Source: Streptomyces sp. V3I8 (GTDB lineage: Bacteria > Actinomycetota > Actinomycetes > Streptomycetales > Streptomycetaceae). From it: a DNA stretch of 64,000 nt. The notes under the pieces were generated by a model. The model had not been told where the DNA came from. It saw nothing but the letters and a program-made list of their open reading frames with translations, and ran no database searches. The DNA lies in assembly GCF_030817535.1 (NCBI RefSeq), contig NZ_JAUSZL010000002.1, positions 744,001-808,000 on the forward strand. Reading direction: 5' to 3'. A program made the position numbers and the translations under genes. Shown one piece after another: positions 1 through 64,000 of this stretch; position 1 is the first letter of the stretch; each line of letters opens with the position of its first letter.

Positions 1-780
1 GCCGAGGACGACGGTCGGCCCGCCGGGCCGGCCGCCGCCCCGGCGCCGGCGTCCGGGGACGCGAAGGCGTCCCCGGGTCCGCCCGCCTCCGCGGCACCGG
101 AGCCCCGGCGCACCCCCGCCCCCGAACGGCCCCCCGTTCGCCGTCCGACCCCACCGCCCCGGCAGAGCGCGTCACCCCCATGGATCCGGCCGTCCCGGCC
201 CCCCGTGCCGCCGCCCGCCTCACCCACGTCACCGCCCCGGCCGGCGCAACCACCCCCGCCACCGCGGCCCCAGCCACCCCGCCCGCCCCGGTCGCTCCAG
301 CCGCTCCCGCGGTCCGAGCCCAGGACGCTGAGCATCCCGGACATCGGTCTCGAGGCCCCCGTCGTCGGACTGGGTCTGGACCGGCGGGGGCAGCTCACCA
401 CTCCGCCGATGGACAAGCCCAGACTGGCCGGCTGGTACCGGGGCGGGCCCGCGCCCGGTGAGGCGGGCACCGCCGTGGTGGTCGGACATCTGGACACCCG
501 GACCGGTCCCGCGGTCTTCGCCGGCCTGAGCACGCTGAAGCCCGGCCAACCCGTCGAGGCCCGGCGCGCCGACGGACGCACCGCCGTCTACACGGTGGAC
601 GCCGTCCGCATGTACGAGAAGGCGCGCTTCCCCAGCCAGGAGGTGTACAGCGCGAGGAAGCGCCCGGAGCTCCGGCTGATCACCTGTGGCGGGGTGTACG
701 ACCGGAAGACCGGCTACCAGAGCAATGTCGTCGTCTTCGCACACCTGACGAAGACGCGGGGACCTTCGGGTTCCGCCTAG
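1..780 (+). CDS. class F sortase, 5' end outside the window
   Basis: Transpeptidase-like enzyme of the sortase fold, probably anchored outside the membrane. The reading frame is open from base 1, so the start codon, and presumably a signal or membrane segment, lies upstream of the window. The first ~100 visible codons are Pro/Ala/Arg-rich linker. The sortase core follows: a beta-strand start (RTLSIPDIGLEAPVVGLGLD), the His box VVGHLDT, the Cys box LITCGG and the terminal strand NVVVFAHL. His and Cys are the known catalytic residues of the family; the Arg position is less clear. Class F sortases are common and of unclear substrate in actinobacteria. An internal ATG at 205 falls inside the proline-rich linker and is unlikely to be the true start. 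Confidence 0.8.
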   Translation, partial: AEDDGRPAGPAAAPAPASGDAKASPGPPASAAPEPRRTPAPERPPVRRPTPPPRQSASPPWIRPSRPPVPPPASPTSPPRPAQPPPPPRPQPPRPPRSLQPLPRSEPRTLSIPDIGLEAPVVGLGLDRRGQLTTPPMDKPRLAGWYRGGPAPGEAGTAVVVGHLDTRTGPAVFAGLSTLKPGQPVEARRADGRTAVYTVDAVRMYEKARFPSQEVYSARKRPELRLITCGGVYDRKTGYQSNVVVFAHLTKTRGPSGSA

Positions 781-879
781 CCCTCCCCTGCCCTGCCCTG
801 CCCGGTGCTGGTGCCGCGGCAGGTGCCGGAGCCGCTCGTCCGTGGCAGATTCCTGCGGTGATCCCGGAGACCGGCGACC

Positions 880-927
880 ACGCGCCCGCGCTGAACGACC
901 TCCCCCGGTCGTTCAGCGCGGGCGCGT
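880..927 (+). terminator. 21-bp perfect inverted repeat hairpin
   Basis: Bases 880-900 are exactly complementary to 907-927 around a 6-base loop (TCCCCC). It lies about 100 bases after the sortase stop and before the P450 start. There is no T-tract, as is usual for hairpin terminators in Streptomyces. A regulatory hairpin cannot be excluded. Confidence 0.75.
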
Positions 928-935
928 GCGCGTAT

Positions 936-983
936 GCGTGTGCGGCTGCGGGTGCGTGTGCGTGTGCGGCTGCGGGTGCGTGT
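936..983 (+). repeat. tandem 24-bp GTGCG-rich repeat, two perfect copies
   Basis: Two identical 24-base units (936-959 and 960-983) made of GTGCG/GCGGCTGCGG elements directly follow the 880-927 hairpin. With that hairpin they occupy most of the 389-base gap between the sortase and P450 genes. Low-complexity slippage is the simplest origin. Confidence 0.8.
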
Positions 984-1169
984 GCGAAACGAGCACGACT
1001 GCGGCTGCGGCTGCGGCATGGGTGACAGCACCCTGTGGGTGGCCGCGCCGACGGCGGGGACCGCCCTGGCGCATTGCGTGCGGTCCGGTCCCCGCACCGA
1101 TATGCGTCATGCGCTTTCGCAGTACGGTGCGCCTCGCGGCTCCCCACAGCCCCGACCGAGGAGACATCG

Positions 1170-2417
1170 ATGACCGGTCCGGTCGTACGCCTGCCTCTGC
1201 CCACCGAGGACCCCCTCGCACCGCCCGCCGCGTGGGAGACGCTGCGCCGGCAGTGCCCCGTCGCCCGGGCCGCCCTGCCCAGCGGTGACTCGGCGGTCTA
1301 CCTGACCCGCTACGACCATGTCAGGCAACTGCTCGCCGACCCCCGGTTCGTACGCCCCACCGAGCGGGACGACGCCGCCCGGATCGCCCCCGAGGGAGCC
1401 GGCGGCGCGGCGGCCACCGGCAGCGGCACGGTCGCCCTGCCGGATCGCGGTGAGCCCCACCAGCGCTGGCGGCGTCAGGTCGGCAGGTACTTCACCGTCA
1501 AGCGGATGACCGCGCTGCGTCCCGGCATGGTCCGTCTGACCGAGGACCTCGTCGACGCCATGGTCACCGCCGGCGCCCCGGCCGATCTGCGCGCCGCTCT
1601 CGGCTTCCCACTGCCCGTGTACGTCATCTGCGACCTGCTCGGCATCCCCGCCGACGACCGGGACCGCTTCTCCCACTGGTCCGACGCCTTCCTCAGCGTC
1701 ACCCGCTACACCGGCGAGGAGATCCGGACCGCCCACGGGGAGCTCGTGGCCTACATGTCCGCGCACATCGACGCCAAGCGCGCCCGGCCCGCCGGCGATC
1801 TCCTCAGCACGCTCATCGAGGAGAGCGAGGCGGACGAGGAAGCCGGCGAGGACGGGGAGGAGCCGGGCCGGGAGCCGGGGCTGAGCCACGACGAACTCGT
1901 CGCCACCGGCATGGGGCTGCTCATCGCGGGACACGAGACCACCGCCAACATGATCGGCAAGATGGTCGCCATGCTGCTCGACGACCGCGGCCGCTGGGAA
2001 CGGCTGGTGAAGGATCCCTCGCTGGTGCGTACGGCCGTCGAGGAGTCCTTGCGCTTCGACGCCAACCTGGGCTTCGGCCTGCGCCGTTACCTCGGCGAGG
2101 ACGTGGAGATCGACGGCCGGCTCGTGCCCGCGGGCAGCACGGTCGTGTGCAGCATGCCGGCCGCCAACCGCGACGAGCGGGCGTTCGCCGGCGCCGACGA
2201 CACGGACCTCGGCCGTTCACCCAATCCGCACCTGACCTTCGGTGTGGGCCCGCACTCCTGTCTCGGCCAGGCGCTGGCCCGCACCGAACTCCAGGTGGTC
2301 CTGGAGACCCTGCTCGGGCGGCTGCCCACGCTGCGCCTGGCCGTGCCGGTCGAAGAACTGCGCAAGACCGAGGGACTCCTCGTCGGAGGGCTGAGCGAGG
2401 TCCCGGTCGCCTGGTGA
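1170..2417 (+). CDS. cytochrome P450
   Basis: Haem-thiolate monooxygenase of 415 residues, a normal bacterial length. Visible landmarks are the I-helix oxygen-binding motif GHETT (about residue 254), the K-helix ExxR motif as ESLR (E292, R295) and the haem loop FGVGPHSCLG with the axial Cys at about 364. ATG 1170 was chosen because GAGGAGA precedes it and the family N-terminus begins there; upstream in-frame starts would add an Ala/Arg-rich stretch. The ferredoxin gene follows after 82 bases on the same strand and is its likely electron donor. The substrate cannot be read from sequence. Confidence 0.93.
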   Translation: MTGPVVRLPLPTEDPLAPPAAWETLRRQCPVARAALPSGDSAVYLTRYDHVRQLLADPRFVRPTERDDAARIAPEGAGGAAATGSGTVALPDRGEPHQRWRRQVGRYFTVKRMTALRPGMVRLTEDLVDAMVTAGAPADLRAALGFPLPVYVICDLLGIPADDRDRFSHWSDAFLSVTRYTGEEIRTAHGELVAYMSAHIDAKRARPAGDLLSTLIEESEADEEAGEDGEEPGREPGLSHDELVATGMGLLIAGHETTANMIGKMVAMLLDDRGRWERLVKDPSLVRTAVEESLRFDANLGFGLRRYLGEDVEIDGRLVPAGSTVVCSMPAANRDERAFAGADDTDLGRSPNPHLTFGVGPHSCLGQALARTELQVVLETLLGRLPTLRLAVPVEELRKTEGLLVGGLSEVPVAW

Positions 2418-2499
2418 GCCGGGCCCTCTTCTCCCGAGATCCCCTCACCACCACACGACATGCGAACCCGTGCACATCGCCGGCCGGAAGGACGGAGTC

Positions 2500-2694
2500 A
2501 TGAAGCTCAGCGTGGACGAGGAGAGGTGCTGCGGCGCCGGCGCGTGTGTCCTGGCCGCTCCCGAGGTGTTCGACCAGCGGGACGAGGACGGCGTCGTCAC
2601 CCTCCTGGACAGCGACCCCGCCGAACACCGGCAGAACGCCGTGCGCGAGGCGGCAGCGGTCTGCCCCACCGCGGCGATCCGCGTGACCGCCTGA
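2500..2694 (+). CDS. [3Fe-4S] ferredoxin
   Basis: Small soluble electron carrier of 64 residues. The cluster motif is CCGAGAC near the N-terminus with the distal CPTAAI; the second Cys of a classical 4Fe-4S motif is replaced (Gly-Ala-Gly), as in the P450-linked [3Fe-4S] ferredoxins of Streptomyces. ATG 2500 has an AAGGACGGA Shine-Dalgarno sequence. Position just downstream of the P450 argues that it feeds electrons to that enzyme. No ferredoxin reductase lies nearby, so a reductase encoded elsewhere would be needed. Confidence 0.9.
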   Translation: MKLSVDEERCCGAGACVLAAPEVFDQRDEDGVVTLLDSDPAEHRQNAVREAAAVCPTAAIRVTA

Positions 2695-2760
2695 CCGCTC
2701 GATCGCTCGACCGCGAGGCCGGTAACGACGCGGTCGGGCACCCGCGGTTCGGCCTGTCCG

Positions 2761-2799
2761 CCGTCCCTGTAGGCCGTCCCTGTAGGCCGTCCCTGTACG
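2761..2799 (+). repeat. 13-bp tandem repeat, three copies
   Basis: CCGTCCCTGTAGG occurs twice and a third unit ends in ACG. It sits in the 329-base non-coding gap between the ferredoxin and the convergent epoxide hydrolase. No gene is supported in this gap. Confidence 0.75.
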
Positions 2800-2982
2800 C
2801 CGGGTGGACCCGGGCCACTGCACGCACGACGAGATCGCCACGATCGTGGCGGACCTGTCCCGCCGACCGACGGCCGGCCACGGCAAAGGGCGGGTGTGCG
2901 ACAGGAGCGGTCGCCGGAAGCCGTGGTGGTCTGCCGGACGCTGCCGGACACTGATGAACCGTGACTGGAACGAGGTGACCGG

Positions 2983-3005
2983 CGAGCCCGGCCCGACCGG
3001 GCTCG
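2983..3005. terminator. bidirectional hairpin between convergent genes
   Basis: CGAGCCCGG and CCGGGCTCG form a perfect 9-bp stem with a 5-base loop. It lies 18 bases from the epoxide hydrolase stop and serves as a plausible terminator for both converging transcripts. Confidence 0.7.
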
Positions 3006-3023
3006 GCTGGTGCACCCATCGGC

Positions 3024-4031
3024 TCATGCCGACGGCGTCGCTCCGTCGAGGGACGCGAGCCAGGCGAGCAGCAGCCGGTTGACCTCGTCGGGGCGTTCCT
3101 GCTGGACCCAGTGGCCGCAGCCCTCGACGAGGTGCGAGGAGACCAGACCGGGGAGGGTGCCGGGGAACGCCTCGACCGCGTCGGCCAACCAGGTGAGGGA
3201 GGCGTCGAGTTCACCGGCGACGAAGAGCGACGGCTGCGCGATCGGAGCGCCGTCGAAGTCCGCGAGGTCCTCCCAGTCGCGGTCCATGCTGCGGTAGCGG
3301 TTGAGCGCCCCCTTGAACCCGGTCCGCCCGAACTCGGCCGTGACGAAGTCGAGTTCCGCGTCCGTGAGCCAGGACGGACGGTGCGGTACGAAGCGGTCCG
3401 ACATCCTGGCGCCCTTCGGTACGAAGAAGACCGCGCCCTCCCCCGACGCCGGCCTCGTGTCGCCGGCCAGGGTGGCGTAGAAACCGGCCAGCCAGCCCCG
3501 CACGTCGCGCTCGATCTCCGCCTCCGCGCGGCCCGGCTCCTGGAAGTGGCCGACGTAGAACTCCTCGTCCCCGCCGATCATGGCGAAGACGTCGCTCGGC
3601 CGCGGGCCGCCCCGGGGCGCGTACGGCACGCCGAGCATCCCGACGGCGGTGAAGACGTCGGGCCGCAGCAGCGCGGAGTCGGCGGCGATGGTCGAGCCCC
3701 AGTCGTGGCCGACGATCACGGCGGTCTCCTCGCCGAGCGCACGGACGACCGCCACGTTGTCCTCGACATGGGCACCGATGCGGTACGCCGCCACGTCCTC
3801 GGGCACCGAGGAGCGCCCGTAGCCGCGTACGTCGACGGCCACCGCGCGGTAGCCGGCCGCGGCGAGCACCGGGAGCTGGTGGCGCCACGAGGACCAGAGT
3901 TCGGGAAAGCCGTGGATCAGCAGGACCAGCGGGCCGGCGCCCTGCTCGACCAGGTGGATACGGGCACCGGGCACGTCCACCAGTCGGTGACGGGCACCCG
4001 CCGGGGTGATCGGGTCGGCGTCCTGCGGCAT
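3024..4031 (-). CDS. epoxide hydrolase-type alpha/beta hydrolase
   Basis: Soluble hydrolase of 335 residues. The oxyanion motif HGFPE is at residues 40-44, DVRGYG at about 67-72, the nucleophile elbow GHDWGS puts Asp at about residue 110 (Asp rather than Ser, typical of epoxide hydrolases and dehalogenases), and the catalytic His lies in GHWVQQERP near the C-terminus. The start at 4031 has a GGAGGG Shine-Dalgarno; a longer in-frame extension to 4232 has no family similarity. It converges with the P450-ferredoxin operon, so an epoxide-forming and opening pair is conceivable but unproven. Confidence 0.88.
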   Translation of the reverse strand: MPQDADPITPAGARHRLVDVPGARIHLVEQGAGPLVLLIHGFPELWSSWRHQLPVLAAAGYRAVAVDVRGYGRSSVPEDVAAYRIGAHVEDNVAVVRALGEETAVIVGHDWGSTIAADSALLRPDVFTAVGMLGVPYAPRGGPRPSDVFAMIGGDEEFYVGHFQEPGRAEAEIERDVRGWLAGFYATLAGDTRPASGEGAVFFVPKGARMSDRFVPHRPSWLTDAELDFVTAEFGRTGFKGALNRYRSMDRDWEDLADFDGAPIAQPSLFVAGELDASLTWLADAVEAFPGTLPGLVSSHLVEGCGHWVQQERPDEVNRLLLAWLASLDGATPSA

Positions 4032-4290
4032 GAGCCCTCCTCGGGGTGTGTTCTCCTGCCGTTGATCATGGTGGGGCCTGCGCCACGGGGCGAGATGCCT
4101 TGCCGTTTCGGCAAAAGCGGGTCCGGACGGCACCGGGGTCCGCGGGACGGGCGGGTTCACGCCACTCCTGGGGCGCGGGTGGCTGCGGTGAACCGGACCG
4201 CGTGACGGCACGTACTGAAGGAGGGCGTTCACCTCACGGGAGCGTCCATGGAAGTGACGCTGTGTCAGAACAGTCGCACGGGAGCGGTGG

Positions 4291-5700
4291 ATGAGGCACG
4301 CACGACGGAATGTTCAGCGCATCGCACGGCTCGCCGCCATCGGCGGGCTGGCCTGCGGAGGGCTGATGGTCACGCATGCCGTGGCGAGCGAGACGTCGGG
4401 CGATCCGCTCACTCCCAACGCCGAGACCCGGGCCGCGCGGACCGGCCAGGAACTGGTCACCGACCTGGGCGCCTCCCGTACGGCGGGCAGCTGGATCGAC
4501 GCCGAGGGGCGCCCGGTCGTCGCGGTGACCGACGAGAAGGCGGCGGCCGACGTACGCGAGGCCGGCGCCGTCGCCAAGGTCGTCAGCCACACCATGCTGG
4601 ACCTCAAGTCCGCCACCGAGACGCTGAAGGACGCGCCCAAGGTGGCCGGCACCTCCTGGGCGATGGACTACGCAGCCAACCAGGTGGTGGTGCGCGCCGA
4701 CACCACCGTCTCCGCCGCCCAGTGGGCGCGGCTGACCGCGGTCGCCGAGGGCATCGGCACCTCCGTGCGTATGGAGCGGACGAAGGGCACGTTCACGCCG
4801 CGGCTGAACGGCGCCGACGCGATGTTCGCGGGCTCGGGACGCTGTTCGGCGGGCTTCAACGTGACGAACGGGCAGAACGACTTCATCCTCACGGCCGGCC
4901 ACTGCGGCCCCGTGGGCACGACGTGGTTCTCGGACCAGCAGGGCAGCAAGCAGGTCGGGGACACCGTCTCCGGCTCATTCCCCGGCGGCGACTTCTCGCT
5001 CGTGCGGTACGCCCCCGGAACCGCCCTGAGCGGCGCCGACATCGTGTCCGTGGGCGGCGGCCAGGGCGTACGGATCGTCGGGGCGGCCGATCCGGCCGTC
5101 GGGCAGAAGGTCTTCCGCAGCGGCAGCACGACCGGCCTGCGGTCCGGTCAGGTGACGGGGCTCAACGCCACGGTGAACTACCCCCAGGGCACGGTCACCG
5201 GACTCATCGAGACCACGGTGTGCGCCGAACCGGGCGACAGCGGCGGCCCGATGTTCGCCGACGGACTGGCCCTGGGCGTCACCTCGGGCGGCAGCGGTGA
5301 CTGCACCAATGGCGGCACGACGTTCTTCCAGCCCGTGACGAAGGCGCTCGACTCGCTCGGCGTGGAACTGGCGGGCGACCCCGGCTCGGCCGACCAGGCC
5401 GCGCCCTCCTCCGGCAGCACCGGAGCCACCGGCGGCGCGGGCGCGGCGGTGCCGCCCGGCGCCTCCTCGACCGCCCCCGGCGGCGCGGTCCTGCCAGGTG
5501 CCATGGGTCCGGCGCAGACGGTTCCCGAGGGGCGGACCGACACCACGACCTCGGCGCTGGAACGGCTCGGCGAGTACCGGAATCTCGGGCCCGGGCTGTT
5601 CGTCATCGCGGGGAGCCTGCTCGCGCTGGTGGCACTGCGCATCCGTTCGGAACGGGGCCGCAGGCGCTATCGCAACCAGTACGCGCAGAGCTGGGGCTGA
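4291..5700 (+). CDS. streptogrisin-like serine protease with C-terminal membrane anchor
   Basis: Secreted S1 (chymotrypsin-fold) protease of 469 residues. It has an N-terminal signal peptide (about 1-32), an alpha-lytic-type propeptide (about 40-165) and a catalytic domain with TAGHC (H204), GGDFSLV (D234) and PGDSGGP (S317). A Gly/Ala/Ser/Pro linker (365-420) leads to a hydrophobic segment (about 430-448) and a basic RIRSERGRRRYR tail. The tail suggests membrane anchoring after export, unlike classical released streptogrisins. A related protease gene runs off the end of this window. It is divergent from the epoxide hydrolase. Confidence 0.9.
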   Translation: MRHARRNVQRIARLAAIGGLACGGLMVTHAVASETSGDPLTPNAETRAARTGQELVTDLGASRTAGSWIDAEGRPVVAVTDEKAAADVREAGAVAKVVSHTMLDLKSATETLKDAPKVAGTSWAMDYAANQVVVRADTTVSAAQWARLTAVAEGIGTSVRMERTKGTFTPRLNGADAMFAGSGRCSAGFNVTNGQNDFILTAGHCGPVGTTWFSDQQGSKQVGDTVSGSFPGGDFSLVRYAPGTALSGADIVSVGGGQGVRIVGAADPAVGQKVFRSGSTTGLRSGQVTGLNATVNYPQGTVTGLIETTVCAEPGDSGGPMFADGLALGVTSGGSGDCTNGGTTFFQPVTKALDSLGVELAGDPGSADQAAPSSGSTGATGGAGAAVPPGASSTAPGGAVLPGAMGPAQTVPEGRTDTTTSALERLGEYRNLGPGLFVIAGSLLALVALRIRSERGRRRYRNQYAQSWG

Positions 5701-5737
5701 CCGGAGCCCCACCCTGCGGGGAGCGTTTACTGGGGAC

Positions 5738-6994
5738 ATGACGCACCCCAGTCACGACGCCGGCCGAGCTCCCGCCGACACCGACACCGGCACCACAACG
5801 GCATCCGCGTCCACGTCCGCACCCGTGTCCGCCCCGGCCGAAGACCGTGCCCCCGTCGTCGTGGGCACCCCCGGCTCCTTCGCCCGCGGTGTGCTGGACG
5901 AGCGGCACCCGGCCCTGATCGAGCGGGTCCGGCGGGCCACTCCCTACCCGCCGGCCCAGCAGCGCGCCCTCGACGCCCTCCTCGACGAGATCACCCAGGG
6001 ACCGGTCGGGCGCCTGCACGACAGCGAGCCGGGCGCCGGGGCCTGGCGGGACGAGCCGTACTACGGGCAGCGCTGGGCGGACGTGCCGTTCCTGTGGGCG
6101 GAGAGTTTCTTCTACCGCAGACTCCTGGCCGCCCTGGGGTACTTCGCGCCGGGCCCGTGGCGGGGTGTCGACCCCTTCGCCCCCTTCAAGAACGCCGAAC
6201 TCGCGGGCGCCCAGGTCGACGGCGAGCTGTCCGCGCTCGACCGCCTCCCCGCCCTGCCGCCGGACGAGCGGGACCGTACGCTCCTGCTCTCCTCCCTCTG
6301 GGGCAACCGCGCCGACCTCGGCTTCCGGCTGTCCGCGGGCGGGGCGGGGCTGGGCGACCAGGTGCCGGGGCTCGTCGTCGACGACTCGCCGGCGCTGTGG
6401 GAGCTGCTCGCGGCCGGCGGGCCCGGCACGGTCTGTCTCGTCGCCGACAACGCCGGTCCGGAACTGCTCCCCGACCTCGTGCTCGCCGACCACCTGCTGG
6501 CCACCGGGCGGGCCGCCCGCGTGGTCCTGCACCTGAAGCCGTACCCGTACTACGTCTCCGACGCCACCACCGCCGACACACTCGCCTGCCTCGACCGGCT
6601 GACGCGCGCGTCCGGGCATGCCGCGGCGGCCGGCGAACGGCTGCGGCGGGCCATGACCGACGGCCGGATGGTCCTGCGCGCCCACCCGTTCTCCTGCGCG
6701 CCGTACTCCTACGACCGGATGCCCGCCGATCTCCGGGAGGATTTCGCGTCCGCCACGCTCACCGTCATGAAGGGCGACCTCAACTACCGCCGCCTGGTGG
6801 GCGACCGGCACTGGCCGGCCACCACGCCGTTCGCGCAGGCCTGCGCGTACTTCCCCGGCCCGGTGGCCGCGCTGCGGACACTCAAGTGCGACGTCATGAC
6901 CGGGCTGACGTCCGCGGCGCTGGCGGAGCTGGACGCGGGCGCAAAGTCCTGGCGTACGAGCGGGACGCACGCCCTCGTCCAGGTCAGGGCCTGA
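5738..6994 (+). CDS. DUF89/ARMT1-like metal-dependent phosphatase
   Basis: Protein of 418 residues resembling the damage-control phosphatase family (DUF89, ARMT1-like). Family landmarks seen are the SLWGNRADL segment, VADNAGPELLPDL (acidic DNxGxE metal-site motif) and VMKGDLNYRRL (K-G-D-xN motif). Known members hydrolyse phosphate esters of damaged sugar phosphates. The first ~50 residues are Thr/Ala/Ser-rich and probably disordered. ATG 5738 follows GGGGAC. The neighbours are unrelated, so no pathway can be assigned. Confidence 0.85.
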   Translation: MTHPSHDAGRAPADTDTGTTTASASTSAPVSAPAEDRAPVVVGTPGSFARGVLDERHPALIERVRRATPYPPAQQRALDALLDEITQGPVGRLHDSEPGAGAWRDEPYYGQRWADVPFLWAESFFYRRLLAALGYFAPGPWRGVDPFAPFKNAELAGAQVDGELSALDRLPALPPDERDRTLLLSSLWGNRADLGFRLSAGGAGLGDQVPGLVVDDSPALWELLAAGGPGTVCLVADNAGPELLPDLVLADHLLATGRAARVVLHLKPYPYYVSDATTADTLACLDRLTRASGHAAAAGERLRRAMTDGRMVLRAHPFSCAPYSYDRMPADLREDFASATLTVMKGDLNYRRLVGDRHWPATTPFAQACAYFPGPVAALRTLKCDVMTGLTSAALAELDAGAKSWRTSGTHALVQVRA

Positions 6995-7085
6995 CCGCGG
7001 CACGGACCGCGCGCCGCGGCAGGCGGTGCACAGCTTGCCCGGGGTCCCGGAAGTGCTGTCACAGGCACCGCATACCATCACCGTG

Positions 7086-7466
7086 ATGAGCAGCCGGACG
7101 CCACAGCGAGCACGCCGCGTCACACGCGGCGCGGCACTGTGCGCTGCCCTGGCCGTGCTGTTCGCGGTGCTGGTGGCCTGTCTGGGGTACGTGCCGGCGC
7201 ACGGCCGGACGGCTCCCGCCGCCGCGCCACCCGTCACCGTCTCCGTCGCGCACGAACGGCTGGGCTCCCCCGCCGAGCACGACCAGTGCTGCGGTCTGCC
7301 CACCCGCGAGGCGCGGGCCGTGCTGCCGGTGGGCGCCCACCCCCTGCCCGCGGTGGCGCCCCGGATGCCGGTCGCGGCCCACCCGGCCCCGGCGGCGCGC
7401 GTCCGCGTGGCACCGCCCGCGCGCGGGGCCCCCGACCTCCATGTCCTGCAGGTGCAGCGGATCTAG
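7086..7466 (+). CDS. small membrane/secreted protein of unknown function
   Basis: Protein of 126 residues: an Arg-rich N-terminus, one hydrophobic helix (about 16-36) with a Cys that could be a lipidation site, then an Ala/Pro/His-rich tail with a CC pair. I do not recognise a named domain. It precedes the DUF3105 gene by 87 bases in the same direction, so the two may be co-transcribed. Confidence 0.6.
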   Translation: MSSRTPQRARRVTRGAALCAALAVLFAVLVACLGYVPAHGRTAPAAAPPVTVSVAHERLGSPAEHDQCCGLPTREARAVLPVGAHPLPAVAPRMPVAAHPAPAARVRVAPPARGAPDLHVLQVQRI

Positions 7467-7553
7467 ACCGGCGTCCGTACGACGACGTCCGTCCGACCCT
7501 CACCCACCGCCGCCCGAACGATCCGGCGCGGCGGGGACAAGGAACGCACCTCC

Positions 7554-8210
7554 ATGAGCAGAACCAGCAAGAAGTCGGCCGCCACCGCCCGTAAGGCGCG
7601 CATCGAGGAGATGCGCCGCACCGAGAAGGCCCGCGAGCGCAGGAACCGGATCCTGACCGTCGCGGTCAGCACGGCCATCGTCGTCGGACTCGTCGGCTTC
7701 GGCGCGTACTACATCAACGACGCGAACGAGAAGGACGAGCAGCGGCAGGCGGCCGCGAAGAAGCCCGTCGAGGGCGAGAAGTCCTGGGACGCGAAGAAGC
7801 TGACCCAGAACCACGTCACGAAGTCGGTGTCGTACCCGATGAACCCGCCGGTCGGCGGCGACCACGACCAGGCGTGGATGACCTGTGACGGCTCGGTCTA
7901 CAAGGAGGCGATACGGAACGAGAACGCGGTGCACTCCCTGGAGCACGGCGCGGTCTGGATCACCTACAACGACGACGCGTCGGACGCCGACGTGAAGACC
8001 CTCGCCGACAAGGTCGGCAGGACGCCGTACACGCTGATGAGCCCGGTGAAGGACCAGGCCGGTGCCCTCATGCTGTCGGCCTGGGGCAAGCAGCTGACCG
8101 TGGAGAAGGCCTCGGACCCGCGGGTCCAGCAGTTCCTGACGAAGTACGTGCAGGGCCCGCAGACCCCCGAGCCCGGGGCGGCCTGCACCAACGGCGTCGA
8201 CGCGGCCTGA
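7554..8210 (+). CDS. DUF3105 membrane-anchored protein
   Basis: Protein of 218 residues. A basic, charged N-terminus (1-37) precedes one transmembrane helix (about 38-60), followed by an extracytoplasmic domain matching DUF3105: SYPMNPPVGGDHDQ, NAVHSLEHGAVWITY and SAWGKQL. The His-containing GGDHD and SLEHG motifs are the conserved signature. The function of the family is unknown. A terminator hairpin follows within 12 bases. Confidence 0.87.
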   Translation: MSRTSKKSAATARKARIEEMRRTEKARERRNRILTVAVSTAIVVGLVGFGAYYINDANEKDEQRQAAAKKPVEGEKSWDAKKLTQNHVTKSVSYPMNPPVGGDHDQAWMTCDGSVYKEAIRNENAVHSLEHGAVWITYNDDASDADVKTLADKVGRTPYTLMSPVKDQAGALMLSAWGKQLTVEKASDPRVQQFLTKYVQGPQTPEPGAACTNGVDAA

Positions 8211-8221
8211 CGTCCCGGGGG

Positions 8222-8250
8222 GCGCCGGGCTCCGGCCCCGAGTCCGGCGC
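8222..8250 (+). terminator. 11-bp hairpin after the DUF3105 gene
   Basis: GCGCCGGGCTC pairs with GAGTCCGGCGC (one G-T wobble) around a 7-base loop, starting 12 bases after the stop codon. Confidence 0.7.
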
Positions 8251-8659
8251 CACGGCACCCACGGACGCCGTGCTGTCCCGTGCCGTGCGCTCCTCTGCCG
8301 TGCGCGCCGCCGAGCGCGCCGTGATCCACTCGCGGACCGATGCGGCCTGATGGCGCTGTTCTCGACGGACCGTACGGACCGGTACGGACCAGTACGAACC
8401 GGTGCAGGCCGGTACACGGACCGGTGCAGGCGCTGGGAGCCGGTCGCGCGGTTTCCGCGCCCCTGGCGGGGCCGGCTGGCCCGGCCGGGCGACGTGTACC
8501 GGTCCCGGCCGGTCCGCCCGGCGTGGGAACGGTCCGGACCGCGGGCGTTCCCGCATCCTCTCCTCGTCGCACGCGATCACCGACGACCGGGTGCGACCGG
8601 ATACGAACGCACGCGACCGGCGGCCGGCCGTTCGCCACCGTGACGAGGAGGAACCACCC
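8251..8659 (+). other. non-coding gap with reiterated CGGTACGGACC-type sequence
   Basis: About 400 bases without a supportable gene. Around 8369-8430 short related blocks (CGGTACGGACC, CGGTGCAGG, CGGTACACGG) recur. Frames crossing this stretch are Arg/Pro/Gly-rich and look like chance high-GC openings. Confidence 0.5.
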
Positions 8660-9556
8660 GTGCCGCTCCGCCCCAGACCCCGTACGACATCCCTGCTGCT
8701 GACGGCGGCGGCCGTGCTGGCCGCCGCGGGCTGGACCGCAGCGGGACGGCCGGCGGGGGCGGCTCCGGCACATCACGCACCGGAGCCGTCCACCGCGTCC
8801 ACCGTCTGCGCCCCCGCGGGCACCCTGCGGGGACCCGGAGGACAGCGGGCCGACATGAACCTGTGCGCGAGCGGCGGCGGCGCGGGGACGTCGCTGTCGG
8901 CCCCGGCGACCTGCCGGCGCACCGGCACCTCCGTCCGGTACGCCTGTCTGACCTCGGGCACCTGGACCCTGCGACGGGACGGCAGGACCGTCGCGACGGG
9001 GTCCCTGCCCGGCGGCCGGGAGACCCCGGGACCGGGAACCTACGACGTCAGCGGCACGGTGCACGTCCGGTCGTCGCCCGCCGGGGTGGACCTGCGGGGG
9101 AAGGTCCGCACCACCCTGACCCTCACCGACCCCAAGCCCGCCGCCACGCACCGCATCGAGGTCGACCGGCGCACCCTGCGGCCGCACACGTCGACCACGC
9201 TGACGTACACCGTCTCGCGCGACAGCGACGCGGGCGACGGGAGCGCCCGCTTCGGGCTCATCGGCGAGGAGGCCTCGGGGGTGGAGCTGACCACGTCCGA
9301 CGCCCGCTGCGTCAACCCGCTCACCGGCCGCCACCCGTCGACGGTCCGCAGCATGTACGCCCTGGACTGCGCGCTCACCGACCTCCAGCCGGGCCGGCCC
9401 TCCACGGTGGTCGTCCGCGCCCGGGTCGCCGGCGCCTGCACGAGCGTCGTCTCGAAGCTGGGGTACTGGATGCCACGCGGCCAGAGCCTCTACACCGGCG
9501 GCATGCTGGCCGGCCCGACGGTCACCTGCCGCACGTCGGACGCCCGCGCGCACTGA
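8660..9556 (+). CDS. secreted protein of unknown function
   Basis: Protein of 298 residues starting at GTG 8660 behind a GAGGAGG Shine-Dalgarno. A signal peptide (RPRTTSLLLTAAAVLAAAG, cleavage around AGA-AP) is followed by a beta-rich region with three Cys-containing segments (MNLCASG, PATCRRTG, RYACLT) and C-terminal Cys residues that could form disulfides. I do not recognise the family. Sequence such as GTWTLRRDGRTVATGSLPGG suggests immunoglobulin-like or beta-sandwich folds, but this is only a guess. Confidence 0.75.
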   Translation: MPLRPRPRTTSLLLTAAAVLAAAGWTAAGRPAGAAPAHHAPEPSTASTVCAPAGTLRGPGGQRADMNLCASGGGAGTSLSAPATCRRTGTSVRYACLTSGTWTLRRDGRTVATGSLPGGRETPGPGTYDVSGTVHVRSSPAGVDLRGKVRTTLTLTDPKPAATHRIEVDRRTLRPHTSTTLTYTVSRDSDAGDGSARFGLIGEEASGVELTTSDARCVNPLTGRHPSTVRSMYALDCALTDLQPGRPSTVVVRARVAGACTSVVSKLGYWMPRGQSLYTGGMLAGPTVTCRTSDARAH

Positions 9557-9570
9557 CCTGGCGGGGCGGG

Positions 9571-9594
9571 GCACGGGTCGGTGCACGGGTCGGT
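9571..9594 (+). repeat. 12-bp tandem duplication
   Basis: GCACGGGTCGGT occurs twice head to tail, 14 bases after the stop of the secreted protein. Confidence 0.7.
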
Positions 9595-9615
9595 GCGGTG
9601 CGGGGCGCACGGACG

Positions 9616-9645
9616 ACGGGCCGGCCCCCGGAGGGACCGGCCCGT
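9616..9645. terminator. hairpin between convergent genes
   Basis: ACGGGCCGG and CCGGCCCGT give a 9-bp perfect stem; inner CCC/GGG bases can extend it. It lies between the secreted protein gene (plus) and the small antitoxin-like gene (minus). Confidence 0.7.
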
Positions 9646-9655
9646 GCCTGCGGCG

Positions 9656-9850
9656 CTAGGAACGCGGCGGCCGGTCGTCCTGACCGGACCCGCCGAACTG
9701 GTCCCTGAGCTTGTCCTGGGCGGTGTCCACGTGCCCGCTGTACTTTCCCTGCGTCCTGTCGTCGACCATGTCGCCGGCCTTGTCGATGCCCTTGCCCGTC
9801 TGGTCCGGGTGGCCCTTCAGCATGCCTTTGATCTTGTCCATAACGGACAT
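9656..9850 (-). CDS. MT0933-like antitoxin-family small protein
   Basis: Protein of 64 residues, highly charged and predicted helical: a DKIKGMLKGHPDQ start and the repeated GKGIDKAGDMVDD / GKYSGHVDTAQDKLRD pattern. This matches the small actinobacterial antitoxin/CsbD-like family. The Shine-Dalgarno is strong (CAGGAGGA). No toxin gene is adjacent, so a stand-alone stress-protein role is as likely as antitoxin function. Confidence 0.8.
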   Translation of the reverse strand: MSVMDKIKGMLKGHPDQTGKGIDKAGDMVDDRTQGKYSGHVDTAQDKLRDQFGGSGQDDRPPRS

Positions 9851-9953
9851 GAGACATCCTCCTGATCAGTTGCCCCTGTGCATCCAGGGTCACCGCAGGC
9901 GGCGCATTCCGCATCCGGGAGGGACGCGGGACCCGGACGAGCCGCGGTCCGCG

Positions 9954-10664
9954 CTAGGAGGCTTCCGTACGGCACTCCGGGTGGCCCCAGCCGTCGGGGT
10001 TCTTCGCGATGGTCTCGCCGGCCGCGTACGAGCGGCCGCAACGGCACCGGCCGGGGAACTTGGCCTTGAGCGTGCGGGAGGCGGAGGCGGACGACCGCGC
10101 GGACGACGAGGACACCGGCGAGGCGGACCCGGAGGACGGCCGCTTCTTCGCGGGGGCCGCCTTCTTGGCCGCCGGGGACTTCGGCGGCTCCGGAGAGCCC
10201 TGCTCGCTGCCGGCCGGCTTCTGCACGACCGCGGCCTGGCTCGCCGCCCGGTCCGCGAAGTCGTTCAGGGGGTCGCCGTCGACCTGGTGCGCGGGCACGT
10301 ACCTGAACTCCACCGAGCGGCCGTCGAGCAGTTCGTCGATGCGTACGACGAGTTCCTGGTTGGCCACGGGCTTGCCCGCCGCCGTCTTCCAGCCCTTGCG
10401 CTTCCAGCCGGGGAGCCAGGTGGTGACCGCCTTCATCGCGTACTGGGAGTCCATCCGGATCTCCAGCGGTACGTCCGGGTCCACGGCCGTCAACAGCCGC
10501 TCCAGCGCCGTCAGTTCGGCGACATTGTTGGTCGCGGTGCCGAGCGGGCCCGCCTCCCACTCGGTGGGTGTTCCCGTTCCGTCACCGACGACCCAGGCCC
10601 AGCCGGCCGGGCCCGGGTTTCCTTTCGACGCCCCGTCACACGCGGCGATCACACGTTCAGCCAT
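9954..10664 (-). CDS. rnhA: ribonuclease HI with C-terminal Cys-rich extension
   Basis: Degrades the RNA strand of RNA:DNA hybrids. The RNase H fold (about 1-145) carries the four acidic residues: D10 in CDGASKGNPGP, E50 in NNVAEL, D72 in MDSQYA and D138 in FADRAA, plus H126. A long Ala/Ser/Lys/Pro linker (about 150-205) connects to a C-terminal segment CRCGRSYAAGETI...GHPEC, a possible zinc-binding knuckle. At 236 residues it is longer than minimal RNase HI (~155). The start at 10664 (MAERVIAACD) matches the family; an upstream extension does not. Confidence 0.9.
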   Translation of the reverse strand: MAERVIAACDGASKGNPGPAGWAWVVGDGTGTPTEWEAGPLGTATNNVAELTALERLLTAVDPDVPLEIRMDSQYAMKAVTTWLPGWKRKGWKTAAGKPVANQELVVRIDELLDGRSVEFRYVPAHQVDGDPLNDFADRAASQAAVVQKPAGSEQGSPEPPKSPAAKKAAPAKKRPSSGSASPVSSSSARSSASASRTLKAKFPGRCRCGRSYAAGETIAKNPDGWGHPECRTEAS

Positions 10665-10801
10665 GGGCAGATCATGCCAGGGGCGCCCTCCGGGAAGGGG
10701 CAGCGGGTGCCGCGCGGGCGCGGGTGCGGGTTCGCCGCGGCCGGTGGGCCGTGAGGGGTGGGCTATGTTGAACCACAGTGGGACGTGAAGGAGGCGTACC
10801 G

Positions 10802-11725
10802 GTGCCATCGCCGCAGCAGGCCCGCGCGCAGGCGTCTGCGATCAGTTCGGGGAAACCGGTCACGGAGGCGGAGGCCGCGCCCACGACCCGGCTGCGGGCC
10901 CTGTTCGACGGACCCCGGCTCTCCCCCGGGCAGCGGCGCATCGCGCAGTACCTCATCGAGCACATCACCGAGGCCGCCTTCCTGTCGATCACGGACCTCG
11001 CGGAGCGCGTCGGCGTCAGCCAGCCCTCGGTGACCCGCTTCGCGTCGGCGGTCGGCTTCAGCGGTTATCCCGCCCTGCGGGAACGCCTGCAGTCGATCGC
11101 GCTCAGCAAGCTCGCCAGCACGCCCGACACCGCCGAGGAGGCCCGGCCCAACGAGCTGCAGGCCGCCGTCGACGCGGAGATCGACAACCTGGAGAACCTG
11201 CGCCGGGACTTCGCCGACCCCGACCGGGTCATCGAGACCGGCCGCGCCCTGTCCCGCTCGGCCCCGCTGACCGTCCTCGGGCTGCGCATCTCCGGCTCGC
11301 TCGCCGAGTACTTCGCGTACGCGGCCCGGCGGATCCACCCCGACGTCCGGCTGGTGACCCGGGGCGGCAGCGTCGCCTACGACGCCCTGCTCCAGTCGCG
11401 CGAGGCCGGCGGGACCTGGGTCCTGGCCTTCACCATGCCCCGGCACGCGCACGAGACCCTGACGGCCGTGCGGGTCGCCCGGCGGGCCGGTCTGCGCGTC
11501 GCCCTGGTCACCGATCTGGGACTGGGCCCGCTGGCCGACGAGGCCGACGTCGTCTTCGCGACCGGCACCGGCTCACGGCTCGTCTTCGACTCCTACGCGG
11601 CGCCCGTGGTGCTGTCCTCGGCCCTGCTCCAGGCCATGACCGACGCCGATCCCGAGCGGACACAGGCCCGCCTGGAGGACTACGAACAGGTCGCGGACGA
11701 ACACGCCTTCTTCCTCAGGGACTGA
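10802..11725 (+). CDS. MurR/RpiR-family transcriptional regulator
   Basis: Protein of 307 residues with an N-terminal HTH of the RpiR type (about 35-105; SITDLAERVGVSQPSVTRF) and a C-terminal SIS sugar-phosphate-binding domain (about 130-270; LGLRISGSLAEYFAYAA and LVTDLGLGPLADEADVV). GTG 10802 is preceded by AAGGAGG at 10788-10794 with ideal spacing, which favours it over GTG 10778. Members usually repress sugar or amino-sugar catabolic genes, but no such operon is adjacent here. It is divergent from RNase HI. Confidence 0.88.
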   Translation: MPSPQQARAQASAISSGKPVTEAEAAPTTRLRALFDGPRLSPGQRRIAQYLIEHITEAAFLSITDLAERVGVSQPSVTRFASAVGFSGYPALRERLQSIALSKLASTPDTAEEARPNELQAAVDAEIDNLENLRRDFADPDRVIETGRALSRSAPLTVLGLRISGSLAEYFAYAARRIHPDVRLVTRGGSVAYDALLQSREAGGTWVLAFTMPRHAHETLTAVRVARRAGLRVALVTDLGLGPLADEADVVFATGTGSRLVFDSYAAPVVLSSALLQAMTDADPERTQARLEDYEQVADEHAFFLRD

Positions 11726-11740
11726 CGCCCGGGCCTTCTC

Positions 11741-11756
11741 CCCGCCGTGCGGCGGG
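11741..11756 (+). terminator. short hairpin after the RpiR-type regulator
   Basis: CCCGCC-GTGC-GGCGGG, 6-bp stem, 16 bases after the stop codon. It is weak but well placed. Confidence 0.4.
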
Positions 11757-11799
11757 CGCGCCCCGGTCCCTGCGGAGGACTCATCCCGCAAGGCGAAAT

Positions 11800-12049
11800 T
11801 CAGCCGTACCCGGACATGAATTTTTACATACCCTTGCTTACCAGACGGTATATATGAATACTTCTGGTCTGATCAGAACCCGGTGGGGCCCCTGGTCGGC
11901 CCGGGAAGGGCGCTCCCGCCTCGTACCGACCCGGGTGCACGGACGGGCACCGCTCGCGCGCCCGTGGCGGCCCCGGTCCATCCCCTGGCCGGGGCCGCCG
12001 AGCACGAACAGAACCGTCCCCCGAACCGGCCATCTCGGAAGCGATACCC
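11800..12049 (+). promoter_or_regulatory. AT-rich leader upstream of a hypothetical gene
   Basis: The 324-base gap before 12050 contains an unusually AT-rich patch at about 11818-11865 for this genome. ACCAGA (11840-11845) and TCTGGT (11863-11868) form an inverted repeat flanking TATATA. This is probably the promoter and a regulator site of the following gene, or a transcription start for another small RNA. No gene is seen. Confidence 0.35.
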
Positions 12050-12433
12050 ATGTCCCTGACGTACTCGCCCATCAGCACGGACTGGCCGTGTCAGGTCAAG
12101 ACGCCCGGCAGCCGCGACTGGGAACGATCGGCGGCCAAGTGGCTGCGCGAGCTGGTGCCCAGCCGTTACGCCGGCTACCCGCTGCTGATCCGGCAGCCCG
12201 TCCTGCTCGCCCGCCACGCGCAGATCCAGCTCCAGCAGGAGATCAGGGTCGTACGCACCGCGATGCACAGCGCCCGTGCCGAACTGCCCGCCCTGGGGAT
12301 GCCGGAGTCCGTCATCGAGCACACGATCAAGCTGTACGCGGCCGAGCTGACGCAGTTGAACCACATCGCCCGGGGCGTGCGCGTGATCACCCGGGCGCTC
12401 GTGGACAACCACCACACACGCCAGGGCCACTGA
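12050..12433 (+). CDS. conserved hypothetical protein, helical
   Basis: Protein of 127 residues with a basic, helix-rich body (IRQPVLLARHAQIQLQQEIR and SVIEHTIKLYAAELTQLNHI). It has no signal peptide or membrane segment. ATG 12050 follows GGAAGCG. I do not recognise the family. The coding-type GC pattern and the clean AT-rich leader upstream argue that it is real. Confidence 0.6.
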   Translation: MSLTYSPISTDWPCQVKTPGSRDWERSAAKWLRELVPSRYAGYPLLIRQPVLLARHAQIQLQQEIRVVRTAMHSARAELPALGMPESVIEHTIKLYAAELTQLNHIARGVRVITRALVDNHHTRQGH

Positions 12434-12538
12434 GCTTGTTCTTCACGGTGGGTCGGCTCTGTGCGGCCGGCTTCCCCCACGGGCGCCGCAGGTTGTGGGC
12501 GAAGCACTTCGAGATGCCGTTCGAGGCGTGAGAGCCGC

Positions 12539-12949
12539 TCAGTCGGGCAGCGCGACGGTGAGGTCCACCTCGACCAGCTGCCCTGTGAAGCCCAGCTGCG
12601 CAACCCCCAGGAGCGTGCTGGCGGACGTGAAGGCCGGTCCGAGGGCGGAAGCGGTGAGCCGGTGCCAGGCGAGGCCCAGGTCCTCCCTGTCATCGCTCCG
12701 CACGTAGATCACCGACCGCACCACGTGCTGCGGCCGAGCATCCACCGCCGAAAGGGCGGCAAGCGCGTTCGCGACAACCTGATCGACTTGCACTCCGAGG
12801 GAGCCCGGGCCGACGAGATCACCGCCCCGGTCGAGGGGGCACTGCCCCGCCAGGTAAGCCGTCCGGCCGGTCTCCACCACGGTGATGTGGTGGTAGCCCG
12901 GCGTCTCATGCAACTGGCCGGGGTTGATGCGGCTGATCCTCGCTGTCAT
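12539..12949 (-). CDS. RidA/YjgF family protein
   Basis: Protein of 136 residues of the trimeric Rid family, whose members deaminate reactive enamine/imine intermediates. Recognisable segments are PGYHHITVVETGRTAYLAGQ, VVANALAALSAV, the conserved Arg region VVRSVIYV and LVEVDLTVALPD at the C-terminus. The start at 12949 matches the family N-terminus; a long upstream in-frame extension is Arg/Gly-rich and without similarity. Confidence 0.85.
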   Translation of the reverse strand: MTARISRINPGQLHETPGYHHITVVETGRTAYLAGQCPLDRGGDLVGPGSLGVQVDQVVANALAALSAVDARPQHVVRSVIYVRSDDREDLGLAWHRLTASALGPAFTSASTLLGVAQLGFTGQLVEVDLTVALPD

Positions 12950-13353
12950 GCCGCGAGTCTGACCAATCCGCCCCCGACGCGCACCGGAATTTGCGCCACC
13001 GCACCACCGTCCGACGCGTCGCGGGCGGACGGGCACGGCGGGTGAACCGATCGGCCGAAGCGGATCACCGATACCCCATGGTCCGCCCCCCGTCCGCCAC
13101 CGCCGGGGCCCGAACCCCGGCCCCGCAGCGACCGGCACGAGAAGCCACTCGGACGGGGAAAACGCAACTTCGACATGGCCCGCAGAGGCAGCTACCTTCA
13201 CCTGGTCTTCGGCGATCGCCCGCGGTCGCACAGGAGTTGTTCCAGGCCCAGCCACCCGCGACGGGACGCGTCGGTCACGCCCCACGAACCTTCGCCCCTG
13301 CGCACAAGCCATCGAACAGGGTCCGCACCGGGCCTCCGACCAGGGAGAGACGC
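12950..13353 (+). other. divergent intergenic region, nothing further seen
   Basis: About 400 bases between ridA (minus) and the DUF3291 gene (plus). Both promoters must lie here, but no consensus hexamers, hairpin or gene could be supported by eye. Confidence 0.4.
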
Positions 13354-13911
13354 ATGCCCCGTCTTGCGCTGTACACATTCGGCGTCCTGAAGTCACCCCT
13401 CACCGATCCCGCACCTCTCACGCGCGAGTTCTACGACGTCGGTGAGGCCGTCTACCGGAAGATCAGCCGGCACCCCGGACACCTCGCGCATGCCGAAGCG
13501 GCGGACGGTGACCGGGGATCGCTCTTCGAGGCGGACTGGGGCGCATGGGGAGAGTTCGCCGTACCGGCCTGGTACGACAAGGGCCGTACCGTGGAAACCA
13601 CCGCCCTGGCCGCGACCCTCTCCCTCTGGACCGACCTGCGCTCCGCCTTCGACGCCGTCTACACCGGTCTGCACCGAGAGGCGCTGAACAGGCGTTACGA
13701 CTGGTTCGAGAGGACAGGACACCCGGGTCACGTGTTCTGGTGGGTCTCCGACGGCGTGATACCCACCTGGCAGGACGGGGTGTCCGGGCTGGAACACCTC
13801 CATGACCACGGCTCCGCGCCGCACGCCTTCACCTTCCACCACTCGTTCGCCCCGGACGGAACTCCGACCAGGGCCGAAGGCATCGGGCCGAAGAGCGACC
13901 AGGCTCACTGA
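13354..13911 (+). CDS. DUF3291 domain protein
   Basis: Protein of 185 residues with the DUF3291 features: RLALYTFGVLKSP start, central SLWTDLRSAFDAVYTGLH and WFERTGHPGHVFWWVSDG near the end. The fold is thought to be a ferredoxin-like dimeric alpha/beta barrel related to antibiotic monooxygenases; the biochemical role is unknown. ATG 13354 follows GGGAGAGACGC. Confidence 0.8.
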   Translation: MPRLALYTFGVLKSPLTDPAPLTREFYDVGEAVYRKISRHPGHLAHAEAADGDRGSLFEADWGAWGEFAVPAWYDKGRTVETTALAATLSLWTDLRSAFDAVYTGLHREALNRRYDWFERTGHPGHVFWWVSDGVIPTWQDGVSGLEHLHDHGSAPHAFTFHHSFAPDGTPTRAEGIGPKSDQAH

Positions 13912-14149
13912 CCACCCCAGGCGTGCCGCACGAGTCGCTCACGCTGTTCCGCGTGCTGCACCGCGACCCGGAACCGGCCTCCCGCATGTTCGCCCCGGGC
14001 GCCGGGCTCGGCCCCGAACGGCTTCAGGCAACGACCGCCTACGCTTCGGGAGGTCCGGTGGCCCAAAGGCTCTTCCGCGCTGTCTCGTCCCGGACTGCCG
14101 GCGCTTCACCGCATGAGTTCGTCCGCGGCACGGTAGCGGGGGCCAGGGA

Positions 14150-14340
14150 CATACGGGAGCCGTCACGCGGGGCCGTTTCCACCATGATCAGCCGCTCCCC
14201 GGCCCCGTGCCGTCATCCCGGGAACGGCTGCACGGCTCAGCACCGTGGGCGCCACGACATTCACCCGATCACCTTGGCCAGCAGTTCGGGCCCGTCGCCC
14301 CGCCCTGACCAGCTGATCAGCAGTTCCCGCACGCTGGGGG
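14150..14340 (-). pseudogene. decayed short-chain dehydrogenase fragment
   Basis: Read on the minus strand, three frames together spell the middle of a short-chain dehydrogenase: ELLISWSGRGDGPELLAK-VIG, then after a one-base loss VNVVAPTVLSRAAVPGM-TARGRG, then after another shift RLIMVETAP. This parallels the NNAG...VNVxAP...LLPGMxxRGxG...VNxxS run of the family. No N- or C-terminal part and no intact frame remain. The rest of the 737-base gap (13912-14648) holds no gene I can support. Confidence 0.5.
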
Positions 14341-14648
14341 AACCTCAAACCGCCGATTCGCGCCTGTGAACCAGCCTGTGACCTACCGGGCGACCTACCG
14401 GGCCATGGGCGTGTGCCACGTTTCGCTCGTGTTCCGGTCCCCTCCCCGCAGGGGCCGGCCGTGCACCACGGGTCGGCGTTCGGCGGCTCCGGGCGTCCGC
14501 AGCTCCACGCACGGCGCTCGACCGGGCGCCGGCCGCCCCGCCACCCGAACCGACCGGCGGCAGTCCGCGTTACTCCCTGACGTCGGCGGGTACCTCTGTG
14601 CGGATGTGAACGGGGAACGCCTTCGGCGTACGAGGAAACGAGGAACAC

Positions 14649-15629
14649 GTGCAGATCGGGTACAAGCTGGCCGCTGAGGCGTTCGGCCCGGCGGAACTGG
14701 TGCGGCAGGCGGTTCTCGCCGAGCAGGCGGGATTCGACTTCGTCGAGATCAGCGACCACTACCACCCCTGGCTCGACAATCAGGGGCATTCGCCGTTCGC
14801 CTGGACGGTACTGGGCAGCATCGCGGCCAAGACCTCACGGATCGGGCTGGCGACCGGCGTGACATGTCCGACCGTGCGCTACCACCCGGCGATCATCGCG
14901 CAGGCCGCCGCGACCCTCGCGCTCGTGTCGGAGGGCCGTTTCGTTCTCGGCGTCGGCTCGGGCGAGCGGCTCAACGAGCATGTGGTCGGCCGCGGCTTCC
15001 CGGACACGGTCCGCACACGGCACGAGATGCTCAAGGAGGCCCTGGAGATCATCCGGCTGCTGTGGAGCGGGGGGTACCGGTCCTACGAAGGCAAGCATCT
15101 GCGGCTGGAGGACGCCCGGGTGTTCGACCTCCCCGGCGAACTCCCCCTGATCGCGGTGGCCGCCAGCGGCAAGGCGTCCACGCGGATCGCCGCGGAACTC
15201 GGTGACGGCCTGTTCGCCACCGAGGACAAGCCGGAGATCGTCCAGCAGTACCGTGACGCCGGCGGTTCGGGTCCGCGCTACGCGGAGGTTCCGATGGCCT
15301 GGGCGAGCGACGAGCACACCGCGGCACAGGCCGCGCTGGAGACCTCGCGCTGGGCCCTGACCGGGTGGAAGGTCATGAGCGAGCTGCCCAATCCGGTCAA
15401 CTTCGACGCGGCGACCACGACCGTGCGCGAGGACGACATCCTGGAGAAGTTCGCCTGCGGCGCGGACCCCGCCCGGTACATCGAGGTGACGCGGTCGTTC
15501 GTCGACGCCGGCTTCGACAGGCTGGTCATGCAGAACGCCGGCCCCGACCCCGACGGCTTCATCGACTTCTACCAGCGCGAACTCGACGGACCCATTCGGC
15601 AGCTGAAGCCGAGCGGCGCACAGACCTGA
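14649..15629 (+). CDS. F420-dependent LLM-class oxidoreductase (G6PDH-like subfamily)
   Basis: Protein of 326 residues with a TIM-barrel luciferase-like fold. MQIGYKLAAEAF, FVEISDHYHPWLDNQGHSPF, GVTCPTVRYHPAIIAQAAAT and GRFVLGVGSGERLNEHV match the F420-dependent glucose-6-phosphate dehydrogenase-like subfamily (TIGR03557 type). These enzymes use the deazaflavin F420 as hydride carrier; the substrate of this subgroup is uncertain. GTG 14649 follows GAGGAA. Confidence 0.88.
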   Translation: MQIGYKLAAEAFGPAELVRQAVLAEQAGFDFVEISDHYHPWLDNQGHSPFAWTVLGSIAAKTSRIGLATGVTCPTVRYHPAIIAQAAATLALVSEGRFVLGVGSGERLNEHVVGRGFPDTVRTRHEMLKEALEIIRLLWSGGYRSYEGKHLRLEDARVFDLPGELPLIAVAASGKASTRIAAELGDGLFATEDKPEIVQQYRDAGGSGPRYAEVPMAWASDEHTAAQAALETSRWALTGWKVMSELPNPVNFDAATTTVREDDILEKFACGADPARYIEVTRSFVDAGFDRLVMQNAGPDPDGFIDFYQRELDGPIRQLKPSGAQT

Positions 15630-15699
15630 ACCACACGGTGAGCATGACGGCGCACCGCGGCCCGACCGGTGGGCGAAACCCCTGGCCCGTGGCCACGGC

Positions 15700-15731
15700 G
15701 GCGGCGCACCGGTCCCGCTCGGCGCGCCGCC
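15700..15731. terminator. GC-rich hairpin between convergent genes
   Basis: GGCGGCGC pairs with GCGCCGCC across a 16-base loop, between the oxidoreductase (plus) and the SRPBCC gene (minus). It merges into GCC-rich low-complexity sequence, so the fold is uncertain. Confidence 0.45.
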
Positions 15732-15772
15732 CGCCGCCCGCCGCCCACCGGTCGTGGGCCCTGGATCGTCGG

Positions 15773-16186
15773 TCAGCCGGCCACGTTGTCGACGCGCAAC
15801 CGCACCTGTTCCTGAAGCCGCTGGAGGCTGCCGTCGAGAGCGGCATGGACGGCCTGTTCACCCGGGTCGTGGCTGTCGTCGAAGAACGACAGGTGCACGG
15901 TCACCTCGCTGGCTCCGCTGCCGATCCCGGCGACCTGGAGCCAGCCGGTGTAGCCGCCCTGTTCACGGGTGCCCCATTCGAGCCGCATCTGTTCGGGCCG
16001 GGCCCGCAGCACGGCGGAGACGTCCTGGCCGGTGCGGTCCTCGTGCACGGTGACGGCGGGCTGGTCCCCGGCGTGCACGTGCAGGTCCTGAGGCATCCAG
16101 GTGTCCAGCTGGCCGACGTCGGCGGCCTGGTCGAAGACGTGCTCCGGCAGGGCGGGCATCGTGCGTGCACGTTCGTACTCGGTCAT
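15773..16186 (-). CDS. SRPBCC-family (polyketide cyclase-like) protein
   Basis: Protein of 137 residues with the START/Bet-v1-like pattern: TMPALPEHVFDQAADVGQLDTWMP at the N-terminus, beta-strands MRLEWGTREQGGYTGWLQV and VTVHLSFF, and a long C-terminal helix (AVHAALDGSLQRLQEQVRLR). It probably binds a hydrophobic ligand; the specific role is unknown. GAGGA precedes the ATG. Confidence 0.75.
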   Translation of the reverse strand: MTEYERARTMPALPEHVFDQAADVGQLDTWMPQDLHVHAGDQPAVTVHEDRTGQDVSAVLRARPEQMRLEWGTREQGGYTGWLQVAGIGSGASEVTVHLSFFDDSHDPGEQAVHAALDGSLQRLQEQVRLRVDNVAG

Positions 16187-16282
16187 CGCGCTACCGTTCC
16201 TCGGCTCGGGGGCATACGGGAAAACGCATGCCCGGCCTGCTCGCGCTGAAGCAGCAGCGTCGCAGTTCCACCCGTTCGCGGG

Positions 16283-17173
16283 GTGGCAAGGCAGCTACGA
16301 GCCAGGCCTCGGTCCTCCGCCGCCCTGCTCCTCCGGCTGGGGCAGGTGGCCGAGTCGGCCGCCTACGGGGAGGATCCGGCGCGGGACCGAACCGACTGGC
16401 AGTGGGAACCCCGGCACGGCGAGACGCGACGTGAGTACGCCCCGGACGAACTCGCCGCGCCGCACGCGTGCCGGGACGTACGCCTCACCCTGGACGACGC
16501 CGTCGAGCCATTCCTCACCTCTTCCGATGCCCATGTCCGCGAGGCCGCGCCCGGCGCCGCAGTGCCACTCCTCCGCGCTCCGGGGCTCGCCGACCGGGTG
16601 CCGCGGGCCGCCACGCTGCTGCGGACCCTGCTGGACGCGGCGGGGACCCGACGGGAGCGAGCGGCTGTTGCGCGGGCGCTCGGCGTGTGGAAGACGGACA
16701 CCTCCGACCTGCTCGCCGACTCCGACCCGGCCGTGCGGGCGTGCGCGGCGCTCGGTCCCACCCACGCCGATCGCTCACGCGCTCTCGCCGTCCTCCTCGA
16801 CGCGCTGCGGAACCCGCGAACGACGGACGGCTGGTTCCCCGAGCCGCTGCCCAGGCTCGACGGGTGGTTCCGGTTCACCGTGCTGCGTTCCGCGCTCGCC
16901 CTGGCCGAATCGTTCGAAGAGGTGGCACCGGTGGCCGTCGCCGTCGTGGCCGCCGGTGGGACGTCGTTCACCGACCATGAACGCGGGCCGATCCTGCTCA
17001 GAGCCTTCCCCGACGGCTACGACCCGGCCCACCCGCTCGTCTGCACCCAACGCGACCTGCTGCGGGCCTTCGTGGACACCGACGAGTCGACGGGCGGCAT
17101 CGCCGGGAACGCGTTGTGGTTCCGCGCGGCCGGGTTGCCCGAGGACCGGGACGGCATCACAGCGTTGTTGTGA
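16283..17173 (+). CDS. HEAT-repeat-like protein, probably N-terminally truncated
   Basis: Protein of 296 residues with repeated helical pairs (DAHVREAAPGAAVPLL, RERAAVARALGVW, DPAVRACAALG), typical of HEAT-like scaffolds. The family I have in mind is longer and begins with a further repeat block; here the frame begins abruptly at GTG 16283 with poor Shine-Dalgarno support and an Arg-rich first 15 residues. Either the start is misplaced or the gene lost its 5' end. Function unknown. Confidence 0.55.
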   Translation: MARQLRARPRSSAALLLRLGQVAESAAYGEDPARDRTDWQWEPRHGETRREYAPDELAAPHACRDVRLTLDDAVEPFLTSSDAHVREAAPGAAVPLLRAPGLADRVPRAATLLRTLLDAAGTRRERAAVARALGVWKTDTSDLLADSDPAVRACAALGPTHADRSRALAVLLDALRNPRTTDGWFPEPLPRLDGWFRFTVLRSALALAESFEEVAPVAVAVVAAGGTSFTDHERGPILLRAFPDGYDPAHPLVCTQRDLLRAFVDTDESTGGIAGNALWFRAAGLPEDRDGITALL

Positions 17174-17184
17174 CGTTGCCCGCC

Positions 17185-17222
17185 ACCGCACCATGTCCCA
17201 CCTACCGCACCATGTCCCACCT
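17185..17222 (+). repeat. perfect 19-bp tandem duplication
   Basis: ACCGCACCATGTCCCACCT occurs twice with no spacer, between the HEAT-like gene and the AAA ATPase gene. It could be slippage or a double operator. Confidence 0.8.
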
Positions 17223-17348
17223 GAGGTTGAACGTCGAAGGTGAACGGCTGCGCGACCGGCCGGAGTTCCGGCAACGGCGAGCCCGGGATACCGGCACCGG
17301 CCGCCCGGGAGGACGTGGGTCCTCCGGGTCCTGGGTGACACTGGTCGG

Positions 17349-18059
17349 GTGATTGTCGAACGCGCGTATGCCCATCTCTCCTCGTACGACGAGGACACCT
17401 GGCCCTGGTCGGTGCCCTGCGTCCGGCAGCTGCTCGACGAGGGGCTGCGCTTCACCGCACCGGTGACCTTTCTGGTCGGTGAGAACGGCTCGGGGAAGTC
17501 GACCCTGGTCGAGGCGCTGGCGGAGGGGTTCGGTCTGGACTCCTACGGCGGCTCCCACGACTGGCGTTACGCCTCCCCGCGCGGCAAGTCGGAACTCGGC
17601 GAGCGGATCAGGTTCGAAGCAGCCCCGCGCGGGCGCCGTATGGCCACCAGCTGGTCGGCCCGCAAGGGCTTCTTCCTGCGGGCCGAGACCGCGCTGGACG
17701 CCCTGGGCCGGGAGGGGTTCTCGCCTGACTCGATCAGCCATGGCGAGGGCTTCCTCGCGGCGTTCCGCGGGAAGTTCCTGCACGCCGGGCTCTATGTTCT
17801 CGACGAGCCGGAGGCGGCCCTCTCCTTCTCCTCGTGCCTGGAACTGATCGGGCACATCGACCGGTTGGCCAAGGAGGGCGGTCAGGTCATCTGTGCCACG
17901 CACTCACCCTTGCTGACCGCCCTGCCGGGCGCGGACATCGTCGAGGTCGGCGAGCACGGCATACGCAGGGTCGCCTGGCGGGAACTCGGCGTCGTGGACC
18001 ACTGGCGCCGCTATCTCGCCGACCCGCACGTCTATCTGCGGCACGTCGTCGAACCGTAG
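17349..18059 (+). CDS. AAA family ATPase, ABC-like fold
   Basis: Protein of 236 residues: Walker A GENGSGKST (about 45-53), signature-like region SDSISHGEG, Walker B LYVLDEPEAALS and a switch His in VICATHSPLLTALP. This is the soluble, stand-alone ATPase type that also serves in some defence and DNA-repair modules, but no nuclease or toxin partner is adjacent. GTG 17349 has little Shine-Dalgarno; TGACACT about 10 bases upstream could be a -10 element of a near-leaderless transcript. Confidence 0.85.
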   Translation: MIVERAYAHLSSYDEDTWPWSVPCVRQLLDEGLRFTAPVTFLVGENGSGKSTLVEALAEGFGLDSYGGSHDWRYASPRGKSELGERIRFEAAPRGRRMATSWSARKGFFLRAETALDALGREGFSPDSISHGEGFLAAFRGKFLHAGLYVLDEPEAALSFSSCLELIGHIDRLAKEGGQVICATHSPLLTALPGADIVEVGEHGIRRVAWRELGVVDHWRRYLADPHVYLRHVVEP

Positions 18060-18310
18060 GCGGCCTCCTGCCCAAGCGTCGTCACCAGGACGATGTACCC
18101 GCCGGGACGGACCCGGCCAGAGTCCTTGCGTCCCCACGACCGTGTCCGCGGTCCGGGGCGCCCGGCTCCGCACCGTGTCCGCGGGAGCGGGCAAGCCCTT
18201 CGCACGGGCGCACCACGGTCGCCGTCCGGGCCGGCATCGATACGGCCAGGACCCGCCGCCACCGCGTCGCGATCGACGAGAACGGCCACCCCGGGTACGT
18301 ACGCCGCCGT

Positions 18311-18748
18311 CTACGCGGCCGGGGCGAGTTCGGCACGGCCGAACAGCAAGGCGTAGCCGGTGGGGAGCCGGTGCAGGATGCGGGTGATCAGGTCGGGGCC
18401 TGCGTAGGCGGCGACGGCGGAGAAGACGGAGCCGGTGTCCCAGCGGGTGGTGGCCAGGGAGGCACCGGTGCGGGCGGCGAGGTCCTTGACGAAGGACCAG
18501 CCGGTCAGCGGCTGGTGGTCGGGGATCTGCGCGGTCAGTACGCATGCGGCTTCCAGGGGCAGGCAGCCGGCCAGCGCGAGGCGTTCGTCGCCGGTCAGCT
18601 GGCGTCCCAGTCCGGCGAGAACCAGGCGGACGGCTTCGTCGGCTCTCTCGCGGGTGGGGTAGGCGCCCTCGTAGCGGACCTTCTCCAGCATCTGCTCGTA
18701 TGCCGTCCCGTACGACTGCTGGGACGGTGCGTACCGGTGGGAGATCAC
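18311..18748 (-). CDS. DUF2267 protein (distal copy)
   Basis: Protein of 145 residues with the DUF2267 pattern: YEQMLEKVRYEGAYPTRERADEAVRLVLAGLGRQLTGDERL, a WSFVKDLAARTG segment and the ILHRLPTGYALLFGR ending. It is homologous to the next gene upstream on the same strand. The pair follows hsp18 with gaps of 86 and 55 bases, so all three are likely one transcript. Function of the family is unknown; start codon is GTG. Confidence 0.85.
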   Translation of the reverse strand: MISHRYAPSQQSYGTAYEQMLEKVRYEGAYPTRERADEAVRLVLAGLGRQLTGDERLALAGCLPLEAACVLTAQIPDHQPLTGWSFVKDLAARTGASLATTRWDTGSVFSAVAAYAGPDLITRILHRLPTGYALLFGRAELAPAA

Positions 18749-18803
18749 GGGGCGGTTGCCTTTCTTGCTGCGGCCGGTGTTCGGACACCGGGGTGTGGAA
18801 CGG

Positions 18804-19211
18804 TCAGGTGGGCTGGGGGCGGCCGAAGAGCAGGTCGTAGCCCACGGGGAGCTGGAGCAGGATCTGGCCCAGCAGGTCTTCGTCGGCGGCGTCGGCGACG
18901 GTCGACAGCACGGCGCTGACGTCCCAGGCCGCGGTCTGCTCGCTGGCGCCTTCGATCCACGCGGCGGTTGCGCGGACGAACCGCTCCGGGGACAGCGGCT
19001 CGGCGCTCCGCAGCGGGTTGAGCAGGATCAGGGCGAAGGTCTCGGGCAGGCGCGCCGCCAGTTGGGCACGGACGTCGCCGACCAGGTGCGCGCCGAGGAG
19101 GGCGAGCACCACACGGGCCGCACGCTCGGCCTCCTCCGCGGAGTCGTACGTACCGCGTTCCTTCACATGGCCGAGGAACGCTTCGCGTCGCAGAGCCATC
19201 CCGGCTGTCAT
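18804..19211 (-). CDS. DUF2267 protein (proximal copy)
   Basis: Protein of 135 residues, paralogous to the downstream gene: REAFLGHVKERGTYDSAEEA, ALLGAHLVGDVRAQLAARLP, SPERFVRATAAW and ILLQLPVGYDLLFGR. ATG 19211 has a GGAAGAAGGG Shine-Dalgarno. It lies 86 bases downstream of hsp18 with no evident terminator between, which places it in the presumed heat-shock operon. Confidence 0.87.
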   Translation of the reverse strand: MTAGMALRREAFLGHVKERGTYDSAEEAERAARVVLALLGAHLVGDVRAQLAARLPETFALILLNPLRSAEPLSPERFVRATAAWIEGASEQTAAWDVSAVLSTVADAADEDLLGQILLQLPVGYDLLFGRPQPT

Positions 19212-19297
19212 CCCTTCTTCCTGGGACTGCCACGGGGTGCGGAGAGCGGGACGAGGGGGAGATCGGGTGTCCGCCCTCCGCACCCGTCCGGCCGGTG

Positions 19298-19729
19298 TCA
19301 GCCGGAGATCTCCTTGAGGCCGGATCCGGCTCCGACGGAGATCTTGCGGGGCTTGGCGCGCTCGGCGATCGGGATGCGCAGGGTAAGCACGCCGGCGTCG
19401 TAGTCGGCCCGGATGTGCTCGGTGTCGAGGCTGTCGGCGAGCACGATCTGGCGGGAGAAGGCACCCAGTGGCCGCTCGGACAGCTCCATCTGCACGTCAT
19501 CGGTCTTCGCCACCGGCCGCCGTTCGGCCTTGACGGTGAGCATGTTCCGCTCGACGTCGATGTCGATCGCGTCCGCGACGACGCCCGGCAGGTCGAAGGC
19601 CACCACGTACTCGTCGCCCTCGCGGTAGGCGTCCATCGGCATCACCGACGGGCGGGACCAGGTCCCCGGACTCATCAGCTGCTGCGTCAGCCGGTCCAGC
19701 TCACGAAAGGGGTCAGTGCGCATCAACAT
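19298..19729 (-). CDS. hsp18: small heat-shock protein Hsp20/HSP18
   Basis: ATP-independent holdase of 143 residues. The N-terminus is [19 protein letters not shown]; the alpha-crystallin domain spans about 30-135 with VVAFDLPGV and the conserved [12 protein letters not shown] near the end. A GGAGGTG Shine-Dalgarno precedes ATG 19729. The gene is divergent from a rheA-type gene across a TGTCATC-N5-GATGACA operator, the arrangement described for hsp18 of Streptomyces albus. Repression at normal temperature and release on heating are therefore expected. Confidence 0.93.
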
Positions 19730-19786
19730 CGTGAAAACACCTCCAGCAGGTCCAGGCAGTTGCTGCCAATGCGCCTCACTGACACC

Positions 19787-19815
19787 GTTGTAACATGTCA
19801 TCCAATCGATGACAA
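19787..19815 (-). promoter_or_regulatory. hsp18 promoter
   Basis: On the minus strand, -35 TTGTCA (19815-19810) and -10 TACAAC (19792-19787) are separated by 17 bases. The palindromic operator overlaps the -35 and the spacer, so a bound repressor would block RNA polymerase. Confidence 0.65.
19796..19814. promoter_or_regulatory. RheA-type operator TGTCATC-N5-GATGACA
   Basis: A perfect 7-bp inverted repeat (19796-19802 and 19808-19814). A third half-site GATGACA lies at 19834-19840 next to the rheA -10. From memory, this is the same sequence as the RheA operator of the S. albus hsp18 locus. Confidence 0.8.
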
Positions 19816-19836
19816 GCAAGAAGTCGTCTGTATGAT
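19809..19836 (+). promoter_or_regulatory. rheA promoter
   Basis: -35-like ATGACA (19809-19814) and -10 TATGAT (19831-19836), spacing 16. The -35 overlaps the operator and the -10 abuts the extra GATGACA half-site, which predicts autoregulation. Confidence 0.55.
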
Positions 19837-19857
19837 GACAGCGAGAGGGAGGTGTCC

Positions 19858-20517
19858 GTGACCGCAGCAGACCAGCCGTCCCCGACCGGCGCACACGCCC
19901 ACAGTCCGGCGTCGTTCCTCGCCGCCGCGACGGCCCTGCACGCCATAGACAGCGCCCTGCGCGACGCCGGGCGGGAGTCCCCGGACATCCCGGATGCCCC
20001 CGGCCCCGAACCGGAGCAGGTGCTGGCCTCCCTGATGCTGCTGCGGCAGGTGCGCGAGCAGCTCGCCGGATGGGAGACCGGCCTCATCGAGACCGCCCGT
20101 GACGCGGGAGCCAGCTGGGCCGACCTCGCCCCTCCCCTCGGCGTCGCCAGCCGTCAGGCCGCCGAACGCCGCTATCTGCGCGGCCGCCCCGGCCCCGCCG
20201 GAACCACCGGCGAACAACGCGTCCAGGCCACCCGCGAACGCCGCGCCACCGAACGCACCAACGCCACCTGGGCCCGCACCAACGCCGCGGACCTGCGCCG
20301 CATCGCCGGCCAGATCACCGCCCTCACCCGACTCGCGCCCGAAGCGCGCTCGGCCCAGACCGCCCTGTACACCGCCCTCAGCGCCACCGACGCCGCCGAG
20401 CTCATCGCCCCTCTCGCCGGCATGCGCCCTTACCTGGACGACCGCCACACCGACCTGGCCGAACGCCTGGACGCCCTCAACGACCGGCTCGCGGCGACAG
20501 CAGGTGACGATGCCTGA
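19858..20517 (+). CDS. rheA: RheA-type heat-shock repressor
   Basis: Protein of 219 residues, similar in size to RheA (about 225). A central helix-turn-helix ([25 protein letters not shown], about 85-108) is flanked by long charged helices. It is divergent from hsp18 over the matching operator, which is the main basis for the name. RheA of S. albus is a direct thermosensor: it binds DNA at low temperature and loses binding when heated. GTG 19858 was chosen because GAGGGAGG precedes it by five bases. htpG follows 126 bases downstream in the same direction. Confidence 0.75.
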
Positions 20518-20643
20518 TGCTCACCGCCGGGAGCCACAGGTACGGGTGTGGTGCAGCCGGCCCCGAACCAGGCCGACGGCGGATCGCGATCCGTCCCGGC
20601 CCGAACCCTGTCCGTTCATGACGTTCCCATGGAAAGGCCCCAC

Positions 20644-22563
20644 ATGAGCAGCAGCGTCGAGACGCTGGAATTCCAGGCCGAGACCCGCCAGTTGCTCCGA
20701 CTGGTGATTCACTCGATCTACTCGAACAAGGACATCTTCCTGCGCGAGCTGATCTCGAACGCCTCCGACGCACTGGACAAGTTGCGGCTGGAATCGCTGA
20801 CCGACTCCGGCATCGGCCAGGTCGATACCACCGACCTGCAGATCTCGCTGGAGGTCGACAAGGACGCCCGCACACTGACCGTCCGCGACAACGGGATCGG
20901 CATGAGCCGAGACGATCTCGTGGAGCTGATCGGCACGATCGCCAAGTCCGGCACCGCCGGCCTGATGGAGAAGATCAAGCAGTCCAAGGACGCCGCCACG
21001 GCCGAGAGTCTGATCGGGCAGTTCGGCGTCGGCTTCTACTCCGCGTTCATGGTCGCCGACAAGGTCACCCTGCACACCCGGCGGGCCGGCACCGACACCG
21101 ACACCGGCACCCGGTGGGAGTCCGACGGCGAGGGCGCCTACACCGTCCAGGCAGTGGACGGCCTCCCCGTGGGCACCTCCGTCACCCTGCACCTCAAGCC
21201 CGCCGACAGCGAGGACGACCTGGCCGACTACCTGTCCGAGTCGAAGATCCGTCAGATCGTCAAGCAGTACTCCGACTTCATCCGCTGGCCGATCCGGATG
21301 GTCACCGAGCGCGCCGAGGCCGACGGATCCGCCTCCCCCGGCGCCGACACCCTCAACTCGATGAAGGCACTGTGGGCGCGACCGCGAGCCGAGGTGACCC
21401 AGGACGAATACAACGAGTTCTACAAGCAGATCAGCCACGACTGGCTCGACCCGGCCGAGACCGTCCACATGCGCGCCGAAGGAACCTTCGAGTACGAGGC
21501 GCTGCTGTTCATCCCCTCCCAGGCGCCGTTCGACCTGTTCTCCCGCGAGACCAAGCGCGGCGTGCAGCTGTACGTCAAGCGCGTGTTCATCATGGACGAC
21601 TGCGAAGCGCTGATGCCGAACTACCTGCGCTTCGTCAAAGGCGTCGTCGACGCCCACGACCTGTCGTTGAACATCTCCCGCGAGATCCTGCAGCAGGACC
21701 GCCAGATCCGCGGCGTACGCCGACGCCTGGTCAAGAAGGTCCTCGGCGCGATCAAGAAGATGCAGACGGACGACGGCGAGCGCTACACGAAGCTCTGGAC
21801 GCAGTTCGGACGGGTGCTGAAGGAAGGCCTGCTCGAGGACACGGACAACACCGAGGCGCTGCTGGAGCTGGTGTCGGCCGCCTCCACACACGATCCGGAC
21901 AAGACCACCACGCTGCGCGAATACGTCGAGCGCATGAAGGACGGCCAGGAGGCGATCTACTACCTGACCGGTGAGAACCGGGCGACGGTGGAGAACTCCC
22001 CCCACATGGAGGCTTTCGCCGCCAAGGGCTACGAGGTCCTGATCCTCACCGACCCTGTCGACGAGGTCTGGGCCGACCAGGTCCCGGCCTTCGACGGCCA
22101 TCCGCTCCGGTCCATCGCCAAGGGCCAGGTCGACCTCGACGAGCCGGCCGAGGGCGATCGGTCCGCCGACCAGGCCAAGTACGAGCAGGACTACGCGGCC
22201 CTGCTGCCGTGGTTGACCACCGCCCTGTCCGAGCACGTCAAGCAGGTCCGCCTGTCGTCGCGACTGACCACCTCGGCGGCGTGCCTCGTCGGGGACGCCC
22301 ACGACATGACCCCGAACCTGGAGAAGATGTACCGCGCGATGGGGCAGGAACTGCCCGGCGTCAAGCGGACTCTGGAACTCAACCCCGCGCATCCGCTGAT
22401 CAGCGCCCTGCGTACGGCGCACGAGGCCAACACCGACGATCCGGCGCTGGCGGAGATCGCCGAGGTCATCTACGGCAGCGCGCTGCTCGCCGAAGGCGGC
22501 GAACTGCCCGATCCGGCGCGCTTCACCCGGCTGCTCACCGACCGGCTGGCTCACACCCTGTAA
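20644..22563 (+). CDS. htpG: molecular chaperone HtpG (Hsp90)
   Basis: Bacterial Hsp90 of 639 residues, full length. The N-terminal GHKL ATPase domain shows SNKDIFLRELISNASDALDK, DNGIGM and QFGVGFYSAFMVAD; the middle domain shows RRVFIMDDCE and DLSLNISREILQ; the C-terminal dimerisation domain ends at the stop. ATG 20644 follows GGAAAGG. It lies downstream of rheA with no clear terminator, so part of its transcription may come from the rheA promoter. That would be an addition to the usual rheA-hsp18 pair. Many streptomycetes carry htpG elsewhere. Confidence 0.96.
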   Translation: MSSSVETLEFQAETRQLLRLVIHSIYSNKDIFLRELISNASDALDKLRLESLTDSGIGQVDTTDLQISLEVDKDARTLTVRDNGIGMSRDDLVELIGTIAKSGTAGLMEKIKQSKDAATAESLIGQFGVGFYSAFMVADKVTLHTRRAGTDTDTGTRWESDGEGAYTVQAVDGLPVGTSVTLHLKPADSEDDLADYLSESKIRQIVKQYSDFIRWPIRMVTERAEADGSASPGADTLNSMKALWARPRAEVTQDEYNEFYKQISHDWLDPAETVHMRAEGTFEYEALLFIPSQAPFDLFSRETKRGVQLYVKRVFIMDDCEALMPNYLRFVKGVVDAHDLSLNISREILQQDRQIRGVRRRLVKKVLGAIKKMQTDDGERYTKLWTQFGRVLKEGLLEDTDNTEALLELVSAASTHDPDKTTTLREYVERMKDGQEAIYYLTGENRATVENSPHMEAFAAKGYEVLILTDPVDEVWADQVPAFDGHPLRSIAKGQVDLDEPAEGDRSADQAKYEQDYAALLPWLTTALSEHVKQVRLSSRLTTSAACLVGDAHDMTPNLEKMYRAMGQELPGVKRTLELNPAHPLISALRTAHEANTDDPALAEIAEVIYGSALLAEGGELPDPARFTRLLTDRLAHTL

Positions 22564-22580
22564 TACACGGACGAGGCTTC

Positions 22581-22625
22581 CGGCAGGGGTGGGTGCTCCC
22601 GGACACCGGTCCCGTTCCCCTGCCG
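22581..22625. terminator. hairpin after htpG
   Basis: CGGCAGGGG and CCCCTGCCG form a perfect 9-bp stem around a 27-base loop, 18 bases after the htpG stop and before the convergent tpg-like gene. Confidence 0.6.
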
Positions 22626-22669
22626 CGGCCTGGAGAGGTGTGAAGGTGGCCCAGAGGATCGCCTTCGGT

Positions 22670-23242
22670 TCAGGCGGCGAAGCCGATGGTGGTCACGTAC
22701 TCGTACTGGCCCCACTGAGAGCCGAGGTCGACGACCTGGTCCACCCACGCCTCGTCCAGCTCCCGCTCGTCACCGGCCGCCCACGCGGCGACGATCCGGT
22801 CCCACCGGCGGACGTTCATCGTGCGGAACTCCACCGCGCGCTGACGCGGCCGGTCGACCCGGGACTGGTTGACCGGGTGGACTTCCACGCGGGTGCCGCG
22901 GCCCTCGCGGTTGAGGCGGGCGGTGAGGTAGCGGGCGACGTTCTCGCGCCGCACGATGCGGTACGCCTGCTCGACGCGTGCGAGGTTCTTGCGCGAGGGG
23001 GCCCGGGTGCCGACCTGCCAGGCGCGCAGGGTGCGGTCGGTGACGGTCAGTCCGGCCGTACGGGCCGCGTCGCGGGCGTGGGCGGTGCGGGTGAGGTAGT
23101 GCAGGCGCGCCTGCAGGCCGCGGCGGACGGTGACGGGGGTGGCGATGTAGCCGGCGAGCGCGTCCAGTTGGCGGGCGACGGCTTCGTGGCCTTTGATGCC
23201 GTGGGCGCCGTACTTGCCGAACTCGATGTTCCGCTCAGGCAT
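22670..23242 (-). CDS. Tpg-like HTH protein, copy A
   Basis: Protein of 190 residues, close to the length of the Streptomyces telomere terminal protein Tpg (184). A short N-terminal segment (MPERNIEFGKYGAHGIKG) is followed by a helix-turn-helix core (about 40-95; LTVTDRTLRAWQVGTRAPSRKNLARVEQAYR resembles the Tpg motif VSQRTVxRY...RPRPxLAARIExEVR) and a conserved C-terminal domain ending SQWGQYEYVTTIGFAA. About 185 of 190 residues match copy B, and the five differences fall in the HTH. The partner gene is missing here. Tpg-like assignment rests on architecture and on the tap-like neighbour of copy B; a plain regulator is the alternative. Confidence 0.6.
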   Translation of the reverse strand: MPERNIEFGKYGAHGIKGHEAVARQLDALAGYIATPVTVRRGLQARLHYLTRTAHARDAARTAGLTVTDRTLRAWQVGTRAPSRKNLARVEQAYRIVRRENVARYLTARLNREGRGTRVEVHPVNQSRVDRPRQRAVEFRTMNVRRWDRIVAAWAAGDERELDEAWVDQVVDLGSQWGQYEYVTTIGFAA

Positions 23243-23269
23243 GATCTCTTCCGGATTCTCGGTTGTGGA

Positions 23270-23417
23270 TCACTGTACGGGGCTGTCGGCGCCGTTCCCG
23301 CGTCCCGGTGAGCAGGCAGGCCGGCACGGGGAAGCGTCCAGGGGCGGCTCCGCGGCTGCGTCAGGCCCCGTACCGACGGTGTAGGTGTCTTTGACCTTCA
23401 CCTCGGCCACGCCGCGG
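23270..23417 (-). pseudogene. 3' remnant of a tap-like gene
   Basis: In one minus-strand frame the last ~48 codons read RGVAEVKVKDTYTVGT...PVQ and stop 27 bases before the tpg-like ATG, exactly as in the intact tap-like gene of copy B (RGVAEVKVKDTYTVGTDPD...PVQ). Homology stops abruptly at 23417. This is the scar of a deletion that removed about 480 codons. Confidence 0.75.
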
Positions 23418-23753
23418 TATGCCGTCCTGGCCCCGTACGCCGTCCGCGCCAAGGTCAGCCTCCGCCCAACTGTGGGCCCGGGCGTGCACGGCGAGAGCCA
23501 GAGCACTGTGGACGAATATCTCCTGCGCTGCGATCCCGGCTGGCGGGCAGTCCGGCAGGTCGGGCCCCAGCATCGCCTGTGTCTGGCCCGCCAACAGGTC
23601 GAGAGCGCATGTTCGGCGAGCCTGGTCTGGAGGGTCCTGCCGGAGTTCTCTGGCGGCGTCACGAGCAGCCCTCAGCACGCGGAGGGCCATCCGGTCGAGT
23701 TCAGCTGGCGCGGTAGTGGCCCACTGAGGCCGAGCATGGTCGTCGGCGTTCAT
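23361..23753 (-). CDS. hypothetical protein with chimeric C-terminus
   Basis: Protein of 130 residues starting at ATG 23753 behind GGGGAGGGGG. Residues 1 to about 100 (MNADDHARPQWATT..., helical; RVLRAARDAARELRQ, ALALAVHARAHSWAEADL) look like a genuine small protein. From about codon 112 the frame reads through the tap-like remnant out of frame (RRGRGEGQRHLHRRYGA), so the natural C-terminus was lost at the 23417 junction. The family is unknown to me. It probably belonged to the plasmid- or telomere-type gene set. Confidence 0.5.
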   Translation of the reverse strand: MNADDHARPQWATTAPAELDRMALRVLRAARDAARELRQDPPDQARRTCALDLLAGQTQAMLGPDLPDCPPAGIAAQEIFVHSALALAVHARAHSWAEADLGADGVRGQDGIPRRGRGEGQRHLHRRYGA

Positions 23754-23813
23754 GTTGCCCCCTCCCCGGCCGGGTACGAGCAGGAAAGGCCGGACCGAGT
23801 ACGTGCAGCGATC

Positions 23814-24227
23814 ATGCGAAGCCGGCGGATCACGGGGCTGGCGCCCGGAGTGAACGCTGAACTCGTCGCCGAGATAGTCCCGTTGTGGCACGAGAGGCAC
23901 CAAGCCGGTCTCGCGTCGCGTCCCCGTCGCCGGGCCGTGGGCACCGCAGCGAAACACAAGCTGGTGTTCGTCGACCGGCTCCTCGCCGCTCTCATCCACC
24001 TTCGCCATGGCGCCACCCATGACGTGTTGGCCTGCTGGTTCGGGGTCGACCGGTCCACCGTCACGCGCGCAATCGGCGAAATACGGCCGCTGCCGGCGAT
24101 GCGCGGCCGCACCGTCGCCCCCGACGTCCGGCTGCTTACGCTCGCCGAAGTCATCGATCATCTCGGCGCAAGCGGGCAGACCGGGATCATCCACGGGACC
24201 GAAATCCGGGTCCGCCACCCGGCCGTA
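23814..24227 (+). mobile_element. truncated IS5-type transposase, 5' part only
   Basis: Starting at ATG 23814, about 138 codons match the N-terminal half of an IS5-family DDE transposase: RITGLAPGVNAELVAEIVPL, KHKLVFVDRLLAALIHLRHG, HDVLACWFGVDRSTVTRAIG (the HTH) and TGIIHGTEIRVRHPA, which is where the first catalytic Asp region should be (GTEIRV follows IID in intact copies; here IIH). The frame then passes directly into dehydrogenase-like sequence, so the catalytic half is gone. No intact terminal inverted repeats could be paired. Confidence 0.75.
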
Positions 24228-24510
24228 CGGGCCGCTGCCGTCACCGGCGGATCGCGCGGCATCGGGCCGGGCGGTCTCCCGCCGGCTCGCCCGGGACGGG
24301 CTGGCCGTCGTGGGAACTCGGCCGGCCGGATGGTCCTCGCATCCGTCGTCGGCCTCGACCCGGCGGCGCTCGACGCCGTGCACCGCACCGGCATCCGCGG
24401 CACCTTGTCGTCGCCCGGCAGGCGCGGCAGGCGGCCCGGCGGCTGCGCGCGGACGGGACATCACCGTGAACGCCGTGGTGGCCACCGGCGCGTCCGGCGG
24501 CTCCCGGAAC
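24228..24510 (+). pseudogene. short-chain dehydrogenase fragments
   Basis: Two frames give AAVTGGSRGIG then (shifted) GRAVSRRLARDGLAVVGT, the Rossmann N-terminus of a short-chain dehydrogenase. GRDITVNAVVATG, resembling its late GITVNAVAPG segment, follows about 200 bases on. The catalytic centre is missing. The fragment joins the transposase relic at about 24227, and the gap 24511-24638 has no further gene. Confidence 0.6.
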
Positions 24511-24638
24511 CTCACCTCCCGCGTCGGCACCCGCCGAGGGGCGGCCACTGGCCGGACACCCCCGGACCACATGCTTCCGCGTCACGGAAGAAGCCCGCTC
24601 AACCGGAAAACGTACATCCCGCTCAAGGAGAAACACCC

Positions 24639-24848
24639 ATGCCTTTCGCCCTCTTCAAGGTCCCCGCGGGCACCATCACCGCCGAGGACAAGAAGAAGAT
24701 CGTCGAGCGCACCACCGACCTGTACGCGGAGATCTACGGTGAGCGGGCCCGCCCCAACACCGTCGTGCTGATCGACGAGGTCGCCGACGGCGGCTGGGGC
24801 CTCGGCGGCACCGTCCTGACCGCCGCCATGCTCAACGGCGACGCCTGA
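24639..24848 (+). CDS. 4-oxalocrotonate tautomerase-family protein
   Basis: Protein of 69 residues. After removal of Met, Pro1 (MPFALFKVPAGTIT) is the catalytic base of the family. KKKIVERTTDLYAEIYG and PNTVVLIDEVADGGWGLGG complete the short beta-alpha-beta fold. ATG 24639 follows CAAGGAG. The frame upstream stays open through dehydrogenase and transposase relics, but the Shine-Dalgarno and the family start support 24639. It could tautomerise small keto acids; the pathway is unknown. Confidence 0.88.
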   Translation: MPFALFKVPAGTITAEDKKKIVERTTDLYAEIYGERARPNTVVLIDEVADGGWGLGGTVLTAAMLNGDA

Positions 24849-24866
24849 TCCCCCTCCCCTGCGGGA

Positions 24867-24913
24867 CCCGGCGCCGAGTGCCACGAAAGGACGTCCGTCG
24901 CACCGGCGCCGGG
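24867..24913 (+). terminator. 10-bp hairpin after the tautomerase
   Basis: CCCGGCGCCG (24867-24876) and CGGCGCCGGG (24904-24913) pair perfectly across a 27-base loop, 19 bases after the stop. The remaining gap to 25167 holds a -35-like TTGACA at 24952 and the possible mini-ORF at 25040. Confidence 0.6.
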
Positions 24914-25039
24914 CGGAAAGCCGGAAAGGATCTGCACGCCCGCCCCGACGTTTGACATGGGAAGGGCTGGGCTACCCGCACCACTGCACGGCAGGGCGGG
25001 GATGTTCGCCGACACCCGAGAACATGAGGACGGAGCGCG

Positions 25040-25126
25040 ATGTCGAATCCACAGCAATCGGAGATGCGGCGTAGCGGCGAAGGCGGTGGCACACCGCACA
25101 CGCACCGTCCGGGTTGTTTTCAGTAG
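25040..25126 (+). CDS. possible 28-residue peptide
   Basis: ATG 25040 follows GGACGGAGCGCG and runs 28 codons to TAG (MSNPQQSEMRRSGEGGG... ending PGCFQ). A TTGACA at 24952-24957 could drive it. Small, no family known; it may be a leader peptide for the DUF6098 gene or chance. Confidence 0.25.
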   Translation: MSNPQQSEMRRSGEGGGTPHTHRPGCFQ

Positions 25127-25167
25127 GTCAGAATGCCGGCCATGTACGGGTACTCCGCGAGAAATGC

Positions 25168-25614
25168 ATGATAAGTACGCTGACCACTCTGCACACGCTC
25201 GACGAGGTCGCCGAAAGGGTCCGTCGGCAGAACCACCTGTACGTCCGCTGGTCGCTCGGACCGGAGACGGACCTGCGCGACACCTCCAGCCGGGACGAAC
25301 TCACAGGGGTCACCCTTCCCGGGCTGTCCGCCAATTCGCTGGACGTCGAGTCCTGGTGGCGCGACCGGCCGGTGCGCATCTGGGTCGCCCGCCGCCTGTA
25401 CGACTACTGTCACCTGCCCCGTCACCGGGGGAGTGGCGTGCGGCCGTGGCTGCTGCGGGGCCGGGAGAACGGGCGCGGTCCCGACAACGAGCCGTTGGTG
25501 ACCCACGTCGAGCCGCTGGCCTGGGTCGCCGACGAGGTCATCCAAGAGGTGACCGGCGTGATCGAGGAGCAGCCGGGGCCATGGGGTCCCGTCGAACGCA
25601 ACGAGCAGCCTTGA
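25168..25614 (+). CDS. DUF6098 family protein
   Basis: Protein of 148 residues: LDEVAERVRRQNHLYVRWSLGPETDL, GVTLPGLSANSLDVESWW, VARRLYDYCHL and the PLVTHVEPLAWVADEVIQEV ending fit the actinobacterial family annotated DUF6098. It has no signal peptide. Function unknown. ATG 25168 is the family-like start; a Shine-Dalgarno is weak (GCGAGAAATGC). Confidence 0.75.
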   Translation: MISTLTTLHTLDEVAERVRRQNHLYVRWSLGPETDLRDTSSRDELTGVTLPGLSANSLDVESWWRDRPVRIWVARRLYDYCHLPRHRGSGVRPWLLRGRENGRGPDNEPLVTHVEPLAWVADEVIQEVTGVIEEQPGPWGPVERNEQP

Positions 25615-25659
25615 CGACCGGGCACGAAGTCACCGGGGCACCGGGGGGTTGAGAACCGG

Positions 25660-25682
25660 GCGGGCCGGACGGCCCGGCCCGC
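25660..25682. terminator. hairpin between convergent genes
   Basis: GCGGGCCGG and CCGGCCCGC, 9-bp perfect stem and 5-base loop, 46 bases after the DUF6098 stop. The remaining ~200 bases to the YbdK-like gene show nothing further. Confidence 0.7.
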
Positions 25683-25885
25683 TGAGGACGACCGCCGACA
25701 GGGCCGGTGTGCGGGGGCCGGCGTCAGCGGCCGCTGCGCCGGACACCGTCGGTCCAGCGGGGATGCGGTGATCACCGGCGCGCAGACTGCGGCCGGCATG
25801 CGGTGCCCGCGCCTTCCTGCGGCGGCCCCCGGGATCCGGACCCTCCGTCTCCCCTCCCCGCTCCCCGCGATCCACCGTGGTCGGG

Positions 25886-26980
25886 TCACGGCGTGCCGCA
25901 CTCGCTGATGATCAGGCTGACGGCCGCCCCCGGGCCGCCCTCGGCCAGGGCGGCCCGCTGCCGGTCCGCCCCGGTGCCGTCCTGCAGCAGCCGGTGGACG
26001 AGACCCGTGACCTGCCGGCTGTCGCCGGACGCCTCCAGTGAGGAAGCGACGTGCTGCAGGAGCCGGCACAGCACGTCGCCGGCGCGGTGTCGACCGCCGT
26101 CCGGGTCGATCAGGGTGTTGCTCAGACCATGGCGGGCCGCGTGCCACATGGCGGCCTGCAGCAGTTCCGGCGCGCAGTCCGGTACAGGAGTCCCGGCGGC
26201 CGCCTCGCCCAGAGCGGTCTCCACGAGTGCCCGGACCAGCCCGGCGAACATGACCGCCTCGTCCACGCGCAGCTGCACGTCCAAGCACCGCACCTCGATG
26301 GTGGGGTACCGCTCCGAGAGGCGGGCCTGCCAGTACAGCTGACCGGTGTCCGAGATCAGACCGCTCTCCAGCAGCCGCTGGACACGCCGGTCGTAGTCGG
26401 CCTCGTCCTGGAAGTGCGGAGGTACGCCGCTGACCGGCCAGCGGCTGAAGATCACGGTGCGCCAGCTGGCGAAGCCGGTGTCGTGGCCGTCCCACAGCGG
26501 GGAGTTCGCCGACATCGCCGTCAGCGTCGGCAGCCACACCCGGATCCGGTTCAGAACCTGCACGCCCGCCTCCCGGCCGGGCACGGCGACATGGACGTGC
26601 ATGCCGTTGATCAGCTGCTCCGCCACCAGCTGGGGCGCCTGCGCCGCCACGGCCCGGTAACGGGCCTGGTCGGTGACGGCCACGGGACGGCCGTGGCGCT
26701 GCGGCGCCGTGGCGCAGGCCGCGATCCGGCAGCCGTGCGCCTCGGCGGCCGTCCCGACAGCATGCCGCAGACGCAGCAGATGTCCCGCGACCTCCTCCAG
26801 GGTGTCGCACACCGGGGTGGCCACCTCGACCTGCGCCTGCAGCAACTCGCTCTGGACCTCCTGATCGGCCACGAGACAGGCGCCCTCCGTTGCCATCCGC
26901 ACCTTCTCCACCTGCGGCACGGGAAGACCCGTCACGGGGTCGATCAGCAGATATTCCTCTTCCACACCGATCGTCGTCAT
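25886..26980 (-). CDS. YbdK-type carboxylate-amine ligase (glutamate-cysteine ligase family 2)
   Basis: Protein of 364 residues beginning [14 protein letters not shown], the signature start of the YbdK/GCS2 family. [27 protein letters not shown] (substrate/ATP loop) and [15 protein letters not shown] are further family motifs. Such enzymes join glutamate or a related carboxylate to an amine with ATP; E. coli YbdK has weak glutamate-cysteine ligase activity. ATG 26980 matches the family start. Divergent from the PP2C phosphatase gene. Confidence 0.88.
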
Positions 26981-27193
26981 CAGAGGCCCTCTGCTCCGTT
27001 CGCTGCCGTGCTGCACCGTGCGCCCGGCCGACACCCGAGGCGGCGATCCTCCTGGGGAAGGCGCCGTCGTCGGGGTGACCCGAGTGCCGCGGCCGCTTCA
27101 CCACAAACCCGACACGGATGAGCAGGGAGGTGGTCGTGTGGTGAACCGCGCGGCACCACGTCGTGCCCGGTGAGCACGCCCGGCCGGTGTCAT

Positions 27194-27222
27194 GGTCCGC
27201 ACCGCCCGGGGCGGTGCGGACC
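27194..27222. promoter_or_regulatory. 29-bp perfect palindrome in a divergent region
   Basis: GGTCCGCACCGCCC (27194-27207) is exactly complementary to 27209-27222 around a single G. It lies in the 462-base gap between divergently transcribed genes, where a terminator is not expected for either neighbour. It is either a strong dimeric operator or the terminator of a lost gene. Nothing else is supported in the gap. Confidence 0.6.
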
Positions 27223-27442
27223 GCGGACGGATCTCGGAAAAGACCGCGCGGCCCGTGCGCCGGCCGGTGTCCGCCGGGCCGGGCACCGCATCACGAGATC
27301 CGGCACCGGAGGGTTTCGGCCCACTGGACCGGCCGTTCAGGGGTAGCCGGTAGGCGACCCGCCACGGACAGGGCGAAGCTGTGTGCGGGGCCGTGTGCCC
27401 GAAGGGGCTGCGGCGGCCCCGGACCAGGAGGAGGTTCACCCC

Positions 27443-28663
27443 GTGACCGCGTACGTGAAGGCGGCAGGCGCGCTCGCCGACCTCATGCTGGTCAGCCATG
27501 TCGCGGCGCTGGAGGACCTGCCAGGAATGGTGGCCGCGCACATGGAGGCGGTGGGCCTGCACGAGGTGGCCTTCTTCCTGGTGGACCTGCAGGGGAAGAC
27601 CCTGCGCGAGGTCACCGGACAGGGACCCGACGCCGGAGAGGGCGGTCTGCGGTTCACGGTGGACGGCACCGTGGCCGGTCTGGCCTTCCAGCGGGTGGAC
27701 CTGGTCACGGAACCGGACCGGACGGGCAGGCGCGACCTGCGCCGGTGGTGGGTGCCGGTCACCGACGGTGTCGAGCGGCTCGGTGTGCTGCGGGCGGACA
27801 CCGCGGACGACGACGAGGCGGTCCGCGACGCGCTGCGGGCCCTGGCGTCGATGGTGGCGCTGCTGCTGCTGAGCAAGCGGTCCCACAGCGATTCCTACGC
27901 CCGCCTGATCCGCACGGCGCCGATGAGCGTGGCCGCGGAGATGCAGTGGCACCTCACTCCGCCCTCGGCCTTCGCCGGTCGCACCTCCACCGTCGGCGCC
28001 GCGTCGGAGCCGGCGTACGAGGTCGGCGGGGACGCCTTCGACTACGCCGTCTCCGGCGACACCCTGCACCTGTCCGTGTTCGACGCCATGGGACACGATG
28101 CGACCGCCGGGCTGACCGCCAACATGGCGGTCGCCACCTGCCGCAACGCCCGCCGCCAGGGCGCCGGCCTGGTGGAGACCAGCCAAGCCGTGGAGAAAGC
28201 CCTCATCGAGCAGTTCGGCACCAGCCGCTACGTCACCGGCATCCTGGCCGACCTGGACCTGGCCACCGGCCGGCTGGAGTGGATCAATCGTGGCCACCAC
28301 CTGCCGGTCCTCATCCGCGACGGCCGGTGGTCCAGCGAGCTGCAGTGCCCTCCGGCCGGTCCCATGGGGGTCGCCCTGGGCCTGCCGGTGACTGTCTGCC
28401 ACGAACAGCTCCAGCCCGGTGACCGGCTGCTGCTGTACACCGCCGGGGTCGTCGAGGCCCGCAACAGCGAGGGTGAGCTGTTCGGCCTGGACCGCTTCGT
28501 CGACTTCGTCGTGCGCCATCACGCCGACCGCCTCACCGTCCAGGAGACACTGCGCCGCCTCACGCACGCGGTCCTGGACCACCACGACGGACGACTCGAC
28601 GACGACGCCACCGTCCTGCTGGCCGAATGGCGCGCCACCGACCAGGACGCCCTGACGCCCTGA
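27443..28663 (+). CDS. PP2C-type SpoIIE phosphatase with GAF-like sensor
   Basis: Protein of 406 residues. A GAF-like N-terminal domain (about 25-150; MEAVGLHEVAFFLVDLQGKTLREV) precedes an SpoIIE/PP2C Ser/Thr phosphatase domain (about 165-400) with EVGGDAFDYA, DAMGHDATAG, NRGHHLPVLI, LLLYTAGVVEARN and LDDDATVLLAEW. In family members these carry the metal-binding Asp residues and act on anti-sigma-factor antagonists. GTG 27443 follows GGAGGAGG. A target anti-sigma antagonist is not encoded next to it. Confidence 0.9.
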   Translation: MTAYVKAAGALADLMLVSHVAALEDLPGMVAAHMEAVGLHEVAFFLVDLQGKTLREVTGQGPDAGEGGLRFTVDGTVAGLAFQRVDLVTEPDRTGRRDLRRWWVPVTDGVERLGVLRADTADDDEAVRDALRALASMVALLLLSKRSHSDSYARLIRTAPMSVAAEMQWHLTPPSAFAGRTSTVGAASEPAYEVGGDAFDYAVSGDTLHLSVFDAMGHDATAGLTANMAVATCRNARRQGAGLVETSQAVEKALIEQFGTSRYVTGILADLDLATGRLEWINRGHHLPVLIRDGRWSSELQCPPAGPMGVALGLPVTVCHEQLQPGDRLLLYTAGVVEARNSEGELFGLDRFVDFVVRHHADRLTVQETLRRLTHAVLDHHDGRLDDDATVLLAEWRATDQDALTP

Positions 28664-28828
28664 CGCGGTGCCGCGGCCGCCGTGCCGGGGAGCGCGGACT
28701 CCTGCGGATGGGGCCGTGGGGTCCGGGTACTCGTGGAGCCCCGCGCACAGGTCTTCCGGAGGGCCGCACGCGCACATCGGCGGGGTGACGCCGTCACCGC
28801 GCCCCGACGAACGTGAGGAGAGGCACCG

Positions 28829-29323
28829 ATGAGCGAGCAGACGCCTTCCGCGGAAGAGCCGGACGGGTACGGCCGGGCGCGGAGCGACGAGGAACCGGGA
28901 GCCCATTCCGGTGGGGAGAGCCAGGCACGGGAGCGGGTCCTGCCGGGCACGGCGAGTGCGGCCGAGGGCTACCCGCCGCAGAACGGAACGGGAACGGCGC
29001 AGGGCGATGCTCTCGCCGGTGTCGAGAAATCCGCGCCGGCCGCGCAGGCCGCGCAGGGCGGCGAAGGGCCCGGGCCGGTCACGCGGGAGCATGCGCGGGA
29101 GCTGCTCGAAGAGCGTGACGACGGGCCGACCCTCGTCGTGCTGGAGGGGCGGGCCCAGGTGGTGCCCGCCGACGACCTCCGGTCCGACCGTTACGCCGGT
29201 GCCCTCGAAGTCGTCTCCGGCGAGGACCTCATCCGCCAGGTGGCGCCGGGTGCCCGGTCGGAACGGGAACTCGACGCCCTGGCCGACACCTTGAACACCA
29301 TGGTGTCGAAGCTGGGGGCGTAA
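28829..29323 (+). CDS. hypothetical hydrophilic protein
   Basis: Protein of 164 residues. The first ~90 residues are Ser/Glu/Gly/Ala-rich and likely disordered; the C-terminal ~75 residues (REHARELLEERDDGPTLVVLEGRAQVVPADDL and SERELDALADTLNTMVSKLGA) look folded. A good GTGAGGAGAGG Shine-Dalgarno precedes ATG 28829. No family recognised. Confidence 0.65.
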   Translation: MSEQTPSAEEPDGYGRARSDEEPGAHSGGESQARERVLPGTASAAEGYPPQNGTGTAQGDALAGVEKSAPAAQAAQGGEGPGPVTREHARELLEERDDGPTLVVLEGRAQVVPADDLRSDRYAGALEVVSGEDLIRQVAPGARSERELDALADTLNTMVSKLGA

Positions 29324-29489
29324 GGGACCCGGCGTCCCGACCTGTCCGCTGCCCCGCCAGGACGTCCGGTACGGTCCGCCGGCCCGGTGCCGGGTGTTCC
29401 CCACGCCGGGCCGCAGGCGCGGCGCATGCAACCGGCGGGCCGGTCACTCGGGCGGACACAAAAGGGAACCGAAGAGCGAGGAGCGTCCC

Positions 29490-29606
29490 ATGAGCGGACA
29501 GACCTGGCGCCGGGCCCTGGTGACCGGCGGCGCCGGATTCGTGGAATCCCATCCGTGCGGCCGGCTGCTCGGGCGCAGGGCCGCCCGGTCGTGCGGCTGG
29601 ACGCGG
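29490..29606 (+). pseudogene. NAD-dependent sugar epimerase fragment (5' end)
   Basis: ATG 29490 with GAGGAGCG upstream reads MSGQTWRRALVTGGAGFVES-HPCGRLLGRRAAR, the Rossmann start of a nucleotide-sugar epimerase (VTGGAGFVGSHLC). It loses frame after about 35 codons and runs into kinase-like sequence. The Gly to Glu change in GFVES also breaks the motif. Confidence 0.6.
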
Positions 29607-29940
29607 TGACGGCCGCATCCGCGCGGCCACCGACGAGACCCGCGAGGCGGTCCGCTCGGCCCCGGCCGTCCTGGTCTTTGACTACGGCCGGGGCGCTGCC
29701 GACGTCCTGCGCGACGTACCGGCCGAACGCCCGCCGGTGGGCTGGGACCTGCACCCGCACGGCGGACCACCGGCGCCGGGGACACGGCTGGTGACCCCCG
29801 CCCGGTCGGAGGCACACGCTTTCGCGGTGGCCGCCGAGGATCGCACCGCCGAGGAGCCGGACAGCGATCTGCGCGTGGCCGCCCGCGAGGCGGCCACGCT
29901 CTACGGCACCGGCGGGTCGCCTCCGTCGCGGTACGCCCCG
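29607..29940 (+). pseudogene. PfkB-type sugar kinase fragment (RfaE1-like)
   Basis: In frame from about 29647 the sequence reads VRSAPAVLVFDYGRGAADVL, then RPPVGWDLHPHGGPPAPGTRLV and TPARSEAHAFA. This matches the middle of the heptose-7-phosphate kinase-like PfkB proteins. Neither end is present. Together with the epimerase piece it is the collapsed remnant of a heptose-type sugar operon. Frames across 29324-29489 show nothing. Confidence 0.6.
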
Positions 29941-30019
29941 CGTGCCTGCCGTACCGTTTGCGAACTGTGTCTGCGCAGGGGGTGCGGCGGGCCGGACCGG
30001 GGATGAGGACAGGGCTGGA

Positions 30020-30481
30020 GTGGTCGAGGACGGGCAGGAGGGCTGGGATGGGCAAGCGGCCTGCCGCAACGCTGGCCCTGACGAACTCTTCGCCGAAGAT
30101 GCGGCCCAGAACAGGATCAAGGCCCTCTGCACCGGCTGCCCGGTGCGTACCGAATGCCTTGCCCACGCCCTCGATCACCGCCTCGAGCATGGCATGTGGG
30201 GAGGCTCGACCGAGCGGGAGAGGCGAGAACTCCTGTGGCGCCGGCCGACGGTAACCTCCCGGCGGCGCCTGCTGGAGACCGCGCACGGCCAGCACGGCCT
30301 GCAAACTACTGGTCATCAGGAGCCGCACGATCGGTGGTCCCGGGCAGCAGCACACGACAGCGAGGAGCCAGCCGCTCGCAGATCATGGAAGAACCGAACA
30401 GTTGCTGCTCGCCTGACAGGCGCCGGGCCGGATTTCGAAACGGTGGAACGTCATCGAACCTCACGAAAAGGCGTCAACTGA
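30020..30481 (+). CDS. WhiB-like (Wbl) [4Fe-4S] regulator
   Basis: Protein of 153 residues with the four cluster cysteines C15, C37, C40 and C46 (AACRNAGPDELF ... LCTGCPVRTEC) and the Wbl turn GMWGGSTERERREL. Wbl proteins bind a [4Fe-4S] cluster and partner the primary sigma factor. The C-terminal ~75 residues are basic and less conserved. GTG 30020 is the best start by family comparison, but its Shine-Dalgarno is poor; an upstream ATG at 29942 would add 26 residues. Confidence 0.85.
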   Translation: MVEDGQEGWDGQAACRNAGPDELFAEDAAQNRIKALCTGCPVRTECLAHALDHRLEHGMWGGSTERERRELLWRRPTVTSRRRLLETAHGQHGLQTTGHQEPHDRWSRAAAHDSEEPAARRSWKNRTVAARLTGAGPDFETVERHRTSRKGVN

Positions 30482-30545
30482 GTATTGTGCATTTCCGGCC
30501 GATACGCTCATCCTCATTCGTTACAGCTGAGGGGGGGGAGTTGGC

Positions 30546-30716
30546 ATGGCGCGTGCGCGTCGTGGTCTGCTGGTCGGGGCGGCCGTCGTGGTGGCGAGCC
30601 TGCTCGCTACCAACCCCTCCTCGTTGGTCGCGGCCGGTGCCCAGACGGAGGTCAAGGGACGCGCCGCCCAAGGCGCGCCGAAGGGGTCGAAGGTCACGCC
30701 TGAACCCGCGACGTAG
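30546..30716 (+). CDS. small exported protein with in-frame amber stop
   Basis: Peptide of 56 residues: ATG 30546 has a very strong GGGGGGGAG Shine-Dalgarno, followed by an N-terminal signal sequence (ARARRGLLVGAAVVVASLLA) and a short mature part ending in TAG at 30714. The frame continues after the TAG for 41 more codons, a Gly-rich linker then ...GNTRHITYGFAHMSNA and TGA at 30841. That tail recalls a glycosyl-hydrolase-18 start after a linker (LTHINYAFA). It may be a broken secreted enzyme whose 5' end remains. Confidence 0.45.
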   Translation: MARARRGLLVGAAVVVASLLATNPSSLVAAGAQTEVKGRAAQGAPKGSKVTPEPAT

Positions 30717-30952
30717 GCGCCGGACGGCGGGGGCGGCGGGGGCGGCGGGGTCGCCGGCGTCCTTGCGGGGCGGTACCGCGAGGGCCGGCAGGGCAACACC
30801 CGCCATATCACGTATGGGTTCGCGCACATGAGCAATGCCTGAGTGCTGCGTCCGCGCTCCCGTCACGACCGCCCGCAGCCGCGCTCCCCCGCTGCCTCGG
30901 CCCGGAGGCCGGGATGAGCGTGCCCGCTCGTACCGCGGCTGGATTTCGACGC

Positions 30953-30982
30953 TTGACCTTTCAACTTCCGCGCCTCTAGCGT
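30953..30982 (+). promoter_or_regulatory. sigma-70 (HrdB-type) promoter
   Basis: -35 TTGACC (30953-30958) and -10 TAGCGT (30977-30982), spacing 18, about 30 bases upstream of the I36-like gene start. Confidence 0.6.
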
Positions 30983-31012
30983 GCCAGCGTCCCCTACGGA
31001 ATGGAGTGTTCC

Positions 31013-31393
31013 ATGCGCCTGAAGGTCCTTGCCCTGGCAGTCGTACCCGCAGCTCTCCTCGGCGTCATGGTCTCCGCGCCGACCGCTTCGGCCTGGTCCC
31101 CCGGCAACTGTTCGCAGGAGTCGTTCTGCACCTGGGCCGACTACTGGTACGAGGACACCGACCAGACGCCGTCGCTGGAGACCGGGACCGAGTGGTCGGG
31201 CAGTGCCGCCGCGAGCATCTTCTACAACAACACCTCCCGCGCCGTCACGATGACGTACGTGCGCATCGCGGACGGGCAGGGTGCGCAGGAGTTCACGTCC
31301 TGCGCCGCCGCTCACTCGGGCAGTTACTTCACCTCGCCCATGTACGTCACGGACGTGTCCTGGCGCGAGGACGACGGCTCCCCCTGCTGGTGA
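31013..31393 (+). CDS. secreted peptidase-inhibitor I36-like protein
   Basis: Protein of 126 residues with a signal peptide (MRLKVLALAVVPAALLGVMV, cleavage after TASA). The mature part has paired Cys and the CxxxxFCTW / ...SAAASIFYNNTSRAVTMTYVR pattern typical of the small secreted proteins annotated peptidase inhibitor I36. ATG 31013 follows GGAG with 6-base spacing. Inhibitory activity is inferred only from family. Confidence 0.7.
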   Translation: MRLKVLALAVVPAALLGVMVSAPTASAWSPGNCSQESFCTWADYWYEDTDQTPSLETGTEWSGSAAASIFYNNTSRAVTMTYVRIADGQGAQEFTSCAAAHSGSYFTSPMYVTDVSWREDDGSPCW

Positions 31394-31437
31394 CCCTCCG
31401 AGGTCGGCCCGCCGGCCCGGGCGCTCCTTCGGCGGCC

Positions 31438-32010
31438 TCAGGCGGCGAAGCCGATGGTGGTCACGTACTCGTACTGGCCCCACTGCGAGCCGAGGTCGAC
31501 GACCTGGTCCACCCACGCCTCGTCCAGCTCCCGCTCGTCACCGGCCGCCCACGCGGCGACGATCCGGTCCCACCGGCGGACGTTCATCGTGCGGAACTCC
31601 ACCGCGCGCTGACGCGGCCGGTCGACCCGGGACTGGTTGACCGGGTGGACTTCCACGCGGGTGCCGCGGCCCTCGCGGTTGAGGCGGGCGGTGAGGTAGC
31701 GGGCGACGTTCTCGCGCCGCACGATGCGGTACGCCTGCTCGACGCGTGCGAGGTTCTTCCTTGATGGCGTGCGGGTACCGGCCTGCCAGGCGCGCAGCGT
31801 GCGGTCGGTGACGCTCAGGCCGGCCGCGCGTGCGGCATCGAGGGCGTGGGCGGTGCGGGTGAGGTAGTGCAGGCGCGCCTGCAGGCCGCGGCGGACGGTG
31901 ACGGGGGTGGCGATGTAGCCGGCGAGCGCATCCAGCTGCCGGGCGACGGCTTCGTGGCCTTTGATGCCGTGGGCGCCGTACTTGCCGAACTCGATGTTCC
32001 GCTCAGGCAT
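31438..32010 (-). CDS. Tpg-like HTH protein, copy B (paired with tap-like gene)
   Basis: Protein of 190 residues, last gene of a three-gene operon: XRE-like protein, Tap-like protein, then this one, 27 bases after the tap-like stop. Gene order matches the tap-tpg operon of Streptomyces, where Tap recruits and primes the terminal protein Tpg at replicating linear-DNA ends. HTH region (about 57-85): AGLSVTDRTLRAWQAGTRTPSRKNL. The C-terminal half (VHPVNQSRVDRPR, NVRRWDRIVAAWAAGD, GSQWGQYEYVTT) is invariant between copies. Direct similarity to archetypal Tpg is limited to the HTH style and size, so this may be a non-archetypal terminal protein or an unrelated DNA-binding partner. Confidence 0.6.
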   Translation of the reverse strand: MPERNIEFGKYGAHGIKGHEAVARQLDALAGYIATPVTVRRGLQARLHYLTRTAHALDAARAAGLSVTDRTLRAWQAGTRTPSRKNLARVEQAYRIVRRENVARYLTARLNREGRGTRVEVHPVNQSRVDRPRQRAVEFRTMNVRRWDRIVAAWAAGDERELDEAWVDQVVDLGSQWGQYEYVTTIGFAA

Positions 32011-32200
32011 GATCTCTTCCGGATTCTCGGTTGTGGATCACTGTACGGGTTCGTGAGCGTCGATCTTCCGCCCCGGCGGGGAATATGACGTCGGGGCGGA
32101 GGAACGGCGGCGCGAGGCGCTCCCAGGGGGCTCTGCGCCGGTGTCAGGGTCGGTGCCGACGGTGTAGGTGTCTTTGACCTTCACCTCGGCCACGCCGCGG
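31438..32200 (-). repeat. copy B of the ~0.75-kb direct repeat
   Basis: Counterpart of 22670-23417 in the same orientation. It covers the complete tpg-like gene and the 3' end of the intact tap-like gene up to CACGCCGCGG at 32200. Confidence 0.9.
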
Positions 32201-33624
32201 CCCTCGGGGAACACCGCCCGCCAGTCGCCGGCCACATGCAGTTCGTCGGTGCCCATCGCGCGCACGACCGTAAGGCCCTCGCCATAGGCGCGGTGGGCCT
32301 TCCACCACAGGTTGGCGAAGGCCTGGGAGCGGATGAGGTGCATCCAGTCGGTGCGGTACAGCTCACGGTTGTAGTTCGACTCCCCCAGCGTGGAGACGAA
32401 CTTGGAATACATCGCCTTCACATACTCCAGCATCACATCGTCGCCGTCGGCGATCGCCCGGTCCCGGGCGTCCTTGAGAGCGATACGGAACTTCTCCAGC
32501 AGCCCCTCGGTCGCCCCGGACGTCCACGACTCGTGAATGTGCGGCGGGTCGCACAGCCCGTACTTCGGGCCCGACACGCGCAGCAGCAGACGCAGCGTCG
32601 CCTCCGTGACCCACAACGGGCCCGGCTCCTCGCGATGGCCGATCGGGTTCGGCAGACAGGCGTCGTGCTCCCAGACAGGCGGGGTGATCAGGTGCAGGCC
32701 AGCACGGCGGCGGTCGTGGGGGGCGCCGGTGGTGTGTTCGAGCTGCCCGATCGGCAGGTGGGTCTTGAGGGCGGACAGGTAGGCGCCGTTGATGTCCAGC
32801 GCGGTCACCTCATGCCGACCGGCGGGGAGTTCCGGGCGGCTCCACCTGGGGCGGGCCTCCCAGATCTGGTCGGCGCCGCGCGCGCTCTGCTTGCGCAGGA
32901 TGTCAGGGAGCCACGGATGCGCGACGACGTCGTAGCGGCCGCCCTTGCGGGTGTGGTCCAACAGCGCCATCGCGTCCGGGATCGCCCGCTTCACGAGCGC
33001 GGCGGTCGCGGCTTCGACGTCACCGGAGTGTTCGGCGAGCGCGGCCGCGACGGCAGCGCCGATGAGGTCCGGGGTGTCGGAAGCCGCCTGCACACGCCGG
33101 CCGACCGGCACGACCTTCACGCCGCTCTCCGCCCGGCCCGGTTCCCTGACGGGCGCCGGCGCGGTCACACCGCACTCGGCCGGATCCAGGTGCTGGGCGA
33201 ACCCTTCGACCTGGTGCCGGGCCGGCTGCCCGCACAGCACACACGGCTGAGGGACGGCCAGGACGTTCACGTCGTCGTGCGGTTCGGCCGTCTGCTCGGC
33301 CTCCACCGACTCGTCGTCATCGGGCTCGCCGTCGCCAGGATCGTCGACGGCAGCCCCGGTGGCAGCGGCCCCGGTGGCGGGGTCCAGCTTGGTGCGGGCA
33401 CCCTCGAGGAAGTACGCGTACTTCTCCCGCACCTCACCACCCGGGTCCCGGCCCGACTCCCAGCCCCCGACCGTCGACGGGCTCACTCCCAAGGCGTGCG
33501 CGAGCTGGGGGCGCGACAGGTGCAGGCCCTCACGCAGCCGGCGCCGCTCCTCGGCGGGCGGCAGCGGGGTCCGCTCCGACGACGCGGCGGCGAGCAGGGC
33601 GTCGATCGCGTCGAGGTCCGCCAT
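32038..33624 (-). CDS. Tap-like (telomere-associated protein-like) HTH/polymerase-like protein
   Basis: Protein of 528 residues. N-terminal XRE-type HTH at about 28-60 (RPQLAHALGVSPSTVGGWESG) closely matches the Tap start. An acidic linker (93-118) leads to a Cys/His cluster (C128, C131, H137, H145, C151). The C-terminal half holds ALDINGAYLSAL (D277), YVKAMYSKFVSTLGE (K403) and VVRAMGTDELHV (D460), spaced like motifs A, B and C of a family-B polymerase palm and like the corresponding blocks I recall in Tap. The ATG overlaps the stop of the XRE gene (TGATG), implying coupling. The role at telomeres is inferred, not proven. Confidence 0.6.
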   Translation of the reverse strand: MADLDAIDALLAAASSERTPLPPAEERRRLREGLHLSRPQLAHALGVSPSTVGGWESGRDPGGEVREKYAYFLEGARTKLDPATGAAATGAAVDDPGDGEPDDDESVEAEQTAEPHDDVNVLAVPQPCVLCGQPARHQVEGFAQHLDPAECGVTAPAPVREPGRAESGVKVVPVGRRVQAASDTPDLIGAAVAAALAEHSGDVEAATAALVKRAIPDAMALLDHTRKGGRYDVVAHPWLPDILRKQSARGADQIWEARPRWSRPELPAGRHEVTALDINGAYLSALKTHLPIGQLEHTTGAPHDRRRAGLHLITPPVWEHDACLPNPIGHREEPGPLWVTEATLRLLLRVSGPKYGLCDPPHIHESWTSGATEGLLEKFRIALKDARDRAIADGDDVMLEYVKAMYSKFVSTLGESNYNRELYRTDWMHLIRSQAFANLWWKAHRAYGEGLTVVRAMGTDELHVAGDWRAVFPEGRGVAEVKVKDTYTVGTDPDTGAEPPGSASRRRSSAPTSYSPPGRKIDAHEPVQ

Positions 33625-33932
33625 CAGGCCGCTCCGTTCGCGGCTGCGGAGCGGGCTCCGGCGGCCGGGCGACCCGGCACACGACGGCGTTCGGGGGGAA
33701 GGGCCTCGACGGCTCGGGTGGGACCGGCCAGAAGGTCGTGCGCGGCAATGCCGTAGTGCACGGCCACCGCGTCGCAGTCGGCCAGGCTCCACGCCGCGGC
33801 GCCGGACTGACGACGGCTCACCTGCGCCTGGCTCACCCCCAGCGCGACAGCAAGGTCGGTCTGCGACTCACCCGCCGCATGCAGGAGAGCGGCAACGGCT
33901 GACCGCATCAGCTCATCGAGGGCCATACTCAT
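33624..33932 (-). CDS. small XRE-like HTH protein leading the tap-tpg-like operon
   Basis: Protein of 102 residues: ALLHAAGESQTDLAVALGVSQAQVSRRQSG is a clear Cro/CI-type helix-turn-helix, followed by DAVAVHYGIAAHDLLAG. Its stop overlaps the tap-like start. ATG 33932 has no Shine-Dalgarno but a TATTGT-like -10 lies about 8 bases upstream, compatible with a leaderless transcript; ATG 33926 is an alternative. It likely regulates the operon. Confidence 0.65.
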   Translation of the reverse strand: MSMALDELMRSAVAALLHAAGESQTDLAVALGVSQAQVSRRQSGAAAWSLADCDAVAVHYGIAAHDLLAGPTRAVEALPPERRRVPGRPAAGARSAAANGAA

Positions 33933-33977
33933 AGCGAGCACAATAGCACGTATAAAACATTTCTCATGCGCAAAACG

Positions 33978-33989
33978 CATACGCGTATG
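33978..33989. promoter_or_regulatory. 12-bp palindrome upstream of the XRE/tap/tpg-like operon
   Basis: CATACGCGTATG is a perfect palindrome 46 bases upstream of the first ATG, near the expected -35 region. Probable operator, perhaps for the operon's own XRE protein. Confidence 0.5.
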
Positions 33990-34071
33990 GGTGCGGATCC
34001 CTGGCGATCGGGAAAACAGCCTCCGGCCTGCTGTTCCGTAGGGGTGGGTGACGTGGCGGCACAGCATGCGG

Positions 34072-34106
34072 CGAGGGCCCGGAGCGGTGGTCACCCCGGG
34101 CCCTCG
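34072..34106 (-). terminator. 11-bp hairpin after the second P450
   Basis: CGAGGGCCCGG and CCGGGCCCTCG pair perfectly around a 13-base loop, 45 bases beyond the P450 stop on the minus strand. It separates the P450 from the tap-tpg-like operon. Confidence 0.8.
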
Positions 34107-34150
34107 GCCGATGTGCGGACGGGTTCAGCGGTTGCGGGATCGTCGAAGCC

Positions 34151-35404
34151 TCAGGCCGATGCCGGGCGGAGGACGACCGGGAGGGCGGTGAGGCCGTTCA
34201 TCGCCGTGGAGATCACGGGCACCAGTTCCGACTCGGGCACGGCCAGCCGGGTGGCGGGGAACCGGGTGAAGAGCTGGGAGAGCCCGATCGCGCTCTCCAG
34301 GCGGGCCAGGGCGGCGCCGAGGCAGTAGTGCGGGCCCGCGCCGAAGGCGAGCTGGCGTTCGTAGTGGCGGGAGTCGCGGATGTCGAAGCGCGCCGGGACC
34401 GCTCCGCGCTGTTCGCGGTTGGCGGCGGCCAGACCGACGACGACCGGCTCGCCGCGGCGCACGGTCACTCCGTGCAGGACGGTGTCCCGCAGCGCGTAGC
34501 GCATGAACAAGGTACGCAGCGGGGCGTTCCAGTGCAGGCCCGCTTCCACGGCGGCCGGCCAGTCCAGTTCGCCGTCGAGAAGCGCGGCGAGCTGGTCGGG
34601 GTGGGTGAGCAGGGCGAGGACGGTGCCGGTCAGCGAGTTGACCGTGGTCTCGTGGCCGGCCAGCAGGATGATCTCCAGGGTGTCGATCAGTTCCTTCTCC
34701 GTCAGTCTGCCGTCCTCGTCGTCCAGCGCCTCGATCAGCGCGCTGGTCAGATCGCCGAGCGGGGCCACGCGCCGGTCGGCGACCAGACGTGCCAGAACCT
34801 CGCGCTGCCCGACCGCGGCCTCCTGCCGTTCGGCGCCGCTCACCTCGACACTCAGCATCGTCCGGAAGTGATCGCGTAATCGGCGCTGTTCCTCGGGGTC
34901 GGTGAGACCGAACAGCTCGCAGATGATCAGCAGCGGGAGCGGATAGGCGAAGGCCTCCTTGAGATCGACCACCCCCGGCCCCCCGCGCTCCAGGCCGTCC
35001 AGCAGCTCCCGGGTGATCTCATGGATCCGGGGCGCGAGGGCGTCGATACGCCGGGGGGTGAAGGCGTGGCTCACCAGACGGCGGAGCCTGCGGTGGTCGG
35101 CCCCGTCCGCGTTGAGCATCGACTCCCCGACGATCAGGTTGAGCAGCGGCCATCCGGCGGGTATCTCCCCGCGCGTGTAGGCACCCCAGTGCCGTGGATC
35201 GCTGGAGAGGTCGGGGTGCGCGTCCAGCACCGTCCGGGCCGCCCGGGCCGACATGGCCGCCCAGGCACGGACGTCGTCCGGCAGCGCCACCGGCACCACG
35301 GGGCCGTACCGCAGCCACTCGGCTGCCTCCTCGTGGGTCCCACGGTTCGGATCGAGCGAGGACACGGGCCGGTCGAGCGACAGCTTCGAAGGGTCGATGC
35401 GCAT
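34151..35404 (-). CDS. cytochrome P450 lacking a canonical ExxR motif
   Basis: Protein of 417 residues. GHETT (about 250) and the haem loop FGAGPHYCLGAALAR with axial Cys at about 361 are normal. The K-helix reads V-E287-A-G-L-H-W-N-A-P where family members have E-x-x-R, so the Arg is replaced. CYP157 enzymes of Streptomyces are known for a similar E-x-x-L variant. ATG 35404 follows TTGGAG. A TetR regulator is divergent from it. No ferredoxin is adjacent. Orphan P450 of unknown substrate. Confidence 0.9.
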   Translation of the reverse strand: MRIDPSKLSLDRPVSSLDPNRGTHEEAAEWLRYGPVVPVALPDDVRAWAAMSARAARTVLDAHPDLSSDPRHWGAYTRGEIPAGWPLLNLIVGESMLNADGADHRRLRRLVSHAFTPRRIDALAPRIHEITRELLDGLERGGPGVVDLKEAFAYPLPLLIICELFGLTDPEEQRRLRDHFRTMLSVEVSGAERQEAAVGQREVLARLVADRRVAPLGDLTSALIEALDDEDGRLTEKELIDTLEIILLAGHETTVNSLTGTVLALLTHPDQLAALLDGELDWPAAVEAGLHWNAPLRTLFMRYALRDTVLHGVTVRRGEPVVVGLAAANREQRGAVPARFDIRDSRHYERQLAFGAGPHYCLGAALARLESAIGLSQLFTRFPATRLAVPESELVPVISTAMNGLTALPVVLRPASA

Positions 35405-35752
35405 GGACAGCTCCAACTGCACGTGGGATACGTTGCCTTGCGTCCGCTTACCGTGTGCGGCCGTACCGCGAAGGAAGGCTGTACCGGGTCCGGGCCGACC
35501 ACCCGACAGGGCCGGAACCGTCGCCGGGCACGAATCCCGGGGCCGACCCCACCACCGTCATCGTAACGACCCGACCCCGCGCATACGTACGAAGCGGACG
35601 AATTCCCGCCCGCCCGCACGGGACAGGCCGGCCTCCTCGGACATCTCAACGCGGCGCTCCGGCCCTGCGGCACCATGACACCCAGTACCCCCGACTCCCC
35701 TCCCGGAGCACACTGAGTGCCGTCCGCCCCTCCCGGTGCTAGGTTCCCCAGC
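35405..35752. promoter_or_regulatory. divergent promoter region between P450 and tetR
   Basis: 348 bases hold both promoters. TAGGTT at about 35741-35746, seven bases before ATG 35753, looks like a -10 giving a leaderless tetR message. A TetR dyad could not be pinned down by eye; GCATACGTACG near 35581 is the best candidate. Confidence 0.4.
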
Positions 35753-36565
35753 ATGAACGAGGCACCCCGTCCCGACCGCGCGGCCGACATGCCGGGTCCG
35801 AAGCCGCCGATGCGGGAGTCCCTCGTGGCGGCGGCGTTCCAGCTGTTCGTGGAGCGGGGGTACGAGCAGACCACCGTCGACGACATCGTGACGCTCGCCG
35901 GCGTCGGACGCCGGTCCTTCTTCCGGTACTTCCCGTCCAAGGAGGACGTGGTCTTCCCCGACCACGAGGGCTGCCTGGCCGAGATGACCGCCTTCCTGCG
36001 CGCCGGCCGGCCCACGGACGAACCGGTGCGGCGGGTCTGCGACGCCGCGCGCCTGGTGCTGCGCATGTACGCGGAGAACCCGGCGTTCTCGGTCCAGCGC
36101 TACCGCCTCACCAGAAAGGTCCCGGGGCTGCGCGCGTACGAACTCTCGGTGGTCTGGCGGTACGAGCGGGCGCTCGCCGAGTACCTGCGCGGACGCTTCG
36201 CGGGCAGCCTCGACGGGACGCTGCGGGCCGACGTCGTCGCCGCGGCCGTGGTCGCCGCGCACAACAACGGACTGCGCTCCTGGCTCCGTTCGGACGGCCG
36301 CAGCGACGCGACCGCCGAGGTGGACCACGCCCTCGCCCACGTCCAGGGGGTGTTCGGACCGGACCGCACACCCGGCGGTCCGGCATACAGCGCGGCACAC
36401 AGCCCGGCACACAGCGCGGCGCACGGGCCGGCGGCCGAGGACGGTACGGACGACGACGACGTGGTGGTCGTCGTCTCGCGGCGCGGCGCCCCGCTGTGGC
36501 GGGTCGTCCAGGAGATCGAGACCGCGCTCGGCCGCGATCCCGCACGCACATCTCCGGCCGATTGA
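35753..36565 (+). CDS. TetR-family transcriptional regulator
   Basis: Protein of 270 residues. N-terminal HTH (about 20-65): RESLVAAAFQLFVERGYEQT and GVGRRSFFRYFPSKEDVV. The ligand domain follows. A low-complexity insert (AYSAAHSPAHSAAHGPA, from 12-base repeats at about 36382-36430) precedes an acidic stretch GTDDDDVVVVV and a short C-terminal helix. It is divergent from the P450, the usual arrangement for a TetR repressor of that gene. The start at ATG 35753 may be leaderless; GTG 35717 is an alternative. Confidence 0.88.
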   Translation: MNEAPRPDRAADMPGPKPPMRESLVAAAFQLFVERGYEQTTVDDIVTLAGVGRRSFFRYFPSKEDVVFPDHEGCLAEMTAFLRAGRPTDEPVRRVCDAARLVLRMYAENPAFSVQRYRLTRKVPGLRAYELSVVWRYERALAEYLRGRFAGSLDGTLRADVVAAAVVAAHNNGLRSWLRSDGRSDATAEVDHALAHVQGVFGPDRTPGGPAYSAAHSPAHSAAHGPAAEDGTDDDDVVVVVSRRGAPLWRVVQEIETALGRDPARTSPAD

Positions 36566-36669
36566 GGGAACTCAGTGCCTTTACCTGTGACACTGCGTGC
36601 CATACCCTGAAGTGGCGCACGGCACTTCGCGCACCTTCGGATTCCGGTCAGGCGCAGGGAGATGACATC

Positions 36670-37113
36670 GTGTTCCACCGGGGAAGCGGGACCACGACGG
36701 ACGTACTCGGCCCAGGGACGACGGCGACGGCGGCAGGGACCGCGGAAGCGTCCGGGGAGGCGGCCGGGGAAGGGCTCGTCTACCAGCGCTGCCGCTGGTG
36801 CGGGACCACCATGTTCCACCGGCTGCTCTGCCCGGTCTGCGCGGGCAGCGATCTGCGCACGGAGCGCAGCGCGGGGCTCGGCGTCGTCCGCCACACGAGC
36901 GTCGTGCAGCGCAACACCCCGGGTGCGCGCAACGTGTCGCTCGTCGAGCTGGCCGAGGGGTTCACCGTCCGGGGCCGGGTCTCGGGGCCGCTGATCGCGA
37001 TCCGCACCGGCGACCGGGTCGAGCTGACCATGGCGATGGATCCGGTGCGCCGCGAGCCGGTGTTCAGGCTCTGCGACGAGCCTTTCTCCGGGCCGTACTC
37101 CGCCTGGCACTGA
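36670..37113 (+). CDS. Zn-ribbon/OB-fold (DUF35) protein
   Basis: Protein of 147 residues: a rubredoxin-like zinc ribbon CRWC...CPVC (about 41-57) followed by an OB-fold (VSLVELAEGFTVRGRVSG, LIAIRTGDRVELTM). DUF35 proteins often serve as acyl-CoA or ketosteroid-thiolase partners, but no thiolase lies here. GTG 36670 follows AGGGAGA. The N-terminal 35 residues are Gly/Thr-rich and variable. Confidence 0.78.
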   Translation: MFHRGSGTTTDVLGPGTTATAAGTAEASGEAAGEGLVYQRCRWCGTTMFHRLLCPVCAGSDLRTERSAGLGVVRHTSVVQRNTPGARNVSLVELAEGFTVRGRVSGPLIAIRTGDRVELTMAMDPVRREPVFRLCDEPFSGPYSAWH

Positions 37114-37188
37114 GGCGCACCGCGACGCCGCGGGGGACACTTGGCCGGGACGGACGATGCCCGAGAGCCGAGAGCCCGGAGGAACCCC

Positions 37189-37698
37189 ATGTACGCCACG
37201 GACATCCTGATCGACGCCTACGGCCGCATCAAGGACGAGGTGCACGCCGCCGTCGTCGGCCTCTCCCCCGACGAGCTCAACGCCCGGCCCGGCGGCCGGG
37301 CCAACTCGATCAGCTGGCTGATCTGGCACCTCACCCGCGTCCAGGACGACCACATCGCCGACGCCTTCGGCCTCGAACAGGTCTGGCTGTCGGAAGGCTG
37401 GGCGGACCGCTTCGCGCTGCCCCTCGACAAGGACGACACGGGTTACGGCCATGGTCCGCAGCAGGTCGCCGAGGTCAAGGTGGACTCGGAGGACCTCCTG
37501 ACCGGCTACTACGACGCCGTGCACGAGCAGACCCTGCGGGCGCTGCGCGACCTGGGCGCCGACGACCTGGACCGCATCGTCGACGAGAACTGGACACCGG
37601 CCGTCACCCTGGGCGCCCGCCTGGTCAGCGTGCTCTCCGACGACCTGCAGCACGTCGGCCAGGCCGCCTTCGCGCGAGGGCTGCCGGCCGACGGCTGA
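37189..37698 (+). CDS. DinB/mycothiol-dependent family protein
   Basis: Protein of 169 residues, four-helix DinB fold. The metal-site histidines are visible in SWLIWHLTRVQDDHIAD and near the end in DDLQHVGQAA. Actinobacterial members include mycothiol-dependent enzymes; the substrate is unknown. The Shine-Dalgarno is CCGGAGGAA and the start is ATG 37189. Confidence 0.85.
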   Translation: MYATDILIDAYGRIKDEVHAAVVGLSPDELNARPGGRANSISWLIWHLTRVQDDHIADAFGLEQVWLSEGWADRFALPLDKDDTGYGHGPQQVAEVKVDSEDLLTGYYDAVHEQTLRALRDLGADDLDRIVDENWTPAVTLGARLVSVLSDDLQHVGQAAFARGLPADG

Positions 37699-37810
37699 GC
37701 ACCGCGCGCCCGGCCGCCCGGCGCTGTGATGTGCGCCTCACAGGCAACCCCGCCGCCGCCGTCCTCGTCCTGATCGGCAACGAGGTGGCGCGGCGGCGCC
37801 GGTGACCCGT

Positions 37811-37893
37811 TCACCCCAGGAGAGCGATCCGTAGCGATCCGGGGTGAGGAGCGGGGCACTATACACATCGCGTATACATGCTGTGTATACATG
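37811..37893 (+). promoter_or_regulatory. leader of the TPR/prenyl synthase operon: hairpin plus GTATACATG repeats
   Basis: TCACCCC (37811-37817) pairs with GGGGTGA (37841-37847); the loop carries GCGATCC twice. Then an AT-rich stretch has TATACACAT and two direct copies of GTATACATG (37872-37880, 37885-37893), 13 bases apart, each containing the palindrome GTATAC. It is probably an operator or promoter for the gene at 37947. Confidence 0.5.
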
Positions 37894-37946
37894 GTGCGTA
37901 CAAAAGAACGCCGCGTCCACCGGCACCGGCGGACCGAAAGGCATCC

Positions 37947-39134
37947 ATGTACGGCAAGGCATCCGCGCCCGAGTACCAAGGCGCGCTCACCACCCTGTCC
38001 GTGAACTCCTCCCTGGTCGACGTACTGGCCGCGGGGACCGAGCAGTTGCGTGCGGCCGAGCGCTCCGGGGCGCGCGGGGAGACGGCCAGGGCGGGTCTCG
38101 CCGTGGCGGAGGCGCACCGGCGGCTCGGGCAGGTCGGCGAGGCCGACCGGGCCTGGAAGGCGAGTTACCGCGCGGCCCGGGAGGCCGGGGACACGGCCGC
38201 CATGGCGTGGGCCCTGTGGAGCGGCGGCACGCTGGCCCGTCAGCGCGGGGCGCTCCGGCTGGCCCGGCGGCTGCTGGGGCTGGCGGCCGAGTTCGGCGAA
38301 CGGGGCGGCGACGTCGTCGTACGCGGCTACTCGCTCGCCGGGATGGCGGAGACCGGCCGTATCCAGGGCGACTACGCGGCGGTCGGCGAACTGCACGAAC
38401 AGCTCCTGGCGGAGGCGCGCCGGCGGGGCGAGGCACGGCACACGGTGTGGGCCCTGGAGGGCATCGCGCAGATGCACCGCAACACCGGGTCGTACGACAC
38501 GGCGTACGCGATGTTCGAGGAGGCCGCGGAGATCGCCGGCCGGGCCGACGACCGGCGCGGTCACGCCTGGGCGCTGCGGGGCCTCGCCGACATCGTCTCC
38601 GTACGCGACGGAGACACCGACCGCGCGCTCGGACTGCTCGGGGAGGCCGAGGTCACCTGCCGCGAGATGAACCTGTCGAGCGCGCTGGCCTACAACCACA
38701 AGATGCGTGGCAACGTCCTGTACCGCGCGGGGCGTTACGCGCAGGCCCGTGACGTCTACGAGCAGGCGCTGGCCGAGTTCCGCGCGATGAGCGAGCCCCG
38801 TGGGGAAGCGCTGTCCCGCCTGGGCCTGGCCAAGTCCCGGGCCCACCTGGGCCGCGCCCTGTCGGAGACGGCCGCCGAACTGGCCGACCTGGCGGAGGTA
38901 CTGGCCCGGATCGGCCTGCACCATGCCCACCGCATGGTGGAACGGGCCCAGGCGGAGTTCAGCATCGAGCCGGCACCGCGGGTCCCGGCCCCGTCCGAAA
39001 CGGTCCCGCACCCGGACGGACCCGCCGCGGCAGGCGCCGAGGAGAGCTCCGGGCAGGGCGCGGCCCCTCTTGTCGCCGTCGCACGCGCCGCCGCCTCCAC
39101 GGCGGACCGCACCGGCGTGCGGAGCGGGCGATGA
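37947..39134 (+). CDS. tetratricopeptide-repeat protein
   Basis: Protein of 395 residues built from helical repeats: GLAVAEAHRRLGQVGEADRAW, ALEGIAQMHRNTGSYDTAYAMFEEA and KMRGNVLYRAGRYAQARDVYEQAL are classic TPR units (about 40-300), with a disordered Pro/Ser/Ala tail. It has no enzymatic domain. Its stop overlaps the start of the polyprenyl synthase by four bases (ATGA), so the two are translationally coupled and probably act together. ATG 37947 follows GAAAGG. Confidence 0.82.
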   Translation: MYGKASAPEYQGALTTLSVNSSLVDVLAAGTEQLRAAERSGARGETARAGLAVAEAHRRLGQVGEADRAWKASYRAAREAGDTAAMAWALWSGGTLARQRGALRLARRLLGLAAEFGERGGDVVVRGYSLAGMAETGRIQGDYAAVGELHEQLLAEARRRGEARHTVWALEGIAQMHRNTGSYDTAYAMFEEAAEIAGRADDRRGHAWALRGLADIVSVRDGDTDRALGLLGEAEVTCREMNLSSALAYNHKMRGNVLYRAGRYAQARDVYEQALAEFRAMSEPRGEALSRLGLAKSRAHLGRALSETAAELADLAEVLARIGLHHAHRMVERAQAEFSIEPAPRVPAPSETVPHPDGPAAAGAEESSGQGAAPLVAVARAAASTADRTGVRSGR

Positions 39135-40207
39135 CCATCATGTCCTCGGCGTCCCCCGCCCACTCCCCCGCCCTGCCCACCGCCGATGCCGCCGCGCGTC
39201 TGCTGGAGCGCTGCCGGTCGCTGGTGCGGCCCGCGCTGGCCGAGGCGGTCGGGCGGCTGCACCCGTGGGTGGGCGAGATGGCCGCCTACTCCTTCGGCTG
39301 GTGCGAGCCGGGCGGCGCACCCGTGTCCGCGCCGGCGGGCGGCAAGGGGCTGCGGCAGGCCCTTGCCGTCCTGGGCGCGGAGGCCGCCGGGGCGCCGCGG
39401 GACGCGGGGGTGACCGCGGCCGTCGCGGTGGAACTCGTGCACACCTTCTCCCTCCTGCACGACGACGTCATGGACGGCGACCGGACCCGCCGGGGGCGCC
39501 CCACGGCATGGAAGGCGTACGGCACGGGCCCGGCCGTCCTCGCGGGCGACGCCCTGTTCGCCCTGGCCGTGGAGACCCTGGCCGCCACCTCCGGCACGGA
39601 CATCCCGTCGGCCGTGCGTCACCTGTCGACCGCCCTCAACGACCTCGTACGCGGTCAGGCCGACGACCTGCTCTTCGAGACCCGCCCCTGGACGGGCCCG
39701 CGGGCGGTCCGCCCCGACGAGTACCGCGCGATGGCCGAGCACAAGACCGGCGCGCTGCTGGGCTGCGCGGCCGCCCTGGGCGCCGTGCTCGCCGGCGCGC
39801 CCCGCACGACGGTCGCCGCCCTCGACCGCGCCGGCCGCCACCTGGGCGTGGCCTTCCAGGTGGTCGACGACCTGCTGGGCATCTGGGGCGACCCCGCCGT
39901 CACCGGCAAGCCGGTCCACGCGGACCTGCTCCGGGGCAAGAAGACCTTCCCCGTCCTGGCGGCCCTCGGCACCGCGGCCGCCCGGCCGCTCGTCCGGCTC
40001 CTGGACCGGGCCGAGGCGCTCGACGGACCGGCGGCCCGCCGCGCCGCGGTCCTGATCGAGGAGGCCGGCGGACGCGGGGCCGCCCTGACGGAGGCCCGCC
40101 GCCACATCACCGCCGTGGAGGTCTGCCTCGACAGCCTGCCCTCGGCACCCCGCGCCGCCGACGACCTGCGCGTCCTGCTGGATTTCCTCGTACGCCGGGA
40201 GATGTGA
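39131..40207 (+). CDS. polyprenyl diphosphate synthase
   Basis: Protein of 358 residues. Chain elongation of allylic diphosphates with IPP. First Asp-rich motif LLHDDVMDGD (DDxxD at about 111-115) with the downstream RRGRPTAW, GQADDLLFE and second motif VVDDLLGIWGD (about 245). Bulky residues before the first motif (TFSLLH) would set product length, which I cannot predict. Coupled to the TPR gene upstream. No cyclase or prenyltransferase gene follows directly. Confidence 0.92.
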   Translation: MTIMSSASPAHSPALPTADAAARLLERCRSLVRPALAEAVGRLHPWVGEMAAYSFGWCEPGGAPVSAPAGGKGLRQALAVLGAEAAGAPRDAGVTAAVAVELVHTFSLLHDDVMDGDRTRRGRPTAWKAYGTGPAVLAGDALFALAVETLAATSGTDIPSAVRHLSTALNDLVRGQADDLLFETRPWTGPRAVRPDEYRAMAEHKTGALLGCAAALGAVLAGAPRTTVAALDRAGRHLGVAFQVVDDLLGIWGDPAVTGKPVHADLLRGKKTFPVLAALGTAAARPLVRLLDRAEALDGPAARRAAVLIEEAGGRGAALTEARRHITAVEVCLDSLPSAPRAADDLRVLLDFLVRREM

Positions 40208-40236
40208 CCAACTCCCTTACCACTCCGGCCCCTTGA

Positions 40237-40290
40237 CGCCGCAGAAAGCCCTTGCCACACTCACCGCCCGCCGCAGAAAACGCTTGCTAC
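40237..40290 (+). promoter_or_regulatory. imperfect 22-bp direct repeat, possible LacI-type sites
   Basis: CGCCGCAGAAAGCCCTTGCC (from 40237) and CGCCGCAGAAAACGCTTGCT (from 40269) are 32 bases apart, about three helical turns. Their GAAAnCGCTTnC-like cores resemble operators of LacI-family regulators that govern polysaccharide use. They lie about 80 bases upstream of the beta-helix protein. Confidence 0.45.
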
Positions 40291-40367
40291 GGCCGTGCGC
40301 CGGGCAGGCGGCGGACCCCACATCTCCCCACCCACCCCCACCCCTACCCCCACACAGGAGAACCGAG

Positions 40368-41630
40368 ATGGGACGCAGAGCCGCACCTCACCTCATTCGC
40401 CGCGCCGCACCGGCAGGTCCCCCGACCGCCCGGGGCCGCGTACGGCGGCCCGGTGTCATCGCCGCGTGCGCCACGGTCCTGGCCACGGCGGCGGCCGTAC
40501 TCACCACGCCCGCGAGCCCCGCGAGCGCGGTCCCGGCGGACACGGTCCCGGCGGACGCGGCCCCGCGGTCGGCGGCGGCAGCGTGCGGCGAGGGCTCCTA
40601 CCAGGCCGAGGCCACGCTGAGCGGCAGCACGTGGACCGCCCGGCGCGGAAGCGGTGTCGTCTACACCGGAACCGACATGCGGGCCGCGATGCAGGCGGCC
40701 GTCAACAGCCTCACGGCAGGCCGCACGTCGAAGGAACGGGTCGTCGTACGCGGCTCGGGCTCGATCGGCGCGGGGTCCAGGGTCTCCCTGCCGAGCTACA
40801 CCGTGCTCGACGTGTGCGGGACCGTCGACGTCACCGGTTCGGGCTCCGGCGACCAGGCCCCGGTCTACGCACGCGGCGTACGGGACATCGAGGTCCAGCA
40901 CCTGAACGTCACCGGCGCCCCGCTCTACGGCATCTTCCTGCGCAACGTCACCAACGTGGTGCTGGGCCAGATCGACATGCGCCTGACGGCCGGTCTCGGC
41001 GTACGCATCGACAACCGCGGCGACACCACCCAGTGGACCCGCAACGTCCGTATCGACACCGTGTACGTGTCCGGGGCGAGCAGCCACGCGGTGGAGACGT
41101 ACGGGGTAGACGGCATCACCATCGGCACGGTCACGGCGCGCAACGTGGGCGAGTCGGGCCTGCTGCTGAACCAGACGGTCAACGCCACCGTCACGAAGGT
41201 GGACGCGGACGGGGCGGGCACCGGCACCGGGTACGCGGCCTTCCGGATGGCCAACCGCAACGGGCGGATAGGCAGCAGTTACGCGACCAACGTGCGGGTC
41301 GGCGAGGTCGTCGCGCGCGGGGGCGGCCGGGGCGTCTTCTGCGTCTCGGAGAGCGGCGGCGCCACCATCGACCGCATCACGCTCTCGAACACCGGGAACA
41401 ACGCCGTCCTGATCGAGAACTGCTACAACGTGAACCTCGCCGCGCAGAGCGGGAGCGTCACGGGCGGCGGCGAGATCCGGCTGGCCGCCCGCTCGGAGTT
41501 CCCCAACAACGCGGACATCACCGTCCAGAACCTGACGGTGACCAACTCCGTCATCAGGGAGAGCCCCTGCGGTGACAACACGACGTTCCGCAACAACACC
41601 CTCGTGAACAGCACGCAGAGCATCTGCTGA
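40368..41630 (+). CDS. secreted right-handed parallel beta-helix protein (pectate lyase-like)
   Basis: Protein of 420 residues. A long Arg-rich signal region (about 1-57, ending ASPASA-VPA) precedes the mature domain. Repeating coils (VQHLNVTGAPLYGIFLRNVTNVVLGQIDM, TIGTVTARNVGESGLLLNQTVNATVTKVDADG) define a beta-helix as in pectate lyases and other polysaccharide-acting enzymes. Four or more Cys suggest disulfides. Catalytic residues could not be assigned, so substrate is open. Good CAGGAGAAC Shine-Dalgarno. Confidence 0.82.
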   Translation: MGRRAAPHLIRRAAPAGPPTARGRVRRPGVIAACATVLATAAAVLTTPASPASAVPADTVPADAAPRSAAAACGEGSYQAEATLSGSTWTARRGSGVVYTGTDMRAAMQAAVNSLTAGRTSKERVVVRGSGSIGAGSRVSLPSYTVLDVCGTVDVTGSGSGDQAPVYARGVRDIEVQHLNVTGAPLYGIFLRNVTNVVLGQIDMRLTAGLGVRIDNRGDTTQWTRNVRIDTVYVSGASSHAVETYGVDGITIGTVTARNVGESGLLLNQTVNATVTKVDADGAGTGTGYAAFRMANRNGRIGSSYATNVRVGEVVARGGGRGVFCVSESGGATIDRITLSNTGNNAVLIENCYNVNLAAQSGSVTGGGEIRLAARSEFPNNADITVQNLTVTNSVIRESPCGDNTTFRNNTLVNSTQSIC

Positions 41631-41676
41631 CGGCCATCCGCGCGTGTACCGGCCGCAGCACCGGACCCGGCCCATC

Positions 41677-41708
41677 CGGACCGCCCGCACGTGTGTGCGG
41701 GCGGTCCG
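41677..41708. terminator. 14-bp hairpin with GTGT loop
   Basis: CGGACCGCCCGCAC and GTGCGGGCGGTCCG pair perfectly around GTGT, between the convergent beta-helix gene and the small secreted protein gene. The strongest terminator-like structure in the window. Confidence 0.88.
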
Positions 41709-41723
41709 ATCGGGGCTCGGGGC

Positions 41724-42014
41724 TCAGTGCTGGATGGCCGGGACCAGGCCGAAGGCGGGGGCCGCGAGGTCGGTCACCTGGTGCAGCTGCTCCAGCTGGT
41801 CCAGACCCTTCAGCTGCCTGAGGCCTTGGCGGATCGTCGGGATCTGCTCCCGGTCCGCCACGGGCAGGTCGCTCACGGCGAGCGAGTCGAGCTCCGCGAT
41901 CGGGTCCAGCTTTCCCGTCCCGGGGGCCGTGGCGGCGCTCGCGGCCGGCACCGCGAGGCCCGTGACACTGATGGCGAGGCCGACGGCGGCGACGATACGT
42001 CGTGTTGAGATCAT
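41724..42014 (-). CDS. small secreted protein of unknown function
   Basis: Protein of 96 residues with a clear signal peptide (MISTRRIVAAVGLAISVTGL, cleavage after ASA) and a mature 68-residue helical part (QGLRQLKGLDQLEQLHQVTDL). It resembles many small Streptomyces secreted proteins annotated only as hypothetical. Shine-Dalgarno is weak. Confidence 0.7.
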   Translation of the reverse strand: MISTRRIVAAVGLAISVTGLAVPAASAATAPGTGKLDPIAELDSLAVSDLPVADREQIPTIRQGLRQLKGLDQLEQLHQVTDLAAPAFGLVPAIQH

Positions 42015-42253
42015 GCTTGCAGCAACGGCGCCGGGCGGTTCTCGGACACGGCCCCGCCCGGCCCCTCACCCGGGAGGCGCATCGGCGCGGCTGCGTTTGC
42101 CGGGGCTCCCACGACGGAGGACGCTCTGAGGAGAGGCGCGCACGACGGCCCGCTCCGCAAGGGGCCATCGCCCGCACCACCGGACCGAGGGGTGTCGAAC
42201 AGCAGGGAGTGGTATGCCGAGGATCCGCATCACCTCCCGCCTGACCTGGAGTT

Positions 42254-42763
42254 TCACGGCTCAGCTGAGCCCGGGCCGGTCTCCGCGGCCTCGACCAGCC
42301 TGCGGAGCAGGCCGGCGAGCGTCCGCTTCTCTTCTTCGCTCAGCACTGCGAGCAGTGCGTTCTCGTCCTCTTCCTCGGACGCCGCGTGCTGTTCGAACGC
42401 GGCGTACCCCGCGGGGGTGAGACGTACGTGCACCCGGCGCCGGTCCTCGGCGTCGGGCGTGCGGGTGATCAGACCGGCCTCCTCCAGCGGAGCGAGCCGC
42501 GCCGACAGCGCGCCCCGGGTCAGGCCGAGCAGGTCGGCGAGGTCCGAGGGACTCGCCTCGTACGGCGGGCCGAGGCGGCGCAGGGTGAGCAGCACCTTGA
42601 ACTGCCAGTGCTTGAGCCCGTCCGAGTCCAGGGTGGCCCGGCGGGCCTGCGCCGCGTGGCGCGCCAGGATCGCGAGCCGCGCGAAGATCGCCTCCTTGAC
42701 CGGGTCCATCCAGTTCAGCTCTTGCGCCCAGAGTTCGACGTGCCGGTCGACCGAGTCGCCCAC
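42254..42763 (-). CDS. MarR-family transcriptional regulator
   Basis: Protein of 169 residues: winged helix with LKHWQFKVLLTLRRLGPPYEASPSDLADLLGLTRGALSARLAPLEEAGLI and the wing DAEDRRRVHVRLTPAG. GTG 42763 was preferred because GAGGAGGAGA ends six bases before it. Divergent from the helical-repeat protein at 42832; the 68-base spacer carries a TAGTTTTC direct repeat that may be its operator. Confidence 0.88.
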   Translation of the reverse strand: MGDSVDRHVELWAQELNWMDPVKEAIFARLAILARHAAQARRATLDSDGLKHWQFKVLLTLRRLGPPYEASPSDLADLLGLTRGALSARLAPLEEAGLITRTPDAEDRRRVHVRLTPAGYAAFEQHAASEEEDENALLAVLSEEEKRTLAGLLRRLVEAAETGPGSAEP

Positions 42764-42786
42764 CCGTCTCCTCCTCACGGCCCGAA

Positions 42787-42810
42787 ATAGTTTTCTTGTG
42801 GATAGTTTTC
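42787..42810. promoter_or_regulatory. direct repeat ATAGTTTTC in the MarR divergent promoter
   Basis: ATAGTTTTC at 42787-42795 and again at 42802-42810, spacing 15 bases, in an AT-rich island between the two start codons. Candidate MarR binding site. Confidence 0.45.
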
Positions 42811-42831
42811 CTGATTACTACCTTCCTGGCC

Positions 42832-43737
42832 ATGACGAAGACGAGTACGAATCACGCCGCTCTCCCGTCGGCCGAGGTGGTCGCCGCGGCACGTGAACTG
42901 GCCCGCGCCGGACGGTGGCAGCGCGCCCTGCGCCTGCTCGACAGCACCGTCACCACCGAGCGGCACGACCGGGCGGCCCTCGCCGTCGCCGGCGCCGAGA
43001 TCGCGCTGGAGCACGACTGGTTCGGCGGTACGGACACCGTCGGCGCGCGCATCGCCGTCGCCGACGTGGCGCTGGCCGGACTCACCGAGCCGGCCGGGCG
43101 CTGGGACCTGGACTTCGTACGGCTGCGGCACGCGTACTTCCGGCTGCTCATGCGCGACGGCAGGTTCCGGTTCGGCCCCGCCGGGAAGGACCCCGCCGAG
43201 ACGGCCGGGCTGCGGCGCCGCAGCCGGGAGTTGTGCGACACGGCGCCCGACGAAGTGCGCCGGGGCTGGGCGCGGATGTACCTCGGACTGATCGTCGACA
43301 ACGTCTTCGCCGAGCGGGAGACCGCGCGTTCCCACTACGAACTGGCGTTACGGGCCGGGGAGTCGGCCGACGACCTGCTGGCCCGTGAGGCGCTGCGCCA
43401 CCTCGGGGACCACGACCACGACAACCTGGACCATGCGCGGGCGCTGGAGCGCTGGAGCCGGGCGACCGCGCTCGGCGCCCGCGCGGGCAACGTCCCCGGC
43501 ACGCTCTCGCAGCAGCTGCTGCTGGCCGTCCTGGCCCGCGACGACGGCGACGAGCCGGCCGCCACGGCGCTGGCCACGGAGGTGGCACGCTGGGCGGAGG
43601 CGATGGGGGCGACCCGCCTGGCAACCCAGGCAACGGCTTTCCTGACCGGCACGGACCCGACGAGGGGCTCGACGAAGGGACCGGCCACGGAACCGGCAAC
43701 AGGACCGGCGACAGGACCGAAGAACAACGATTCCTGA
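42832..43737 (+). CDS. TPR-like helical-repeat protein
   Basis: Protein of 301 residues with TPR-like helices (ARAGRWQRALRLLDSTVTTERHDRAALAVAGAEI; RARSHYELAL-type segments; LGARAGNVPGTLSQQLLLAVLA). The C-terminus is a Gly/Pro/Thr repeat (GPATEPATGPATGP). No catalytic domain. It is the likely target of the divergent MarR regulator. A short Shine-Dalgarno (CCTTCCTGG) is poor; the start rests on the promoter position. Confidence 0.7.
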   Translation: MTKTSTNHAALPSAEVVAAARELARAGRWQRALRLLDSTVTTERHDRAALAVAGAEIALEHDWFGGTDTVGARIAVADVALAGLTEPAGRWDLDFVRLRHAYFRLLMRDGRFRFGPAGKDPAETAGLRRRSRELCDTAPDEVRRGWARMYLGLIVDNVFAERETARSHYELALRAGESADDLLAREALRHLGDHDHDNLDHARALERWSRATALGARAGNVPGTLSQQLLLAVLARDDGDEPAATALATEVARWAEAMGATRLATQATAFLTGTDPTRGSTKGPATEPATGPATGPKNNDS

Positions 43738-43765
43738 CCGGGACCCGCCCGGCCCTTCGGGGGCG

Positions 43766-43795
43766 CGGCAGGGCTCGGCAGGGCTCGGCAGGGGT
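43766..43795 (+). repeat. 10-bp tandem repeat, three units
   Basis: CGGCAGGGCT twice plus CGGCAGGGGT, just upstream of the glycosyltransferase gene. Confidence 0.7.
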
Positions 43796-43828
43796 GGTTC
43801 GTCGGGTGTGCGCGTCATACTGGCCCTC

Positions 43829-45076
43829 GTGCGAGTAGCGATCATGACGGCGGGGTCGCGGGGCGACGCCGCGCCGTACACGGGACTTGGGCACGGGCTG
43901 GCGCGCGGCGGGCACGAGGTCACCGTGGTGACCCACTCGTGCTTCGAGCCCCTGGTGGCGGCCGCCGGGCTGGGGTTCCACCCTCTGCCGGTGGATCCGC
44001 GGGCGGAGCTGGAGTCCGCCCGCGGGCGTGCGCTGCACCGCAGTTCCACGGGGGTCGGCAAGCTGGCCCGGATGGTCGGGATGACGCGGTCGCTGGTGGG
44101 GCGGATGACCGACAGCCTGGTGGCCGCCGCCGGGGCCGCCGACGTGCTGCTGCTTTCGAGTTCGCTCGCGCCCGTCGGCCATGCCGTCGCCGAGGGGCAC
44201 GGACTGCCGAGCATGGGTGTGTACCTCCAACCACTGGCTCCTACCGGCGAGTTCGCACCGGCTGTGCTCGGTACCCGGTCACTGGGCGCGGCGGGGAACC
44301 GGCTCGCCGGGCGTGCCGTCAACGTGGCCGTGGACCAGGTCTTCGCCGACACGACGCGGGCGCTGCGGGCCCGGCTCGGGCTCGCGCCGCTCGGCTCGCG
44401 GGCCGCCCGCCGGGCCCGCGAGCGGCGCGACTGGCAGGTCCACCACGGATTCAGTCGCCTCGTGGTGCCCCGGCCCGGCGACTGGCGGCCCGGACTGGAC
44501 GTCACCGGTTACTGGTGGCCGTACGACCGGGACGCGCAACTTCCGGACCGATTGCGGGAGTTCCTGGACGCCGGTCCCCCTCCGGTCTACTTCGGGCTGG
44601 GCAGCGCCACCGTGCCCGATCCCGAGCGGCTGGGCGGGGAGGTCGTGCGGGCGCTGCGCGCGGCCGGGGTGCGGGGGGTCGTGCAGCGGGGCTGGGCCGG
44701 GTTGTCCGTCACCGGCGACGACATGTTCACCGTGGACGAGGTCCCGCACTCGGCGCTCTTCCCGCGGATGGCCGCGGTGGTGCATCACGCGGGCGCGGGG
44801 ACGACCGCGGCCGCGCTGCGCGCCGGTGTGCCGGCCGTGCCCGTGCCGGTCCAGTTCGACGAGGCGTTCTGGGCCGCGCGGCTCGTCTCGCTCGGGGTGG
44901 CCCCGTCGGCGGTTCCGCTGCGCGGGCTTCGCGCCGGTGCGCTCGGCGCCGCCGTACGGCGGGCCGTGACGGAGCCCGCTCACGCGCGGCGGGCGAAGGC
45001 GCTGTCCGCGCTGCTCCGCGACGAGGACGGGGTGCGTCCCGTCCTCGTCGCCGTGGACCGGCTGGCCGGGGCCTGA
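43829..45076 (+). CDS. GT1-family (UGT-like) glycosyltransferase
   Basis: Protein of 415 residues. The N-terminus RVAIMTAGSRGDAAPYTGLGHGLARGGHEVTVVTH is the standard GT-B start of MGT/UGT enzymes. The nucleotide-sugar binding motif is VVHHAGAGTTAAALRAGVPAVPVPVQFDEAFWA (His/Gly-rich PSPG-like). Acceptors are typically lipids, sterols or macrolides. GTG 43829 matches the family start; GTG 43808 is an alternative. Possible near-leaderless message. Confidence 0.88.
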   Translation: MRVAIMTAGSRGDAAPYTGLGHGLARGGHEVTVVTHSCFEPLVAAAGLGFHPLPVDPRAELESARGRALHRSSTGVGKLARMVGMTRSLVGRMTDSLVAAAGAADVLLLSSSLAPVGHAVAEGHGLPSMGVYLQPLAPTGEFAPAVLGTRSLGAAGNRLAGRAVNVAVDQVFADTTRALRARLGLAPLGSRAARRARERRDWQVHHGFSRLVVPRPGDWRPGLDVTGYWWPYDRDAQLPDRLREFLDAGPPPVYFGLGSATVPDPERLGGEVVRALRAAGVRGVVQRGWAGLSVTGDDMFTVDEVPHSALFPRMAAVVHHAGAGTTAAALRAGVPAVPVPVQFDEAFWAARLVSLGVAPSAVPLRGLRAGALGAAVRRAVTEPAHARRAKALSALLRDEDGVRPVLVAVDRLAGA

Positions 45077-45083
45077 GGCCAGG

Positions 45084-45103
45084 CCGTCAGGCCGGCCTGA
45101 CGG
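45084..45103. terminator. 20-bp perfect palindrome between convergent genes
   Basis: CCGTCAGGCCGGCCTGACGG, 8 bases after the glycosyltransferase stop, folds as an 8-bp stem with a CCGG loop. Serves both converging genes. Confidence 0.78.
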
Positions 45104-45124
45104 TCTGCCGGAACACGCGGGGTG

Positions 45125-46564
45125 TCAGGCCACGGTGATGTGGACCGTCATCTCGTCGGCCCCGGGGGTGCCCACGGTCTCGATGGTGACGCCCGTCCAG
45201 GTGCCGTCGGGCAGGGCCAGGGGCGGCTGCGTCGTCTCGCCGACCGTGTTCCTGTCGTCGAAGGGGTACAGGTCGTTGCTGTCGCCCCGGTTGCCCCGGC
45301 CGAACATCCGCGAGAGGTCCCCCTGGCCGTCGGCCTGGAGGAGTTCGATGGCCAGGTTCTCCTCGTCGTTGACGTTGTCGATCGACTCGTCGACGACGTA
45401 CACGGCGATGCCCTCGTCGGGCAGGAAGGCGTCCTGGCCGCGCCGGCGGCGGTACTCGACGAGGATGTACTGGTGGTCGGACATCGTCTCGGGGTTCTGG
45501 ACGAACACCGCGTCGCCGTCCTCCGCGGCGGGCCGCAGCCTGATGTCCCGGGTGGACTTGTTCACCACCTGGGGTTCGATCCAGCCGTGGAACATCCGCA
45601 GCATGGCCGTCGGGAAGACCGGGGTGAGACCGCCGTTGCCCCATGAACCGCCCGCCATGAGGCAGTAGCTGCCGAGTCCGGCCGAGCGGGTCAGCTGCTG
45701 CTGCCCGGTGTCGTAGTAGTCGGCCCAGCGCGCCGCGAGGTGGCCCCACTCATGGGCGCAGACACCGACGGCGCAGTCCTCGGGCACGGTCAGGAAGGTG
45801 CGCACGGACAGTCCCGGCGCGACCTCGACACCGTCGGGGATCGTCCACTTGAGGCTCCACAGGTCGCCGCGCTGGGTCGTCTGCTCGGCGCCGCGTCCGG
45901 CGTGGATGACGAAGAGCGCGGTAACGGCCCCTTCGCCGAGCGCGTCGAACGAGGTGAAGTCGACCCCCGCGTCCCGGGCCGCCTGTACGGCGTCCCGCGC
46001 CAGCCCCTGGGAGTTGCGCGGGAAGTTGGCGTTCATGCCCGAGTTGTCGTCGGCGTAGAAGGACATCGGCTGCGGCATGCGGAACCAGCCGTGCACCGCG
46101 CCCTGGATGTCGATGCCGGTGCTGGGCGAGGTGTCGAAGCCGCTGACCTGACGGTAGAAGGAGCGCATGCTGCCGGTCGGGAACTCGTCCAGGCCGAAGA
46201 GCATGCTGTCGTAGTGGCCGGGCCCGTGGTCGGCGTCGTGCGGCCGGTCGGGGAAGTCGACGAGCAGCACCAGTGTCCGTACCGTGCCCCGGAGCTGGGT
46301 CGTGGGGCGGGTGATCAGCTGCTTGTCGGAGCTGGGGCCGGTGTCGAGCGCCCCGTCGTCGAGGCCGACGAGGTTCTCCCCCCTACGGCCCGCGCGCCAT
46401 ACGGAGTAGTACTCCTCGAAGGTCATGCCCTTGGGCAGACGGCGTTCCTTGGTCAGTTCGAGGTAGCGGGCGTACAACTGCGCCAGGGCTTGCGGCGACA
46501 GCGGTACGGGGCACGCGTCGGTGCAGTGGTGGGCAGGTCGTACGGGGCTGAGCGTGTGACGCAT
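45125..46564 (-). CDS. M6-family metalloprotease domain protein without signal peptide
   Basis: Protein of 479 residues with the zinc motif HEWGH (about 271-275) in [34 protein letters not shown] and [14 protein letters not shown], matching M6 (immune-inhibitor A-like) proteases. Unlike most relatives it starts [20 protein letters not shown] with no hydrophobic signal, so export is doubtful or by another route. Start at 46564 follows GAAGGGGG. Confidence 0.85.
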
Positions 46565-46755
46565 CAGGCACCCCCTTCAGGGGACGGACCCCTCCTTGCC
46601 GGACACGGAGGATCCATGGAATCAGACCACGCGAAGGCCGTACGCCTCTCATGGTTTCGGCCGACTTCGCTGTCAATGTCCCCGCGTCACCACCGCGTTG
46701 CCCGGGGAACCACCGCCCCGGCTCGCTTCGGCATCACTGCGTCGCCACTCCCGCA

Positions 46756-48618
46756 TCACCCCAGTCTCGTCGCGGCCCAGGCGGCCAGCTCCGCGCGGGC
46801 GGCGCTCAGCAGGGCCGCGGACGGGGCCGTCGCGCCGTTGGTGACGAGGGCGTAGTGCAGGACGCCCGAGTCCGGCGCGGTCAGCAGGAGGCGGCGGCTG
46901 CCCGTGCCACCCGGTTCGCGCGCGACCGCGACCGGTGCGGTCCTGGTGTACGCGGGCGGCGCGGCCGTCACGCCGAGGTCCGAGACGACCGTCGTGGAGG
47001 CGGTCGGGAAGGACGCCGGCAGGTGCAGTTCGGTGGGCTCCGCGCTGCCGTCCGAGCGCCACGCCTGGAGCGCGTACTGTCCGGTGCCGACCAGTTCGGC
47101 CACCCGCGGCAGGGAGCTGGGGACCGGGTTCCAGGTGAGCGTGGTGGAGCCGTCCCGCGACCGGTCCTCGTAGGTGAAGGCGACCGTACGGCCCGCCGTC
47201 GCGCTCGGGTAGACCCGGTCCAGGAGCCGGGCGTCCTGGCGCAGCACCGCGGTCCCGGTGTCGTCGAGGCGCACCGCGGAGAGGTCCTCGTCGTTCCAGG
47301 CGTCGCCCGTGGTGAGCACCTTGTCGGGGTTGCCGTTCATCAGCTCGTGGTGCCGGCCGTTGTAGATGTCCCACTGCCACTGCGAGCCGGACAGGACGGG
47401 ACCCGACTGGGTGGGGCCGGTCCACCAACTGCCGCCCTTCACCCGGGAGTCGAGAGCCTGGTACATGGCCTTGAGGACGGTCGGTGCCTTGTCGGAGACG
47501 GTACCGGAGAGGGGATGGCCGAACTCGCTGACGACCGCCGCGGTACCGGTGGCGGCGGCGCGGTCGCGCACGGTGCCGAAGTCGCCCGCGTACTGCCCGT
47601 TCTCCGCCTTGCCCCACATGAAGACGCCCGAGATCGCCTTCTGGTCGTAGAAGTGGGTGTTGAAGACGTAGCGCGGGCCGAGCGTGCCCGCGTCGAGGAG
47701 GCCGCCCTCCTGCTTCTGGAAGTCGATGTTGGCGTTCCAGAAGAGGTTGGGCTCCACGAAGGCGGGCTTGTCCTGCCAGCCCGCCGCGTCCATCCGCGCC
47801 CGGAACCTCACGTAGAACGGCCACAGCACGTCCTTCTCCCACGCCCGGCTCGTCTGGCCCTGGTCGTAGCTGCCCGCGTGCGGCTCGTTGTACGGGTCGA
47901 AGCCGACGACGCCCGCGAACTGGGCGTCGGTCAGGTGCTGTTCGACGTACGCCATGGTGGTCTGCGCGGTGGTGAGGAAGGCGTCCTGGAGTCCGTACGC
48001 GTTGTGCCAGAAGTCGTGCGACGCCTCCGTCACGGCCGCGTTCGAGGTGATGTTCTGTCCCCAGAAGGGGCAGATGCCGCAGTACTCGTCCGGATAGTCA
48101 CCGGCGTCGACGGCCCACTCGGGGGCGCCGTCGCCGGTGTACCAGCTGTCGGGGTCGAAGAGGTGGCGCGAGTAGAGGTCCTGGTGGAAGTCCGGGTAGA
48201 TGCGGATCCCGGCGTCCAGGAAGGCGCGCATCTGGTCGGTGGCCGCGGCCAGGTACGCGGTGTCCACCTGGCCGCGCACGGGTTCGGCGTACGCCCAGGA
48301 GAGCAGGAAGCGCACGGAGTTGCCGCCGCCGAGGGCGCGCAGCGCGGTTGCGGACTTCCTGGCGTCGGCGACCGAGGCGAACGGCAGGCCGTGGTGCTCC
48401 GCCAGTTTCGTCCCGCCGGAGACGTTGTAGCCGCGCAGCACGACCTCGCGGCCCAGGCCGTCGGTGAAGTGGCCGTTCCCGACCGTGAGGGTCGCGGCGG
48501 CGGCCGGGTCGAACCACAGGTCGTCCGGCAGGGCGGTGGCGGACGGGGTGCCCGTGGTCGTCAGGAGCCCTGTCAGGAGGACGAGGACGCCGAGCAGATG
48601 CGCACGCAGCTTTGGCAT
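46756..48618 (-). CDS. secreted GH5 glycosidase (endoglycoceramidase-like)
   Basis: Protein of 620 residues with a signal peptide (LLGVLVLLTGLLTTTG). The TIM-barrel carries LRGYNVSGGTK, YPDFHQDLYS, the acid/base in GFDPYNEPHAG (E245) and the nucleophile in AVVSEFGHP (E365). After about residue 470 a beta-rich C-terminal domain follows. The arrangement fits GH5 endoglycoceramidase/cellulase-like enzymes; substrate (glycolipid or glucan) is not fixed by motifs. It is 192 bases upstream on the minus strand from the M6 protease. Confidence 0.87.
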   Translation of the reverse strand: MPKLRAHLLGVLVLLTGLLTTTGTPSATALPDDLWFDPAAAATLTVGNGHFTDGLGREVVLRGYNVSGGTKLAEHHGLPFASVADARKSATALRALGGGNSVRFLLSWAYAEPVRGQVDTAYLAAATDQMRAFLDAGIRIYPDFHQDLYSRHLFDPDSWYTGDGAPEWAVDAGDYPDEYCGICPFWGQNITSNAAVTEASHDFWHNAYGLQDAFLTTAQTTMAYVEQHLTDAQFAGVVGFDPYNEPHAGSYDQGQTSRAWEKDVLWPFYVRFRARMDAAGWQDKPAFVEPNLFWNANIDFQKQEGGLLDAGTLGPRYVFNTHFYDQKAISGVFMWGKAENGQYAGDFGTVRDRAAATGTAAVVSEFGHPLSGTVSDKAPTVLKAMYQALDSRVKGGSWWTGPTQSGPVLSGSQWQWDIYNGRHHELMNGNPDKVLTTGDAWNDEDLSAVRLDDTGTAVLRQDARLLDRVYPSATAGRTVAFTYEDRSRDGSTTLTWNPVPSSLPRVAELVGTGQYALQAWRSDGSAEPTELHLPASFPTASTTVVSDLGVTAAPPAYTRTAPVAVAREPGGTGSRRLLLTAPDSGVLHYALVTNGATAPSAALLSAARAELAAWAATRLG

Positions 48619-48705
48619 GTCCGCAACAGTCCCGTGCGCGCCGCCGCCCCGTCAAGCATCCTGACTTGAGAGTAAGTCACCTTTCGCTCCGGGCCGTTGT
48701 GCCGA

Positions 48706-50763
48706 TCACCCGCCCGTCCGCCGGGTCACGTTCAGCAGGTACTCCTTCCGGTCGAGCGGGTTGTGATCGGTGCGCGGCCGCTTTGGCACCACACCGTGGG
48801 CGACGGGTGCGTAGTGGTCGAAGACGGCCTCCAGCTCACCCTCACCGCCGGTCGGCCCCGGCAGCCGCTGCTGCAGTTCGTGCACCCGGGCCGCGGGGAC
48901 CGCGCCCTCCAGTACGCACGAGTCACCGCGCGTCCGTGTGGTCCCGGGCACCGCCCCCAGCGCGGCGAGGACCGGCAGCAGCGCGCCGAGCGTGTCCGCC
49001 GGGGCTTCGAGGCGGAAACGGTGCACCGGCTCGTACACCTGGGTACCCGCCCGTCGCAGGGCGTCCATCAGGACGAGCGGGGTGAGTCCGCGGAAGTCCG
49101 CGCCCGTGCTCGACATGCTCTTGTCGAAGCCCTGGTGGGCGTGGCTCTGCCGGGGCGAGTAGCCGCAGTGCGTCATCGTGACCGTGCAGTCGACGACCTG
49201 CCAGCCGTGGACACCCTGGCCGAGCACCTCCTCCACCGTGTCCTCGACGGCCCGGAAGAAGGCGTACGGCATCGAGCCGAGCTCGACCTCCCGCCGGAAC
49301 CGCACCCCCGCGCCGGCGGGGGCCGGGTCGACGCGCAGTCCGACCGTGGCGAGGAAGGGGTGGGCGTCCCCGCCGTTGAACTCGACCGCCTCCCCGCTGC
49401 CCAGCGGGCGCTCGACGCAGAGGGTCGTCGTCCCGCGGAAGCCGACGTCGAGACCGAACTCCTCGGCGAGCGTCGCCTGGACGACCTCCTTCTGTACCTC
49501 GCCGTAGAGGGACACGGAGATCTCCTGGCGTACCGTGTCCTGCCGCAGGCCGATCAGCGGGTCCTGCTCGGCGAGTTGGGTGAGCGCGGCGTGCAGCGCC
49601 CCCTTGTCGGCGGGCCGGCACGGGACCACGACGGTCTCCAGCGTGGGCGGGGAGAAGTGCTGCCGCCCCGCCGGCGCCGCCCGTGCGAACTCCTCGACCC
49701 GCTCGCGCGGTACGCCGATGGTGTCGCCGATCCGGATGTCGCCGAGGCCCCACAGCTTGCCGATCCGCCCCGCGGCCACCGAGGTCTCCCGGCGGGCCGC
49801 GCCCCGCTCGAAGACACCCACCGCGGTGACCTTGCCCCGCCTGCGGACGCCGTCACCGCCGGTGCCGGCTCCGGCTCCGGCTCCCTCGCTGCCGCCGTCG
49901 CCGAAGGTCAGGACGTCCCGGGTGTGCACCGTCCCCGAGAACATCCGCACGTACGCGATCTTCTCGCCCGCCGGTCCTCGCTCGACCTTGAACACGGTGC
50001 CGGACACCGGGCCTTCGGGCCGGCCCGCGGCGGCGGGCAGCAGTTCCCCGATGCCGGAGATCAGGGCGTCCACCCCGGCGCCCGTCATGGCGGAGCCGAA
50101 GAAGACCGGATGGACCAGGGACCGCCCGGTCTGCTCGGCGAGCGCGGCACGGAGGCGGCCGCAGGGGACCGTGCCGTCCTGGACGTACGCGGCGAGGAGG
50201 CCGTCGTCGTGCGCCGAGAGGACGTCGAGCGTGCCGGGGGTGAACCCCGTGCACGGGATCGCCCGGGCGTCGCGCGTGCCGAGGCCGCCGGTGGTGCCCA
50301 TGGGCACGATCGCCGGGGTGAGCCGGTCGGCGATGCTCCGCAGGACGCGGTCGGTGTCGGCGCCGCGGCGGTCGATCTTGTTGACGAAGACCAGCGTCGG
50401 GATGCGCAGCCGCCGCAGCGTCCGCATCAGGACGCGGGTCCGGGCCTGGACGCCCTCCACGGCCGAGATCACGAGCACCGCTCCGTCGAGCACGTCCAGC
50501 ACCCGCTCCACCTCGGCGATGAAGTCCGGGTGGCCGGGGGTGTCGATGAGGTTGACCGTGACGTCGTCGATCTCGAAGGAGACCACGGCGGACTTGATGG
50601 TGATGCCGCGCCGGCGTTCCAGCGCGAGGGAGTCGGTCTGTGTGCTGCCGTCGTCGACGCTGCCGATCTCGTCGATGACCCCGGCGGCGTGCAGCAGCCG
50701 CTCGGTCAGACTCGTCTTACCGGCGTCGACGTGCGCCAGGATGCCGAGGTTCAGTGCGTGCAC
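48706..50763 (-). CDS. OtrA/Tet(M)-type ribosome-protection GTPase
   Basis: EF-G-like GTPase of 685 residues. G1 AHVDAGKTSLTERLL, switch region LERRRGITIKSA, G3 DTPGHPDFI and G4 NKIDRRGA are intact; domains II-V follow, with the conserved RPRTDHNPLDRKEYLLNV end typical of ribosome-protection proteins. Closest in memory to OtrA of S. rimosus, which releases tetracycline from ribosomes, though many streptomycetes carry related genes without a proven resistance role. Size slightly above Tet(M) (639) and OtrA (663). Confidence 0.85.
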   Translation of the reverse strand: MHALNLGILAHVDAGKTSLTERLLHAAGVIDEIGSVDDGSTQTDSLALERRRGITIKSAVVSFEIDDVTVNLIDTPGHPDFIAEVERVLDVLDGAVLVISAVEGVQARTRVLMRTLRRLRIPTLVFVNKIDRRGADTDRVLRSIADRLTPAIVPMGTTGGLGTRDARAIPCTGFTPGTLDVLSAHDDGLLAAYVQDGTVPCGRLRAALAEQTGRSLVHPVFFGSAMTGAGVDALISGIGELLPAAAGRPEGPVSGTVFKVERGPAGEKIAYVRMFSGTVHTRDVLTFGDGGSEGAGAGAGTGGDGVRRRGKVTAVGVFERGAARRETSVAAGRIGKLWGLGDIRIGDTIGVPRERVEEFARAAPAGRQHFSPPTLETVVVPCRPADKGALHAALTQLAEQDPLIGLRQDTVRQEISVSLYGEVQKEVVQATLAEEFGLDVGFRGTTTLCVERPLGSGEAVEFNGGDAHPFLATVGLRVDPAPAGAGVRFRREVELGSMPYAFFRAVEDTVEEVLGQGVHGWQVVDCTVTMTHCGYSPRQSHAHQGFDKSMSSTGADFRGLTPLVLMDALRRAGTQVYEPVHRFRLEAPADTLGALLPVLAALGAVPGTTRTRGDSCVLEGAVPAARVHELQQRLPGPTGGEGELEAVFDHYAPVAHGVVPKRPRTDHNPLDRKEYLLNVTRRTGG

Positions 50764-51020
50764 CGTGTGTCATGTCCTTCGCGATGAGGGGGATTCCTTC
50801 CTGGGCGGACATCGACGGTGCTCGCATTACTGCTCCTTCGTCCCGGCCGGCCCCGGTGGACCGCTCCCCCGCAGTGCAGCAGGCGGCAGCGTCCGGGAGC
50901 AACGGATTAACCGTCGACAAACCCCTGTCGTGGCACTCGCCCCTCCCGGGACACGGTCCTAGAGTGACGCCCATCACGTCCGGTGGCTGATTTCCCTCGC
51001 ACGGTTGCCTGGGAGGGCAC
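50764..51020. promoter_or_regulatory. divergent region between OtrA-like gene and molybdenum hydroxylase operon
   Basis: 257 bases. TAGAGT at about 50960-50965 is a candidate -10 for the operon, about 55 bases upstream of ATG 51021. No hairpin or attenuator leader peptide typical of tet genes was found. Confidence 0.35.
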
Positions 51021-51550
51021 ATGACCCGCATCTCGGTGAAGGTGGACGGCACGACGTACGAGGACGAGGTGGAACCGCGTCTCCTGCTGATCCACTACCT
51101 GCGTGACCGGCTGGGCCTGACGGGTACGCCGATCGGCTGCGACACCTCCAACTGCGGGTCCTGCACGGTCGACCTGGACGGCGCGACCGCCAAGAGCTGC
51201 TCGGTGCTCGCGGTCCAGGCCGACGGGAGCGAGGTCACCACGGTCCAGGGGCTCGCCACGGACGGGGAGTGGCATCCCCTGCAGAAGGCGTTCCACGAGC
51301 GGCACGCCCTGCAGTGCGGCTACTGCACCCCGGGGATGATCATGGCCGCGCGCGATCTCCTCCGTGAGAACCCCGGGCCGAGCGCCGACGACGTGCGGCA
51401 CGCCCTGGAGGGCAACCTGTGCCGGTGCACCGGCTACCAGAACATCGTGCGCGCGGTCCTCGCGGCCTCCGCGGCCGCCGGGCCCGCGGCCGCCGGGCCC
51501 GCGGCCACCGGATCCGAGACCGCCGGTTCCTCCGTCCAGGGGGTGTCGAC

Positions 51551-51554
<4 letters not shown>
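51021..51554 (+). CDS. coxS: molybdenum hydroxylase small subunit, two [2Fe-2S] clusters
   Basis: Protein of 177 residues carrying both clusters: plant-type Cys at 40, 45, 48 and 60 (GCDTSNCGSC) and the helical domain with CGYC (99, 102) and CRC (134, 136). Electron transfer from the molybdenum site to FAD. A low-complexity Ala/Gly tail (SAAAGPAAAGPAATG) is unusual. Its stop overlaps the large-subunit start (ATGA). Confidence 0.93.
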
Positions 51555-53988
<2,434 letters not shown>

Positions 53989-53992
<4 letters not shown>

Positions 53993-54849
53993 TTCCTCCG
54001 GCATTCGAGTACGCGCGGCCCGCGAGCGTGGACGAGGCGGTACGCACCCTCGCCGGCGCGGGCGAGGACGCGAAGGTCCTGGCGGGCGGGCAGAGCCTGC
54101 TGCCGTTGCTGCGGCTGCGGCTCGCCTTCCCCGAACTGGTCGTCGACGTGGGCCGGATACCCGGGCTGCGCGGGGTCCGCGAGGAGGGCGGCACGCTGGT
54201 CGTCGGCGCGCTGACCACCCACCACGCCGTCGTCACCGACCCGTTGGTACGCCGGTACGCGGGCCTCCTGGCCGCCGCCACGGCGACGGTCGCCGACCCG
54301 GCCGTACGCCACCGGGGCACCCTCGGCGGTTCGCTCGCGCACGCCGATCCGGGCGGTGACCTGCCGGCGGTGGCACTCGCGCTGGACGCGGAACTGGTCG
54401 CAGTGGGCCCGGACGGCCGACGGGTCGTCCCGGCCCGGGAGTTCTTCGTCGACTACCTGCAGACCGCTCTGCGGCCGGACGAGTTGCTGGTGGAGGTCCG
54501 CATCCCGAAGACCGACGGGTCCGACGGATGGGGCTTCCGCTACGAGAAGTTCAGCCGGGTGGCGCAGGCCTGGGCCATGGTCGGCGTGGCCGCGCTCGTG
54601 CGGCGCGACGACGGCCGCATCGCGGAGGCGCGGATCGGCCTGACCAACATGGGGGCGACCCCCCTGCGGGCCACCGCGACCGAGGAGGCGCTGGCGGGCG
54701 TGGGCGCGGACGGGGTGGCCCGGGCCGCGCAGTCGGCGGCGGAGGGGACCCGGCCGACCGCCGAGCCCGCGGTCTCCGCCGCATACCGGGCACATCTCGC
54801 CCGGATACTCACACGGCGTGCGGTGCTGGCCGCCGCGAGGATGGGATGA
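53989..54849 (+). CDS. coxM: molybdenum hydroxylase FAD subunit
   Basis: Protein of 286 residues with the FAD-binding motifs AGGQSLLPLLRLRL and TLGGSLAHADPGGDLP (the TIGG/AxG signatures of the CoxM family). Start overlaps the large subunit stop and the stop overlaps the next gene, both ATGA-type. Completes the three-subunit enzyme. Confidence 0.93.
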
Positions 54850-55760
54850 GGCCGATCGGACGCGACGACGGACACGAGGCGTGGCCGGCGGGACCCGGCG
54901 ACGTGCGGGCCCGGCTCGAAGAGGGCGGGTACCTCGTCGACGACGGGCTGGCGGTCGCCTGTTTCCTGGCCCTGCGGCTGCGGCGGCCGATCTTCTGCGA
55001 GGGCGACGCGGGCGTGGGCAAGACCGCGCTGGCGGCGGCTCTCGCCACCGCGCTGGACGCCCCGCTGATCCGTCTCCAGTGCTACGAGGGCATCGACGCC
55101 TCGCAGGCACTGTACGACTGGGACTTCCCGCGCCAGTTGCTGCATCTGCGGGCGGCCGAGGTGGCCGGGGCCACCGACGCGGACCGGCTGGAGGGCGAGC
55201 TGTACGGGCGGCGGTTCCTGATCGCGCGCCCGCTGCTGCAGGCGCTGGAGACCGCGTCCTGTGTGCTGCTCGTCGACGAGATCGACCGCGCCGACGACGA
55301 GTTCGAGGCGTTCCTGCTCGAGCTGCTGTCCGAGTACACGGTGACGGTCCCCGAACTCGGCACGCTGCGCGCGCAGTCGCCGCCGGTCGTGGTGCTCACC
55401 TCCAACCGGACCCGGGAGGTGCACGACGCGCTGAAGCGGCGCTGCCTCTACCACTGGTTCGACCACCCCGGTTTCGCCCGCGAACTCGCCATCGTGCGCA
55501 GGCGGGTGCCGGGTGCGTCGGCACGTCTGACCGAGCAGGTAACCGCCTTGGCGCAGGCGCTGCGGGCGCAGGACCTGGTCAAGCCGCCGGGGGTCGCGGA
55601 GACCGTCGACTGGGCGGAGGCGATGGCCGCGCTGGGTGCCACGGAGGTGGACGCGGAGCTGGCGGTGGCCACGCTGGGCTCGGTGCTGAAGTACCGGGAG
55701 GACCTGGAGCGGGCCCGCGCACTGGACCTGACGGCCCTGCTCTCGGTACGCGGGGCATGA
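54846..55760 (+). CDS. MoxR-type AAA+ ATPase (CoxD-like)
   Basis: Protein of 304 residues: Walker A GDAGVGKTA, Walker B VLLVDEIDRAD, sensor segment VVVLTSNRTREVHDALKRRCLYHWF. Such ATPases, with a VWA partner, insert or mature metal sites (CoxD sulfurates and assembles the CO dehydrogenase cofactor). The context here is the same. Confidence 0.9.
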   Translation: MRPIGRDDGHEAWPAGPGDVRARLEEGGYLVDDGLAVACFLALRLRRPIFCEGDAGVGKTALAAALATALDAPLIRLQCYEGIDASQALYDWDFPRQLLHLRAAEVAGATDADRLEGELYGRRFLIARPLLQALETASCVLLVDEIDRADDEFEAFLLELLSEYTVTVPELGTLRAQSPPVVVLTSNRTREVHDALKRRCLYHWFDHPGFARELAIVRRRVPGASARLTEQVTALAQALRAQDLVKPPGVAETVDWAEAMAALGATEVDAELAVATLGSVLKYREDLERARALDLTALLSVRGA

Positions 55761-55761
55761 G

Positions 55762-56895
55762 GTGGCGCACACCGGGCCGGAGGCCGACGGCCCCGCCGTG
55801 CTGGTCGGCTTCGCCCGTGCTCTGCGCGCCGCCGGGGTCGACGCCGGCCCCGACCGCGTACAGGCGCTGATCGGCGCGCTCGGCGTACTGCGGCCGGGGG
55901 TGCGGTCCGACGTGTACTGGTCGGGGCGGCTCACCCTGTGCGGGAGCCGGGACGATCTGGAGCGGTACGACCGGGTGTTCGCCGCGTACTTCGGGGGCGC
56001 GGGGGCCGGCGGGGTGGTGCGCGGCGCGCCCGCGGTCCGGCTGCGGGCGACCGTCCGGGACGCCGGGCCCGCACCCCGGACCGGCGCCGAGGGCAGGCAG
56101 GACGCCGTGCCCGCGGCGGTGCTCGCGAGTTCGGCCGAGGTGCTGCGGCACCGCGACTTCGCCGAGCTCACCGCGGCCGAGCGGGCCCAACTGCACCGTC
56201 TGCTCGCCGTGTTCGCGCTACCGGGCGAGCCCCGGCGCACCGCCCGGTTGCGTCCGGCCCGGCGCGGGGCGGCCGACCCGCGGCGCACCGTGCGGGAGGT
56301 GCTGCGGCACGGCGGCGAGCTCACGCCGCCCCGCCGGCGGGCACGGACGACACGGCCGCGGCGGGTGGTGCTGCTGGTGGACGTGAGCGGTTCGATGGCG
56401 GCGTACGCGGACGCGCTGCTGCGGTTCGCGCACGCCGCCGCGCACGGCGGCCGGGTGCGCACGGAGGTGTTCACGATCGGTACGCGGCTGACCCGGGTGA
56501 CCCGTGAACTCACCCACCGCGACCCGGGCGCCGCACTCGCCGCGGTGGCGGCGGCCGTGCCCGATTGGCGCGGCGGCACCCGGCTCGGTGAACTGCTGCG
56601 GGCCTTCCTCGACCGGTGGGGGCAGCGCGGCATGGCACGCGGCGCGGTGGTCGTCGTCCTGTCGGACGGCTGGGAGCGTGGCGATCCGGCCCTGCTCGCC
56701 GCCCAGATGCGACGCTTGCACCGGCTGGCGCACCGGGTGGTGTGGGCCAATCCGCGCAAGGCCCGCCCCGGCTACGCACCCCTGGCCGCCGGGATGGCGG
56801 CGGCGCTGCCGAGCGTGGACGCGTTCGTCGAGGGCCACAGTCTGGCCGCGCTGGAACGTCTGGCGGCGGTGGTGAGAGGAGCGGACGATGCGTGA
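55762..56895 (+). CDS. VWA-domain protein (CoxE-like)
   Basis: Protein of 377 residues; start GTG 55762 one base after the MoxR stop. The von Willebrand A domain has the metal-ion site VVLLVDVSGSMAAYADALL (DxSxS) in the second half, with GGTRLGELLRAF and VVVLSDGWERGDP following. Partner of the MoxR ATPase in cofactor maturation. Its last eight bases overlap xdhC. Confidence 0.88.
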   Translation: MAHTGPEADGPAVLVGFARALRAAGVDAGPDRVQALIGALGVLRPGVRSDVYWSGRLTLCGSRDDLERYDRVFAAYFGGAGAGGVVRGAPAVRLRATVRDAGPAPRTGAEGRQDAVPAAVLASSAEVLRHRDFAELTAAERAQLHRLLAVFALPGEPRRTARLRPARRGAADPRRTVREVLRHGGELTPPRRRARTTRPRRVVLLVDVSGSMAAYADALLRFAHAAAHGGRVRTEVFTIGTRLTRVTRELTHRDPGAALAAVAAAVPDWRGGTRLGELLRAFLDRWGQRGMARGAVVVVLSDGWERGDPALLAAQMRRLHRLAHRVVWANPRKARPGYAPLAAGMAAALPSVDAFVEGHSLAALERLAAVVRGADDA

Positions 56896-57994
56896 GATCC
56901 TCCCGGCGCTCGGCCGGTGGTACGCGAAGGGCACGCCCTTCGGTCTCGCCACCGTCGTCGCCGTCAGCCGGAGCGCGCCCCGGGACCCCGGCGCCGCCAT
57001 GGCCGTCGGGCCCGGCGACGAGGTGGTGGGCAGTGTGTCGGGCGGCTGCGTCGAGGGCGCGGTCCTCGAACTGGCCCGGGAGGCCGTGGAGTCCGGCGGG
57101 ACCCGGCTGGAGACCTTCGGGTACGGCGACGAGGACGCGTTCGCCGTCGGGCTGACCTGCGGCGGCGAGATCACCCTCCTCGTGCGGCCGGTGACGGCCG
57201 CCCTCGATCCGTCCTTCGGGGCGGTCGCGCAGTCGGTGGCCGCGGGCCGCCCGGTCACGGTGGCGACGGTGGCCGACGGCCCGGCGGAGCGCGGCGCGAC
57301 CCTGGCCGTGTGGGCGGACGAGGTGTCCGGAACCCTCGGCACCACCGGTCTGGACGTGGCCGTGACGGCCGACGCGCGCGGCGAACTGGCACTGGGGGCG
57401 ACCGGTCTGCGGCACTACGGGCCGCGCGGCGAACGGCGCGAGGACGCGGTGACGGTGTTCCTGCACTCCTTCGCTCCCCCGCCGCGCATGCTGGTCTTCG
57501 GGGCGATCGACTACGCGGCGGCCGTGGCCCGCATCGGGGATTTCCTCGGCTACCGGGTCACCGTGTGCGACGCGCGGCCCGTCTTCGCGACCCCGGAACG
57601 CTTCCCGGCGGGCGTGGAGGTCGTCGTCGAGTGGCCGCACCGCTTCCTGCGGGGGACGGACACCGACGAACGCACGGTGGTCTGCGTCCTCACCCACGAT
57701 CCCAAGTTCGACGTGCCGCTCCTGGAGGAGGCGCTGCGCCGCCCGGCCGCGTACATCGGGGCGATGGGCAGCCGCCGTACGCACGACGACCGGATGAAGC
57801 GGCTGCGGGACGGCGGGCTGACGCGGGCCGAGCTGGCCAGGCTGCGCTCACCGGTCGGGCTCGACCTCGGGGCGCGTACGCCGGAGGAGGTGGCCGTGTC
57901 CGTGGCCGCCGAGATCGTCGCGCTGCGCTGGGGCGGCAGCGGCGCCCCGCTGGCGGCGACGGACGGGGAGATCCACCCGCGGCCGCAGCGGTAG
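56888..57994 (+). CDS. XdhC/CoxF-family cofactor maturation protein
   Basis: Protein of 368 residues: N-terminal XdhC/CoxI domain with VSGGCVEGAV and LTCGGEI (Cys that can bind sulfurated molybdenum cofactor) and a C-terminal Rossmann domain (MLVFGAIDYAAAVARIGDFLGYRVTVCDARPVFATPERFP, YIGAMGSRRTH). It holds and sulfurates the cofactor before insertion. Last gene of the operon; 8 bases from the convergent YfcE-like gene. Confidence 0.91.
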   Translation: MREILPALGRWYAKGTPFGLATVVAVSRSAPRDPGAAMAVGPGDEVVGSVSGGCVEGAVLELAREAVESGGTRLETFGYGDEDAFAVGLTCGGEITLLVRPVTAALDPSFGAVAQSVAAGRPVTVATVADGPAERGATLAVWADEVSGTLGTTGLDVAVTADARGELALGATGLRHYGPRGERREDAVTVFLHSFAPPPRMLVFGAIDYAAAVARIGDFLGYRVTVCDARPVFATPERFPAGVEVVVEWPHRFLRGTDTDERTVVCVLTHDPKFDVPLLEEALRRPAAYIGAMGSRRTHDDRMKRLRDGGLTRAELARLRSPVGLDLGARTPEEVAVSVAAEIVALRWGGSGAPLAATDGEIHPRPQR

Positions 57995-58002
57995 GGGGCG
58001 GG

Positions 58003-58521
58003 TCAGGCACGCTCGCGCGGGACGCGCGGCGGCAGGCGGTGCAGCCGGACGTCGTCGAGGACGCCGCCCCGCACGGTCGCGGTCATGTACGTGCAGTGCG
58101 GCTGGCGCCTGCGGTCGGTGGGCGAGCCGGGGTTGAGGAGGCGCAGTCCGGTGGCGGCCGTGGTGTCCCAGGGGATGTGGCTGTGGCCGAAGACCAGTAC
58201 GTCGAGGTCGGGGAAGCGCTCGGCGCACCGCTGTTCGCGGCCCCGCGCGTCGCCGGTCTCGTGGATCACCCCCAGGCGCAGGCCGTCGAGCACGACGTGG
58301 GCGACCTCGGGGAGGCGGGCCCGCAGGCCTGGACCGTCGTTGTTGCCGTACACGCCGACGAGCCGGTGCGAGCGGCTCTCCAGGAGGTCCAGGGTCCCGG
58401 TGTCCACCCAGTCCCCGGCGTGGACCACCACGTCGGCACGCGGGAGTTCGGCGAGGAGCTGCGCGGGGAGTTCCCTGGCGCGCCTGGGGAGGTGGGTGTC
58501 GGACATCAGCAGAAGGCGCAT
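58003..58521 (-). CDS. YfcE-type metallophosphodiesterase
   Basis: Protein of 172 residues with the calcineurin-like metal motifs: MSDTHL, HAGDWVD, YGNND, and FGHSHIPWDT. YfcE relatives hydrolyse phosphodiesters such as cyclic nucleotides in vitro; physiological substrate unknown. The Shine-Dalgarno is poor. Confidence 0.87.
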   Translation of the reverse strand: MRLLLMSDTHLPRRARELPAQLLAELPRADVVVHAGDWVDTGTLDLLESRSHRLVGVYGNNDGPGLRARLPEVAHVVLDGLRLGVIHETGDARGREQRCAERFPDLDVLVFGHSHIPWDTTAATGLRLLNPGSPTDRRRQPHCTYMTATVRGGVLDDVRLHRLPPRVPRERA

Positions 58522-58539
58522 ACGGATCAGTCTGCCCGC

Positions 58540-61023
58540 TCAGCCCCCGACGGGCCCGGTCGGCGGGAGTTCGGTCAGCGGGAGTTCGGCCCACACCTGT
58601 TTGCCGCCGCTGACCGGCACGGTCCCCCAGGTGGCGGAGAGGGCCTCGACGAGGAGGATGCCCCGGCCGCCGGTGGCCTCCCAGCCGATGCTGGTGGGCT
58701 TGATGGGGGTACGGGGTGAGACGTCGGCGACGGCGACGCGCAGGCGGTTGCCGATGAGGGTGAGGTCGAGGCGGACCTGGCCGTCGGTGTGCACGAGGGC
58801 GTTGGTGACGAGTTCGGAGACGACCAGCAGGACGGCGTCGGGTTCGTCCGTGACGCGCCAGGCGCGCAGGGCGCGGCGGGTGAAGCGGCGGGCGTGGCGG
58901 ACGGCCTCCGGGACGCGCCACACCGTCCAGCTCTCGCGCAGCGGCCGCAGCGCGAGGCCGTCGTAGCGCATGAGGAGCAGGGCCACGTCGTCGCTGCGGT
59001 TGGCGCCGGTGAGCAGGGCGTCCGCGACGAGTCCGAGGTGGGCGGGGTCGGCGGCGGCCAGTCGGCCGGCCAGCCGGTTCAGGCCGTCCTCCATGTCGAG
59101 CTCGGCGGACTCGACCAGGCCGTCCGTGGTGAGGGCGACCAGGGTGCCGGGCTGGAGCGGCAGCGGGCTCATCGGGAAGTCGGCCTGCGTGATGACGCCG
59201 AGGGGCGGTCCGCCCTCGGTGACGACGACGGCGGTGGTGCCGTCCGGGTGCCGCAGCACCGGCGGCAGGTGCCCGGCGCGCACGCACCAGGCGGTGCCCT
59301 CCGCCATGTCGACGTCGACGTAGCAGCAGGTGGCGAAGAGGTCGGTCTCCATGCCCATGAGCAGCCGGTTGGCGCGTGAGACGACCACGTCCGGGGGGTG
59401 ACCCTCGACGGCGTAGGCGCGCAGTGCGGTGCGCATCTGGCCCATCAGGGTGGCGGCCTGCGCGTTGTGTCCCTGGACGTCGCCGATGACGAGGGCGACG
59501 TGGTTGTCGGGCAGCGGGATCACGTCGTACCAGTCGCCGCCGACCTCCAGACCGGCCGTGGTGGGCAGGTAGCGGGCGACGGCCTCGGCGCCGGGCAGCG
59601 GCGGCAGCCTGCGCGGCAGGAGGGTGCGCTGGAGCATGCCGACGAGTTCGTGTTCGGCGTCGAAGGCGTGGGCGCGCATCAGGGCCTGTCCCGCGAGGCC
59701 CGCGGAGGCGGTGAGCAGGGCGCGCTCGTCGGGGCCGAAGTCGTGCGGGGTGTCCCAGCCGATGAGGCAGGCGCCGGCCATGCGGCCGCCGGCCGGCAGC
59801 GGCAGGACCGCGAGGCCGCCGGGGCCGACGTCGGCGAGGGCGGGTTCCAGCGGGGTGCCGGCGGGCCAGATCGCGGCGCGGCCCTCCCGCAGGGCCGCCT
59901 GGAGGGTGGGCATGGTGCGCACGGGAGCGTCGGGCCACTCCGAGCGCCACTCGGTGCGCCACACCTCCGGCCAGGCCTCCGGCTGCGGCGGGTCGAGGAC
60001 GGTGACGACGAGCCGGTCGCCCTCCAGCTCGGCCAGCGCGATGCGGTCCGCCATCAGGGGCCGGCGCAGCGCGGTGACGACGGCCTGGCCGACGTCGCGG
60101 ACGGTGCCCGCGGTGGCGAGGGCGGCGGCCAGGCGCTGGACGCGGGCCACCTCGTTGCCGCCGGAGCGCAGCTTGGAGGCGTCGGTGACGGTGCCCACCA
60201 GCCGGGACGGGCGGCCGGCCGCGGCGGGCAGCAGCCGGGCCCGCAGCCTGAGCCAGCGCTGCTCACCGGAGGGCTGCAGGATGCGGAACTCCAGCTCGCG
60301 CTCGCCGATGGACATGTGGTCGGCCTCCACCACGGACATCAGCGTGGGCAGGTCCTCCGGCACCGTCATGCTCAGCAGGGTCTCGACCTTGCCGTCGAAG
60401 TCGTCCGGCACCAGTCCGAACAGCTCCAGCATCTCGTCGTCGATCTCGACCCGCCCCGAGTCCATGGCCAGGCTGAACGAACTGGGCAGCACCTCGGTGT
60501 CACCCGGCTCGGCCGGGGGCGGGAAGGAGACCGCCTCCGCGAACAGTTCCAGGCACGCGCGGTCCTCGGTGCCGAAGCCGCCCGGGCTCTCGCTCACGGC
60601 CAGCAGGCAGCCGCCGCCGCGCGGGTCGGGCGGCAGGGGCAGGACGGCCAGCCAGAAGTCGCCCGCCGGGGTGTGCCGGGCGCCGCCGGGCACCAGGGCC
60701 AGTTCCGCCGGGCCGAGCCACACGGACCGTCCGGCACGGTGGACGTCGGCCACGGGCGAGGCGCCCGAGAGCGGATAGCTGTCGCGTACGCCGTACAGGG
60801 ACCGGGGTACGCCGGCGGACTCGATCAGACACAGCTGGTCACCGTGCTCCCCCGGGGCGTACACGGCGGCGAGGGTCGCACCGCCGTAGACGAGTGCCTG
60901 TTCGAGTACGCTCCGCAGTCGCTCCGGGGAACGGAGGTCCGCGCGGAGCGCTTTGAGGGCAAGCTCGGCACGCGGCGTTCTCGTGCCGCGTCCCGCACCG
61001 CCCTCACTGACCACGTCCGTCAT
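58540..61023 (-). CDS. PAS/GAF SpoIIE phosphatase with C-terminal anti-sigma-like kinase domain
   Basis: Protein of 827 residues: a GAF-like N-terminus, PAS-like region (about 205-300; ELEFRILQPSGEQRWLRLRARLL), a GAF domain (about 305-475), an SpoIIE/PP2C phosphatase (about 480-690; VGGDWYDVIPLP, IGDVQGHNAQAA, RAGHLPPVLR, DGLVESAELDMEDG) and a C-terminal HATPase_c domain of the RsbW type (ELVTNALVHTDG, GRGILLVEAL). Combining phosphatase and kinase-like domains, it may both phosphorylate and dephosphorylate anti-sigma antagonists. ATG 61023 is the family-like start. Confidence 0.9.
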   Translation of the reverse strand: MTDVVSEGGAGRGTRTPRAELALKALRADLRSPERLRSVLEQALVYGGATLAAVYAPGEHGDQLCLIESAGVPRSLYGVRDSYPLSGASPVADVHRAGRSVWLGPAELALVPGGARHTPAGDFWLAVLPLPPDPRGGGCLLAVSESPGGFGTEDRACLELFAEAVSFPPPAEPGDTEVLPSSFSLAMDSGRVEIDDEMLELFGLVPDDFDGKVETLLSMTVPEDLPTLMSVVEADHMSIGERELEFRILQPSGEQRWLRLRARLLPAAAGRPSRLVGTVTDASKLRSGGNEVARVQRLAAALATAGTVRDVGQAVVTALRRPLMADRIALAELEGDRLVVTVLDPPQPEAWPEVWRTEWRSEWPDAPVRTMPTLQAALREGRAAIWPAGTPLEPALADVGPGGLAVLPLPAGGRMAGACLIGWDTPHDFGPDERALLTASAGLAGQALMRAHAFDAEHELVGMLQRTLLPRRLPPLPGAEAVARYLPTTAGLEVGGDWYDVIPLPDNHVALVIGDVQGHNAQAATLMGQMRTALRAYAVEGHPPDVVVSRANRLLMGMETDLFATCCYVDVDMAEGTAWCVRAGHLPPVLRHPDGTTAVVVTEGGPPLGVITQADFPMSPLPLQPGTLVALTTDGLVESAELDMEDGLNRLAGRLAAADPAHLGLVADALLTGANRSDDVALLLMRYDGLALRPLRESWTVWRVPEAVRHARRFTRRALRAWRVTDEPDAVLLVVSELVTNALVHTDGQVRLDLTLIGNRLRVAVADVSPRTPIKPTSIGWEATGGRGILLVEALSATWGTVPVSGGKQVWAELPLTELPPTGPVGG

Positions 61024-61284
61024 TACAGCGCTTATGCGGCCGTGGCGCAGCCCCTGTGACCGTTCCGAAGTCGCGCGGCGTGCCGGACGGGTGCGCGCGG
61101 GGCCGTGCGGGCGGGCGCGCGGAGGTGTCACAGGGAGTTCTCGGCGGTCTTCGCGCGTTCCGCCGACAGGGGGTCACGCTGCGTGTACCGGGGGCGCGGG
61201 CACGCCCGCCGTGCGGGAACCGTCCGCACGGGGGAGCCTTGTCCTTCGGACGCCTTCGCGTGTCCGAAGGAGGAGGTGGTCGGC

Positions 61285-63429
61285 GTGTCCGACGGGCAGG
61301 CGTCCGGGCCCGTGCCCCGGGCCGCCGGGGCGCCGGTCGGCCGGCCCCTGCTCTCGCTGACCCTCGCCGCGCTCATGGACGAGGTGGGCGCGCACTCGGG
61401 AGCGGTGTACCTGCTGATCCCCGGCGAGCCGGTGCTGGAGATGGCGGTGATGGCCGGGCTGCCCCGGGCGTTCGCGGCCCCCTGGGAGCGGCTGGGACTG
61501 ACCGCGCCGATCCCGGTGGCGGAGGCGGCGAGGCACCGGCGGCTCGTGTGGGTGAGCGGCGAGGAGGACATGGCCCGCCGCTATCCGCGGATCTCGATGG
61601 TCCTGCCGTACCCGTTCGCGCTGGCCGCGCTGCCGGTGGCGACCGACCGTGCCGTGTACGGGGCGGTCTTCGTGACCTGGCCGGGCGCGCACCCTCCCGA
61701 CCTGTCCGACAGGGAACGGGACCATCTCACGGCGGCCTGCGGCCGGCTCGCGATGCGGCTGGAGCGCGCCCACGACAGGGGCCACGCGGTCCGGCCGGAA
61801 CCCGATCTGCTGGCCCCGGCGCCGATGACGAGCCCGGCGGGCACCCTGGGCACGGCCGAGGCCACACGGATGGTGGCCCGGCTGCCGTACGGGCTGTGCG
61901 CGCTGGACCTGCGGGGGCGGATCACCTTCGCCAACGCGGCGGCGGCCGACCTGCTGGGGCTGCCGGTCAGTGCCCTGCTGGGCACCCAGCTGTGGACGTC
62001 GGTGTCCTGGCTCAACGACCCCGTCTACGAGGACCGCTACCGGGCCGCGCTGGTCGGCCAGCACACGACGGCGTTCGTGGCGCTGCGGCCGCCCTCGGAC
62101 TGGCTGTCGTTCCGGCTCCACCCCAGTACGAACGGGCTGACCCTGCGCATCACCCGGGCGCGGGCCGTGGCGCGGGAGGGGGGCGCGGCCTTCCAGCACG
62201 GGGACACCGGCACCCGGCTCGTCACCATCTCCCAGGTGCTGAGCCTGGCCGGGGCGCTCACCGAGGCGGTCGGCGTGCAGGACGTGGTGCAACTGGTCGC
62301 CGACGAGATCGTGCCGGCCGTCGGCGGTCAGGGGCTGGTGATGCTCGGCTCCGGAGGCGGACGGCTGCACGTGCTCGGACAGCGCGGCTATCCGGACCCG
62401 CGGGACCTGGACCGGTTCGACGGGATGTCGCTGGCCGAGCACACACCCGGCACGCACGCCCTGCGGACCGGGGTGCCGGCCTTCTTCGCGTCCCGGCGGG
62501 AGCTGGCGCGCCGCTATCCCGACCAGCGGCCGGCCGGAGACATGGCGGCCTGGGCGTACCTGCCGCTCATCGTGTCCGGGCGGCCGGTCGGTACCTGGGT
62601 CCTGGCGTACACCGCGCCGCATCCCTTCCCCGCCGACGAGCGGGCCGTACTGACCAGTCTCAGCGGCCTCGTCGCGCAGGCGCTGGACCGGGCGCGCCTC
62701 TACGACGTCAAGCACCGGCTGGCGCACGGTCTGCAGGCCGCGCTGCTGCCGCCCTCGCTGCCGTCCCTGCCGGGTGTGGAGGCGGCCGCCCGCTATCTGC
62801 CCGCCACCCGGGACATGGAGATCGGCGGGGACTTCTACGATCTGGTCCCGCTGGGCTGCGGGCAGGCGGTGGCGGTGATCGGGGACGTGCAGGGGCACAA
62901 CGTCACGGCGGCGGGCCTGATGGGCCAGATCCGCACCGCGGTGCGCGCGTACACGACCGTCGGGCAGTCACCGGGGGAGGTCATGCGCAGCACCAACCGG
63001 CTGCTGTTCGACCTGGGCGCCGAGCTCTTCGCGAGCTGTGTCTACCTGCGGCTGGACCCGGTGAGGGGACAGGCCGTGATGGCCCGCGCGGGCCATCCGC
63101 CGCCGCTGCTGCGCAGGCCGGACGGCAGGGTGCGGGTGCTCGACCTGGCCGGCGGCCCGCTGCTCGGCATCGACCCGGACGCCACGTATCCGACGACCGA
63201 GGTCGCCCTGCCGCCCGGCTCGCTGCTGACCCTCTACACCGACGGGCTGGTCGAATCCCCCGGGGTCGACATCGAGGACGCCCTGGCGGGCTGCGCGAGG
63301 CGCCTGGCCGAGACGGGCGACGCCCCCCTGGACGAGGTGGCGGACGCCCTCGTCCGGCACAGCGGCACGGCGGAGGAACGGGTGGACGACGTGGCCCTGC
63401 TCCTCCTGAGAACCACCGCCCGCTCCTGA
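61285..63429 (+). CDS. PAS/GAF SpoIIE phosphatase
   Basis: Protein of 714 residues: GAF (about 20-170), PAS (about 195-310; LPYGLCALDLRGRITFANAAAADLLG), a second GAF (about 325-475) and the SpoIIE/PP2C domain (about 490-714; EIGGDFYDLVPLG, IGDVQGHNVTAAG, RAGHPPPLLR, LYTDGLVESPGVDIEDAL). It lacks the HATPase domain of its divergent neighbour. GTG 61285 follows GAAGGAGGAGG. The 262-base divergent spacer would allow coordinated control of both phosphatases. Confidence 0.9.
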   Translation: MSDGQASGPVPRAAGAPVGRPLLSLTLAALMDEVGAHSGAVYLLIPGEPVLEMAVMAGLPRAFAAPWERLGLTAPIPVAEAARHRRLVWVSGEEDMARRYPRISMVLPYPFALAALPVATDRAVYGAVFVTWPGAHPPDLSDRERDHLTAACGRLAMRLERAHDRGHAVRPEPDLLAPAPMTSPAGTLGTAEATRMVARLPYGLCALDLRGRITFANAAAADLLGLPVSALLGTQLWTSVSWLNDPVYEDRYRAALVGQHTTAFVALRPPSDWLSFRLHPSTNGLTLRITRARAVAREGGAAFQHGDTGTRLVTISQVLSLAGALTEAVGVQDVVQLVADEIVPAVGGQGLVMLGSGGGRLHVLGQRGYPDPRDLDRFDGMSLAEHTPGTHALRTGVPAFFASRRELARRYPDQRPAGDMAAWAYLPLIVSGRPVGTWVLAYTAPHPFPADERAVLTSLSGLVAQALDRARLYDVKHRLAHGLQAALLPPSLPSLPGVEAAARYLPATRDMEIGGDFYDLVPLGCGQAVAVIGDVQGHNVTAAGLMGQIRTAVRAYTTVGQSPGEVMRSTNRLLFDLGAELFASCVYLRLDPVRGQAVMARAGHPPPLLRRPDGRVRVLDLAGGPLLGIDPDATYPTTEVALPPGSLLTLYTDGLVESPGVDIEDALAGCARRLAETGDAPLDEVADALVRHSGTAEERVDDVALLLLRTTARS

Positions 63430-63439
63430 GGGACGGGGC

Positions 63440-63491
63440 CCCTCAGGGGCGCGGGGAACTGCGCGACCGGCCCCCACCGGACCCGCACCCG
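63440..63491 (+). repeat. Streptomyces dispersed intergenic motif (GGGGAACTGCGCGA type)
   Basis: GGGGCGCGGGGAACTGCGCG (from about 63447) followed by ACCGGCCCCCACCGGACCCG has the form of a short intergenic repeat I recall as frequent downstream of genes in many Streptomyces genomes. Function unknown. Confidence 0.55.
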
Positions 63492-63499
63492 ACACAGCA

Positions 63500-63543
63500 C
63501 GGAGCGGGTCCGATCCCCCCGCCGAGGGACCGGACCCGCTCCG
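63500..63543. terminator. 13-bp hairpin between convergent genes
   Basis: CGGAGCGGGTCCG and CGGACCCGCTCCG pair perfectly with an 18-base loop, between the phosphatase (plus) and the protease (minus). Confidence 0.75.
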
Positions 63544-63578
63544 AACAGCACAGCTACCGACGACCGCGTACGGTCAGG

Positions 63579-64000
63579 TCACTGCCCGTGCCCGTCACCG
63601 ACCTCGCCGGCCTGGTCGCCGCCGACCGCGTCACCACCGGCCCCGGCTTCCTCACCGGCCCCGGCCTCTTCACCAGCACCGGCTTCCTCACCGCCGACCG
63701 CGTCGCCACCGGCCCCGGCCTCTTCACCGGCCCCGGCTTCCTCACCGGCGCCCGCGCCGGCATCCCCCGCTCCGAGCGTCGCGCCCACGGCGGCCAGCGC
63801 CGTGGTCACCGGCTGGAAGAACGTCTCGCCGCCGATGGTGCAGTCGCCGCTGCCGCCCGAGGTCAGCCCGATCGCGCTGCCGTCCGCGGTGAACAGGGAC
63901 CCGCCGCTGTCACCGGGCTCCGCGCAGACGTTGGTCTGGATGAGCCCCGTGACCGTGCCCTCCGGGTAGTTCACGGTGGCGTCCAGCCCCGTGACCTCAC
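63579..64000 (-). CDS. streptogrisin-like serine protease, 5' part outside the window
   Basis: The C-terminal ~140 residues of an S1 protease; the frame stays open to the window edge. [33 protein letters not shown] (catalytic Ser) and [20 protein letters not shown] match the ends of streptogrisins and the protease at 4291. The tail of about 60 residues is an acidic Gly repeat (AGAGEE units ending [10 protein letters not shown], present twice) without any membrane segment. His and Asp lie beyond 64000. Confidence 0.88.

Follow-up and report, generated by a model that had tools for sequence, protein, structure and literature searches.

Three packed genes and their relatives

The window analysed here, that is, the whole stretch of 64,000 nucleotides, comprises positions 744001-808000 of contig C2 (8,846,592 bases), part of a 9.32-Mb Streptomyces genome in four contigs. 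Three tightly packed genes lie on its minus strand, as the original prediction had it, and all three open reading frames are present:

33624..33932, minus strand: XRE/BetR-type helix-turn-helix (HTH) protein, 102 residues (BetR E 1e-6); its stop codon overlaps the polymerase start codon
32038..33624, minus strand: Tap-like protein, 528 residues, a predicted exonuclease-less protein-primed family-B DNA polymerase
31438..32010, minus strand: probable terminal protein (TP) with an HTH, 190 residues, similar to Tpg in the HTH only

The TGA of the XRE gene shares bases with the ATG of the 528-residue gene (TGATG), and 27 bases separate the latter from the TP gene. Protein searches at E up to 0.001 returned 1904 proteins for the 528-residue query (7995 candidates scored) and 876 for the 190-residue query; the best 120 of the 1904 and the best 120 of the 876 were examined. 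From 250 relatives of the polymerase, 80 named loci were kept. A TP-like reading frame follows within 900 nt behind the polymerase in 56 of them, the other 24 lack one within the range that was scanned, and 61 loci have a TP match at any position. With relatives this numerous and a TP-like frame so often behind the polymerase, the three reading frames are genes and not chance frames. Among the matches listed, relatives that carry a name are mostly called 'helix-turn-helix domain-containing protein' or 'transcriptional regulator'. Some database relatives are filed even as acyltransferases.

The XRE gene had been regarded as an extra to the operon, and this claim had to be corrected. An XRE-like stretch is present in 54 of the 80 named loci, in the polymerase's own frame in 17 and in another upstream frame in 37. 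Over 94 residues, the 102-residue protein also shares 48% identity with the N-terminal end of P0241, a polymerase of the S. albidoflavus type (E 1e-26), so that it is a recurrent partner or fused domain instead. Pfam BetR is matched by 19 of the 26 polymerases of one family alignment, and other polymerase relatives have an annotated DnaB-type helicase domain or a dnaB gene directly upstream. The original prediction was silent on the XRE protein as operon partner or fused domain, as it was on the polymerase fold and on the link to Sg2247-type telomeres described below.

The predicted polymerase and the probable terminal protein

The following features were mapped in the 528-residue protein, the four single residues being assigned to polymerase motifs by eye:

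33430..33543, minus strand: N-terminal HTH, residues 28-65 (Pfam HTH_3 E 2.5e-6; inside the Tap model match)
33172..33243, minus strand: possible zinc site, C128-x2-C131 ... H145 ... C151, invariant in 13 close relatives
32155..33009, minus strand: polymerase core, residues 206-490 (VIA model ranges run from 206-213 to at least 489; also hhalign against the core of Tap)
32794..32796, minus strand: D277 of motif A (D-I-N-G-A-Y), invariant in 122 sequences
32416..32418, minus strand: K403 of motif B, invariant in 122 sequences
32245..32247, minus strand: D460 of motif C (G-T-D-E), invariant in 122 sequences
32173..32175, minus strand: K484 of a K-x-x-Y stretch, invariant in 122 sequences

The best structural match of the predicted fold is a protein-primed polymerase and not an unrelated regulator, the outcome that had been named beforehand as speaking against a telomere system. 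In the predicted fold, the polymerase part of the protein has the family-B palm. It has in common with the phi29 polymerase this fold and the order of motifs A, B and C and of the Lys-Tyr stretch, and in phi29 as in the operon the polymerase gene adjoins its TP gene. The corresponding stretches of phi29 read D-V-N-S-L-Y-P (motif A) and D-T-D-S (motif C). The two enzymes differ in the spacing from B to C (57 residues here, 75 in phi29) and in the absence here of the 3'-5' exonuclease domain, as the match begins at phi29 residues 176-189 and the N-terminus is an HTH. This HTH, together with C128, C131, H145 and C151 as a possible zinc site, is extra relative to phi29 polymerase, and the family consists of genes of bacterial chromosomes and plasmids, unlike the phage enzyme. 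Sequence similarity to phi29 polymerase was not detectable by hhalign (probability 0.2), and when viral contigs were scanned with Tap and with the 528-residue family, 6 and 23 pattern stretches turned up, respectively, none of which was confirmed as a relative. Judged from the predicted fold and the motifs matched by eye, the core is most likely a phi29-type protein-primed family-B palm.

That the two larger proteins are ordinary HTH transcription regulators is what the database names suggest; both have HTH domains, and a profile search of the 528-residue family against PDB sequences returned HTH proteins only and no polymerase. Such a reading has to contend with a core of 300 residues that has a phi29-like predicted fold, invariant motif residues and homology to the core of Tap, and that goes with a telomere class. 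Plain HTH regulators were rejected on the predicted polymerase fold and the telomere link, and we regard this explanation as extremely improbable.

Similarity to archetypal Tap had been described as weak. It is real (E 3e-19 against the Tap model NF047542, the best stretch being residues 4-128), yet at 69.2 bits it lies far under the curated cut-off of 600 bits, and by whole-protein score the protein falls outside the family. The predicted tap-tpg-like gene order, with a TP gene behind a Tap-type gene, and the N-terminal HTH are both borne out, the latter lying inside the Tap model match. For profile comparison, 19 Taps of full length from elsewhere in the genus were aligned. In one hhalign set-up the core of the 528-residue family aligned with Tap (probability 96.4, E 1.2e-9), in another the HTH did (probability 97.7, E 1.7e-12), and the cores alone gave a probability of 86, E 5.1e-6 and a score of 47.6 over 170 columns at 28% identity. 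Reversed profiles reached E 0.35, and the best of 20 column shuffles E 0.18 with a score of 17.3. Since the real match is far better than these controls, the cores of Tap and of the 528-residue protein are very probably homologous. Motif A and the middle of the core are aligned, motif C is no longer reached, and an automatic alignment does not place the Asp of Tap on D460; 23 conserved columns are common to both families, hardly more than the 16 of the reversed control. Profile and distribution data thus support a placement of the protein outside Tap proper, by score and by telomere class, with a core of apparently common ancestry.

The model of the terminal protein (pLDDT 80.6) has an HTH at about residues 40-77, a long helix, and a loop between two strands that is of lower confidence and contains a putative priming residue:

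31594..31641, minus strand: TP loop 124-139 with S127, candidate priming site (lower-confidence model loop)

Loop residues N125-Q126-S127 are invariant in 41 close relatives, and some distant relatives carry other residues at the position of S127. Perhaps S127 is the priming residue; in Tpg, part of PMC3572947 gives T114, which lies in a hydrophilic region and is predicted to be in a coil, as the priming site. The expected likeness of this protein to Tpg held in part. Its size (190 residues, against 184-185 in most Tpgs), an HTH in the N-terminal half and a gene behind a Tap-type gene are Tpg-like, and similarity beyond the HTH did not stand: hhalign with 17 archetypal Tpgs aligned residues 40-96 only (probability 43, E 2.5e-4), which leaves the priming half around T114 without homology. 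The TP model matched no PDB fold at an E of 0.001; the best-ranked entries, of polymerase eta, had E 0.4 or more and were taken as noise.

Telomere classes and the distribution of the pair

An intact archetypal tap-tpg in a genome of circular replicons only had been named as a further outcome against a telomere system. In this genome no Tap scores over the NF047542 cut-off, an N-terminal piece on contig C1 and weaker HTH matches being all that was found, and two contigs have telomere-like ends. Packed palindromes stand at the start of C1 (56.6 kb) and C4 (258.7 kb) and match Sg2247-type telomeres. Over its first 46 bases C1 shares 95.7% identity with the beginning of the pSHJG1 record CP003276, and C1 1-130 matches pSCAT 1-136. 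According to part of PMC8743542, pSCAT and one end of pSHJG1 (the right-hand end, record NC_017766) are of Sg2247 type, and the other pSHJG1 end is archetypal; we found the latter at the far end of CP003276. Across six Sg2247-like ends, 9 of 28 predicted pairs differ at both positions yet still pair; all nine are in the second and third stems, and the first stem is invariant. No packed palindromes were seen at the ends of C2, which were rejected as telomeres for that reason.

Other copies of the genes exist in the genome, two of them in the window, 8.8 kb from the operon:

22670..23242, minus strand: second intact TP gene, 97% identical
23273..23419, minus strand: what is left of a polymerase C-terminus, in front of the second TP; 65% identity with residues 475-528

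A third TP (91%) lies on C1 behind a frame read by eye as a DnaB-type helicase, and no polymerase was found on C1 beyond the HTH fragment. Decayed copies occur near the right end of C2. The operon polymerase is the only full copy found in the genome, and it may be that a plasmid TP, such as that of C1, is served by a polymerase elsewhere. This would parallel SLP2, whose lone tpg depends on the chromosomal tap (PMC3572947, in part).

These copies bear on the suggestion that the operon is a relic, left over from a linear plasmid that integrated or recombined, and that the genome ends depend on a different copy or a different system. The operon is situated about 776 kb into C2, whose ends are not telomere-like, and a polymerase remnant, an intact second TP and decayed copies accompany it on the same contig. 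Yet all three reading frames are intact and include the only full polymerase found, and C1 and C4 begin with a matching telomere, C1 having a TP with no polymerase match beyond the HTH fragment. For the operon itself we consider a relic unlikely; the part of the original idea that survives is the presence of relic-like copies elsewhere in the genome.

The association with a telomere class was followed in plasmids. The Sg2247-like set comprised 38 records with the sequence within 200 nt of the record end, gathered in two telomere searches: 32 were kept from the best 60 of 93 records in the first (match E up to 0.1; Streptomyces rows about 0.7 to 15 kb internal, weak matches and other genera were left out) and 6 from the best 60 of 62 in the second. 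For archetypal ends, 58 were kept from the best 60 of 96 records, two internal ones being left out. Both groups include the two pSHJG1 records, which have an archetypal and an Sg2247-type end. Carriers were taken from the matches listed, namely 123 polymerase records, where the searches counted 138 and 133, and 97 TP records out of 157. Among these listed carriers of one or both genes are 33 of the 38 plasmids with Sg2247-type ends (29 with the polymerase, 25 with the TP) and none of the 58 with archetypal ends (Fisher p 9e-21, which ignores kinship, many records being related strains of one collection). Among the matches listed, the pair does not go with archetypal telomeres. The misses among the matches listed are the two pSHJG1 records and the plasmids of strains NBC_00289, NBC_00053 and NBC_01243, each of which has a sister plasmid carrying both genes. 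pSCAT and pSGZL support the link by name, and the S. canus plasmid NZ_CP108819 has relatives of the pair and a different end.

The association was also followed in 151 genomes. Archetypal Tap over the cut-off is present in 102, the polymerase family (E up to 1e-20) in 57, both in 21 and neither in 13. The polymerase family occurs in 36 of the 49 genomes without Tap over the cut-off (p 7e-10, again ignoring kinship), where sub-cut-off Tap pieces exist in some of the 36 (e.g. G107, in two pieces, G104 and G052), as in some of the 13 with neither (G010, G113, G114). A telomere core pattern was found in 13 genomes, against one for the backward control. In 11 of them its distance from a contig end is at most 13 nt; all 11 have the polymerase (p 1e-5, ignoring kinship), and four also have a full Tap (G035, G119, G122, G140). 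The other two matches are internal, with two mismatches, in genomes with neither Tap nor polymerase. Six single-contig genomes have mirrored copies of the polymerase gene near both ends, the one in G062 lying 1.2 kb from the left end.

On pRLB1-9.2, a linear plasmid, the pair stands next to dnaB and shares 79% and 78% identity with that of the operon. The available text of PMC7205883 states that a linear plasmid of RLB1-9, written pRLB1-9.1, encodes neither a Tap nor a Tpg homologue; presumably pRLB1-9.2 is meant, since the same text lists the latter among linear plasmids.

The pair might also belong to the GtpB-GtpA family of S. griseus and be a homologue of that described atypical system with the same function. 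Relatives occur in S. anulatus, a griseus-clade species. GtpB-GtpA is likewise a two-gene atypical TP operon, here compared by description alone, and GtpA is 18% identical to Tpg (PMC7205883, in part), like the faint resemblance of the 190-residue TP. Against this kinship, GtpB and GtpA were among the queries (50% identity, 98% coverage) of the study that reports the linear plasmid of RLB1-9 to be free of Tap and Tpg homologues (same part of PMC7205883), and the telomere class of S. griseus 13350 differs (PMC8743542, in part). Of the 10 papers listed by a literature search on GtpA and GtpB, PMC7205883 alone was relevant. We hold such kinship to be somewhat doubtful; it could lessen the novelty of the pair, and not that of the polymerase reading.

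A candidate machine for patching chromosome ends

Profile, structure and telomere checks favour the divergent terminal-protein system that the original prediction had proposed. The operon most likely encodes an end-patching machine for non-archetypal, Sg2247-type ends, composed of a TP, a dedicated protein-primed polymerase and an HTH partner. The computed support consists of the predicted fold, the invariant motif residues, the core homology to Tap, the co-occurrence with a telomere class and a genome in which no full Tap was found. Internal initiation of replication would leave 3' overhangs that fold into packed hairpins. The small XRE protein and the N-terminal HTH of the 528-residue protein may keep the complex on the telomere, which would give the XRE protein a role in it. 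The polymerase core would then join the first nucleotide to a hydroxyl of the TP, perhaps that of S127, and make a short DNA, short by analogy with Tap (PMC4513846), to be extended by other polymerases. The TP would remain as a 5' cap.

Alternatively, polymerase and TP could start replication at the ends of a linear element in the manner of a phage, instead of patching them. The phi29-like predicted fold, the dnaB gene beside the pair on pRLB1-9.2 and the DnaB-type fusions in relatives would fit such a role. However, relatives reside on chromosomes and megabase plasmids, which replicate from internal origins (PMC4513846, in part), and the polymerase has no TPR2-like spacing, which makes a processive enzyme less likely. 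Initiation at the ends is therefore considered very unlikely.

The proposed end-patching pair resembles Tap-Tpg in gene order, N-terminal HTH, homologous core, an HTH-bearing small partner of similar size, and location on plasmids and chromosome arms, and is unlike it in telomere class, in a TP similar only in the HTH and in the extra XRE partner. It also resembles Tac-Tpc of SCP1, another two-gene atypical telomere operon in which Tac nucleotidylates Tpc (PMC4513846, in part); the two systems are set side by side by description, and Tpc has 259 residues (PMC3572947, in part) against 190. As far as parts of these sources tell, no telomeric proteins have been found for Sg2247-type ends (PMC8743542), and for S. 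albus J1074 a novel telomere pair, yet to be identified, is assumed (PMC3937824). A literature search by title and abstract, with subscription papers and preprints largely outside its range, returned no report of a polymerase fold in Tap or of a protein pair for Sg2247-type ends, and the available text of a 2026 survey of bacterial polymerases (PMC12926913) contains no word beginning with Tap. The pair is a concrete and testable candidate for these ends, many of its relatives being filed as regulators, and, if the reading is true, it names their end-patching pair.

The wider implication concerns Tap itself. In the part of PMC4513846 that was available, Tap attaches as many as 13 nt to Tpg with no other polymerase present, Tap and Tac nucleotidylate terminal proteins though no polymerase motif was seen, and Streptomyces are said to encode no family-B polymerase. 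It is likely that Tap and the wider 528-residue family are protein-primed polymerases of the phi29 type, devoid of an exonuclease and coupled to domains that read the telomere, so that Streptomyces would encode family-B polymerases. The polymerase-TP core would be kept throughout and the front exchanged (HTH, XRE as a separate or fused unit, DnaB-type helicase). If so, the predicted phi29-type core offers a mechanism for the DNA synthesis of Tap and Tac on terminal proteins, and would explain how Tap nucleotidylates Tpg despite the lack of a recognized polymerase motif. It would also link a system at bacterial chromosome ends with the protein-primed polymerases found in phages and viruses.

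Probable terminal protein genes in the window and on contig C1

A second terminal protein (TP) gene, accompanied by a remnant of the polymerase C-terminus, was located by sequence matches 8.8 kb from the main operon of XRE, predicted protein-primed polymerase and probable TP genes:

22670-23419, minus strand: second TP gene and polymerase C-terminus remnant

The gene, which sits behind the remnant, is intact and 97% identical to the main-operon TP, and the arrangement could represent either a partial duplication or the trace of a second plasmid. Elsewhere in this genome, reading frames on contig C1 outline a cluster with a TP gene and no polymerase:

L023 (C1:48000-56573), 2452-6699: plasmid-like cluster

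It opens with a small Tap-type HTH frame, followed by one of 536 aa and one judged DnaB-like on inspection by eye, and closes with the TP gene. The same contig starts with a telomere.

DnaB-type partners of the polymerase

The linear plasmid pRLB1-9.2, whose end sequence matches the C1 telomere, yielded by sequence matches:

NZ_CP041652.2, 75058-78703: dnaB, polymerase and TP, consecutive

It is probably the same linear plasmid that PMC7205883 describes as lacking Tap and Tpg. At loci L030 and L031 and in PLSDB records NZ_CP108586 and NZ_CP109080, the polymerase core belongs to proteins whose annotation names a DnaB-like helicase C-terminal domain in place of the HTH. In L031 the ORF that follows resembles a TP, at 54% identity, but its counterpart in L030 reaches only 25%.

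Genomes with neither system and database labels

Neither a Tap above the cut-off (NF047542, 600 bits) nor a polymerase of the main-operon family (E up to 1e-20) was found in 13 of 151 genomes (G009, G010, G022, G038, G066, G070, G081, G082, G084, G113, G114, G116 and G127), some of which do contain Tap pieces. These may be broken assemblies, circular chromosomes or genomes with telomere systems not yet known. Databases widely label the polymerase of Streptomyces albidoflavus relatives (P0241-P0298) acyltransferase or dihydrolipoamide S-succinyltransferase, apparently a spreading misannotation.

Telomere cores and ends of plasmid records

Among the matches listed, the telomere search placed core copies about 1 to 15 kb from the ends of four PLSDB records, with the terminus facing inward:

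NZ_CP108874, 926-971: telomere-core copy
NZ_CP108270, 306629-306674: telomere-core copy
NZ_CP107962, 426897-426942: telomere-core copy
NZ_CP021119, 15204-15249: telomere-core copy

Fused telomeres, pseudo-telomeres or assembly artefacts could each account for them. The small linear S. canus plasmid NZ_CP108819 (L028; 17,342 bp) encodes a TP and a 1062-aa protein containing the polymerase core, yet its terminal sequence differs from the Sg2247-type end and possibly represents a further telomere class.
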